A stretch of DNA of 42,703 nt from Deltaproteobacteria bacterium (GTDB lineage Bacteria > Myxococcota_A > Polyangia > JAAYKL01), in NCBI GenBank assembly GCA_028713995.1, contig JAQTNF010000029.1:1-42703 (forward strand). The letters are read 5' to 3'. The notes beneath the pieces are model-generated. The model searched no databases, was not told where the DNA came from, and worked only from the letters and a program-made list of their open reading frames with translations. A program made the position numbers and the translations under genes. Shown here in pieces: positions 1 through 42,703 of this stretch (positions within the stretch are counted from its first letter, which is position 1; the number at the start of each line of letters is the position of its first letter).

Positions 1-78
1 ACCCTCTCCGCCCGAATCGTTTCTCACATCGTATGACAAGAACCCCCATTTCCGCGGCTGCGGAAGCCTTTGGCCCCG

Positions 79-336
79 TCACGGCTCCTGCGGGGCGCTC
101 TTCGTCGAACGACGGATGAGCTGGGCCACGGTCTGCGTGGGCTGCGCGCCCTTGGACAGCCAGTGCTCGAGCCGCTCCATCTTGAACCTGACGCCCGCTT
201 GGTCTTTGCGGGGATCGTACGTTCCCACCATTTCGATGAACCTGCCGTCTCGCGGTGCCCGCTCGTCCGTCACCACGATCCTGTAGTAGGGGTTCTTCTT
301 TCCTCCGACGCGTGACATCCGAACTTTTACCGACAT
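79..336 (-). CDS. rpsP: 30S ribosomal protein S16
   Basis: This 85-residue protein has the full S16 pattern: an N-terminal VKVRMSRVGGKKNPYYRIVV strand region, then DxRAPRDGRFIEMVGTYDP, and a short basic C-terminus with LSKGAQPT. S16 is a primary binding protein of the small subunit that contacts 16S rRNA and is needed for 30S assembly. The length is normal for the family. The ATG at 336 is preceded by a purine-rich AGGACGAGGAGAG ribosome binding site. In many bacteria rpsP opens an operon with a KH-domain protein, rimM and trmD; those genes would lie off the left edge. Two promoter-like elements sit just upstream. The call is secure. Confidence 0.97.
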   Translation of the reverse strand: MSVKVRMSRVGGKKNPYYRIVVTDERAPRDGRFIEMVGTYDPRKDQAGVRFKMERLEHWLSKGAQPTQTVAQLIRRSTKSAPQEP

Positions 337-388
337 CTCTCCTCGTCCTTTTCGTTTCCTCGCGGAGCCGAACCGTGTCAGTTCGTTC

Positions 389-416
389 AGTATAGCGCCA
401 ACTCCGCGAACGCCAA
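389..416 (-). promoter_or_regulatory. Proximal sigma-70-like promoter of rpsP
   Basis: On the minus strand a TTGGCG -35 box (411-416) and a TATACT -10 box (389-394) are separated by 16 bases. The predicted start lies about 45 bases upstream of the rpsP ATG. Both hexamers are close to consensus and face the gene. Confidence 0.5.
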
Positions 417-459
417 CAGCAAAAATCGCCCATCGCCACCGGGCCTGGGAAGTCGAGGG

Positions 460-487
460 AGTATGGCTTTTCAGAGGGGTTTGTCAA
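460..487 (-). promoter_or_regulatory. Distal sigma-70-like promoter of rpsP
   Basis: On the minus strand a perfect TTGACA -35 box (482-487) is followed after 16 bases by CATACT (460-465). It lies between the stop of the helicase gene and rpsP, so it can only serve rpsP and what follows. With the proximal element it forms a tandem arrangement often seen for ribosomal genes. Confidence 0.5.
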
Positions 488-524
488 GCTTCGGGTGGCC
501 GTCGAGGTCATGGCGACGGGCTCC

Positions 525-2804
525 CTACCCGTGCGCCTCGTCGAGGAGCCACCCGGGCAGGAGCGGCGACGGGACACCGGTGCAGACGATCCAGAGCTGG
601 TGCGCGGCGCGCGTGGCGGCCATGTGCAGGAGGCGACGCGCCTCGTCGTTCGCAGGGTACGAGCCTTCGTTCACGTCGAGCAGCACCACGTAGTCGAACT
701 CGAGCCCCTTGACCTGACGCACGTCGGTGACCTCCACGCCCGGCGCGAACGAGAAGTCCTGATCGGCCACGAGCTCGAGGCGCTCCACCTCGGCGCGCGC
801 AAGGCCCTTGTAGTAGGTGAGCGCCTGGGCCTCGTGGCGGGCGATGAGGGCCACGTTGCACGAGGGCTCCCGGCCGAACAGATCGCGCAAGGAAGAGGCC
901 AGAAACGCCACGGCTTCGCCGGGATCCGAGAACCGGTGCAGCCCGACCTGCGCGCCGCTGCGCGTGGCCCGCGGTATCTCTCCGGCGATGGGCCCGAGCA
1001 CCTCCATGGCGAAGCGCATGATCTCGGCCGTGGAGCGATACGCCACGTCGAGGGTGGCCACCTCCCCGCCTTGTACGCCCATGTCGGCCACGAGATCCTC
1101 GAACGACGTGAAGCCCGAATCGGGCGCGATCTTCTGCGCCGCGTCGCCGGCCAGGGTGATCGGCCGGCCGGGCGCCACGGTGTCCACGAGCACCGCCACC
1201 TCAAGCGTGGAAAGATCCTGCACCTCGTCGATCATGAGGTGGTCGTGCAAGAGAGGCCCGCCCGAGCCGCGCAGCCGCCCCTGCATGAGCTGGTGCAGGC
1301 GCAGGAGGATCGCGTCGTCCTCCCGGTCGAGCGTCGGCGCATCGTCGTCCTCGTCGGCGCGCTCGAGGGCCGCGTGCTCGGCCACGCACCAGGAACACAC
1401 CAGATCGAGCTCGCCCTCGGAGAACTCGGTGGGCGCATGCAGCGCGAACGCCTCGCCGAGCGCCTTGCGGTCCGTGAAGAACGCGGCGAACGCCGGGTAC
1501 ACGCCCGGCACCTGCCGCTCCATGCGGGCGAGCGCGATCTCCGCCGCCGTCACGGTCTTGGGATCGAGGCCGCCGCCCGCGTCCTTTCCCGCGTGGCGCC
1601 TGCCCTTGAGCCACACGCCCATCTCGACCCGCCGCACGCCGAGCGGCAGTTTCCCGAGCGCGCGCCACGCGGCGGCTACGCGCCCGGCGTCCGGGACCCG
1701 CGACATCGCATCCTCGAACCTCCCGCTCGCGGCCACGTCCTCGGCATCGGCCAGCTCGCTCAGGATGGCCAGCATGGCGGGATGCTTTTTCAGACGCGAT
1801 ACCGCGCTCGGCGGCGACTCGCTGTAGCGCACGGCGAGCCCGGTCACGTGGCGCTTGCGCTGCCGCTGCGCCCACCTCTCGAACGTGGTCACTGGCACGC
1901 CCGGCAGCCCGAGGGCGGGCAGCACCTTCCCCACGTAAGCCGCGAGCGCCTCGTTGTAGGTCACGACCAGCATGCGGCTCGGCCGGAAGCGTTCCTTGTC
2001 CGCGTAGGCCAGGTAGGCGATGCGGTGCAGACCCACGGTGGTCTTTCCCGAGCCGGCCGCGCCCTGCACCACGATGAGCCCTGCAGCCGGGCTCGAGATG
2101 AGCTCGAACTGGTTTCCGTCGATGAGGGCGGCGATCTCGGGCAGGCGCTTGTCGCGCCGCGCCACGCCGTCCGCATCCACGCCCAGTCGTCCGCGCACCG
2201 GGCCGAGCCCCTCCGCCCGCGCGGCCGAGCCTTGGCCGCCCGAGAGCGAAGGAGCCGGCGCCGTCACTTCGACCCACTCGCTCCGGCGACGCGCCCACGT
2301 GCCGTCCGGACACGCGACGCGCACGAGTTTCCCGCCCGTGATGGCCACCGAGCGCCTTTTCGCCACCACGCCGCGCCGCGGCTCGTCGCCGAAGGTCTCC
2401 TCGTAGTCGTCTCCCTCGTCGTAGCAGTAGTAGATGCGGCTCACGGGCGCGTGGCGCCAGTCCACGATGCGCACACCGACCTCGGGCGCGAGGAACGTGC
2501 GCTTGCCGATGAGCACGTCGCGCTCCACGCGTCCTTCGACGAGCCCCAGGTGGCCGAAATACGGACAGGCGGCGTCCGGCGGCGCTTCCTCCCCGCGGCC
2601 GTGCTGCATGCTGAGCGCCTCGACGCGCGCCATCTGCTCCATGAGGGGCGGCAGATCCTCGGTGCGCGTCTCGGGTACGGAGTCTCGTAGACGCACAAGC
2701 TCGGCGTCGTAGTCGGGCCGCGTCGAGGTCCCTCTGCCCGTCCTCGCGATGCGGGCAAGAACCGCCTCCAGGAGCCGCACCTCCTCGGCGATCACCTCGC
2801 TCAT
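525..2804 (-). CDS. HelD-like UvrD/Rep superfamily 1 helicase
   Basis: This protein of about 759 residues is an SF1 ATPase of the HelD/helicase IV type. It shows Walker A GAAGSGKTTVGLHRIAYL, Walker B MIDEVQDLS, the TLAGDAAQKI motif III region, and near the C-terminus TDVRQVKGLEFDYVVLLDVN (motif V-like). The N-terminal part before Walker A is long and rich in charged helices, as in HelD proteins, which remove stalled RNA polymerase from DNA in Gram-positive bacteria. Whether this homologue acts on RNA polymerase or on DNA cannot be told from sequence. The ATG at 2804 is chosen because GGAAGG lies 7 bases upstream; an in-frame ATG at 2834 would add 10 residues but has a weaker site. It is divergent from rnz. 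Confidence 0.85.
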   Translation of the reverse strand: MSEVIAEEVRLLEAVLARIARTGRGTSTRPDYDAELVRLRDSVPETRTEDLPPLMEQMARVEALSMQHGRGEEAPPDAACPYFGHLGLVEGRVERDVLIGKRTFLAPEVGVRIVDWRHAPVSRIYYCYDEGDDYEETFGDEPRRGVVAKRRSVAITGGKLVRVACPDGTWARRRSEWVEVTAPAPSLSGGQGSAARAEGLGPVRGRLGVDADGVARRDKRLPEIAALIDGNQFELISSPAAGLIVVQGAAGSGKTTVGLHRIAYLAYADKERFRPSRMLVVTYNEALAAYVGKVLPALGLPGVPVTTFERWAQRQRKRHVTGLAVRYSESPPSAVSRLKKHPAMLAILSELADAEDVAASGRFEDAMSRVPDAGRVAAAWRALGKLPLGVRRVEMGVWLKGRRHAGKDAGGGLDPKTVTAAEIALARMERQVPGVYPAFAAFFTDRKALGEAFALHAPTEFSEGELDLVCSWCVAEHAALERADEDDDAPTLDREDDAILLRLHQLMQGRLRGSGGPLLHDHLMIDEVQDLSTLEVAVLVDTVAPGRPITLAGDAAQKIAPDSGFTSFEDLVADMGVQGGEVATLDVAYRSTAEIMRFAMEVLGPIAGEIPRATRSGAQVGLHRFSDPGEAVAFLASSLRDLFGREPSCNVALIARHEAQALTYYKGLARAEVERLELVADQDFSFAPGVEVTDVRQVKGLEFDYVVLLDVNEGSYPANDEARRLLHMAATRAAHQLWIVCTGVPSPLLPGWLLDEAHG

Positions 2805-2916
2805 CAACGTGCCTTCCGTGCCGTCCTGCGCCATGTCCGCTCGATCGCTCCTCGCCGGTTGTTTCGCAACGAACGGGGTATTCTAGCACAGGCCCCAAGG
2901 TGTAGGCTCCTTGCCC

Positions 2917-3840
2917 ATGGACGCGGCCCTGCTCGGAACGGGCGGCATGATGCCCATGCCGGAACGGCTCACGACCTCGGTGCTCGTGCGAAGCGAAGGA
3001 CGCATGCTGCTCTTCGACGCGGGCGAGGGCATCCAGCTCGCCCTCAAGCGCGGGGGCTTGGGCATCCGCGGCCTCGCCGCCATCGCGGTCTCGCACCTGC
3101 ACGCGGACCACGTGCTCGGCATCCCGGGCATCCTCATGTTCCGCGCCCAGGCCGACGATCCCGGGCCGCTCGCGATCGTGGGCCCCCCGGGCCTGGAGCG
3201 CTTCGTGCGCCACACCCTCGAGGATCTGCGCTACCGCCTCAACTTCGAGCTGTCGTTCGTCGAGTGGAGCGAGGGCGCGCCGCTGGCCCTCGAGTGGGCC
3301 GGCCACTCGCTCTTTTGGGAGCCGCTCGATCACTCGACCTTCTGCCTCGGTTATCGCCTCGAGGAGGCTACGCGGCCCGGGAAGTTCAACCCTGACGCGG
3401 CCGCCGCGCTCGGCGTGCCCCCCGGCCCTCTTCGCGGAACGCTGCAGGCCGGCGAAGGCGTGACGCTCGCCGACGGCAGACGCGTCGAACCGGGCGAGGT
3501 CCTGGGTCCGCCGCGAAGAGGGCGCGTGCTCTCGTTCGCCACGGACACCCGCCCGTGCGCGGGGCTCGCGAGGGCGCTGCGCAACGCCGACCTCGCGTTC
3601 GTGGAGGGCATGTTCGCTTCGCGCCACGCGGCCGAAGCCGCGGAGAAGAAGCACATGACCGCCCTGGAGTCCGCGACCGCCGCGGCCGAGGCCGGAGTTT
3701 CGAGGCTCGTTCTCGTGCACATCTCCCCAAGATACAGGCTCGACGAGGAGCCGCTGCTCGCCGAGGAGGCGTCCGCCGCGTTCCCTGGCGTGGAGGTCGG
3801 CAAGGCGCTCGAGACCTACGCGGTGCCCCTGCCGGATTGA
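2917..3840 (+). CDS. rnz: Ribonuclease Z (metallo-beta-lactamase fold)
   Basis: This protein of about 307 residues is a tRNA 3' processing endonuclease of the ElaC/RNase Z family. It has the N-terminal LLGTGG strand, the zinc motif HLHADH at about residues 60-65, the later Asp in FATDTRPC, the KKHMTA histidine and the LVHISPRY histidine near the C-terminus. These are the family's metal ligands in the expected order, and the length matches bacterial RNase Z. The ATG at 2917 gives the usual short N-terminus; a TTG two codons upstream (2911) has an AAGG at good distance and is an alternative. The 3' end overlaps the antitoxin remnant on the other strand by about 25 bases. Confidence 0.9.
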   Translation: MDAALLGTGGMMPMPERLTTSVLVRSEGRMLLFDAGEGIQLALKRGGLGIRGLAAIAVSHLHADHVLGIPGILMFRAQADDPGPLAIVGPPGLERFVRHTLEDLRYRLNFELSFVEWSEGAPLALEWAGHSLFWEPLDHSTFCLGYRLEEATRPGKFNPDAAAALGVPPGPLRGTLQAGEGVTLADGRRVEPGEVLGPPRRGRVLSFATDTRPCAGLARALRNADLAFVEGMFASRHAAEAAEKKHMTALESATAAAEAGVSRLVLVHISPRYRLDEEPLLAEEASAAFPGVEVGKALETYAVPLPD

Positions 3841-3973
3841 GAAGCGTCGAGGGTTCTCACGATCATCGCGACCTGCTCCCCGCGCCTCGTCACGATCAGG
3901 GGAACACCGGTGCGCCTGACCTCTTCGAGCTTCTCGAAGCACGTGGCCTTGAACGCCGATATGTTGATTTCAT
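3816..3973 (-). pseudogene. Phd/YefM-type antitoxin remnant, frameshifted and truncated
   Basis: On the minus strand an open frame from 3971 to the stop at 3816-3818 encodes INISAFKATCFEKLEEVRR, then PLIVTRRGEQVAMIV, which is the DNA-binding half of a Phd/YefM antitoxin. No start codon exists in this frame before an upstream TGA. An ATG sits at 3973-3971, overlapping the stop of the TOPRIM-like gene as ATGA, but it is in the wrong frame. ATGAAATC in place of an expected ATGAAAATC suggests loss of one A from a short run. The C-terminus stops after about 51 residues, inside the RNase Z 3' end, so the toxin-binding part is missing. Either a real decay product or, for the frameshift alone, a sequencing error. 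Confidence 0.7.
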
Positions 3974-4545
3974 GTCCTGCTCATTTCGACAGCCTTCTGA
4001 ACCAGGTAGTCAAACGACGGGACATCCAGACGCAATTTGTCGCGTACTGCGCGATAGTCGCCGTGGGCAGCCTTGTTCAGCACCCGGTCACGGGCCTCCA
4101 GATTCTTGCGGTCAATGGCCAGTCGGATGTCTTCATCAGTGATGTTGAGGCCGGCACGCTTGAGTGCCTCGATTACGGTCTCCGTGTTGCGCTCTAACAG
4201 TACGATCACCAGGCTGGCCGTTGGTAACCCATCGGGATTTAGCGCGCTGCGAACAACGGTTTTGCAACTCGCTCCCGGAAGCTTGCAGAGTTCCGATGCT
4301 CTGTCTGCGTCGTACAAGGCAATCACCATCTCGCCAGCACGCGTTAGAAGATCGATCTTGGGCGAACGGCACCACGCGAGCACTTGGTTGTTGTTCTTGA
4401 GCGGGCGTCCGTTGAGTCGCTTTGCAATGCTCCAACAATTCTGGCCGAGGACGTCGGCCACGCAACTGACAAGCAGTTCATGAAGCCCGAACTGCTTGAG
4501 GTTGGGACCACGCCGATCCTCGTAAAGGACGACTATTCCCCTCAT
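3970..4545 (-). CDS. TOPRIM-like (DUF4276-type) protein, partner of the ATPase
   Basis: This is a 191-residue protein. An early strand followed by an acidic residue (VVLYEDRRGPNLKQFGLHEL, residues 5-24) and a later strand ending in D-x-D (VIALYDADRASEL, about residues 75-87) fit the spacing of a small TOPRIM-like metal-binding fold such as DUF4276. The rest is helical. Its ATG overlaps the ATPase stop by four bases (ATGA), so the two are translationally coupled. Small TOPRIM-like proteins next to AAA ATPases are known as nuclease effectors in anti-phage systems (for example AriB of PARIS), and that role is inferred here. Base composition is visibly lower in GC than the flanks, which suggests transfer. 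Family assignment is by motif only. Confidence 0.6.
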   Translation of the reverse strand: MRGIVVLYEDRRGPNLKQFGLHELLVSCVADVLGQNCWSIAKRLNGRPLKNNNQVLAWCRSPKIDLLTRAGEMVIALYDADRASELCKLPGASCKTVVRSALNPDGLPTASLVIVLLERNTETVIEALKRAGLNITDEDIRLAIDRKNLEARDRVLNKAAHGDYRAVRDKLRLDVPSFDYLVQKAVEMSRT

Positions 4546-5762
4546 TCCGGTGGTTCCTGCAGCAGCGACCCCATATGACCCTCACTTCGGATCGACCCGA
4601 CCCCCATGTATGTCTCGAGCCAAGCATGTAGCTTGTCGCGATCGAGCCTGCGGATGCACGTTCGACCCATCGGCTGTTCGATCTCGCACACCGCCACGGA
4701 ACCGGCAGGATCGGAAAGGCTGTCAAGAAGCCTGTCCGAGTGGGTCGCAATCACCACCGGCGTTCGCTCACCAATAGACTCAAGGAAACCAACTATGCGG
4801 CCAACGAGCCCTGGGTGCAGGTGGATCTCCGGTTCGTCGAGCACGAGGAGTGAACGATCTCCACCAAGACGGAAGAGCGCAACAAATCCCAGGTAGGCGA
4901 GCCAACCGTCTGCCAACGCCGTTAACGGGAATTGCTTGTCCCGTCCATCTACCTTGATCGAGAGGGCTGCAGAACCTCCGCCTAACCCTGTTCGCACGTT
5001 CACGCTTTCGACTTCATGGCCAAGACCCAAACGGACCAACTCCATGGTTTCGCGCCAGTGGACATCGCCGAATTCGTTCTTTAGCGCATTGAAAGCGTTG
5101 ACCAGGTTGGAGCCCAGTCTCTCCAGTCTGTCCGTCGGCTCGACCAAGGACTCCTCGCGAAGGGGGCTCCGACGTCCGGTCGCCCGCGCGACCCAATGTG
5201 CGAGCGTGTCGAACGGAATGTGCACGTCGATACCCCGCAGCGCGTTGCGCGTTCTTTCGAATCCCGGATGCGGCGTAAAGGCCCCCGTGGCCGTGTGGAG
5301 CAACAACTGGAACGGCACCGTTGAGACGTCGACCAGCCCCTTGGGGCCACTGTAAAGCTTGGCAGAGTGGGGAGTGCGGTCAATCAAGTGAAGCGGCTCG
5401 GCATAGCCCTCGTATGGCCCCAGATCGAGATGCTCTTCTTCTACGTTGACGGCACCACCGCCGTTGCTCGTGACAGCGATCCGGTAGCTCAGGCGCGGAC
5501 CATCGCCTTCGATCTCGACGCCGAGCTCGAGTCGTGGCGCGTCATAACGCAGGAGCAGGAAAAGTCCGCCATGGACGCGGTTCAGCTCAGTGACGAACTG
5601 CTCGAAGCCCGCGCGCCGGAGCAGCTCGCAGGCCTCGACGATGCTGCTCTTGCCGGATCCGTTCTCACCGACGAGTACAGTCATTTCACCCAAATCGAGT
5701 GTCACGTCCTCCAAGCAACGTAGTCCTCTTACGGATATTTGTTTGATGCGATCGGAATTCAT
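4542..5762 (-). CDS. AAA/ABC-type ATPase of an OLD-like two-gene system
   Basis: This protein of about 406 residues is a RecF/OLD-like P-loop ATPase. After an N-terminal VRGLRCLEDVTLDLG strand comes Walker A GENGSGKS (residues 32-39), then a long insertion. The C-terminal half has a signature-like LTALADGWLAYLG, Walker B SLLVLDEPEIHLHP and an H-loop VVIATHSDRLLD. It lacks the C-terminal TOPRIM domain of OLD nucleases; that function seems to sit in the coupled downstream gene. The ATG at 5762 is chosen over upstream starts because GGAGG lies 6 bases before it. ATPases of this kind sense phage proteins in PARIS-like and other systems; the role here is inferred. Lower GC than the neighbours. Confidence 0.75.
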   Translation of the reverse strand: MNSDRIKQISVRGLRCLEDVTLDLGEMTVLVGENGSGKSSIVEACELLRRAGFEQFVTELNRVHGGLFLLLRYDAPRLELGVEIEGDGPRLSYRIAVTSNGGGAVNVEEEHLDLGPYEGYAEPLHLIDRTPHSAKLYSGPKGLVDVSTVPFQLLLHTATGAFTPHPGFERTRNALRGIDVHIPFDTLAHWVARATGRRSPLREESLVEPTDRLERLGSNLVNAFNALKNEFGDVHWRETMELVRLGLGHEVESVNVRTGLGGGSAALSIKVDGRDKQFPLTALADGWLAYLGFVALFRLGGDRSLLVLDEPEIHLHPGLVGRIVGFLESIGERTPVVIATHSDRLLDSLSDPAGSVAVCEIEQPMGRTCIRRLDRDKLHAWLETYMGVGSIRSEGHMGSLLQEPPE

Positions 5763-5802
5763 TTCGAACCTCCACTCCCTAATCCTGGACCATCTCCTAT
5801 CA

Positions 5803-5831
5803 ATTATGCCCGATCCGCGGCCGAGTTGCAC
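5803..5831 (-). promoter_or_regulatory. Possible promoter of the ATPase/TOPRIM-like operon
   Basis: On the minus strand a CATAAT -10 box (5803-5808) lies about 40 bases before the ATPase ATG. A weak GTGCAA -35 candidate sits 17 bases further upstream. Only the -10 is convincing. Confidence 0.3.
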
Positions 5832-5879
5832 ATGATCGGCGCGCAGCACCTGATCAAACGGGGTGTCCGCGAGTTTCTC

Positions 5880-6206
5880 TCACTTCCCGAGCAGACCGAG
5901 CCTGACGAGCTTCTTCGCGAGCGCGTACACGTCCGCGCGGTCGCCGTCCTTGCGCAGCCCCACGGCGAGGACGATCACGACGACGCGGCCGCGCTCGACG
6001 CGGTACACGATCCGATAGCGCTGCCCCACGGCGCGGACGCTGCGGCACCCGGCGAGCGGGCCCACGAGCGGCTTGCCCTGGAACTCCGGATCGGTCGCAA
6101 GCGCCGCCGCGCGCTCGAAGACCCCGCGCTGCACGCGCTTGTCGGGAATCGCGGCGAGCGCACGCACGGCCGCCTTCGACCATTCGACGCGGAAAACGCC
6201 GCTCAC
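5880..6206 (-). CDS. RelE/ParE-family toxin
   Basis: This is a 108-residue protein with the RelE fold pattern: FRVEWSKAAVRALAAIP, a central helix, QGKPLVGPLAGCRSVRAVGQRYRIVYRVERG, then VVVIVLAVGLRKD and a C-terminal helix. RelE toxins cut mRNA on the ribosome while ParE members poison gyrase; the core L-x-G...R-x-R-Y-R-I-x-Y motif is shared and does not separate them. A GTG at 6206 is chosen as start because it overlaps the antitoxin stop (GTGA), giving tight coupling in the usual antitoxin-toxin order. The length is normal for the family and the gene looks intact. Confidence 0.85.
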   Translation of the reverse strand: MSGVFRVEWSKAAVRALAAIPDKRVQRGVFERAAALATDPEFQGKPLVGPLAGCRSVRAVGQRYRIVYRVERGRVVVIVLAVGLRKDGDRADVYALAKKLVRLGLLGK

Positions 6207-6469
6207 AGCCCTAGGTCCTTCGCAACCTTGCTCGAAGGGACGGTCTTCCCATGGTCGGCCTCGTGCAGGCCGGCCCGCAGCGTATCCATCAACTCGGGGT
6301 CGGCCATCACCTCGAGCGTCTCGACGATCGCCTCGTACAGATCCCAGTTGATGAGGGCGAGCACGGGCCTGCCGCGGCGCGTGATGGCCACGGCCGGCGA
6401 GCGCGCCGACATCTGGTCGGTCAGGGTGGTAAGCGCCTTGCGGGCCTCGGAAATGGACATCTCGGTCAT
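6203..6469 (-). CDS. Phd/YefM-family antitoxin
   Basis: This 88-residue protein has a Phd/YefM N-terminal DNA-binding region (MSISEARKALTTLTDQ, then VAITRRGRPVLALINWDLYEAI) and an acidic, less ordered C-terminal tail that would wrap the toxin. It neutralises the RelE-like toxin encoded directly downstream and represses the operon. The ATG at 6469 has GGAGG six bases upstream. Two TGTACA palindromes in front of the gene are candidate operators. The toxin start overlaps the stop by three bases. Its relation to the antitoxin remnant at 3816-3973 is only at family level. Confidence 0.87.
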   Translation of the reverse strand: MTEMSISEARKALTTLTDQMSARSPAVAITRRGRPVLALINWDLYEAIVETLEVMADPELMDTLRAGLHEADHGKTVPSSKVAKDLGL

Positions 6470-6483
6470 GGGGTGCCTCCGTT

Positions 6484-6514
6484 CTGTACAAAACAGCGTA
6501 CCACTACTTGTACA
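6484..6514 (-). promoter_or_regulatory. Two TGTACA palindromes, candidate TA operator
   Basis: TGTACA occurs at 6485-6490 and 6509-6514, 24 bases apart. The first lies inside a wider inverted repeat CTGT-ACAAA-ACAG. Both sit just upstream of the antitoxin gene, where Phd/YefM dimers normally bind for autoregulation. Confidence 0.5.
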
Positions 6515-6543
6515 TCGACACAACGGAGCGTTCGCGTCGGAGC

Positions 6544-7926
6544 CTACCGCCGTATCCCCAGCCTTTCGAGATACTCGCGGTTCTCGCGCATCCACGTGGC
6601 GTTGAGCTTCCTGCCGTAGACCTGCACCGCGAGGCGGTAGAAGTCGAGACGCGCGAGCGATCGCAGCCGTTCCTTCAACGAGCAGTAGTGTTCATGACCG
6701 AAGATCTGGGCGCGCTGGAGCTCGGCCGGGGTCATGCGAGCGGGCTCATGCACCACGTGGTGTCCGTCGTAGCGGCTCCAGTCGCGCGTCAAAAGGCGCC
6801 CCGCGGCCTCCATCTCGCGAAAGAGCCGCGAGCCGGGCAGCGGCGTGAGCAGAAGGTACTGCACGGTGCGCAGCTTCTCGCGCATGGCCCACTCGCAGGT
6901 CTTGCGCGCTCCCTCGAAGGTGTCCTCGTCGAAACCGAGGACGAACATGCCGTGGATGGTGATTTCGTGTGCGTGCATGGCGCGCACGGCACGCGTCATC
7001 CCTTCCAAGGTCTGGCCCTTTCGCACCGCGGCGAGCGCCTCGTCAGAGGTCGTCTCGAATCCCACGTATACGTGCTCGCATCCCGCGTCGCGCATGAGCC
7101 CTAGCAGCTCCGCATCTTCCGCCGCCTCCGCGCGCACCTGCGCCGACCACCTGAAGCGCCTGCCGCTCGCGAGCATCGCGCGCAGGAGTGACTTGGCGTA
7201 GGCCGGGTCGGCCGCGAAGTTGTCGTCGTAGAAGAAGATGAAGTCGTCGCGCGGGTCGTAGGCTTCGATCTCCCGCATCACGCCCTCGACAGGGCGGACG
7301 CGCACCTTGCGGCCGAACATGGGGGTCACGCAGCAGAAGGTGCAGGCGTGCGGGCAGCCGCGCGATATCTGGACCGGCACGCAGCGCTTGAACGACAGCC
7401 CCTTGAGCGCGCTCGAGCCCTGCACCAGGCCGAAGTCGGGCAGCGGCACGGAATCGAGATCCGTTGGAGCGGAACGGTCGGGGTTGTGATGCACCGTCCC
7501 TCCTGCGCGGAACGAGAGTCCGGCTATCCCCAACAGTCCTGTTCCGCTACGGAGGGCCTCGACGAGCTCCACGATCGAGTCCTCGGCCTCGCCGCGCAGC
7601 ACGTAGTCGCAGTGCAGGAGCGCCTCGTCCGGCAGGAACGTGACGTGCGGCCCGCCCATGACGACCTTGATGCCGCGCCGCCGCAGATCGCGCGCCAGCT
7701 CGTAGCTGCGCGGGGCCGTGCTCGTCACCGTCGAGATGCCGACGAGATCCGCCGCCGCGAGCGCACTGTCGTCCACCAAGCCCATCTGCTCGACGAACAC
7801 CCTCACCTCGAAGCCGCGCCGCGCGAGGATCGTGCCCAGGATGATGGGCCCCAGCCGCGGCAGCTTGAACGCGCTGAACACGTTCAGGCCGGGCGGCTTG
7901 GGCTCGACCAGGACGATCCTGCGCAT
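6544..7926 (-). CDS. B12-binding domain radical SAM protein
   Basis: This protein of about 460 residues has an N-terminal cobalamin-binding-like domain (about residues 1-140, with VVMGGPHVTFLPDEAL) followed by a radical SAM domain with the cluster motif CPHACTFC near residue 195, and the downstream FFYDDNFAADP and YVGFETTSDEAL segments typical of this superfamily. The N-terminal domain lacks a clear DxHxxG, so base-off cobalamin binding is not shown. Members carry out methylations and other difficult C-H chemistry, often on lipids or tetrapyrroles; the substrate cannot be read here. The ATG at 7926 overlaps the DEAD-box helicase stop (TGATG), so the two are co-transcribed. Confidence 0.85.
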   Translation of the reverse strand: MRRIVLVEPKPPGLNVFSAFKLPRLGPIILGTILARRGFEVRVFVEQMGLVDDSALAAADLVGISTVTSTAPRSYELARDLRRRGIKVVMGGPHVTFLPDEALLHCDYVLRGEAEDSIVELVEALRSGTGLLGIAGLSFRAGGTVHHNPDRSAPTDLDSVPLPDFGLVQGSSALKGLSFKRCVPVQISRGCPHACTFCCVTPMFGRKVRVRPVEGVMREIEAYDPRDDFIFFYDDNFAADPAYAKSLLRAMLASGRRFRWSAQVRAEAAEDAELLGLMRDAGCEHVYVGFETTSDEALAAVRKGQTLEGMTRAVRAMHAHEITIHGMFVLGFDEDTFEGARKTCEWAMREKLRTVQYLLLTPLPGSRLFREMEAAGRLLTRDWSRYDGHHVVHEPARMTPAELQRAQIFGHEHYCSLKERLRSLARLDFYRLAVQVYGRKLNATWMRENREYLERLGIRR

Positions 7927-9638
7927 CAATCCTTGGCCGGCTCGGCCTTGAGCTTGCGACCGTCGAGCTCCATGCCGTCGAGCGCCGCGAGGATCTTGGC
8001 GAAGTGGTCGTCCGGCACGGCGATGAAGGTGGAGCGCGTGAGCATGCGCACGCGGCCCACGGCCGAGCGCGGCAGCCCGGTGCGCTCGATGATCTCGGTC
8101 ATGAGCGCCGAGATGCGCAGTCCGTCCTTGCGGCCCGCGTCCACGTAGATCTCTCGCTGTCCTTGCGCGGCCGCGGGCTTCTCGCCGGCTGCCTCCTCGG
8201 TCGCCTCGACGGCCTCGGCCTTCGTAGCCGCCTCCGGCGGCGAAGTCGGCCCCTCCACCTCCACCACCGGCGCCGGCGCGGGGATCGTGGTGCGCTCGCG
8301 GATGGTCTCGGCCCCCGGCTCCTCGAAGTACGCAGCGAGCAGCCCGGCCATGATCTGCTCGCCGCGCACGTCCTGCATGAGCCTGCGGGCAAGCCCGGTG
8401 TATGCGCCGTTCGCCCGTCCGAGGAAGGCACGCCGCAGGGCGTCGAGGCCCGTAAGCTCCAGGGCCTTGAGCGCGGCGCGTTCATCCGGCAGCGTCTTCT
8501 CGACCGGGAAGATCTTGTAGATGAGGCGGAGGTAGTAGAGGTTCCCGATGTCGTGGGGCGCGATGAGCGAGATGGCCGCGCCCATGCGTCCCATTCGCCC
8601 GGTGCGGCCCGTGCGGTGGATGTACACCTCGATGGCGTCGGGGAACGTGTAGTTGATGACGTGCGAGATGTGCGAGATGTCGATGCCGCGCGCCGCCACG
8701 TCCGTGGCCACGAGGTACTTGAGCTCGCCGCTGCGCGTGCTGGCCATGACGCGCTCGCGCTCGGCCTGCGAGAGATCCGAGTTGAGCCAGTCCGCGTGGA
8801 AGCCCGCGCGCTTCAGGTGGCTCGCCACCGAGAGCGTCTCGTCGCGCGTGTTGCAGAAGACGATGGCCGATCCCGGTCGCTCGGCCTCGATCACGCGCAC
8901 GAGGTCGCGCGGGCGCCCGCGCCCGGACACGAGGTACACGAAGTGGCTCACCTCCTTGGCACCCACTTCGTCGCCCGATAGGGAGATGAAGGTCGGCTCG
9001 CGCATGTACCTTCCCGACAGGCGCTTGATGTCGTCGGGAATCGTGGCCGAGAAGAGCATGGTCTGGCGGCTCGCAGGCAGGCCCTCGATGATGGCCGAAA
9101 GCTCCTTTTCGAAGCCCATGGAGAGCATCTCGTCGGCCTCGTCGAGCACCAGGATGCGCACCGAGCCGAACGGGATCGTGCCGCGCCGCATGTGATCGAG
9201 CACACGCCCCGGCGTGCCGACCACGATGTGCGCCCCGCCGCTCACCTCCTCGACCTGTTTCGTGAACGACGCGCCTCCGTATACCGCGGCGCAGCGCACG
9301 CCCCTATTCGCGCCGATGACCGCCACCTCGCGGGACACCTGCAGCGCCAGTTCGCGCGTGGGCGCCAGCACCAGGGCTTGTACGGCGCTCATTTTGGGGT
9401 CGAGCATCTGGGCCATGGGGATGCCGAAGGCGGCGGTCTTGCCCGTCCCGGTGCGCGCCATGACGATGACGTCCGTGCCCGCACGGACCGGGTCGAAGGT
9501 GCGCGCCTGCACCGGCGTGGGCTTGACGAATCCCATCCCGGCGATGGCCTCGGCCACCTCGGGCAGAAGGTGGAAATCCTCGAACGTGGCGGCTGTCTCG
9601 CCCTCTGGCCCGCAGCTCGTGTCTTCGGTTGGATTCAT
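7926..9638 (-). CDS. DEAD-box ATP-dependent RNA helicase with DbpA-like C-terminus
   Basis: This protein of about 570 residues has all core DEAD-box motifs: a Q-motif region FVKPTPVQ, Walker A ARTGTGKT, PTRELALQ, TPGRVLD, the DEAD box LDEADEML, SAT in LFSATIPDD, VATDVAARGIDI and HRTGRTGRMG. A linker rich in Pro, Ala and Glu leads to a C-terminal DbpA/CsdA RNA-binding fold (REIYVDAGRKDGLRISALMT to the end). DeaD/CsdA enzymes remodel RNA during ribosome assembly and in the cold. The ATG at 9638 is the start of the conserved part; upstream frame extensions are non-coding. A promoter lies about 45 bases upstream. Confidence 0.93.
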   Translation of the reverse strand: MNPTEDTSCGPEGETAATFEDFHLLPEVAEAIAGMGFVKPTPVQARTFDPVRAGTDVIVMARTGTGKTAAFGIPMAQMLDPKMSAVQALVLAPTRELALQVSREVAVIGANRGVRCAAVYGGASFTKQVEEVSGGAHIVVGTPGRVLDHMRRGTIPFGSVRILVLDEADEMLSMGFEKELSAIIEGLPASRQTMLFSATIPDDIKRLSGRYMREPTFISLSGDEVGAKEVSHFVYLVSGRGRPRDLVRVIEAERPGSAIVFCNTRDETLSVASHLKRAGFHADWLNSDLSQAERERVMASTRSGELKYLVATDVAARGIDISHISHVINYTFPDAIEVYIHRTGRTGRMGRMGAAISLIAPHDIGNLYYLRLIYKIFPVEKTLPDERAALKALELTGLDALRRAFLGRANGAYTGLARRLMQDVRGEQIMAGLLAAYFEEPGAETIRERTTIPAPAPVVEVEGPTSPPEAATKAEAVEATEEAAGEKPAAAQGQREIYVDAGRKDGLRISALMTEIIERTGLPRSAVGRVRMLTRSTFIAVPDDHFAKILAALDGMELDGRKLKAEPAKD

Positions 9639-9683
9639 CTGACTTTTTCCTTTTCGGCCAGAGATGCGAAAGAGCCGTCGCTG

Positions 9684-9713
9684 TTCATACATCCCGCGCC
9701 GAGAAGAGGTCAA
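9684..9713 (-). promoter_or_regulatory. Promoter-like element upstream of the DEAD-box helicase
   Basis: On the minus strand TTGACC (9708-9713) and TATGAA (9684-9689) are separated by 18 bases, about 45 bases before the helicase ATG. The -35 is near consensus and the -10 is fair. Confidence 0.4.
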
Positions 9714-9803
9714 GGAGCCCTGCGCTGAGCCCGCGCAGCGGATTTGCCACCCGGAAACCCCGGTGCTAACGTGTCCCAAACATCCTCCCAAAGGAGTGGA
9801 GAC

Positions 9804-11558
9804 ATGAGTGTCCTGAAAACAGCATCCATCATCTTCCTGGCGGTTTCCCTGCTCACGGGCGCCTGCTCGCAGGACGAGAGCGCAGCCCCTCCGCCACCCG
9901 CGAACCCCAAGCCCGTCGCGGCGCCCGCCGTTTTGGAGGTTGATGTGCAAGCCAAGGCCAAGGCGTTTCTCGACAAGTATTACGAGGACTTCGGAAAGGC
10001 CGAGCTCGCGCAGACGACCGCCCAGTGGACGGCCGAGAACACGGGCAAGAAGGAGGACTTCGACGCCTACGCCGCGGCCGATCTGGCGGTCAAGACGTTG
10101 CATAGCGACAAGGCCCGCTATGAGGAGCTGAAGAAGCTTCTCGAGGCCAAGGACAAGCTCGATCCTCTCACGCGGCGCTCCCTCGAGGTGGCGAACCTCG
10201 CGTTCAAGGGCAACCAGCTCCCCAAGGAGATCCTCGAGAAGATGGTCACCGAGTCGACGGCCATCGAGCAGATCTTCAACACCTACCGCGCCGATCTCGG
10301 GGGCAAGAAGCTCTCCAACAACGATCTCCTCGAGCTGCTCGCCAAGGAGCGCAGGACCGAGAAGCGCAAGGCCATCTGGGAGGCTCTCAAACAGGTCGGG
10401 GCCGAGGTGGCGCCGAGGCTCACGGCCCTTGCCAAGACCCGCAACGAGGCCGCGAAACTGCTCGGTTATGCGGACTTCTGGGACATGCAGGTGCGCCTGC
10501 AGGAGCACGATCCGGGCCTGCTCGTCGCCATCTTCGCGGACCTCGAGCGCGTCACCAACGCCCCGTTCAAGGCCATGAAGGAGGAGCTCGACAAGGAGCT
10601 CGCCGCGCGCTTCAAGGTCAAGGCCGAGGACATGATGCCCTGGCACTACGACAACCCGTTCTTCCAGGCGGCGCCGCCCTCGAGCAAGGTCGATCTCGAC
10701 GATTTCTACAAGGGGAAGGACAAGGAGGAGATCGTCCGGATCGCCAAGAGGTTCTACGACGACATCGGCCTGCCGCTCGGCGACGTGCTCGATCGCAGCG
10801 ACTTTTTCGAGCGCGAGGGCAAGAACCAGCACGCGTTCTGCACGGCCATCGACCGCAAGGGCGACGTGCGCATGCTGCTCAACATCAAGCCGACCTGCGA
10901 CTGGATGGAGACCATGCTCCACGAGTCGGGCCACGCGGTCTACGCGAAAAACCTCGACTTCTCGCTCCCGTTCAATTTGCGCGACTCGGCCCACATCTTC
11001 ACCACCGAGGGCGTGGCCATGCTCTTCGGCGCGCTCGGCAAGAACCCGGTGTGGATGGTCGAGTACGCGGGCGCGAGCCCGTCCAAGGTGAAGGATGCGG
11101 AAGGCGCGCTCCTCGAGCAGCGCAGGCGCGAGCAGCTCATCTTCACGCGCTGGACGCTCGTCATGTTCAATTTCGAGAAGGACATGTACGCCAACCCGGA
11201 TCAGGATTTGAACAAGCTTTGGTACGACGACGTGGAGCGCTTCCAGCTGCTCAAGCGCCCGCCCGAGCGCAACGCCCCGGACTGGGCGGCCAAGCCGCAC
11301 TTCACCATCGCGCCCGTCTACTACCACAACTACATGCTCGGAGAGCTGTTCGCGGCCCAGCTGCGCGCCACCATCGCCAAGGTCGTCAAGCACGACGGGC
11401 CGCTGTGGACCCTCAGCTACAGCGGCCGCAAGTCGATCGGCGATTACCTGCGCAAGAAGGTCTTCGAGCCCGGCATGGCAAAGCCCTGGCCCGAGTTCGT
11501 GACCGACGCCACTGGACAGCCCCTGTCCCCGGCCGCCTACGCGCAGGAGCTCAGGTAG
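9804..11558 (+). CDS. M2-family peptidyl-dipeptidase lipoprotein
   Basis: This protein of about 584 residues begins with a lipoprotein signal (hydrophobic IIFLAVSLLTGAC, lipobox Cys at residue 21), followed by a Pro/Ala-rich linker. The catalytic zinc motif HESGH (HExxH with a following Gly-His) lies near residue 377 in a long helical protein, with a later FTTEGVAMLFG segment supplying the third ligand Glu. This is the layout of angiotensin-converting-enzyme-like M2 peptidases, which remove C-terminal dipeptides. It should act on the periplasmic side of a membrane. The ATG at 9804 follows an AAGGAG site. It converges with the next gene with only three bases between stops. Confidence 0.85.
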   Translation: MSVLKTASIIFLAVSLLTGACSQDESAAPPPPANPKPVAAPAVLEVDVQAKAKAFLDKYYEDFGKAELAQTTAQWTAENTGKKEDFDAYAAADLAVKTLHSDKARYEELKKLLEAKDKLDPLTRRSLEVANLAFKGNQLPKEILEKMVTESTAIEQIFNTYRADLGGKKLSNNDLLELLAKERRTEKRKAIWEALKQVGAEVAPRLTALAKTRNEAAKLLGYADFWDMQVRLQEHDPGLLVAIFADLERVTNAPFKAMKEELDKELAARFKVKAEDMMPWHYDNPFFQAAPPSSKVDLDDFYKGKDKEEIVRIAKRFYDDIGLPLGDVLDRSDFFEREGKNQHAFCTAIDRKGDVRMLLNIKPTCDWMETMLHESGHAVYAKNLDFSLPFNLRDSAHIFTTEGVAMLFGALGKNPVWMVEYAGASPSKVKDAEGALLEQRRREQLIFTRWTLVMFNFEKDMYANPDQDLNKLWYDDVERFQLLKRPPERNAPDWAAKPHFTIAPVYYHNYMLGELFAAQLRATIAKVVKHDGPLWTLSYSGRKSIGDYLRKKVFEPGMAKPWPEFVTDATGQPLSPAAYAQELR

Positions 11559-11561
11559 TCG

Positions 11562-12482
11562 TCAGCCCTTCAGGACCAGAGAGAACGAGCGGATGCGACG
11601 CACCGGGAAGTAGGACTTCTTGGCCTTGGCGAGCCCCGGAAGGCCCATGTCGCCCTCCTTGTTGACGTACTTGAACCTGCCCGCGAACAGGCGGCGCGCG
11701 CACTCCCGGTCGAGGTACTGGTAGAGCCCCTTGAGGCGCGAGAACGCCTTCTCGAAGTGCAGCGCCCCCATCTCGTCGTTGACCCGCGCGCCGATGCCGA
11801 ACCCGGCCACGGCGCCGTCCACGCACACCGCGACGCCCCTCTCGCCGATCGCGTGCAGCTCGGCGAGGGCCTTCTCGGTCGCGTCCCGCTCGCAGCGAAG
11901 CGCGTCATGGTCGGTGCCCTCGCAGTCGCGCTCGCGGCACCACTTCTCAAGGAACGCGAGGCAATCCGGCACGGACTCCGGCTCGATGGATTCCACGCTC
12001 GCGCGGCCGGTCGCCACGTACTCGGCTTCGAATTGGTGGATGAGGTTGCGCTTGGGTGCGTAGCGCGAGCCCTTGAGCTCGGCCAAATCCGACGCGAGGA
12101 ACACGTACTCGCTCTCGTCCGCGCGCTCGGCGATCCCGAAGTGGCGGCCGACGCCATCGGCACCGAAGGCATCCACGTAATCCTCGGGCGCGTACCATAT
12201 CGAGCGGTGGCCGAGCCGCGCGGACGCGGCGGCGAGCCCGGCCGGCGGAAGGGGCCGTCCCGGCGTGAGCGGCATGAGCAGGTGGCGGTCGCCAGGGCGA
12301 TCGCCCCGCTCCCCTGAGAAAAAAAGAGCCCCGTCGAGAACGGCGAAGCTCACCTCGAAGCCGTCCGCTTCGCGCCAGGCCATGATCGAGGTGAGAGAGT
12401 AGACGGAGAGCGAATACGGCTGCTTCTCGAAGTAGGGCCGCAGGGTCGGCAGGGCGTCCAGGGTGAGCGGTTCGAAGTGCAT
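11562..12482 (-). CDS. DUF2156 (phosphatidylglycerol lysyltransferase C-terminal-like) protein
   Basis: This 306-residue soluble protein is built like the double GNAT fold of DUF2156: SLTSIMAWREADGFEVSF in the first half and, in the second, KRNLIHQFEAEYVATG, then AVAGFGIGARVNDEMGALHFEKA and RRLFAGRFKYVNKEGDMGLPGL. In MprF the same domain transfers aminoacyl groups from tRNA to phosphatidylglycerol. This copy lacks the membrane flippase, so the acceptor is unknown. It lies three bases downstream of a GNAT acetyltransferase gene on the same strand, suggesting one operon. Confidence 0.75.
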   Translation of the reverse strand: MHFEPLTLDALPTLRPYFEKQPYSLSVYSLTSIMAWREADGFEVSFAVLDGALFFSGERGDRPGDRHLLMPLTPGRPLPPAGLAAASARLGHRSIWYAPEDYVDAFGADGVGRHFGIAERADESEYVFLASDLAELKGSRYAPKRNLIHQFEAEYVATGRASVESIEPESVPDCLAFLEKWCRERDCEGTDHDALRCERDATEKALAELHAIGERGVAVCVDGAVAGFGIGARVNDEMGALHFEKAFSRLKGLYQYLDRECARRLFAGRFKYVNKEGDMGLPGLAKAKKSYFPVRRIRSFSLVLKG

Positions 12483-12485
12483 GGC

Positions 12486-12902
12486 TCAGGCCTTTTTGAG
12501 CATGGGCAAGGCGCCGGGCATCTCCTCGAAGCCCAGCCGTTCGTACATCCCGCGGCTGCCGGACTCGGCGACGAGCCCGATCCACGAGATCCCGTCCGCG
12601 CGCAGGCGGGCCACGAGCCGCTTCGCGAGCTCGCCGCCGATGCCGCGGCCGCGGAAGGGAGGGCGCACGGCCAGGTCCTGCACGTACGCGTCGCTCGTCC
12701 GATCGGACAGGGCGCGTCCCATGCCCGCCAGCGCGCCGTCCTCGTACACGGCGAGAAACGCGTGGCTGCCCGCAACGAGCGCTGCCACGTGCGCTGCGTC
12801 GTCGCCGCCCGCGCGATCCCACCAGCCCATCTCCCGATAGAGCGCGGCGATCCCGGACAGCCTGTCATTGTCGTGAGCTTCAAGGAACACGTAGTCGAGC
12901 AC
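12486..12902 (-). CDS. GNAT family N-acetyltransferase
   Basis: This 138-residue protein has a single GNAT domain. The acetyl-CoA binding motif A appears as VQDLAVRPPFRGRGIGGELAKR (R/Q-x-x-G-x-G/A), followed by WIGLVAESGSRGMYERLGFEE, the usual late strand and helix. The substrate is not identifiable; small proteins, amino acids and drugs are all known for this family. The frame has no ATG; the GTG at 12902 is preferred because GGAGG lies eight bases upstream and the product begins at the expected point of the fold. It probably shares a transcript with the DUF2156 gene downstream. Confidence 0.8.
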   Translation of the reverse strand: MLDYVFLEAHDNDRLSGIAALYREMGWWDRAGGDDAAHVAALVAGSHAFLAVYEDGALAGMGRALSDRTSDAYVQDLAVRPPFRGRGIGGELAKRLVARLRADGISWIGLVAESGSRGMYERLGFEEMPGALPMLKKA

Positions 12903-12949
12903 GTCCCTGGCCTCCTCCCCCGGACCGCTCTTCCATACCTCATTTCCGC

Positions 12950-15331
12950 TCAGCGCACCACGGAGAGGCGGCTCTTGAGGCCGAACATGGCGATGTGCCC
13001 GCTCTCCTCGGCCACGAACACGCCGAGGTCCGGGTCGACCTGCAGGAGATCCGGCACCGGCGCGTCGCCGCCCATGGACTGCACGATGCGGCCGTCTTCG
13101 GGGCGCACGACGTAGACGGTATCCGCGGGGACGAAGAGCACGCCGCCGCGCAGCACCACGCGCAGGCTGAGCGGCACGTCGTCCGAGCACGCCGGGCCGA
13201 GCGGCGTCGTCCAGCGCTCCACGCCGTCGCGCGCGCCGAGCGAGCGGATCTCGCCCCCGGCCGAGTTGAGGATGAGGCTGTCGTCGAGGGCCATGAGCGC
13301 GCAGCTCTCGGCGAACCCGTCGCACGGCATTCGCCACAGCATGTCACCCGTGGCCGTATCGAGGGCGCAGATTTCGTGGCGCCTGCCGATCCGCACGGGC
13401 ACAATGGCCGTGCCGCCGTTCCCGATGGGAGTGGTCAGGGCGCCGCCGCCGAGCCGGGTCTGCCACCTGAGCTCGCCGCTGTAGGGATCGATGGCGTACA
13501 TGCGGCCGTCCGTGCGTCCCGGTCGCCCGCCGCACGCCAGGAGCCGGTCGCCCTCCACGGCAGGGGGCACGAGGAACTTGGTGCGGTCCGTGAAGCGCCA
13601 CACGAGCGAGCCGTTCTCCAGGTCGACTGCGTGGAGCTGGTTGTCGCCGACCGCGACGTAGAGCAGCCTGCCGTGCCGCCGCAGGGCGAACCTGCCGCCG
13701 CGCGAGGCCGAAAACCGCCAGCGAGGCTCGCCCGTTCGCAGATCGAGCGCCACGAGGCGACGGTCCTCCTCCGCCACGACGATCACGCCCGGCGCCGGGC
13801 CGTGGTCGGCCACCAGCACCACGGGCGCGCCCCCCGAGCGGGGCGACAGCGAGACGCGCCAGCGCAGCACGCCGGAGGGAACGTCGATCAGATCCACCTG
13901 CCCGGAGGGGGCCACGCGCACGAGGCCGTCCTGTCCCGCGATCTGCACGCGCGCCTCGGTCCGGTCCGTCTCCCTGCGCCACGCCACCCCGCCCGACATC
14001 GTGCTCACGCCGAGCAGGCACCCGCGGGCCGAGACCACGGCCAGGTTCCCGCACAGCACGGTGCCGTCCATGTCGAGCCCCTCCACCTCCACGTGCCAGC
14101 GTTCGGTGAACATGAGACGGCTCGCGTCGCCGAGGGTGGGGCCACTCGGCTGCCGCGTCCGCCGCGGCTCGGCCAGGCGCCTGTAGCGCTCGGTGTCCCT
14201 GTTGATCACGGTGCAGCGCCGCTGGTCCTTGAGCCACCCGGCGAGCGCCTTGACCTCGCGAGACATCATCTCGAGCCGCAGGTTCTGGCGCTGGGCGGGG
14301 CTCGTCTCCACCACGAGCCTGCGCAGCTCTCGCGCCACGCCGAGCACCGCGTCCGCATACTCCCACGGGGACACGTCGGCGAGCACAAGGATGGCGTCCG
14401 CGTCGCCGCGATCACTGAAGGTCGAGGTGAGCCCGTCGTCCGCGGCCAGCTTCAAGCCCACCGAGAGCGTGTCGCTCACGAGGCGCACGGATGTGGGACG
14501 ACCCTCCTCGTAGGCCGAGAGGAGCTGCCGCACCGAGGCCAGCAGGCGCTCAACCTGCAGGAAGAGGAAGCCCTCGCCGAACGTGAGGTGCCGCCCGCGA
14601 CCGTGCACCACGATCTGGCCGCGGAACAGGAGCGCGTTGAGATCACTCGCGAGCGCCCGGCCCGCACCGAGGAGATCAGTCGGACCGGCCCGCAACCTGA
14701 AACCGAACGAGAATCCCTCCTCGCTGCGCGGACGACGCCAGCGGGTGCTCTCGACGTTCTCGGGCCTGCGCGGTCCGGGCCCCAAGGTCGCGGGCTCCAC
14801 GGCGTCGGTCGCGAGCCGTTCGCGAGCCGCGTGAATGGACATCAGGATGGGGTCGTCCGCGAGCGAGGGATCGAGACCGAGCGTCCGAGTCTCCAAATCG
14901 GCCGCTGACAGGAGCACCCCGTTCACGAGCTCGCCGAAGACGACCGTCTGGTCCTTGACGACGACCTCGGGCACGGCCCCGCCCTTGTAGAACGTGAGAT
15001 AGGCGCGCGCGCCGAGGCGCTGGATGACGAGCTCGTACGGCCCCTCGTAGTAGCTCACGCGCGCGGTGCCGTCGCCGCCGACGAGCGACTCGACCGCACA
15101 GAGCATGTCGCGCACGAGGAAGAAGATGGAGTCCTCCTCGCTCTTGCCGAAGATGCTCGCGCCTCCCACGACGATGTCGACCACGTCGCGGACCCGGCCG
15201 AGGTCGAGGGGCTCGATCCGCCTGTTCTGGACGCGCTCCGCCGCGTTGGTGCCTCCGGCCCGCCATCCGTCCCCAATCACGATCTTGAACGTATCGCCGT
15301 GCATCTTCCTCGCTATGCGTCCCACGCGCAT
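12950..15331 (-). CDS. PQQ-like beta-propeller repeat protein with novel N-terminal region
   Basis: This protein of about 793 residues ends in a seven- or eight-bladed PQQ/WD-type propeller (about residues 430-793) recognised by repeated blades such as [53 protein letters not shown] and [16 protein letters not shown]. The N-terminal 400 residues ([20 protein letters not shown], then [18 protein letters not shown]) match no family I can name; there is no signal peptide or membrane segment, so it looks cytoplasmic. Such propellers usually serve as binding platforms. The ATG at 15331 is used; ATG at 15304 is an alternative. A good promoter lies upstream. Confidence 0.75.
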
Positions 15332-15375
15332 GGTCGCCGCCAAGGGGTGCCCACAAGGGCGCCCTCCCAATTCAA

Positions 15376-15405
15376 ATGATAGCGGAACCGCGGGCAAGGC
15401 CGCAA
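15376..15405 (-). promoter_or_regulatory. Promoter-like element of the beta-propeller gene
   Basis: On the minus strand TTGCGG (15400-15405) and TATCAT (15376-15381) are separated by 18 bases and lie about 45 bases before the gene, in the divergent region shared with the methylmalonyl-CoA operon. Confidence 0.4.
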
Positions 15406-15557
15406 TTTCTTGGAGATCCCCAGGATCCACCATGAAGCCGGCCTCCGCCGGAGCCGTTTTCGGCGCAGACCGCTCCCGCCCCTTTTCCGTGGCCCCTCCC
15501 GGGCGAATCTGGCATTCTTTCCGGGCTGGGCGGCCAGACCGCCTCGAAGGGGTGCAC

Positions 15558-15947
15558 ATGGACCGCAAGGCACGAATCCTCATCGCGAAACCCGGGCTCG
15601 ACGGCCACGATCGGGGCGCCAAGGTCATCGCACGCGCGCTCGCCGAGGCCGGCATGGAGGTCATCTACACGGGCCTCAAGCAGACCCCGGACATGATCGC
15701 ACAGGCCGCGCTGCAAGAGGATGTGGACATCGTGGGCCTGTCCATCCTGTCCGGCGCCCACAACCGCATCCTCCCCGAGGTCGTCAAGAAGCTGTGCGCC
15801 AAGGGCGTGCGCGCCAAGGTGGTGGCCGGCGGCATCATCCCCGAGGCCGACGTCCCTGGCCTCAAGAAGGCCGGCATCGCCGAGATCTTCCCACCCGGCA
15901 CGCCGCTCAAGAAGATTGTCTCGTACATGAAGGAGGCGGTGGCCTGA
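15558..15947 (+). CDS. Methylmalonyl-CoA mutase small subunit / cobalamin-binding protein
   Basis: This 129-residue protein is a stand-alone B12-binding domain with the base-off histidine motif LDGHDRG (D-x-H-x-x-G, residues 14-20), [11 protein letters not shown] and [11 protein letters not shown]. It corresponds to the C-terminal domain of methylmalonyl-CoA mutase and would carry adenosylcobalamin for the rearrangement of methylmalonyl-CoA to succinyl-CoA. The catalytic large subunit is not in the window. The ATG at 15558 is preceded by GAAGGGG. It is the first gene of a tight four-gene operon with meaB, the epimerase and the carboxyltransferase, and its last codons contain the ribosome binding site for meaB. 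Confidence 0.9.
15931..15946 (+). promoter_or_regulatory. Ribosome binding site and CTG start of meaB
   Basis: AGGAGG at 15931-15936 lies seven bases before a CTG at 15944-15946, the only start-like codon in the MeaB frame at the right place. CTG overlaps the preceding stop as CTGA. The protein frame is open upstream but the homologous N-terminus begins here. Confidence 0.6.
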
Positions 15948-16684
15948 CCGAGGACGTCAAGTCGCTGGCGAGAGGCGTCATCGGCGGCGATCCGCGGGCC
16001 GTGGCGCGGGCCATCACCCTCGTCGAGAACGGCCCGGACGGCCCTGCCCTCCTGCGCGAGCTGCCCGATGCCGCACCTGTCGCGATCGGTCTGACCGGCG
16101 CGCCCGGTTCGGGCAAGTCCACGCTCACGGGCCGTCTCATCGACGCCCTGCGCAAACGCGGCCGGCGCGTCGGGGTTTTGGCCGTGGACCCGTCGAGCCC
16201 CTTTACGGGCGGGGCCGTGCTCGGCGACCGCATCCGCATGGGGACGCACGGCAACGATCCTCACGTGTTCATCCGCTCCATGGCCACGCGCGGGCATTAC
16301 GGCGGGCTGTCCGTGGCCACCGCGGACGCCGCGCGCGTCATGGCCGCGGCCGGCTTCGAGCGCATCCTGGTGGAAACGGTCGGCGTGGGCCAGTCCGAGG
16401 TGGAGGTGATGCACCTCGCGCGCTGCGTGGTGCTCGTGCTCATGCCCGGCGCCGGCGACGGCGTGCAGTCGATGAAGTCGGGCATCATGGAGATCGCGGA
16501 CGTCTTCGCCCTCAACAAGTCGTACCTGCCGGGCGTCGACCGCCTCGAGCAGGATGTGCGCGAGCACGCGCAGTACATGGCAGCGCGGCGCAGGCAGGTC
16601 CTGGTCCGGACAAACGCCCTGCTTGGGCACGGCGTCGAGGAGCTGTGCGACAGGGTGGAAGAGAAGCTGGAGGAAGACACATGA
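15944..16684 (+). CDS. meaB: MeaB/ArgK-like G3E GTPase, CTG start, short C-terminus
   Basis: This protein of about 246 residues is the GTPase chaperone that loads and protects adenosylcobalamin on methylmalonyl-CoA mutase. Walker [10 protein letters not shown], the [15 protein letters not shown] switch, [13 protein letters not shown] and [12 protein letters not shown] are all present. The nucleotide-specificity motif reads ALNKSYLPG where family members have NKxD; Asp has become Tyr, one base away from GAC. Only about 58 residues follow, against about 110-130 normally, so the dimerisation arm is missing. The start is a CTG with a strong ribosome binding site. GTG at 16001 is a weaker alternative that would remove conserved residues. 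Its stop overlaps the epimerase start as ATGA. Confidence 0.8.
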
Positions 16685-17085
16685 AGATCGGACGCTTGAG
16701 TCACGTAGGGGTAGCGGTCGAGAGCATCGAGGCGCATGCGCCGCTATACGGCGGCACGCTCGCGCTCGAGATGCTGGGCACGGAGGTGGTCCCGTCGCAG
16801 AAGGTCAAGGTGGCCTTCTTCAAGGTCGGCGAGACGCGCGTGGAGCTGCTCGAGCCCACCTCGCCGGACAGCCCCATCCGCAGTTTTCTCGACAAAAAAG
16901 GCCCGGGCGTGCACCATCTCGCCTATGAGGTCGACGACCTGGAAGCGGCCCTCAGCGAGGTGAAGGCCGGGGGCGTGCGCCTCATCGACGAGAAGCCGAG
17001 GATCGGCGCGGGAGGCATCCGCATCGCCTTCCTTCACCCCCAGTCGACGGGCGGCGTCCTCACGGAGCTGTGCGAGCGTCACTAG
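16681..17085 (+). CDS. mce: Methylmalonyl-CoA epimerase
   Basis: This 134-residue protein belongs to the glyoxalase/VOC superfamily. It shows [10 protein letters not shown] (first metal His), [28 protein letters not shown] (second His) and VLTELCE at the C-terminus with the metal-binding Glu. It interconverts the (S) and (R) forms of methylmalonyl-CoA, linking propionyl-CoA carboxylase to the mutase. The length is normal. It sits between meaB, with which it shares an ATGA overlap, and the carboxyltransferase gene 38 bases downstream, so the operon holds consecutive steps of one pathway. Confidence 0.93.
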
Positions 17086-17123
17086 GAAGCCTCGGGCGGC
17101 CGACGAAAGGGAAGACAAACGAG

Positions 17124-18683
<1,560 letters not shown>

Positions 18684-18722
18684 GCCCGCCCGCCCGGGCG
18701 GCGTGACGGAAGGGGAGCTGCA

Positions 18723-19568
18723 ATGGGCCTTTCGGAACACCTTCAGGAGCAGCCGAAGTCCTACATCGTCACCCTTGCCATCCTGATCGTCGCCTTGTGC
18801 GGCACCCTCGAGTACCTCTCGGGGCAGGATGTGACGCTGACGGCGCTCTACCTCTTCCCGATCGTCATGGCGACCCTGGTCGGCGGACGCTTCATCGGCG
18901 TCGGAGTGTCCCTTCTCAGCTCGGCGACATATCTGTTCGTGACCACGAGGCTCGTCCCAGCGGCGGTGCACACGGCGTGGCCGTATGTGAGCGCGGCCGC
19001 CATGTTCGTTCCGTTCGTGTTCATCACGGTCCTCCTCGCCAAGGTGAAGGGGGAGTTCGATGAGGAGCGCGAGCGGGCGCGGACGGATCGACTGACCCGG
19101 CTCGCCAACGACCGCTTCTTCCTCGACCGGGCGTCGGCGGAGCTGAGCCGGCTGCGCCAGATGGGGCCGCCCCTCACTCTCGCCATGGTCAAGTTCGAGA
19201 GCTTGAAGGAGATCACGGAGCGCTTCGGCCGCAGAGCGAGCGACGAAGCACTGCTGGCGGCGGCGCAGGTCCTCCAGCGCGTGATGCGCAAGGCGGACCT
19301 CGCGGCACGCATGGGCGGGGACCGGTTCGCCGTGCTCCTGCCCGACACAAACGAGGAAGCGGCCAAGGTGTTCCTGCGCAGGCTTCAGGACCACCTGGTG
19401 GCCATCATGGAGAAGCACGCGTGGCCGCCCTTGTTCCGCGTCGGCGCGGCCACCTTCGTCAAGCCGCCGGCCTCGCTCGACGCCATGGTCGGCTCGGTGA
19501 CGGATCTCATGAACGCCGCGGAGTCGGAGGGCAAGGTGTCCTTCAAGCACGAAGTCTTGGGGAAATAA
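18723..19568 (+). CDS. Membrane protein with degenerate GGDEF domain
   Basis: This 281-residue protein has about four hydrophobic segments in its first 110 residues (from SYIVTLAILIVALCGTLEYL to FVPFVFITVLLAKV) followed by a cytoplasmic GGDEF fold. The signature reads MGGDRFAVLLP in place of GGDEF, and the usual Asp of the D-x-D-x-FKxIND region is lost (AMVKFESLKEITERFG). Both residues bind metal in active diguanylate cyclases, so this protein probably does not make c-di-GMP; a structural or receptor role is likely. It starts 39 bases after pccB with GGAAGGGGAGCTGCA upstream and may be co-transcribed with the following lipoprotein. Confidence 0.82.
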   Translation: MGLSEHLQEQPKSYIVTLAILIVALCGTLEYLSGQDVTLTALYLFPIVMATLVGGRFIGVGVSLLSSATYLFVTTRLVPAAVHTAWPYVSAAAMFVPFVFITVLLAKVKGEFDEERERARTDRLTRLANDRFFLDRASAELSRLRQMGPPLTLAMVKFESLKEITERFGRRASDEALLAAAQVLQRVMRKADLAARMGGDRFAVLLPDTNEEAAKVFLRRLQDHLVAIMEKHAWPPLFRVGAATFVKPPASLDAMVGSVTDLMNAAESEGKVSFKHEVLGK

Positions 19569-19581
19569 GGAGGAGCGAGCG

Positions 19582-20193
19582 ATGGAGCGATTGTGCATCG
19601 CGCTTTGGGCGGTTGCCGCATGGGCCACGGCCGCGTGCGGAAACGGCGACGCCATGTTGCGGGTCGAGGAGTGGAAGAAGTCGGCGCCCGAGGGGGCGGG
19701 CATCGCAAAAGAGCCCGGGACCGACACGCCATGGCTGCGATGCGCGGTCGGCCAGACCCTGAGCGGCTCCGCCTGCACGGGCGAGCAGATCGAGCTCACG
19801 TGGGAGCAGGCTCGCGGTGCGTGTCCACAGGGCTTCAGGCTTCCCACGCGCAGCGAGATGGCGCGGCTCCTCGGGGATTGCGACGAAGAGGTGGACAACG
19901 GCAACCGGGGCTACTGCGCCTCATGCGCGAAAAGCGGATCGTGCAAGGTCGCCCTCGGAACCGACCAGGGCTCCTACTGGACGTCGACCACGTTCAACTA
20001 CTACCCATCGTGGGCCTGGTACGCCGACTTCCGCGACGGCAACATCACCAACAACGGCAAGTCGTTCACGTACCGCGTGCGATGCGTGGGCGGACAGCCG
20101 GACGCGGAGCCCCCCGAGCGCGCCGTGCCGTGGCCCCAGCAGAAGTCCGCGAGCGACAATGACAAGAAGCCCCGCGAGCAGGAAAACGAATGA
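19582..20193 (+). CDS. DUF1566-domain lipoprotein
   Basis: This 203-residue protein has a short signal peptide ending in ATAACG, a probable lipobox. A DUF1566-like (C-type lectin-like) domain follows: WEQARGACPQGFRLPTRSEM, then YWTSTTFNYYPSWAWYADFRDG and YRVRCVGG, with paired cysteines. The C-terminal 30 residues are charged and disordered. Such proteins are found on the surface of many delta-type bacteria; a binding role is likely but no ligand is known. AAGGAGGAGCGAGCG precedes the ATG, 13 bases after the GGDEF gene. Confidence 0.8.
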   Translation: MERLCIALWAVAAWATAACGNGDAMLRVEEWKKSAPEGAGIAKEPGTDTPWLRCAVGQTLSGSACTGEQIELTWEQARGACPQGFRLPTRSEMARLLGDCDEEVDNGNRGYCASCAKSGSCKVALGTDQGSYWTSTTFNYYPSWAWYADFRDGNITNNGKSFTYRVRCVGGQPDAEPPERAVPWPQQKSASDNDKKPREQENE

Positions 20194-20196
20194 CCG

Positions 20197-20460
20197 TCAA
20201 TCCTTGGGCGTGACGACCTCGGAGAAGCGCCTCATCCCCTCGTCGCAGATCTTCTTGAACTCCTCCTGCTTCTTCTTGGACTCGACCATCCACTCCTCCA
20301 CGCGCTGGCGTCCCTCGGCCTGCGCCGTCCCGAACTGGTCGATCATCAGGCGCCCCATGCGCTCGGCCTGATTCTGGAGCAGCGACATGGTGCTCCAGGT
20401 GGTGTCGACCGACGACTTGAACATCTCGAACATCTCTTTCGTCATCTTCTCCGAAACCAT
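20197..20460 (-). CDS. Phasin-like PHA granule protein
   Basis: This 87-residue, all-helical, charged protein (MTKEMFEMFKSSVDTTWSTM, then AERMGRLMIDQFGTAQAEGRQRV, KKKQEEFKKICDEGM) has amphipathic repeats without Cys pairs or membrane segments. Phasins coat polyhydroxyalkanoate granules. The call rests on composition and on position as the last gene of the phaE-phaC-phaJ cluster; sequence alone is not decisive. The ATG at 20460 has a long AAGGAGGAGAAGGAAG site. The stop converges with the DUF1566 lipoprotein stop three bases away. Confidence 0.6.
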   Translation of the reverse strand: MVSEKMTKEMFEMFKSSVDTTWSTMSLLQNQAERMGRLMIDQFGTAQAEGRQRVEEWMVESKKKQEEFKKICDEGMRRFSEVVTPKD

Positions 20461-20474
20461 CTTCCTTCTCCTCC

Positions 20475-20894
20475 TTACTGCCCCTTCTCGGGCAGCATGA
20501 CGACCGCCATCCCCTCGATGACCGTCGTTCCGTCGTGCTTGACCACCTTCGTCTCGAGCGTGAGGCGGCGCTTGGCATCCACCTTCTCGATCACCTTGCA
20601 GGTCGCGGTCACGGTCTCCCCGAACCGCACCGGCGCCTTGAACTTGAGCTCCTGCGACAGGTAGATCGTCCCCGGCCCCGGGAGCTTCGTCCCGAGCACG
20701 GCGGAGATGAACCCGGCGCCGAGCACGCCGTGCGCGATGCGCCCCTTGAACAGCGTGCCCTTGGCGTACTCCTCGTCGATGTGGGCCGGGTTGAGATCGC
20801 CCGTCACCCCGGCGAACGTGTACACGTCCGACTCGCTCACGGTCTTCGTGAACGACGCGCTGTCTCCGATCCGGATGTCCTCGTACGCCGGCAT
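20475..20894 (-). CDS. phaJ: MaoC-type (R)-specific enoyl-CoA hydratase
   Basis: This 139-residue protein has the hot-dog fold MaoC/PhaJ pattern: TFAGVTGDLNPAHIDEEYAK carries the hydratase 2 motif (Asp, Asn-Pro, His), followed by GRIAHGVLGAGFISAVLG and a strand-rich end. It hydrates enoyl-CoA from fatty-acid breakdown to (R)-3-hydroxyacyl-CoA, the monomer of PHA. It lies three bases after the synthase stop in the same operon, which supports that role. Confidence 0.9.
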   Translation of the reverse strand: MPAYEDIRIGDSASFTKTVSESDVYTFAGVTGDLNPAHIDEEYAKGTLFKGRIAHGVLGAGFISAVLGTKLPGPGTIYLSQELKFKAPVRFGETVTATCKVIEKVDAKRRLTLETKVVKHDGTTVIEGMAVVMLPEKGQ

Positions 20895-20897
20895 GCC

Positions 20898-22013
20898 CTA
20901 CCCCCTCTTCCCGGCGTGCGCCTTGCGCTTGCCCTTGTCGGGCGCCGAGTGCTTCTCGAGCCACGTCGCGATCTTCGGTATGAGCACCTTCTGGCTCTTG
21001 CCGCTCACGAACACGCCGATGTGGCCGCTCGGGAAGTCGACGGTCTCCTTGTCCTTGCTGCCCACGGCGGCAGCGATGCCCACGCTGCATGCGGGCGGAA
21101 CGAGGTTGTCGGCCGTGCCGTAGACGTTGAGGAGCGGCGCGGTGATGTTCTTGAGATCCACCTTGCGGCCGCCGAGCGTGAAGAGCCCGCGCGCGAGCCG
21201 GTTCTCCTGGTACAGCTCCTTGATGAAGCGGCGGAAGGCCTCGCCCGCCTGATCCGGGCTGTCGAAGATCCAGCGCTCCATGCGCACGAAGTTCGAGACG
21301 AACTCCGCGTCGTCGAGGTGCTCGGAGAACGAGCGGTACTTCTCGAAGACGAGTTGCAGCGGGTTGAGCATCAGGAAGCCCGCGTTCATGAAGTCGCCCG
21401 GGATGTTCCCGAGCACGTTCACCATCTTGTCCACGTCGAGGAACCCGCTCCAGATGTTGAGCAGGCCCGTGTCCGTATGGAAGTCGAGGGGCGTCACCAT
21501 GGTGACGAGGTTCTTCACCTTCTCCTGATACAGCGACGTGTAGATGAGGGAGAACGTGCCGCCCTGGCAGATGCCGAGCAGGCTCACATGGTCGACCCCT
21601 GCCCGCTTGCGCACTGCGTCGATGCAGGCGTTCATCCTGTCGTCGATGTAGTCCTCGAGCGTGAGGAAGCGGTCGAGGCGCCCGGGATATCCCCAATCGA
21701 TGACGTAGATGTCCACGCCGCGCGCGAGAAGCTCGCGCACCATGCTCCTGTCCGGCTGCAGGTCGATCATGTAATAGCGGTTGACGAGCGCGTAGGTCAC
21801 CACCACGGGCGGCGAGATGAGGTTCTTCGCCACGGGCCTGTAGCGGAACAGCTTGAGCTTGCCGTCCTCGAACACGAGGTCCTTGGGCGTGGCCCCGACC
21901 TCGGTGTCGAGCGGTTGGGACAGGACCTTGAGGCCCTTGCGGAGCCGTTGCTGCATGTCCTCGAAGAGCGCCGAGGGGCCGGCCGGAGCCGCCGTCTTCG
22001 CGTTGTCGCTCAT
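20898..22013 (-). CDS. phaC: Class III poly(R)-hydroxyalkanoate synthase subunit PhaC
   Basis: This 371-residue alpha/beta-hydrolase-fold protein carries the PHA-synthase box GICQGG (nucleophile Cys), DIYVIDWGYPGRLDRFLTLEDY and the C-terminal catalytic His region DFPSGHIGVFVSGKSQKV with the Asp in YGTADNLVPP. The length fits class III synthases, which need PhaE. It polymerises (R)-3-hydroxyacyl-CoA into granules. The start overlaps the phaE stop as ATGA and has AAGGAGG inside the phaE 3' end. Confidence 0.94.
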   Translation of the reverse strand: MSDNAKTAAPAGPSALFEDMQQRLRKGLKVLSQPLDTEVGATPKDLVFEDGKLKLFRYRPVAKNLISPPVVVTYALVNRYYMIDLQPDRSMVRELLARGVDIYVIDWGYPGRLDRFLTLEDYIDDRMNACIDAVRKRAGVDHVSLLGICQGGTFSLIYTSLYQEKVKNLVTMVTPLDFHTDTGLLNIWSGFLDVDKMVNVLGNIPGDFMNAGFLMLNPLQLVFEKYRSFSEHLDDAEFVSNFVRMERWIFDSPDQAGEAFRRFIKELYQENRLARGLFTLGGRKVDLKNITAPLLNVYGTADNLVPPACSVGIAAAVGSKDKETVDFPSGHIGVFVSGKSQKVLIPKIATWLEKHSAPDKGKRKAHAGKRG

Positions 22014-23053
22014 GCCTTCCTCCTTGCCATCTCGCCTTTGAGCGCCTCGAGCTCGTTTCCCTGCGCCTTGACCGTGCGACGAAGCGCCACGAGCTCCTGC
22101 TCCACCTCGTCCATCTCCTTGCGCGTGACGACCGGCGTGGCCCGAAGCTGCTCTTCCATGAGGTCCTGGGCGGCCTTATACAGATCGAGCGTGGCCGAAA
22201 GCGTCGTGCGGATGGCCGCGGCGAACCGCTCGGTCTTGAACAGCTCGAAGACCCGCTTCTCGGTTTCCTTGACGAGGGCCTCGTAGAACTCCCCGAACTC
22301 CTCGACCGTTGTCTCGCTCTTGAGAAGCGCGCCGAGCCGGCCCGACACCGCCTCGAAGGCCTCGCGCGCCGGGATCTGCATCTCGAGCGCGAACTCCAGG
22401 CTCGCGCCCTGCCAGCGGAACATCGCATCCACGCCCTTCCACAGGAGGTCGTACTTCTCGCGCGCCGGTCCCACGCTCGGGATCTTGACGAAGCGTCCGA
22501 CCGTCTCCTCGTAGGCCTCCATCCACGCCTTGTGGAACTGCTCGACCACCTCTGCCGACGGCGCGCGCCCGGCGAGCTCCGCGGACCGCTGCGCGAGCTT
22601 GGTCATGGACTCCTGCCATGGCTTATAGAAGCTCCGGTAGAACTCACGGAACGCGTCCACCGAGCCCATGATGTGCCGGACGATCGCCGCCGGATCCGCA
22701 CCCAGGTTCTTGCCGGCCTCGCCCGCGCCGAACGAGAACAGGGAGGCCCAGCGCTTCGTGAAATCCTCGACGATCTCGCGCCATGCACCGAAAACCTTCT
22801 CGGTCGCCGCCCCGGAATCCGCACCTGAGCTCGAGGCGCGCGACCACGCGTCGAAAAGGCGGTTGTATGAGCCGAACGCAGCCAAGGCGTGCGACAGGGG
22901 CGACGCATCCGGCCACGGATTCCCTTCGGGGCTCCACATCTTGCACCATGAGGCAAACGGATCTCCCCCTCCTGTCTCCCCCTGCTTGCCGCCCTTGAGC
23001 GCCTCCATCCAGGATTTCTGCAATGCAGACCAAGCCGCCATCGGATTGTCCAT
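22010..23053 (-). CDS. phaE: Class III PHA synthase subunit PhaE
   Basis: This 347-residue mostly helical protein has the PhaE pattern: N-terminal aromatic helices, the conserved KIPSVGPAREKYDLLWKGVD core and a C-terminal coiled coil (VTRKEMDEVEQELVALRRTV to the end). PhaE binds PhaC and is needed for its activity. It is the first gene of the pha operon, with GAGGAGG upstream of its ATG. TACAAT and TTGACT elements sit upstream but are only 13 bases apart, too close for a standard promoter, so the operon's promoter is not identified. Confidence 0.88.
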   Translation of the reverse strand: MDNPMAAWSALQKSWMEALKGGKQGETGGGDPFASWCKMWSPEGNPWPDASPLSHALAAFGSYNRLFDAWSRASSSGADSGAATEKVFGAWREIVEDFTKRWASLFSFGAGEAGKNLGADPAAIVRHIMGSVDAFREFYRSFYKPWQESMTKLAQRSAELAGRAPSAEVVEQFHKAWMEAYEETVGRFVKIPSVGPAREKYDLLWKGVDAMFRWQGASLEFALEMQIPAREAFEAVSGRLGALLKSETTVEEFGEFYEALVKETEKRVFELFKTERFAAAIRTTLSATLDLYKAAQDLMEEQLRATPVVTRKEMDEVEQELVALRRTVKAQGNELEALKGEMARRKA

Positions 23054-23178
23054 GGCTAGACGTCCTCCTCTTGAGTTTTCGCCGGCAGTATGCCCACCCT
23101 TTTTGCATAACTATTGTAGGGGAGATGGCGAAGTCAAGCCCGAGGATCGTTTTTTTAGGCCATTTTTCGGGATATCAT

Positions 23179-25677
23179 CTATTCGTCCGCGGCCGCGAGG
23201 AGCTTCCTGGCCTCGCGATCGTCCGGGTGATCCATGAGGACCCGCTTCCACTGCGCGATCGCGCGCGCCTTGTCGCCCTTGGTCAGGAACACCTGCCCCA
23301 GGAAGTTGCGGAAGCGGGCGTTGCCGGGCCGCGCCGCGAGCGCGGTCTCGACCTGCCGCACGGCTTCGTCGAAGCGCCCTTGCTCGAACGCCACCCGGCC
23401 CATGCCGAAGATCGCGGCCGAGGACGCCGGATCCGCGCGCAAAGCCTCGGCGTAGAGCGTGACGGCTTCATCGAGGCGCATGCGGCGCAGGGCCTCGTCG
23501 GCCCGGGCGAGAAGTGGGGCCGCGGCCTCGGCGGCCGGGGGCGGCGCGACCTTCGGTGGTCTCAAAGGCTCCTGCGGAACGGGCGGCGCAAAGGGCGCCA
23601 CGGGCGGCCCGTCGAGCACGGCGCCGATGCCGTCGACGCGCGCGCGCTGCGGCGCGGGATCGATCTTCTCCGCGGGACGAGAGGGCTTCGAGGCCGGATC
23701 GGCCAGGTTCACCATCACCGTGGCGGCGATGGCGGCGATGACCGCGGCCGCGAGCCAAGGCAGGAACCTCCTCGCCGAGGCCGACCGCGAGAGCGCCACG
23801 GTCTCGCCGGCGCGTTGCGGCAGAAGCGCCCGCAGGGCCCGCGACATCTCGACCGCGGATTTGTAACGCCGCTCCGCGTGTCGCGACAGGGCCTTCATGC
23901 ACACGGCCTCGAGCTCGGCGGGAATCGTCCTGTCGCCGGTCAACCTGCGCGGCGGCACGAGCTTGTCGTGCATGACCTTGTGCAGCGTCTCGGCCACGGT
24001 GCGGCCTCGGAAGGGCGTCCGGCCCGTGAGCCCCTCGTACAGGATGACCCCGGCCGCATAGATGTCGGATCTCCCGTCCTGGCCCGTGCCGCGGATCTGC
24101 TCGGGCGAGATGTAGTCCACGGTGCCGCAGATGTGGCCGGTCTTGGTCAGCGACTGCTCCTCGTCCTCGAGGCCCGTGCGCTTGGCGATGCCGAAGTCGA
24201 GGATGCGCGCCCCGCCAGGCGTGAGCACGATGTTGTCGGGCTTGAGATCGCGGTGGATCACCCCCGCCTGGTGGGCGGCCTCGAGCCCGTCGCACACCTC
24301 GGCCATGATGCGGACGAGATCCGCGGCCGGGACCGGCCCCTTGCGGATGAGCGCGCTGAGCGGCTCGCCCTCGAGCAGGTCCATCACCAGGTAGTGCCAG
24401 CCCTCGCTCGTGACCCCGAAGTCCGACACGCCCACGATGTTGGGGTGGCCGAGCGAGCCCGTGATGCGCGCCTCCCTGCGAAAGCGCTCCACCGTGGCCT
24501 TCTCACCGAGCACGATGTCGTGCAGGACCTTGACCGCCACGCGCCGCGTGAGCCCGAGGTGCTCGGCCTCGAAGACCTGGCCCATGCCGCCCTCGCCGAT
24601 GCGCCGGATGATGTGGTAGCGGCCGTCGAGCACGGTCCCGGGGCCGAGCGCGCTCTCCTGCGCCGCGCCCGCGAGGCTCATGTGCGCCTCCTGGCCCAGC
24701 ATGTCGCGCACGAGCCGCGCCTCGCGCTCCCGGTCGTCGTGCCCGAGATCCTTGGCCCACGCGGCGAGATCGTCGGGCGGGTGGCCGGTGACGTGCTCGC
24801 CCATGACCGCGATGAGCGCCTCGCGCATGGCGGACGCGCCCTCGAAGCGGAACGCCGGATCCGGGTTGAGCGCCCGTGCCAAAAAAGCGTCGAGCACGCC
24901 CGGCATGGACTCCACGCGAAACGCGATGGTCGGCGGCACCCACGGCGCCTCGTCGTCGGCCACCTCGGGCGGCGGCTGCCCCGCGAGCAGCGACCAAAGG
25001 GCCAGCGCCACGCCCCACAGATCCTCGGCCGCGGCGTTCGGACCCGAGCCCGAGCCGGTGTGGGCGTATCTCCCTCGCGCGCTGCGCAACCGCGCGTTGG
25101 TGCGCTCGTTCACGATGGCGTGCAGGGCCGAGCCGAAGTTGGTGAGCTTGACCTCGCCGCGATACGAGACGAGGACGTTCCCCGGCCGAACATCCCCGTG
25201 ACGCGCGCTCATGGGTCGGCCGTGGATGTCCTCGCGGGTGTGCACGTAGTCGAGGCCGCGCAGCATCTCGGACGCCACGTGCGCCGCGAGCTCCCACGGC
25301 CAGGGCGCCTGCCTGCGCCTCGCGAGATCGATGAGCCGATCGAGGGAGAGCCCCTCCACGTGCTCGCGCGCCACGAACGGGATCTCGCCCTCCGTCCCCA
25401 CCTCCATGATGCGCACCACGTTGTCGCTCGACAGCCGCGACAGCGCGCGGGACTCCTCGGAGAAGAGGGCCACGAACTCGGCCTCCTCGGCCACGGCGGG
25501 GTAGATGCAGCGCACCACGCGAAGCTGGTCCACGCCCTCGTCGACACCCCACAGCGCGAGGAACTCCTCGCCGATGGGATCCGTGGCGAGGCGCGAGATG
25601 AGCATGTGGCGGCCGAAGCGGACCGGCATCTCCTTGTCGCTGAACGAGAAGCAGGTGCTCGCGCGGCGCTCTCCCAT
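23179..25677 (-). CDS. Tandem pseudokinase-kinase Ser/Thr protein kinase with TPR C-terminus
   Basis: This 832-residue protein has two kinase-like domains. The first (about residues 20-290) is degenerate: no glycine loop, the catalytic segment reads HGDVRPGNV and DFG has become NFG. The second (about 345-610) is a complete PknB-like kinase with GEGGMGQVFEAEH, VAVKVL, HRDLKPDNIVL, DFGIAK and SPEQ. A single membrane segment (FLPWLAAAVIAAIAATVM) follows, then a Pro-rich linker and three TPR repeats facing the other side of the membrane. It starts three bases after the HARE-HTH gene, so both are likely one transcript. The second domain should phosphorylate Ser/Thr; targets are unknown. Confidence 0.9.
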   Translation of the reverse strand: MGERRASTCFSFSDKEMPVRFGRHMLISRLATDPIGEEFLALWGVDEGVDQLRVVRCIYPAVAEEAEFVALFSEESRALSRLSSDNVVRIMEVGTEGEIPFVAREHVEGLSLDRLIDLARRRQAPWPWELAAHVASEMLRGLDYVHTREDIHGRPMSARHGDVRPGNVLVSYRGEVKLTNFGSALHAIVNERTNARLRSARGRYAHTGSGSGPNAAAEDLWGVALALWSLLAGQPPPEVADDEAPWVPPTIAFRVESMPGVLDAFLARALNPDPAFRFEGASAMREALIAVMGEHVTGHPPDDLAAWAKDLGHDDREREARLVRDMLGQEAHMSLAGAAQESALGPGTVLDGRYHIIRRIGEGGMGQVFEAEHLGLTRRVAVKVLHDIVLGEKATVERFRREARITGSLGHPNIVGVSDFGVTSEGWHYLVMDLLEGEPLSALIRKGPVPAADLVRIMAEVCDGLEAAHQAGVIHRDLKPDNIVLTPGGARILDFGIAKRTGLEDEEQSLTKTGHICGTVDYISPEQIRGTGQDGRSDIYAAGVILYEGLTGRTPFRGRTVAETLHKVMHDKLVPPRRLTGDRTIPAELEAVCMKALSRHAERRYKSAVEMSRALRALLPQRAGETVALSRSASARRFLPWLAAAVIAAIAATVMVNLADPASKPSRPAEKIDPAPQRARVDGIGAVLDGPPVAPFAPPVPQEPLRPPKVAPPPAAEAAAPLLARADEALRRMRLDEAVTLYAEALRADPASSAAIFGMGRVAFEQGRFDEAVRQVETALAARPGNARFRNFLGQVFLTKGDKARAIAQWKRVLMDHPDDREARKLLAAADE

Positions 25678-25680
25678 GCG

Positions 25681-27159
25681 CTAGACCCCGAGCGCTCCGA
25701 AGAAGCCGTCGTCGAACGCGGGCAGGGCCACGCGGCGCTCGCGCACGCCGATGCCGAGGCGCACCATCTCGCGCGCGAGGGCGTCGCCGTCGATGAGGGC
25801 CACGGGCGGGAGGTTGGGCACGAGCGCTTCGGCGCGGGCGCGCTCGGACACGCTGCCGGTGGTCACGATGAGCCCGCTCATGGCGTCGTAGTGGTGCAGC
25901 GTGCCGCGCAGATCGGTGACCGTCCGGTCGCCGAGCGGCTCCTCGGGCGGGTTGCGGCGCAGCACGACCGCGGTGCGGAAGCGGCCGCCGTGCCTGCGAT
26001 CCTGGACCGACAGGTGGAACTCGTCCTTGCCGCCGCGCTCCACGGGCGTCATGACCCCGAAGCCGGAGCGGCGCAGGTACACGGTCATGACGCGCACGAA
26101 GCCGTCCATGGGCAGCGTCTTCACCTTGCGCAGGACCTGGCGCTCCGCGAGGCGCGCGAGCCGCTCGGTCGCCTCGGCCACCTGCCGTTCGAGGGCCACG
26201 ATCTCGGTGGACACCTCGCGCTCGGCGAGCGCCCAGCCGCTCCTGTGCTGCACGAACCTGGGGCGCAGGCCGCGCGACTCGCGCTCGAGCCCGTCCGCGG
26301 CGAGCAGTGCGTCGACCAGGATCGACCGCGACCGGTCGCCCTCCCCTGCGGCGCCTGCCTTGCCGAAGAACGTCTCGGCGAGCTGGATCGCGGGAACGGG
26401 ACGCGGCTGGCTGCGCAGGAGGGCTTCGGCCTGATCGGCCAGGTCGCGGGATGCCTCGCGGTGCGGCTCAGGCGCCTTGGGCGCTTCCGACATGCGGGGC
26501 TCGCCCTGTGCAGCCGTCGCAGGCGGCGGAACAGGGACCGCCCGCCCGGAGACGCCCTCGGCGATCTGGATCCGGGCCTGGGGCTGCGGCGGGCCCTGCA
26601 CCGCGTCGGGCTCGCCGGACCGCTTCTTGCGGCGCCTGCGCTTGCGCTTCCTGCCCTGTCCTTCCTCGCCATTTGGCGGACCCGCGGGCTCGGCCGATGC
26701 CGCCGGGTGCTGCGGCGCGACGTTCTCCACGGGCGCGGGTCTCGCAACCGGCGCGGGCGCGGGCCTGTCCCTGGGCGGCTGTTCGGTCCTGTCCTTGAGT
26801 GGCTGCGCGGGCTTGGCCTTCTGCGGCTGCGCGGGCTTGGCCTTATGGGGCTGCGCGAGCTTGTCCCTGGGCTCCTTCTGCGGCTGGGCGGGCTTCTCCT
26901 TTTGCGCTTGCGGCGACGGCCCGGGCGCCTTGCCGCCCCACTCGGCGAGGCCGAACACGCTCGGCCCGGTGCGCACCACCGGCCCTTTGCCCCGACCCTT
27001 GGTCACCACCGCCGACAGGCACGTGGCCATGGTCTGCTGCGGCGTCTTGCCCACATGCGACAGAAGGTCGAGGGCTACGGCCCTCTCCGCGATTTCCTTG
27101 GCGTGCATCGGCCGGCCCTCGCGCCTCATCACCTCGAGCGCGGCCTCCAGGAACGTCAT
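25681..27159 (-). CDS. HARE-HTH protein with degenerate Mrr-like nuclease domain
   Basis: This 492-residue protein starts with a HARE-HTH winged-helix domain (residues 2-75: FLEAALEVMRREGRPMHAKE, then GPVVRTGPSVFGLAEW), like RNA polymerase delta and chromatin ASXL proteins. A long Lys/Pro/Ala/Gln linker with basic KRKRRRRKKR follows. The C-terminal part resembles the Mrr fold: GFGVMTPVERGGKDEFHLSV, AVVLRRNPPEE, HYDAMSGLIVTTGSVSERAR and PPVALIDGDALAREMVRLG. The usual Q-x-K catalytic pair reads V-L-R-R, so nuclease activity is probably lost. It may bind DNA. The start at 27159 has AAGGAGGGTGAATC upstream. It heads an operon with the kinase. Confidence 0.72.
   Translation of the reverse strand: MTFLEAALEVMRREGRPMHAKEIAERAVALDLLSHVGKTPQQTMATCLSAVVTKGRGKGPVVRTGPSVFGLAEWGGKAPGPSPQAQKEKPAQPQKEPRDKLAQPHKAKPAQPQKAKPAQPLKDRTEQPPRDRPAPAPVARPAPVENVAPQHPAASAEPAGPPNGEEGQGRKRKRRRRKKRSGEPDAVQGPPQPQARIQIAEGVSGRAVPVPPPATAAQGEPRMSEAPKAPEPHREASRDLADQAEALLRSQPRPVPAIQLAETFFGKAGAAGEGDRSRSILVDALLAADGLERESRGLRPRFVQHRSGWALAEREVSTEIVALERQVAEATERLARLAERQVLRKVKTLPMDGFVRVMTVYLRRSGFGVMTPVERGGKDEFHLSVQDRRHGGRFRTAVVLRRNPPEEPLGDRTVTDLRGTLHHYDAMSGLIVTTGSVSERARAEALVPNLPPVALIDGDALAREMVRLGIGVRERRVALPAFDDGFFGALGV
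26780..26900 (-). repeat. Degenerate repeats encoding KAKPAQPQ-type linker
   Basis: On the coding strand units of about 24-27 bases encode repeated Lys-Ala-Lys-Pro-Ala-Gln-Pro blocks inside the HARE-HTH protein. They are imperfect copies in tandem, so the linker length may vary between strains. Confidence 0.6.
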
Positions 27160-27199
27160 GATTCACCCTCCTTAGAAGCGCCCGGCTTACCTCAAGCGA

Positions 27200-27381
27200 G
27201 ACGCCTGCCGCATCATGCCCCGAACGCACGGCTTTGGCCAGGAAACGGCGGCAGGCCCGGGTGCTGCATCCGCTGCACGGTGGACGGGGTCCCAATCAGC
27301 CCGACCTCGGCCGGCGAGGAGTGTATCCACTACGCCAGCAACTGCGGATCTTCCGGAAATGGTGCCGATATCCTCGTTTGA
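27200..27381 (+). other. Possible remnant of a Cys-rich coding frame
   Basis: Between the HARE-HTH gene and the permease one plus-strand frame ends at a TGA (27379-27381). Its codons have a strongly GC-biased third position like the real genes. The product would end in CCIRCTVDG, then GEECIHYASNCG. No ATG, GTG or TTG start with a ribosome binding site is visible, so it may be the 3' remnant of a lost gene. Otherwise I see nothing in this gap. Confidence 0.25.
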
Positions 27382-27406
27382 TTCCGAAAGGATATCAATC
27401 AATACC

Positions 27407-28429
27407 TCATGTGGCTTGACAACAACGAGGACCACATCCCATCGCGATCACCGCGGACAGCAGCACAAACAGCGCAGGCACCCCCGACCCCACCCACTCC
27501 GACGACCACAACCCGAGCACGGCGCCGTTCCAGGTCGCAGCCAGGACGAACCAATAAGCAAACGCGGCCGCGAGCCCGAGGGCGATGAGGCCGACCTCCT
27601 CCAGCCTTCGCGCGGTGAGGCCCAGGGCAAGGCCGAGGATCGGGAGCACGAGGCACGACAGCGCGAGAGCGCTCCGTAATCCTTGTTCGGCCTCGAGCGG
27701 AGCCGTGTCCCGGCCAGCAGCCTTCTGGGCCGTGATGGCCGCGGCCAGACGACCCGAAGGGAGTCCGGCCCCGACAAAGAGACCTCCCGCGACCGGGAAA
27801 CGCGAGGCGTCGGCGATGCCTCGCAGCGACTCCCGTGACACCTCGTTCCGCCATCCCCTGCCCGTTCGCCAGACCTGCCGCGCCCCGTCTCCGGACGGAG
27901 TCGAGAAGACGAGGGGGAGGCCCTTGTCGCCACGCTCGATGATGACCCCCTCGCGGCAACCCGGGCCGCCATCGCAACGGACGAGCGCTCGCCCCGCCTT
28001 GGTCCAGAGGGATTCTTCCGAGAACGCCCGCGTCGTCGGTCCGGCCGCGGCCTGCCAGCGCTCGAGGCAACGCGGAACGAGCTCGCGGCTCAAGGGCGCG
28101 GACAGGAGAGCGCCCGCGAACGGTGCAAGGAGGAGCCACGGCGCGAGGCGCGCGGGGGAGATACCCGCTGAAGCGAGCGCATCCCACTCTCCTCTCTTCC
28201 GCAGCGACGCGAGCGCGAGGAGCACGCCCACGAGGAGCGCGAGCGGCAGCGCCTGGACGATCGCGGTCGGCAGGCGCAGGGGATAGGACGCGAACGCCTT
28301 TGTCGCCTCCATGCCGAAGGATTGCGAGGTCTCGACCACGTCCACGGCGGCGTAGACCGCAACAAGGAGGACGAGAGCGGCTGCGCTTCGCGCGAGCACG
28401 ATTGCGACGAGATAACGGCCTACGCGCAC
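27407..28429 (-). CDS. LptF/LptG-family permease
   Basis: This protein of about 340 residues has the YjgP/YjgQ pattern: six hydrophobic segments split three and three around a periplasmic beta-jellyroll region (about residues 110-240). The first half carries FASYPLRLPTAIVQALPLALLVGVL. Members form the inner-membrane part of the lipopolysaccharide export machine. The window does not show which of LptF or LptG it is. The start is a GTG at 28429 with a GAGG nearby, 14 bases after the methyltransferase stop, so it is likely the last gene of the psd-methyltransferase operon. Confidence 0.82.
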   Translation of the reverse strand: MRVGRYLVAIVLARSAAALVLLVAVYAAVDVVETSQSFGMEATKAFASYPLRLPTAIVQALPLALLVGVLLALASLRKRGEWDALASAGISPARLAPWLLLAPFAGALLSAPLSRELVPRCLERWQAAAGPTTRAFSEESLWTKAGRALVRCDGGPGCREGVIIERGDKGLPLVFSTPSGDGARQVWRTGRGWRNEVSRESLRGIADASRFPVAGGLFVGAGLPSGRLAAAITAQKAAGRDTAPLEAEQGLRSALALSCLVLPILGLALGLTARRLEEVGLIALGLAAAFAYWFVLAATWNGAVLGLWSSEWVGSGVPALFVLLSAVIAMGCGPRCCQAT

Positions 28430-28443
28430 CGGACCTCGCCCTT

Positions 28444-30108
28444 TCAGCTGCGTCGCTCGGCGATGATGGCGAGCAGGGCGGAGTCGGCGCCGAAGAACGC
28501 GCCCGGCGTGGCGTGGTGTCCGGAGAGCTTGGTCACGACGAAGCCCGCGTTGTGCAGCATCATCCCGAGCTCGTGGAGGCTGTAAAGGCGCACGACCGAG
28601 TTGTGCTTCACCTGACGGCCGGTCCCTTCCATGATCAACGTTCTCGAGACGTACAGCCGGCTGTTGATGAAGTTGAAATCGGTCTCTTCCATGCACACGC
28701 AGCCGTCACCCATGAACCAGGTCAGGTTGGGTTGCCTGCCGAGCAGATGGTCGCGGTTGGCAACTTCGAGCAGCAACGGCGCGCGCGGCTTGAGCGCCCT
28801 GTGAATCCCTTCGAGGACCTTGGCGTTTGTCTGGTCGTCGAAGTAGCCGAAGCTCGTCCCCACGCAGTAGATGGCGTCGAAGGTCTGGTCGAACCGGAGA
28901 TCCCGCATGTCGCCTTGGATGAAGTTGATCTTCTGGCCAGCCTCCTGCGCGAGATCCCCGGCGCGCGCCAGCATGGGCAGCGACAGATCGACGCCGACCA
29001 CCCGGTAGCCGCGCTTGGCCATGGCCACCGCGTGCCGGCCCGGGCCGCAGGCCAGATCCAGGATCAGGCTGTCCTTGGGCGCGCCGATCATCTGCTCGAC
29101 GAAATCGGTCTCGCGGCGCGTGTCGCGGCCCGCATACTTGGGCGAGAGCGCCAGGTAGTCGTCGTTGAAGATCTCGGCCCACCATTCGCGCCGCTCGCGC
29201 TTGCGCTTGCGCATCCTGGCCCGAGCGGGCACGGCCGGGGCGCTCTGCCTCGCCGCCGGCTTCTCCACGATCTCCTCGACCTCGGCCAGATCGAGCTCCT
29301 CCTCGCTTTCCTCGGGAGTGATATCCTCGGCCTCGGCCAGGTCGAGGGACATCTCCTCCTCCGCCCCCGGGGACGCCGTTTCGTCGGCAGGGTGGAGCTT
29401 GAGCGTGTCGAACACCATCTCGGGCGTGCCGAAGTCGAACACCGACGCCAGATCGGGCCCCTCGACGTGCGCCGCAATCGACGTCGGGGCCTCGAGCGCA
29501 ACCTCCGGCGCCGCCTCGACGAGCGCCGATCCCGGCTCGGGAACGGCCGCATCCGGGTCCACGACCATCCCCTGATGGAGATCCATGATCTCGTCGTCTT
29601 CGCCTGTCGCTTCGACCGCAATCGGCTGGGGGGCCTCCACGGACCAGCGATCGGGGCTCGTTGCCGCAATCGGGGAATCCTCCGTGATGTCGGGCTCCTG
29701 CGCGATCGTCGGCTCCTCGGACTGGGGGGGGGCCGGCGCCGGGATTTCCTTTTCGACCTTCTTCGCCGACGGAGTCGCGGTCCCGAGCCTCCTGATGGGC
29801 ATGGCCATCACGGCCACGGCCGACTTGTGCGGGACGTAGGACCTGGCATCCGGCCGCGACTCCCTGGCGGCCTCCTCCTCGGGCTCCTCCTCGCGGGGCT
29901 TGGGCGTGGCGAGCAGCTTGAACGGCCCGGAAAACGGCGACACGGGCTGCGAAGGCGCCGTCGAGCCCCTGAGGCTCTCCCTGGCTCGCGGAGGCTCCTC
30001 GGCCTTGGTTCCCGTATCGCGTTCCGTGGCTTGAGGGGCTGCCGGCGGCACGGACGTCATGTCCTCGGTCAACTCGAGGATGTCCTCGTCTTCGCGGTCT
30101 TCGCCCAT
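28444..30108 (-). CDS. SAM-dependent methyltransferase with long acidic N-terminal region
   Basis: In this protein of about 554 residues the first 300 are disordered, very rich in Glu, Asp, Ala and Pro, with short motifs such as DLHQGMVVDPD, then SLDLAEAEDITPEESEEELD. A basic switch (RARMRKRKRERREWW) leads into a class I methyltransferase domain (about 310-554) with ILDLACGPGRHAVAMAKRGY, VVGVDLSLPML, FIQGDMRDLRF and YCVGTSFGYFDD. It should use SAM; the acceptor is unknown. GAGGAG precedes the ATG at 30108, one base after the psd stop. The acidic tail may act in binding or localisation. Confidence 0.85.
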   Translation of the reverse strand: MGEDREDEDILELTEDMTSVPPAAPQATERDTGTKAEEPPRARESLRGSTAPSQPVSPFSGPFKLLATPKPREEEPEEEAARESRPDARSYVPHKSAVAVMAMPIRRLGTATPSAKKVEKEIPAPAPPQSEEPTIAQEPDITEDSPIAATSPDRWSVEAPQPIAVEATGEDDEIMDLHQGMVVDPDAAVPEPGSALVEAAPEVALEAPTSIAAHVEGPDLASVFDFGTPEMVFDTLKLHPADETASPGAEEEMSLDLAEAEDITPEESEEELDLAEVEEIVEKPAARQSAPAVPARARMRKRKRERREWWAEIFNDDYLALSPKYAGRDTRRETDFVEQMIGAPKDSLILDLACGPGRHAVAMAKRGYRVVGVDLSLPMLARAGDLAQEAGQKINFIQGDMRDLRFDQTFDAIYCVGTSFGYFDDQTNAKVLEGIHRALKPRAPLLLEVANRDHLLGRQPNLTWFMGDGCVCMEETDFNFINSRLYVSRTLIMEGTGRQVKHNSVVRLYSLHELGMMLHNAGFVVTKLSGHHATPGAFFGADSALLAIIAERRS

Positions 30109-30109
30109 C

Positions 30110-30976
30110 TCAGCTCCTCGACCCCGCCTTCGGTCCGGTTCGCGCGCCCGTCCTGCCCAACCTGCGCCCCATGGAAACCAGGCCCACGGCCGCGGACGGA
30201 TCCACCTCCACCGCGCCCTTCGCCCACAGCAGCACCACCGTGGAGCCCAGGCGAAAGGCGCCAAGCTCATCGCCCCGCGTCAGGGGCGCGGGGGGCATGC
30301 ACCGGCGCTCCTTGACGACATCCCCATCTCCCGCCGCGCCGGCCATGAAGCTCGTCTCGATGTTTCCCACACCGAACGCCGCGACCATGACGATGGCCAG
30401 GTCGAGCCCTCCCTCGGTGCGCATGTGAAACACCATCCGTTCGTTCTTCCCGTAGACCCCGCTCACCCGCCGCTCGGCCCACGCGTTCACGGGATAGCGC
30501 GCGCCGGGCACATGGCGCACCGCGGCGAGCACTCCGTCCGCGGGCGCGTGGACCCGGTGGTAGTCCCTGGGGTGCAGGTAGATGACCATGAAGCCGCCGC
30601 CGCGAAACGCGCGCCCGGCCTCCTTGTCGCCGAGGAGCGCCCCCACGTCGTAGGTGCTGCCCTTGACGCAAAGCTCGGTCCGGTCGCCCGCGTCGACGTC
30701 GCCCAGGCCCCGCACCGCACCGTCGCACGGGCTCACGAGCGCGTCGCGATCCTGGCAGATGGGACGCGATTCGGGCCTGAGGCGCCGCGCGAAAAAGTCG
30801 CCGAAGCTCTCCCATCCCCCGGACGGCTCCAGCCACTCGCGGGCGTTCGCGCCGACCCCGATTGAATAGGCATGGACGAGCGGGGACAGGATCGTCCGCG
30901 GCAGCGGGATATCCGCTACGCGTCCGAGAAGGCGGCTCGCCTTTCTTGCCATGTACGTGGCGAAAACCCGCTCCAT
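30110..30976 (-). CDS. psd: Phosphatidylserine decarboxylase
   Basis: This 288-residue protein has the PSD pattern: FGDFFARRLRPESRP, the conserved Asp region VSPCDGAV, YLHPRDYHRVHAP with the catalytic His, and near the C-terminus FRLGSTVVLL, the LGST self-cleavage site that creates the pyruvoyl group. It makes phosphatidylethanolamine at the inner membrane. It is the first of a three-gene run with the methyltransferase and the LptF/G permease, an envelope-lipid context. Confidence 0.94.
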   Translation of the reverse strand: MERVFATYMARKASRLLGRVADIPLPRTILSPLVHAYSIGVGANAREWLEPSGGWESFGDFFARRLRPESRPICQDRDALVSPCDGAVRGLGDVDAGDRTELCVKGSTYDVGALLGDKEAGRAFRGGGFMVIYLHPRDYHRVHAPADGVLAAVRHVPGARYPVNAWAERRVSGVYGKNERMVFHMRTEGGLDLAIVMVAAFGVGNIETSFMAGAAGDGDVVKERRCMPPAPLTRGDELGAFRLGSTVVLLWAKGAVEVDPSAAVGLVSMGRRLGRTGARTGPKAGSRS

Positions 30977-31039
30977 CGGCCCTCCACACCCTTAAAAAGG
31001 GCTAAAAACAGCCTATCATAGACGGGATTTCGAGGGGTA

Positions 31040-31882
31040 TCAATCGAGGAAGCGCGCGAAGAACCGGTTTACCCCGTGGTCGGCGGCATGGGCGTCGGTC
31101 ACGAAGTCCGCGAGGGCGAGGAGCTCCCCGGGCGCGCCCTTCATGGCCACGGAGATCCCGGCGACCTCGAACATGGGCAGGTCATTGAGCCAATCACCGA
31201 CGGCCATGATGCGTTCGCGAGGCACGCCAGTGTACGTCGACACCCTGTCGAGGCCCGTGCCCTTGGTGTCGTCGCCGGCGCGCACCTCCAGGTGGGTGAG
31301 CGGAAAACGCTCCGAGGGGTAGATCTGCGCCGTCACGTCCGGCAAGGCGCCGACGTCCTCCCGGACGCGCTCGAGCGCACCCCTGTCCCCCACCATGTGG
31401 AGCATGGTCACGTCCGCGACGGCCGCGCGGGCGAGGCTCTCCACGCGCTCGTAGATCCTGTGGCCCCAGGCCGAGATGGCCCGCACGTGCGTCTCGGGCG
31501 CCTCCTCGTGCACCACCTTGTCTGGCTGGATGAAGAAGGCCGAGGCGCCCTGCGGCTTGAGCGCCAGGATGCGCGCCACGGTGCAGGCCGGGATGGCGCG
31601 GTGGTAGAGATAGGAGCCGTCCGGGCTCAGGACCAGGGAGCCGTTGTGCGCGATGAGCGGGGCGTTCGCGCCGATGCGGGAGCCGAATTCGAGGCACGAG
31701 TAGGCCGCGCGACCCGAAGCGATGGACACGAGCACCCCGCGCGCCTTGAGCGCCGCGATCGTCCCGAGCGCCGAGCCCGGGATGTCCTTGCGGTCGTCAA
31801 GCAGCGTTCCGTCGAGGTCGAATGCCACGAGATCGAACGGCAGCATCTTGCGGGTCTGCGGCATGGCGAATGGCCATAGCAT
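31040..31882 (-). CDS. HAD-superfamily (Cof-type) phosphatase
   Basis: This protein of about 280 residues is a Cof/YbiV-like type IIB HAD phosphatase. Motif I is AFDLDGTLLDD, motif II region SIASGRAAYS, and motif III/IV MAVGDWLNDLPMFEVAG and VAMKGAPGELLALADFVT. The cap domain lies between. The family dephosphorylates sugars and cofactors; the substrate is unknown. Motif IV carries Trp-Leu-Asn-Asp in place of the usual Asp-x-x-Asp spacing (GDWLNDLPM against GDSxNDxxM), which still keeps the metal-binding Asp residues. The ATG at 31882 is preferred; ATG at 31864 would shorten it by six. Confidence 0.87.
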   Translation of the reverse strand: MLWPFAMPQTRKMLPFDLVAFDLDGTLLDDRKDIPGSALGTIAALKARGVLVSIASGRAAYSCLEFGSRIGANAPLIAHNGSLVLSPDGSYLYHRAIPACTVARILALKPQGASAFFIQPDKVVHEEAPETHVRAISAWGHRIYERVESLARAAVADVTMLHMVGDRGALERVREDVGALPDVTAQIYPSERFPLTHLEVRAGDDTKGTGLDRVSTYTGVPRERIMAVGDWLNDLPMFEVAGISVAMKGAPGELLALADFVTDAHAADHGVNRFFARFLD

Positions 31883-31917
31883 CGCGGTGCGGCCCCGTAA
31901 AGGAACGGGTGAAAAGC

Positions 31918-33075
31918 TCAGAAGAAACGCTCGGCCAGCCCGTCCGCGAGCAGCATGCCGCGGAGAGTGGGCACGAGGCGCGTCCCCACCATGACGGTGA
32001 GCCCGCGGTCCACGAGGCTCTCGGCCTCGCTCGTCCACGCGTCCCTTCGGCTCACGGGCACGAGCGAGAGGGCGTGCGCGAGGTCGACGCCATCCGCGGT
32101 GCGCAGCCCGAGCATGACGAGCTCCCGGGCATGACATTCAGGCGCGATGTCCTCAAAGAACACATCGCGTCCGAGACCGCCCATCGGGTTCGAAGTGGCG
32201 TTCGTTCGCACGGCCTCGATGTAGGATGATACGTCCGCGGAGTTGGCGTAGCGCCTCCGGGCGCCGTGCGCCGTCAAGAAGCCGTGCGCCCCTGCGCCGA
32301 GCCCGACATACGCGCCGCCGCGCCAGGTATGCTCGTTGTGTCGGCAGCGATGTCCCGGCCGCGCGAAGTTCGAAACCTCGTACCGCTCGAAGCCGTACGC
32401 TGCGAACGCCTCGCCGAGCGCGCGCCACAGGTCGGCCATGTCGTCCTCGTCCGGCAGGGCGAGGTCGCGGGTCGCGGCCATGCGGCCGAGCTTTGTGCCA
32501 GGGGCCACGGTCAGCTCGTACGCGGACACATGGTCCACGCCCAGATCCGCGAGCTCGCGCGCCTCTGCGAGCAGGCCGTCGACGGTCTGGCCGGGGGTGC
32601 CGTAGATGAGATCGCCGCCGACCGACGAGGCCCCGGACGTCCGGGCCATGGCCACCGCGGCCCGCGCCTGAGCGCTGTCGTGCCTGCGCCCGAGCCAGCG
32701 CAGACGCGCGTCATCGAGGGACTGCACGCCGATGGAGAAGCGCGTCGTCCCGGACCCGACGAGATGCCCGAACCAGCCCGGGGCGGCGTCGCCGGGATTG
32801 ACCTCGACCGTCACCTCCCCTGCCCGCTTCGCGCCGACGAGGCCCAGGATCGCGGCCAAACGGTCCGCGGGCCACAAGGACGGCGTGCCTCCACCCACGT
32901 ACACCGTGTGCGCCGTCTCGCCACCGAGCGCGTGCGCGCGGCTCTGCCACTCGGCCGTCAGCGCCTCGGTGTATTCGTCGAACGGGATGGCCTCGGGCTC
33001 GGACGACGCGAAATCGCAGTACGGGCACCGCGAGCGGCAGAACGGCAGGTGCACGTAGACCGAACAGGGATCCAT
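31918..33075 (-). CDS. hemW: HemW-like radical SAM protein (coproporphyrinogen III oxidase family)
   Basis: This 385-residue protein has the radical SAM motif CRSRCPYCDF at residues 13-22, then VYVGGGTPSLWP, VTVEVNPGD, FSIGVQSLDDARLRWLGR and HNEHTWRGGAYVGLGAGAHG, which is the HemW/HemN-like pattern. HemW proteins act in heme handling as chaperones; true HemN enzymes have an extra upstream loop and N-terminal extension that is absent here. The C-terminal winged-helix part is short. It is divergent from the CDP-alcohol gene. Confidence 0.88.
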   Translation of the reverse strand: MDPCSVYVHLPFCRSRCPYCDFASSEPEAIPFDEYTEALTAEWQSRAHALGGETAHTVYVGGGTPSLWPADRLAAILGLVGAKRAGEVTVEVNPGDAAPGWFGHLVGSGTTRFSIGVQSLDDARLRWLGRRHDSAQARAAVAMARTSGASSVGGDLIYGTPGQTVDGLLAEARELADLGVDHVSAYELTVAPGTKLGRMAATRDLALPDEDDMADLWRALGEAFAAYGFERYEVSNFARPGHRCRHNEHTWRGGAYVGLGAGAHGFLTAHGARRRYANSADVSSYIEAVRTNATSNPMGGLGRDVFFEDIAPECHARELVMLGLRTADGVDLAHALSLVPVSRRDAWTSEAESLVDRGLTVMVGTRLVPTLRGMLLADGLAERFF

Positions 33076-33152
33076 AACCGAGCATGGTATCAGGCCGCGC
33101 CTTAGCCCTCAAACCATTGACGGCCTTGGACGCGGTCTGTACCGTGGCCCCC

Positions 33153-34325
33153 ATGCCTCTGCCTGTGCTCATCCTGTCGTGCCCCGCGGACGCGGGATCC
33201 TCTGTGCATCGCAGGCTGCTCGGCCTCGCCGCCGGGGAACGGCTCCTGCTCGCCCTGCAGCACGCAGGGGTGGAACGCGCATGGATCGCCGGCGCGGGCG
33301 TGCGGCCGGTCTCGAGCCGATCCGCGCTGCAGCCCGTGGACGCTCCCGCGCAAGCGCCCGCCGAAGCCGCGAACGGATTCCTGGTCATTCCCGCGGATCT
33401 GACCTTCGACCGTCGTTTGCTCGCCGACCCCACGAGGCTCGGCGCCGACCTGCCGATCCGACTCCTGCCCGGGAGCGCCTGGGACGACGCGGTCTCGAAC
33501 CCGGCAGGTCTGCTCGCCGAACTCGGCGTCGGCCGCGCGGGGGACGGCCACGACTTCGCCATCCGCGCGATCGATCGGGCTTCGGCCAAGCTCGCGATCC
33601 GCTCGCTGCTGCTCTCACTGCGCAAGCCCGCGGACGGCTTCATCTCGCGCCATTTGAACCGCCACATCTCGCTCTTCGTGACGCGCTTCATCGTGGACAC
33701 CGGCATACGTCCCAACCATCTGACCGCGTTCATCATGCTCTTCGGCGTGGCCGCAGCCGTTCTCGCCGCCGTGGCCGAGCCGTGGTGGACGCTCGTGCTC
33801 GCGGGGCTCTTCTTCCAGACGCAGTCCGTGCTCGACGGCTGCGACGGCGAGATCGCCAGGCTCACGTTCCGCTTTTCAAAGCTCGGCCAGTGGCTCGACA
33901 CCATCGGCGACGACGCGACCAACTTCCTCTTCTGTCTGGGGCTCACGATCGGCCAGGCGCGCCTCATGCATTCCGTCCCGGTGCTGGCGCTCGGGCTCGC
34001 CACGTTCGCCACCCAGTGCGGCATCTCGTTCGTGTTCTATCGCCGTCTCATGCGCATGGGCACGGGCGACCTCCTGGCCTACCCCTACCTGCTCGGCGAG
34101 GCCGCGGGCACAGGTCCATCCGGCCGCATCCTGGCGGCGGCGCGCGCCGCGGGCCGCAGGGACTTCTACGTGTTCGTCATCGCGCTCGTGACCGCATTCC
34201 AGCTTCCACTCGCGGGGCTCGTCATGTTCGCGGCCGGCACGTTCCCCACTGCGATCGGCGTCTACGTGAACGAGAAGAGGATTGTGCGGGCCGAACGGCT
34301 CGCTCAGTCGAGCAGCTCCCAGTAG
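33153..34325 (+). CDS. CDP-alcohol phosphatidyltransferase with degenerate nucleotidyltransferase N-terminus
   Basis: This protein of about 390 residues has in its second half a complete CDP-alcohol phosphotransferase signature (DGCDGEIAR, then G after eight residues, WLDTIGDD: D-x2-D-G-x2-A-R-x8-G-x3-D-x3-D) and about five membrane segments. The N-terminal 170 residues resemble the sugar-nucleotidyltransferase half of bifunctional inositol-phosphate cytidylyltransferase/DIPP synthases (AGERLLLALQHAGVERAWIAG, FLVIPADLTFDRRLL) but lack the glycine-rich nucleotide motif. It makes a phosphodiester lipid or sugar; acceptor not known. ATG at 33153 used; 33084 is an in-frame alternative. Confidence 0.82.
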   Translation: MPLPVLILSCPADAGSSVHRRLLGLAAGERLLLALQHAGVERAWIAGAGVRPVSSRSALQPVDAPAQAPAEAANGFLVIPADLTFDRRLLADPTRLGADLPIRLLPGSAWDDAVSNPAGLLAELGVGRAGDGHDFAIRAIDRASAKLAIRSLLLSLRKPADGFISRHLNRHISLFVTRFIVDTGIRPNHLTAFIMLFGVAAAVLAAVAEPWWTLVLAGLFFQTQSVLDGCDGEIARLTFRFSKLGQWLDTIGDDATNFLFCLGLTIGQARLMHSVPVLALGLATFATQCGISFVFYRRLMRMGTGDLLAYPYLLGEAAGTGPSGRILAAARAAGRRDFYVFVIALVTAFQLPLAGLVMFAAGTFPTAIGVYVNEKRIVRAERLAQSSSSQ

Positions 34326-34648
34326 GGATAGCCTTCCTCGCGCGCGGTGCCGTCCGGGCCCGGCATGGGCTCGCACGCCGCGAGCAGCACGTCGTCCGCG
34401 CGCAGGTTCGAGCCGGGTCTCACGCGCATGAGGATGCTCACCACGCTGCGCGCCGCGTCGTCGAGGGACTCGAACGAGGCCCCGTTTCCAACGCGCTTGC
34501 CGATGTACTTGCGACCCTCGATGGTCACGGTCTCGAGATAGGCGGGATCGAGCAGGAACACGCGGTCGCTCTCGCGGCAGCGGGCAAGCCCTCCTGCCAC
34601 GTCGTCGGTCACCTCGAACCCGACGAAGATGATTCTCTCGGAAGCCAT
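34304..34648 (-). CDS. Hypothetical protein, 114 residues
   Basis: I do not recognise this family. The product begins MASERIIFVGFEVTDDVAGG, has a central YLETVTIEGRKYIGKRVGNG strand pair and ends in PYWELLD. It has no signal, membrane segment or Cys pair and looks like a small cytoplasmic alpha/beta protein. The 3' end overlaps the convergent CDP-alcohol gene by 22 bases. No clear ribosome binding site is seen before the ATG at 34648; it may be translated from the transcript of the small upstream gene. Confidence 0.6.
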   Translation of the reverse strand: MASERIIFVGFEVTDDVAGGLARCRESDRVFLLDPAYLETVTIEGRKYIGKRVGNGASFESLDDAARSVVSILMRVRPGSNLRADDVLLAACEPMPGPDGTAREEGYPYWELLD

Positions 34649-34663
34649 GGTCGGGAAAGGAGG

Positions 34664-34861
34664 CTACCAGGCCAACGTGCTGGCCCTGCGCAGGCGCGGA
34701 ACAAGTTGGACCTCGCGCTCGAACCTCTCGCAATCGAGGCAGGAGAACGAACGCCACCGCTTGGCGGACGCCTCGTTGAGACAGCGGTCATAGTTCTTGC
34801 AGTCGTCCCGACGATGCAGGGAGATTTCGCGGATATCCAACGTCTCTTCGAGCTTCTTCAT
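34664..34861 (-). CDS. Small four-Cys (zinc-type) protein
   Basis: This 65-residue protein has four cysteines in a C-x5-C ... C-x2-C pattern (DDCKNYDRCLNEAS, then SFSCLDCERF), consistent with a small zinc finger. Proteins with CxxYxxC...WxSFxCxxC occur in delta-type bacteria; function unknown. The ATG at 34861 has GAGAGGTGG upstream and a strong promoter about 40 bases before it, so expression is likely. It is followed 15 bases later by the 114-residue hypothetical gene. Confidence 0.72.
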   Translation of the reverse strand: MKKLEETLDIREISLHRRDDCKNYDRCLNEASAKRWRSFSCLDCERFEREVQLVPRLRRASTLAW

Positions 34862-34901
34862 GACACCACCTCTCGGCCTCACGCCCCACCCGGAGTTTAG
34901 A

Positions 34902-34930
34902 AGTATAGTCCCATTGAACTTCCCGCGCAA
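34902..34930 (-). promoter_or_regulatory. Strong sigma-70-like promoter of the small Cys protein
   Basis: On the minus strand TTGCGC (34925-34930) and TATACT (34902-34907) are separated by exactly 17 bases, about 40 bases upstream of the ATG at 34861. It lies in a short gap after pyrD. Confidence 0.55.
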
Positions 34931-34959
34931 ATGTTTCGCTGGGCATTGATCTCGGCGCG

Positions 34960-35868
34960 CTAGACGACCTTGCCCACCAGATCCGCGGGGCGAATTCCCC
35001 TGTCGATACAATATTTTTCCAGATCATCGATGATGTGGATTGCCGCGCGCGGATCCGCGAAGCTGGCCGTGCCCACCTGGATCGCCGAGGCGCCCGCCAG
35101 GAGGAACTGCAAGGCGTCATCGAGGCAGGTGATTCCGCCCATGCCTATGAGCGGGACATCGACCGCGCGCGCCACCTCGTACACCATGCGAACGGCGATG
35201 GGTCGGATGGCCGGTCCGGACAGTCCCCCGGTGCGAGTTGCGAGCCTGGGGCGTCTCGTGGAAACGTCAATGACCATGCCGCGGATGGTGTTGATGAGAG
35301 AGATCGCGTCGGCTCCGGCCTCGGCTACGGCTTTTGCCACACCGCCCAGATCCGAGGCTTCGGGCGAGAGCTTTACGATCACGGGCAGCCTGGTGGCCTC
35401 GCGCACGGCCCTGGTGGCGGCCGCGGCCGGCTCCGGGCGCGCCCCGAAGTGCATGCCACCCTCCTTCACGTTCGGGCACGAGATGTTCACCTCCAGGGCG
35501 GCCACACCCGGCACCTCGTCGAAGCGGGCCGCAAGCTCGGCGAATTCCTCCGCCGAAGTGCCGTAGATGTTGGCCACGACCGTGGCGCCCGCATCGCGCA
35601 ATCGGGGCATCTTGTCGCGCACGAACGCCTCGAAGCCCACGTTCTCGAGGCCGATGGCGTTCAACATGCCTGACGGCGTCTCGCAGATGCGCGGCGGCGG
35701 GTTACCCGGCCGGGGCAAAAGCGAGATGCCCTTGACGCAGATGCCCCCGAGCCGGGACAGGTCGACCATGTCCTCGTACTCGAGCCCGTAGCCGAAGGTG
35801 CCCGAGGCCACGAGCACGGGATTTGCGAGGCGCAGGCGGCCCAAGGTCACGGCCAGGATGTCGCTCAC
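34960..35868 (-). CDS. pyrD: Dihydroorotate dehydrogenase B, catalytic subunit
   Basis: This protein of about 302 residues is a class 1B FMN-dependent dihydroorotate dehydrogenase: LANPVLVASGTFGYGLEY, GICVKGISLLPRPGNPPPR, LNAIGLENVGFE, LEVNISCPNVKEGGMHFG with the class 1 catalytic Cys, VIVKLSPEASDL and LIGMGGITCLDDALQFLLAGA. It oxidises dihydroorotate to orotate in pyrimidine synthesis. A GTG at 35868 has GGAGG six bases upstream and overlaps the pyrK stop as GTGA, so the two subunits are coupled. Confidence 0.95.
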   Translation of the reverse strand: MSDILAVTLGRLRLANPVLVASGTFGYGLEYEDMVDLSRLGGICVKGISLLPRPGNPPPRICETPSGMLNAIGLENVGFEAFVRDKMPRLRDAGATVVANIYGTSAEEFAELAARFDEVPGVAALEVNISCPNVKEGGMHFGARPEPAAAATRAVREATRLPVIVKLSPEASDLGGVAKAVAEAGADAISLINTIRGMVIDVSTRRPRLATRTGGLSGPAIRPIAVRMVYEVARAVDVPLIGMGGITCLDDALQFLLAGASAIQVGTASFADPRAAIHIIDDLEKYCIDRGIRPADLVGKVV

Positions 35869-36626
35869 CTTTTGCCTCCGTACACGAGGGTCGCGTCGAA
35901 GACGGGCCCGTCGCAGCACACGCAGCGGTAGGTTCCGTCCGCCATGGTCACGGCGCAGCCCCGGCACGTGCCGAGCCCGCACGCCATGCCCGACTCGAGG
36001 GCCACCTCGCAGGGCGCATTCTCTTCCAGCGCCACGCGGGCCACGACCTCGAGCATGGGGCTCGGCCCGCACGCATAGACGCGCACCCTTCCGTGGCCGG
36101 TCATGGCGCGCGCGAGGGCTCCGGTGACGAGCCCCTTTTCGCCCCGCGAGCCGTCCTCGGTGGTCTCGACGAGGTGCGCGGCTTTGCGGATCTCTTCGCA
36201 CATCACGAGATCGGCCGCGGTCCGGGCTCCATACAGGAACAGGGGCCTGCGCGGCGCGAGCGACGCGGCCAGGAACACGAGCGGCGCCACGCCCACGCCG
36301 CCCGCGACGAGCACGGGACGCTCGTCCTCGTCCGGATCGGTGAACCCTTTGCCGCACGGGCTAAGGACGGTCAGGCTGTCGCCGGGCAGCAGCTTCGCGA
36401 GCCGACGCGTGCCCTCCCCCACGACCCGGACCAGGATCGCCGCGCGCTCCCCCGCCTCCACCAGCGAGAAGGCCCGCGGCAGGAGCGGCGCCGTGCCCCA
36501 GTCGCCGCGCACCATGGCGAACTGCCCGGGCCGCGCCTCGATGGGCCGCTCGGCCGAGAAGCGCAGGAGGGCGTACCCCGGGGCAAGGACGCGCACCTCC
36601 TCCACCCGCGCGACGCGGGAGTCCAT
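35865..36626 (-). CDS. pyrK: Dihydroorotate dehydrogenase electron-transfer subunit
   Basis: This protein of about 253 residues is a PyrK-like FAD/NAD(P) reductase: RPGQFAMVRGDWG, LPRAFSLVEAGE, VLVAGGVGVAPLVFLA and VYACGPSPMLEVV. The C-terminal cluster Cys residues sit in CGLGTCRGCAV and RCVCCDGPVF. It passes electrons from dihydroorotate through FAD and a 2Fe-2S cluster to NAD. It starts four bases after the TPR lipoprotein stop and overlaps pyrD by four bases. Confidence 0.95.
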   Translation of the reverse strand: MDSRVARVEEVRVLAPGYALLRFSAERPIEARPGQFAMVRGDWGTAPLLPRAFSLVEAGERAAILVRVVGEGTRRLAKLLPGDSLTVLSPCGKGFTDPDEDERPVLVAGGVGVAPLVFLAASLAPRRPLFLYGARTAADLVMCEEIRKAAHLVETTEDGSRGEKGLVTGALARAMTGHGRVRVYACGPSPMLEVVARVALEENAPCEVALESGMACGLGTCRGCAVTMADGTYRCVCCDGPVFDATLVYGGKR

Positions 36627-36630
36627 GTTC

Positions 36631-37212
36631 CTAGAAGCCTTCCCTGAGATCGGAGATGTTCTGCTCGATCTTGGCCATGTTGGCCTGGTTCTGCAGCTCG
36701 GGCGGCGCTTCCCTGTAAACCTGCATGGCCTGCTCCCACGCGCTGCGGGCGGCCGGCTTGTCGCCGATCTCCTTGTAGATCGCGCCGAGGTTGTTGAGCG
36801 CGATGGCCGCCTTGACCTTGGAGTTTCCCGAGAAGCGCAGGTAGACGTCGATGGCCGCCTTGTAATGGGTGATGGCGCCGTCCTTGTCGAGCAGCTTGTA
36901 GGCCAGATCCGCCGCGTAGAAGTGCGCCTCGGCCCGATCGATGACCACGAGGTTCGCCTCGTCGAGCACGCGAGCGGCCTCGGAGTACTCGTCATACGCG
37001 CCCTGGGTGTTGCCGTCGGCGATGGCGCTTCCCGCGGATTCCATGCGCGCCTTGGCCTCGAGCTCCGCCGCCGGAGGACCGGCCTGTTCCTTGCTCCCTT
37101 CCGCGCCGCCCACGCTGTCCGAACCTCCCGGTTGCGCCGCGCCGCATCCGGCCGCCAGCGCCGCGACGAGCGCGATCACGCCCCACAGCTCCTTGTCGAT
37201 GAAGCTCGTCAT
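36631..37212 (-). CDS. TPR-repeat lipoprotein
   Basis: This protein of about 193 residues has a signal peptide with lipobox ALAAGC, a Gly/Ser-rich linker and about three TPR-like helical pairs (GAYDEYSEAARVLDEA, AITHYKAAIDVYLRF, AALNNLGAIYKEIGD-type). It should be anchored to the periplasmic face of a membrane as a protein-binding scaffold; no partner can be named. GAGGAGG lies before the ATG at 37212. It is divergent from the M3 peptidase gene and appears to lead the pyrK-pyrD run. Confidence 0.82.
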   Translation of the reverse strand: MTSFIDKELWGVIALVAALAAGCGAAQPGGSDSVGGAEGSKEQAGPPAAELEAKARMESAGSAIADGNTQGAYDEYSEAARVLDEANLVVIDRAEAHFYAADLAYKLLDKDGAITHYKAAIDVYLRFSGNSKVKAAIALNNLGAIYKEIGDKPAARSAWEQAMQVYREAPPELQNQANMAKIEQNISDLREGF

Positions 37213-37287
37213 AGTCGCCTCCTCTCGCCGAAAAACCTTGGACCCACGTATATCAACCAGCCGCCATTTTTGATAGAGGGAGCGACC

Positions 37288-39303
37288 GTGGACGATCGCA
37301 CCGCCATCGAGGATGATCCGGGCCTCCCAGGCTCGGCTTTCGCCGCGAGCTGCCGCGAGCGCTTGACCGAGGCGCGCGCCCTGCGCGACCGGATTGCGGG
37401 GATCGACGGCCCCGGAACCGCGGCGGGCGTTCTCGCCCCCCTGAACGACCTCGGCATCGAGATGGACGGGGTGCTGGCGGGCTGCGAGCTCTACGAGAGC
37501 GTCCACCCGGATGAGGGAGTGCGCAAGGCCGCCGAGATCGTGAAGCAGGAGGCCACGAAACTCGCGTCCGAGCTGTCCCTCGACCGGAAGGTGTTCCGCG
37601 CCGTGTCGTCCGTCGATCCTGCCCCGCTCGCCTGTGCCCCGGAAGCCGAGCGCTTCCTCGCCCACACGCTGCGCGACTTCCGGCGTGCGGGCGTCGATGC
37701 GGACAGCGCCACGCGGACGCGCATCCAGGAATTGAACGAGGAGCTCGTGGTCCTGGGCCAGGAGTTCAACCGCAACATCCGAGAGGACCGGCGCGAGATC
37801 CTGCTCGACGGGCCCGCAGACCTCGCCGGGCTGCCCGAGGATTACGTGGCGTCCCACGCGCCCGGCGCGGACGGGAAGATCCGCGTCACGACCGACACCC
37901 CGGATCTGGCGCCGTTCATGACCTACGCGCGCAACGGGCGCGCCCGGGCCCTGCTCCACGCCTTGAACCTGAACCGCGCGTACCCGAGGAACATCGAGGT
38001 GCTCTCGCGCATCCTCGTGCGGCGTCACGAGCTGGCCCGCCTGCTCGGCCACGACAGCTACGCGTCCTACGCCGCCGAGGACAAGATGATCCGCACTGCG
38101 GACGCCATCGCCGATTTCGTGCGCCGTATCGCGGACGACTCCCGGGAACGCATGTGGCTCGACTACACCGCCATCCTCGAACGCAAGCGCGCTGACGACC
38201 CGTCCGCGATCGAGGTGCGCGACGACGAGAAGGCCTTCTACGGCGAGCTGGCACGGGCCGGGAAGGCGGGTTTCAAGTCGCAGGAGATCCGCCCCTACCT
38301 TCCCTTTTCGCGGGCCAAGGCGGGCGTGCTCGAGGTCACGCAGCGCCTGTTCGGGCTCGAGTACCGCAAGGTGGACGAGCCCGCCTGGCACCCCTCGGTC
38401 GAGACCTTCGACGTGTACGATGACGGCGAGCGCGTGGGCCGATTCCTGCTCGATCTGCATCCGAGGGACGGCAAGTACAAGCACGCGGCCATGTTCCCGA
38501 TCCGCTCGGGCGTCCTTGAGCGCCAGCTCCCGGAGGCGGCGCTCGTCTGCAACTTCCCGGACCCCGGTGCGTCGTCGGGCCCGGCCCTGCTCGAGCACGG
38601 CGATCTCGTCACGCTCTTCCACGAGTTCGGCCACCTGCTGCACCACATCCTGGGCGGCCGGCGGCGCTACGTGCGCTTCTCGGGCGTGGCCACGGAGTGG
38701 GACTTCGTGGAGGTGCCCTCCCAGCTCCTCGAGGAGTGGGCGTACGACCCCGATTGCCTGGCCTCGTTCGCCGCGCATCATGAGACGGGCGCGCCCATTC
38801 CGCGCGAGATGATCGACCGGCTGAACGCGGCGCGCAGCTTCGGCCGCGGCCTGCGCGTGACCCAGCAGATGCTCTACGCCGCCGTGTCGCTCGAGTACCA
38901 CGACCGCGACCCCGAAGGGCTCGACACCACGGCCCTGCTCGCGGAGCTCCAGAACCGCATGACCCCTTTTCGCCACGTGGACGGCACGCACATGCAGGCC
39001 AGCTTCGGCCACCTGGAGGGCTACTCGGCGCTCTACTACTCCTACATGTGGTCGCTCGCCATCGTGCGCGACCTGCTCGGCGAGTTCCGGCGCGCGGGGC
39101 TGTTCGCGCCCGACGTCGCCGCTCGCTACGCGCGCTGCGTGCTCGCGCCCGGCGGCTCCAAGGACGCAGCGGAGCTCGTGCGCGATTTCCTCGGCCGCGG
39201 CTACGACCTCGAAGCGTTCGGAACGTGGCTGGCCGAAGGCGCTCGGGGCAATGAGCCGGGACATCGTGACCCCACCTCGAGCGAGGAGAGACGGGCCGAG
39301 TGA
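37288..39303 (+). CDS. M3-family oligopeptidase (thimet/oligopeptidase A type)
   Basis: This protein of about 671 residues has the M3 zinc motif LFHEFGHLLHHILGG (HExxH, about residues 446-450) with the third ligand in WDFVEVPSQLLEEW, and the preceding FPDPGASSGPALLEHGDLVTL loop. The long helical N-terminal part is typical. It cleaves short peptides in the cytoplasm; no signal is present. The start is a GTG at 37288 with GAGGG before it. The last 15 residues are charged and extend past the fold. The AT-rich Rhs region begins about 100 bases downstream. Confidence 0.92.
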   Translation: MDDRTAIEDDPGLPGSAFAASCRERLTEARALRDRIAGIDGPGTAAGVLAPLNDLGIEMDGVLAGCELYESVHPDEGVRKAAEIVKQEATKLASELSLDRKVFRAVSSVDPAPLACAPEAERFLAHTLRDFRRAGVDADSATRTRIQELNEELVVLGQEFNRNIREDRREILLDGPADLAGLPEDYVASHAPGADGKIRVTTDTPDLAPFMTYARNGRARALLHALNLNRAYPRNIEVLSRILVRRHELARLLGHDSYASYAAEDKMIRTADAIADFVRRIADDSRERMWLDYTAILERKRADDPSAIEVRDDEKAFYGELARAGKAGFKSQEIRPYLPFSRAKAGVLEVTQRLFGLEYRKVDEPAWHPSVETFDVYDDGERVGRFLLDLHPRDGKYKHAAMFPIRSGVLERQLPEAALVCNFPDPGASSGPALLEHGDLVTLFHEFGHLLHHILGGRRRYVRFSGVATEWDFVEVPSQLLEEWAYDPDCLASFAAHHETGAPIPREMIDRLNAARSFGRGLRVTQQMLYAAVSLEYHDRDPEGLDTTALLAELQNRMTPFRHVDGTHMQASFGHLEGYSALYYSYMWSLAIVRDLLGEFRRAGLFAPDVAARYARCVLAPGGSKDAAELVRDFLGRGYDLEAFGTWLAEGARGNEPGHRDPTSSEERRAE

Positions 39304-39415
39304 GCCCACTTGTGGACACTACAGCGGATGTGGCTGCCCATGGCCGATCCATCGGCCGACGGGGAGGAAAGTCGCGTGAATAGCGCGCGCCCCAGCGCCT
39401 TGGTCCCGCGCTCGT

Positions 39416-40333
39416 CTATAATCTCGAAGATCGCGTGTTCCATATCACAAATACGACTATCAACCCATACGCAGAAGCCGCCGCCACTATTACGCCAATT
39501 GGAATCTCATGATAGAAATAAAGATATAGCCCAACCGCCGATATCGCGACATAACCTCCAATTGCCATCAATACCATTTTTCTAAAACGATAGGCTCTCC
39601 CCGTTCTGGTCGCCACGATTGCTATAATTACCAATCCTATCGATATCAGCAAATGGAGGACTAGAAATTTCAGATGGGTTTTCCGCAATGCATCGCATCC
39701 ATCTTTATATCCCATATCACACGACATCTTCATCATTCTAATGTATTCTTTTGAATCTCTTTCAATTATCTCATCACCAGAATTATACAGCGCCACTATG
39801 TAGCAGGCTTGCGCTTCCCTATTTTCGCACGCCTTTTGATAATATCCATAAGCTTCCTTCTCCTTCCCCTCATCGTGGAGCGCCTGGGCCGCGAAAGAGC
39901 ACGCATCCGCCCAACCATAGGAGCATCCCCTTTTCAGTATCGCAATGGCTCTCTTTGCGTCTTTTTCGATTCCGACAGCACCTATCTCGTATCTCCCTCC
40001 AGCTATTACGCATGCCGTCGGCTCTCCCATTTCACAAGATTTCTCATACAGTCCTTGCGCACGCCCTTCTTCCCCTGGTTTCTTCTCCAGGTAGACGGCC
40101 ACGGCCATGCAACTTGCCGCAATGCCACGTGCACATGATTCTTCATGCTCTTTGACAAAAGCAAGCAACGACGATAGCGACCCCGAAGAATCCTCTTCTG
40201 CTGTTTCCGGAGTCCTCCCCGCCTCCCCTCCTGCTATTGCGTTAATAGAGAATAGCATAACAACCGCGATTGCCACGATGGTTTTAACTGTTATGCTATT
40301 TTCTCCACCACAGACACATATCCTATTTGCCAT
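39416..40333 (-). CDS. Sel1-repeat membrane protein, possible Rhs immunity factor
   Basis: This protein of about 305 residues has a signal-like N-terminal hydrophobic segment, about four Sel1-like repeats with paired Cys (CEMGEPTACVIAGGRYE, CSYGWADACSFAAQ, CENREAQACYIVALYN, CDMGYKDGC), then three membrane segments from LHLLISIGLVIIAIVA to the end. Sel1 proteins bind partners; Cys-paired versions occur in the periplasm. The gene is AT-rich, unlike the chromosome to its left. It lies directly after an orphan Rhs tip fragment, a position typical for an immunity gene, though that role is inferred. AGGA precedes the ATG at 40333; ATG at 40348 lacks a site. Confidence 0.7.
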   Translation of the reverse strand: MANRICVCGGENSITVKTIVAIAVVMLFSINAIAGGEAGRTPETAEEDSSGSLSSLLAFVKEHEESCARGIAASCMAVAVYLEKKPGEEGRAQGLYEKSCEMGEPTACVIAGGRYEIGAVGIEKDAKRAIAILKRGCSYGWADACSFAAQALHDEGKEKEAYGYYQKACENREAQACYIVALYNSGDEIIERDSKEYIRMMKMSCDMGYKDGCDALRKTHLKFLVLHLLISIGLVIIAIVATRTGRAYRFRKMVLMAIGGYVAISAVGLYLYFYHEIPIGVIVAAASAYGLIVVFVIWNTRSSRL

Positions 40334-40344
40334 TTTACGTCCTA

Positions 40345-40518
40345 TCATTTTGAGGATCTTCGCTCATAGCATCGGGTCGACAAAACTCCAGATTGCAAAT
40401 TGACCATCCGCAATAGCATCCTGACATCTTTGGGCTCGGGAGAATCTGGATCTGTCATACCGCCAGCACTGCTTTGGGGCCTATCTTCATCCTCGTCCTT
40501 TGGAGGCGGAGCAGTTCT
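40345..40518 (-). pseudogene. Orphan fragment of a second Rhs C-terminal tip
   Basis: On the minus strand a start-less frame encodes PPPKDEDEDRP, then MTDPDSPEPKDVRMLLRMVN and stops at 40345-40347. The Rhs protein at 41679-42703 has PDPDSDEPKDVKMLLRTGML at its tip. The DNA matches over about 50 bases with scattered changes. This is a diverged paralogous piece of an Rhs tip, left behind when a new tip replaced it. It lies between a small membrane protein gene and the Sel1 gene. Confidence 0.7.
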
Positions 40519-40545
40519 TCACTCTCAGTAGCCCTCCCATTTATT

Positions 40546-40875
40546 TTACAGAGGCATTATTGCCGTTTTTAGAAAAGCTATTGCACAATATATTGCATAT
40601 GATTCAGCATATGATATCTTTCTTTTCTCCCATATTGTTACAATCAGTCTGTTCCATATCATCATTACCACGACGGCTCCAACAGGAAATACTATTATGC
40701 AGTCAACGACTGCAACAATCATCACATACTCCGAGCATTTTAATATGCTCATTATGTCTTCTAAATATGATGTCTTATCGATTTTATCGATAAACAGTCC
40801 ATTGGCAAATGAGTATACTAGTATCAGCAACGTGGTAGTAATGTTAAATGCAATCATTCCAATTCTATCTCCCAT
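40546..40875 (-). CDS. Small two- or three-span membrane protein, candidate immunity
   Basis: This 109-residue, AT-rich gene encodes hydrophobic segments near residues 8-28 (IAFNITTTLLILVYSFANG), 50-73 (MIVAVVDCIIVFPVGAVVVMM) and at the C-terminus. I do not recognise the family. AAAGGGTAGG lies upstream of the ATG. Small membrane proteins next to Rhs tips are often immunity factors against membrane-active toxins; this is inferred from place and build only. Confidence 0.55.
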   Translation of the reverse strand: MGDRIGMIAFNITTTLLILVYSFANGLFIDKIDKTSYLEDIMSILKCSEYVMIVAVVDCIIVFPVGAVVVMMIWNRLIVTIWEKRKISYAESYAIYCAIAFLKTAIMPL

Positions 40876-40918
40876 ACTGTTTGCCTACCCTTTCAAATGG
40901 TCAAGATGATTTCATGGG

Positions 40919-41095
40919 TCACTTCTTGATTCTCGACGACTCCACCACCGACTCGTCGCTCTCGTCGTACATGTGCTTGAGGGAATGCAGCCCGACCATC
41001 ACGCGCGTCGGCACTCGTGGACATCGGGGTGCTCCTTGCAGTTTGTGTTGCAACTCACTGCTGAGCCCCCAATGTCCACATTGTCCATTTTTCGT
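40919..41095 (-). pseudogene. IS5-type transposase N-terminal fragment
   Basis: A minus-strand frame ending at TGA 40919-40921 encodes RVPTRVMVGLHSLKHMYDES and then DESVVESSRIKK. TRxMVGLHYLKHxxxLSDExVV is the N-terminal block of IS5-group transposases, normally followed by ENPYWQYF, which is missing here. The GC content is high and differs from the AT-rich tip genes on both sides. The frame stays open upstream but has no start codon. It is a scar of an insertion sequence. Confidence 0.5.
41017..41079. repeat. Long imperfect hairpin with nested stem
   Basis: Arms at 41017-41034 (GTGGACATCGGGGTGCTC) and 41063-41079 pair with one mismatch and one bulge. Inside the loop TTGCA (41036-41040) pairs with TGCAA (41049-41053). 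A 14-base palindrome CAATGT-CC-ACATTG overlaps the right arm at 41070-41083. It lies within the transposase fragment and may be a leftover terminal or recombination structure. Confidence 0.55.
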
Positions 41096-41133
41096 CTGAT
41101 CCCGAGAAGATGAGCCCTTCGGCGCGACCCCCG

Positions 41134-41580
41134 TTAGCCCAGGCCCCTCATGTCACCCCGGCGCGATCCGGAAGAACCCTCTTTCCCGCTTTCGTCTGCT
41201 ATTTTCCGCATATATTTAGAGAATTCCATTATTGACATCGTTCTCACAATATATGCAATGACCATCGTCACACCGCTGAGCACAATTATAGCTATTTTCC
41301 AGCATATCATCATCAGATGATCCCTCGCAATTATTAACACTCCACTGTATTGTTCATCGGCATTTACCTTCATTTCAAGGACTCCATAAAAATTCTCTTT
41401 GCTGTAACCCGCCCCTGTTTGTATGTAGCCGCGATAGTGCTCTCTAATGCCCATTGCCATTATCCCACATATCATCGCATAGGAAACCACTATACTCACG
41501 CAGAACAACCTATGTCTCTTCTTCACATATATTTGTATTTTTGTTATTTGCTCGTCCTGCTTTTTCCCTATTTTATCCAT
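41134..41580 (-). CDS. Two-span membrane protein, candidate immunity for the Rhs tip
   Basis: This protein of about 148 residues has a basic N-terminus and two membrane segments (FCVSIVVSYAMICGIMAMGI near residue 30 and MMICWKIAIIVLSGVTMVIA near 90) with a short extracytoplasmic part between. I know no family. It is the first gene after the rhs stop, 98 bases downstream on the same strand, the usual place for the cognate immunity gene. GGAGG lies seven bases before the ATG at 41580. Its last 17 residues run into GC-rich sequence, so the end may be a junction. Confidence 0.6.
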   Translation of the reverse strand: MDKIGKKQDEQITKIQIYVKKRHRLFCVSIVVSYAMICGIMAMGIREHYRGYIQTGAGYSKENFYGVLEMKVNADEQYSGVLIIARDHLMMICWKIAIIVLSGVTMVIAYIVRTMSIMEFSKYMRKIADESGKEGSSGSRRGDMRGLG

Positions 41581-41678
41581 TCTCTTTCCTCCCAACCTCT
41601 TCGCGGGGAATTTTTTTGTCCTATGATGCTACCGTGCCAACGGAATCAAGTTTGGCGGATTTTTCGTTTATTGTCACA

Positions 41679-42703
41679 TTAGTTCGTTCGCGACCAGTCA
41701 GGTGGCATCGGGTCAACGAATCCCGGATTGTTGACATTCAGCCACTTGTATGGGTCGTCATATGGCACGTGCAGATCCCGTCTGAGGTACATTCTTCCAT
41801 CGTCGCTTCCCAATATCTTCTTTTCTTTTGGCCTGAGCCAGAACCACTTCCGGAGGGGGATCTTGTCAAATGGATATTCTTCGATGTCTCGATCCTTTTC
41901 TTTGGTCTTGGGCTTCAGCATTCCCGTTCTAAGAAGCATTTTAACATCTTTGGGTTCATCTGAGTCTGGATCAGGCATGGCGCCTGGGTAGCTTGGTAAA
42001 TCGCACTTCCCTGTTGTTGTCATGCATGCTTCTTTAATTTTATTGTCTTTCTCTGACATAATTATCTTGAGATAAGATAACTGTTGTCCATTTGACGCGT
42101 CTATATCTACTACAATGGCAACAGTATACCAGTTGCCGTCCTTGTCTTGATATCGCGTTTTGATAAACGTTCGCTCAATAGGAATAAGTTGTTGAGCGCC
42201 ATCGACTGCGGTTCCCTGTATATAAATGCGCTCAGACCATTCCTTGTTCCTGTTCATTCCGTGCTTGTCGCTGGAAACTGCGTCCTGTACACGAGTTAGG
42301 ATATTTTGCTGGTAGTTATAAATTGCATCAGATGCCATGCGACCAATGCCAGCCAATTTCCCGCCTCTGAGATCCTGGCCAGTCGTAGCCTGCCATGCGT
42401 ACATTTGAGTTTCTTGCAACAAGTTTGAATATACCCAAAACACTGCGTGAACAATAAAAGGATAACGTCCTTCTGGATCTCTCCTGACATTCCCCATATT
42501 CCCCACATACGCATAACCATTCCCATAGTTCCCGAGGTCGCCCCAGATGCCGATGCTGTCGAGCGACAGGAAGCGACCGAGGCTGGGGGCGTAGTAGCGC
42601 GAGCGGTTGTAGTACAACCCGCTCTCGGGGTCGTACTCGCGGCCGGCGAAGCGGTACGGCACGTACACGTCCCCGTGGTCGGGGTCGGCCTCGTTGCCGT
42701 ACA
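41679..42703 (-). CDS. Rhs-family protein, 3' part with variable toxin tip
   Basis: The frame is open to the right edge, so the N-terminal core lies outside. The core end is clear: PYRFAGREYDPESGLYYNRS, RYYAPSLGRFLSLDSIG, NGYAYVGNMGNVRRDPEG with the DPxG boundary where the tip is cut off. The tip (about 260 residues from RYPFIVHAVFWVYSN) is AT-rich and matches no toxin family I can name; it includes PDPDSDEPKDVKMLLRTG and ends in FVDPMPPDWSRTN. Rhs proteins form shells that release the tip into rival cells. The composition switch near 42540 marks the core-tip boundary. Confidence 0.85.
   Translation of the reverse strand, partial: YGNEADPDHGDVYVPYRFAGREYDPESGLYYNRSRYYAPSLGRFLSLDSIGIWGDLGNYGNGYAYVGNMGNVRRDPEGRYPFIVHAVFWVYSNLLQETQMYAWQATTGQDLRGGKLAGIGRMASDAIYNYQQNILTRVQDAVSSDKHGMNRNKEWSERIYIQGTAVDGAQQLIPIERTFIKTRYQDKDGNWYTVAIVVDIDASNGQQLSYLKIIMSEKDNKIKEACMTTTGKCDLPSYPGAMPDPDSDEPKDVKMLLRTGMLKPKTKEKDRDIEEYPFDKIPLRKWFWLRPKEKKILGSDDGRMYLRRDLHVPYDDPYKWLNVNNPGFVDPMPPDWSRTN

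Follow-up and report, generated by a model that had tools for sequence, protein, structure and literature searches.

The closest described counterparts of this locus are the orphan CDI modules. According to the available part of PMC3150448, some of these modules are interrupted by transposon genes, one orphan immunity protein is demonstrably made, borders encoding VENN are common to the modules, and rhs loci have a layout that is related to the orphan cdiA-CT/cdiI modules. Another known arrangement is the polyimmunity locus, which in the accessible text of PMC3482391 is never interrupted by toxin cassettes and is contrasted with regular toxin-cassette arrays.

Immunity proteins built of Sel1 repeats have also been reported. 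The Klebsiella protein Sel1E neutralises, and protects against, VgrG4 (PMC7108748, available part). The portion of PMC7216683 that could be consulted proposes EHEC RhsAI, which has Sel1-like repeats and is encoded past rhsA, as the immunity protein of RhsA, cites PA5087 and PA5088 as solved Sel1-repeat immunity proteins, and presents PAARI, modelled on 1OUV, with a suggested chaperone role. The name given there for 1ouv is Helicobacter cysteine-rich protein C. Sel1-repeat proteins are tabled among the Rhs-locus-associated proteins of Acinetobacter (PMC6838775, in the part available), and Sel1-domain proteins occur as toxic proteins as well (PMC12469244, likewise in part). With both orphan modules and immunity proteins of the Sel1-repeat type already published, the kind of locus described here is a known one, and the novelty is modest: a putatively membrane-anchored form with paired cysteines, and the collection of scaffold-type candidates found in one genome.

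The window analysed is the whole of contig C29, 42,703 nucleotides, of a genome of 4.98 Mb that is assembled in 218 contigs and is 97% complete. Behind its rhs gene it seems to carry the same kind of row as the orphan cdiA-CT/cdiI modules: tip fragments that lack the delivery part and have a candidate immunity gene behind each of them. The likeness extends to the transposon disruption seen in several cases and to the start codon that the orphan immunity gene retains (PMC3150448, as far as the available text goes). The scrap of tip in the window is, however, far more decayed than the modules described there, being reduced to two short blocks with a broken frame, and no VENN-like shared border was identified at the junction between core and tip, in an rhs gene that is cut by the contig end. 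As in the polyimmunity loci, several candidate immunity genes stand in a row on one strand, but the window has a tip scrap between the genes, as regular toxin-cassette arrays do (PMC3482391, same part). We consider it rather probable that the row consists of displaced Rhs tip/immunity modules and that the Sel1 protein in it is an orphan immunity protein.

Gene order, composition and the probable remnant of a second tip

The genes follow one another on the minus strand in the order Rhs C-terminus, orfA, orfB, tip-like scrap and Sel1-repeat ORF (Table 1). The right end of the contig truncates the rhs gene, of which the last 340 residues are present, and the Sel1 ORF lies about 1.3 kb past the stop of the tip, with orfA and orfB intervening. 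The GC content is 0.60–0.77 in 36000–39499, 0.38–0.55 over the array and the tip, and 0.65 at the rhs core. This drop from about 0.70, with the return at the core, means that the tip and the genes downstream of it are compositionally unlike their surroundings. The low-GC island borders on a peptidase M3 gene, and in the repeat scrap at this border 39250–39286 has matches of 89% to repeats lying close to the ends of contigs C203, C51, C176 and C6, and 39325–39378 has one of 85% to contig C74.

Table 1. Features of the rhs end of the window, listed from the contig end inwards
Feature	Position	Strand	Basis
Rhs protein, C-terminal part, 340 aa, open at contig end	41679..42701	-	TIGR03696, E 2.6e-16, residues 1-78
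Conserved Rhs core	about 42468-42701	-
Current tip	41679-42467	-
Motif DPDSDEPKDV in current tip	41944..41972	-	pattern match
orfA, predicted membrane protein of 148 aa counted from its ATG, first gene past tip	41134..41580	-	hydropathy
End of repeated element, overlapping the 3' end (last codons) of orfA	41155..41189	.	matches to C135 and C204
Scrap like the N-terminus of a DUF772-type transposase (weak), between orfA and orfB	40940..41020	-	Pfam DUF772, E 0.054, below cut-off
orfB, 109 aa, predicted membrane protein	40546..40875	-	hydropathy, two hydrophobic stretches
Decayed tip scrap	40369..40464	-	two-block DNA alignment to tip, shuffles, motif pattern
Scrap block 1, with motif DPDSPEPKDV at 40424-40452	40415-40464	-	alignment to tip
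Scrap block 2, frame differing from block 1	40369-40395	-	match to tip 3' end
Cys-paired Sel1-repeat protein, 310 aa, candidate orphan immunity protein	39416..40348	-	ORF, 1ouv match, Cys pairs, hydropathy
Repeat scrap at border of low-GC island and peptidase M3 gene	39250..39378	.	matches to other contigs of the genome

An earlier note, made from the sequence alone, had read the scrap as a diverged piece of a second tip that shares a motif with the current one, and two collinear blocks of similarity bear this out. Block 1 is identical to the tip at 37 of 50 bases, which none of 2000 dinucleotide shuffles equalled. Block 2, compared with the 3'-terminal 120 bases of the tip gene, matches at 22 of 27 positions with one gap, and was equalled by 2 of 2000 shuffles (5 of 2000 when aligned to the whole tip). 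A degenerate DNA pattern that encodes DPDSxEPKDV has two mismatch-free matches in the window, against 0.00 expected from shuffles of the window. The blocks are about 205 bases apart in the tip and about 20 bases apart in the scrap, so the scrap resembles a 3' end of the tip from which about 185 internal bases have been lost. Judged from these alignments, the scrap is a decayed relative of the tip and not a chance motif. On the strand of the main rhs gene, and behind it, there is a displaced fragment with homology to the tip, and at the end of this fragment stands a gene with its own start, the Sel1 ORF; both are features of orphan module arrays.

Another origin of the scrap would be a short repeat or linker that has been duplicated around the locus, such as a recombination border of cassettes, for which the VENN-encoding borders that mark CDI modules offer a model (PMC3150448, available part). 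The similarity is indeed limited to two short blocks, now in different reading frames, and the sequence ahead of block 1 has no alignment to the current tip. Such an origin is nevertheless improbable, as the blocks are collinear, with the second near the 3' end in both scrap and tip, and as the motif in the current tip is placed well inside it, about 87 codons ahead of its end and away from the core border. In the motif scan of the fetched loci there was also no copy beyond the window's own locus, except a viral one. The spread of the motif outside Rhs tips, raised in the earlier note as a possible objection, was looked for: genome_contigs held no such stretch (records of the genome itself were possibly left out of it) and viral_contigs held one, reading DPDTREPKDV in a 159-aa frame with no Rhs core visible by eye. 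A widespread non-Rhs motif was rejected on these counts.

For the current tip, the 316 other genomes of the class gave no match, and a scan of genome_contigs, which reaches close relatives only, gave no close relative. A structure prediction for it that used no relatives was of low quality (pLDDT 44.9). orfA is likely the cognate immunity gene of this tip, although a candidate; its product has hydrophobic stretches at residues 25–43 and 81–112, and a good ribosome-binding stretch, GGGAGGAAAGAG, is found just upstream of the ATG. The repeated element at its end is identical to C135 over 25 of 25 bases and matches C204 at 89% over 35 bases, and on C135 the same repeat forms an inverted pair, about 0.2 kb apart. 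The product of orfB matches a PHROG membrane protein (E 3.4e-5) on a hydrophobic stretch, and orfB is, tentatively, a candidate orphan immunity gene. These are the two small membrane proteins that had been described between the Sel1-repeat protein and rhs, and both are present as hydropathy predictions; neither has a match in the 316 other genomes of the class.

Chance would be the explanation if this were plain acquired DNA of low GC whose small ORFs are spurious. Shuffled versions of 39416–41679 contained an ORF of at least 109 aa in 163 of 300 cases, so that the length of orfB is not beyond chance, and one of at least 153 aa in 38 of 300. An ORF of at least 310 aa, the length of the Sel1 protein, was, on the other hand, found in only 1 of 300 shuffles. 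The codon-position composition also favours coding for orfA, orfB and the Sel1 ORF, where the purine fraction at position 1 is 0.69–0.72 as compared to 0.30–0.39 in four antisense ORFs. With the clear Sel1 homology and the homology of the scrap in addition, chance is almost certainly not the explanation.

The Sel1-repeat membrane protein and its putative role

Past the scrap lies the Sel1-repeat membrane protein that the earlier note had described, its membrane character being predicted from hydropathy. The frame of the scrap that carries the motif closes with a TGA overlapping the first ATG of the Sel1 ORF, and an alternative second ATG is found at 40333, 15 bases on, preceded by AGGA. The best solved match of the protein is 1ouv (E 2.7e-22, residues 95–227), followed by 1klx (E 1.4e-6, residues 96–219), a Helicobacter structure entitled 'Cysteine Rich Protein B', while the Pfam Sel1 family is reached only below the cut-off (E 0.0028, 18.6 versus 30.7 bits). 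To these Helicobacter cysteine-rich proteins the repeats match with the paired cysteines aligned, but neither the membrane spans of the window protein nor its location past an Rhs tip has an equivalent in them. Among the matches listed from other genomes, none extends past residue 237 of 310, so they lie over the Sel1 repeats and scarcely reach into the membrane spans. The scan of viral_contigs, which reaches close relatives only, gave no relative.

The protein has Sel1-like repeats and is encoded beside a putative toxin gene, two of the features that mark the class of Sel1-repeat immunity proteins, and it shares both with Sel1E, RhsAI, PAARI, PA5087 and PA5088; 1OUV, the template for PAARI, is also its own best solved match. 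It differs from these proteins, as they are presented in the available parts of PMC7108748 and PMC7216683, in its five C-x7-C pairs, its N-terminal hydrophobic segment and its three hydrophobic segments in the C-terminal part, predicted to span the membrane. The immunity given by Sel1E has been tested experimentally (PMC7108748, available part), while the window protein is a candidate immunity protein, in a genome without a detected sheath gene. It had been supposed in the earlier note that a Sel1 protein with Cys-paired repeats and membrane spans would be an unusual immunity protein; for the repeats as such this does not hold, with Sel1-repeat immunity proteins in print in the parts of the two papers cited, but the three C-terminal spans are unusual.

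The locus would be accounted for by the following history. The current tip is followed by its likely immunity gene orfA, and earlier tip exchanges would have pushed older modules away from the rhs core. orfB may be the remnant of one such module, its tip gone, and another would consist of the tip scrap and, following it, the Sel1-repeat membrane protein, with transposon-like insertions bordering and eroding the modules. Orphan immunity is most likely what the Sel1 protein once conferred and may still confer, this being the best-supported role for the candidate. The paired cysteines would then form disulphides, and the repeats would be held outside the cytoplasm, tethered by the membrane spans, and bind an incoming toxin domain of the type that the scrap once belonged to. 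This suggests a role in immunity for exported repeat proteins with paired cysteines; if true, the toxins that they match would have their site of action at the cytoplasmic membrane or outside it.

Rhs loci elsewhere in the genome and in the class

Three Rhs cores were detected in the genome, and a Cys-rich Sel1-like protein is found behind the tip in two of the three loci, in the window and on contig C39. On C39 the tip is directly followed by a 256-residue protein (four residues of it are X, owing to N in the contig) that has diverged Sel1-like repeats and, by eye, an N-terminal hydrophobic stretch; past its gene, Pfam recognises RHS repeats (E 2e-22) in a further piece, whose best PDB match is Tse5 (E 6.4e-20). 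The C39 protein is not recognised by the Pfam or PDB search, and a model of the fragment, made without relatives, is poor (pLDDT 43.7). Against a profile of 117 aligned stretches it scores 28.4 bits (E 5e-7), the best of 1000 shuffles reaching 12.0 bits. The result is not circular, as this profile was without any C39 row, and C39 scores 28.8 bits when the rows from the genome itself are removed.

A search of the genome with a smaller profile of 12 rows gave five places at E of at most 1: the window's, C68 (8.2e-11), C39 (1.4e-3), C3 (3.2e-3) and C5 (0.29). Only those of the window and C39 are behind Rhs cores, and the score of C39 is near that of C3, which adjoins no known Rhs core. If placement is assumed to be random, the chance that one of the four other places lies within 3 kb behind either of the two other Rhs cores is 4 × 6 kb / 4.98 Mb, about 0.005.

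The earlier note had made its reading depend on co-occurrence of the small genes with Rhs; for this type of Sel1 protein it holds in the genome itself and fails elsewhere. In regions behind the Rhs cores of other genomes of the class, 0 of 100 had a Sel1-like ORF, even at E 10; 91 of these regions were at least 2 kb long, 25 came from the family list, and the remaining 75 were mostly the best-scoring among the class matches listed. Conversely, 32 Sel1 loci were scanned for the Rhs-core pattern, which was found only at the window's own; the 30 that come from other genomes lacked it within about 1.5 kb. A general rule of Sel1 behind Rhs in the class was rejected on the count of 0 in 100 downstream regions. 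Since both surveys were negative, the association rests on one genome, and the coupling of Rhs to Cys-rich Sel1 proteins belongs to this genome or else to relatives outside the sample.

The same counts bear on the possibility that the scrap is a true tip remnant while the Sel1 protein is an accessory (an adaptor, a chaperone or an effector) or an unrelated gene acquired in a low-GC hot spot. Besides the empty downstream regions, the commonness of Sel1 repeats, with matches in 231 of the 317 genomes of the class, this one included, is in line with such an origin, as are the toxic Sel1-domain proteins (PMC12469244) and the chaperone role suggested for PAARI (PMC7216683), each in the part available. 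We still find it somewhat unlikely, because two of the three Rhs loci of the genome have a Cys-rich Sel1-like protein with only five profile matches genome-wide, and because the Sel1 gene is downstream, on the same strand and in stop-start overlap with the scrap frame, which is the layout expected of immunity genes.

The account of the locus given in the earlier note, of past tip exchange in which old downstream genes are kept, is most likely right; it is supported by the two-block scrap, by the tip and Sel1-like gene on C39, and by the array on C33. The locus would thus be a further example of rhs loci whose past tips are recorded in leftover immunity genes; the genome in question has no detected T6SS sheath gene. 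The sheath protein VipB (PF05943) had no match in this genome (97% complete) and is present in 2 of 14 family genomes. T6SS delivery of the Rhs protein is disfavoured, as there was no sheath gene match.

The third Rhs locus, on C33, is a clear cassette array and a stronger example than the window, with a tip, a candidate immunity gene, orphan tip copies and a paralogous candidate. Its order is rhs with the tip, an FGE-sulfatase-domain protein (Pfam E 5.4e-21), copies of tip parts and a paralogous FGE-domain protein (E 3.8e-24); then come another short frame and a protein with WD40 repeats (E 8.1e-8). Behind every one of the three genes stands an element of about 158–167 bp with inverted ends. 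On C39, one end of such an element likewise lies past the Sel1-like gene, and the search of the window gave none. It could be imagined that the lineage keeps cassette arrays behind rhs with exported scaffold immunity proteins (Cys-paired Sel1 proteins with or without spans, FGE-sulfatase-domain and WD40 proteins) that neutralise toxins outside the cytoplasm, and that exchange is driven by the short inverted-repeat elements past the C33 and C39 cassettes, but we regard this wider scheme as unlikely. The orphan copies on C33 comprise 256 bp from one part of the tip at 98.4% and 180 bp of the tip 3' end at 97.2%, and these near-identical tip parts, together with two diverged paralogous candidate immunity proteins, form a natural pair for studying a shift in immunity specificity.

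Rhs cassettes on other contigs of the genome

The same genome carries a clear rhs cassette array on contig C33, in which the tip is followed by a protein with an FGE-sulfatase domain, copies of two tip parts, a paralogous FGE-domain protein, a short frame and a WD40-repeat protein. The copied parts are near-identical to those in the tip, and they lie between the paralogous FGE-domain genes. Inverted-end elements of about 158–167 bp, 97–98% alike, were found behind three of the cassette genes, one behind each.

Contig C39 holds a second Rhs tip. Behind it come a diverged Sel1-like protein rich in Cys and then an RHS-repeat piece; a single end of such an element stands behind the Sel1-like gene.

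Features in the window and, in local coordinates, in L081 (C33:26000-41635) and L080 (C39:1-9000)
Feature	Position	Strand	Pfam E
rhs cassette array	L081 5915-14203
Inverted-end element	L081 9828-9985
Inverted-end element	L081 12010-12176
Inverted-end element	L081 14037-14203
Second tip to RHS-repeat piece	L080 2-2430
Single element end	L080 1747-1782
Island-border scrap	window 39250-39286
HARE-HTH and Mrr-type restriction endonuclease domains	window 25681-27159	-	9.2e-19, 2.6e-13
AAA ATPase, AAA_21/AbiEii-like	window 4542-5849	-	3.1e-23

The island border and other genes of the window

At the border of the island lies a scrap that matches a repeat near the ends of contigs C203, C51, C176 and C6 of the same genome; this repeat may be a multi-copy element responsible for the assembly breaks. 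Elsewhere in the window, the HARE-HTH/Mrr-type gene may be a defence gene, and an AAA ATPase is also encoded.
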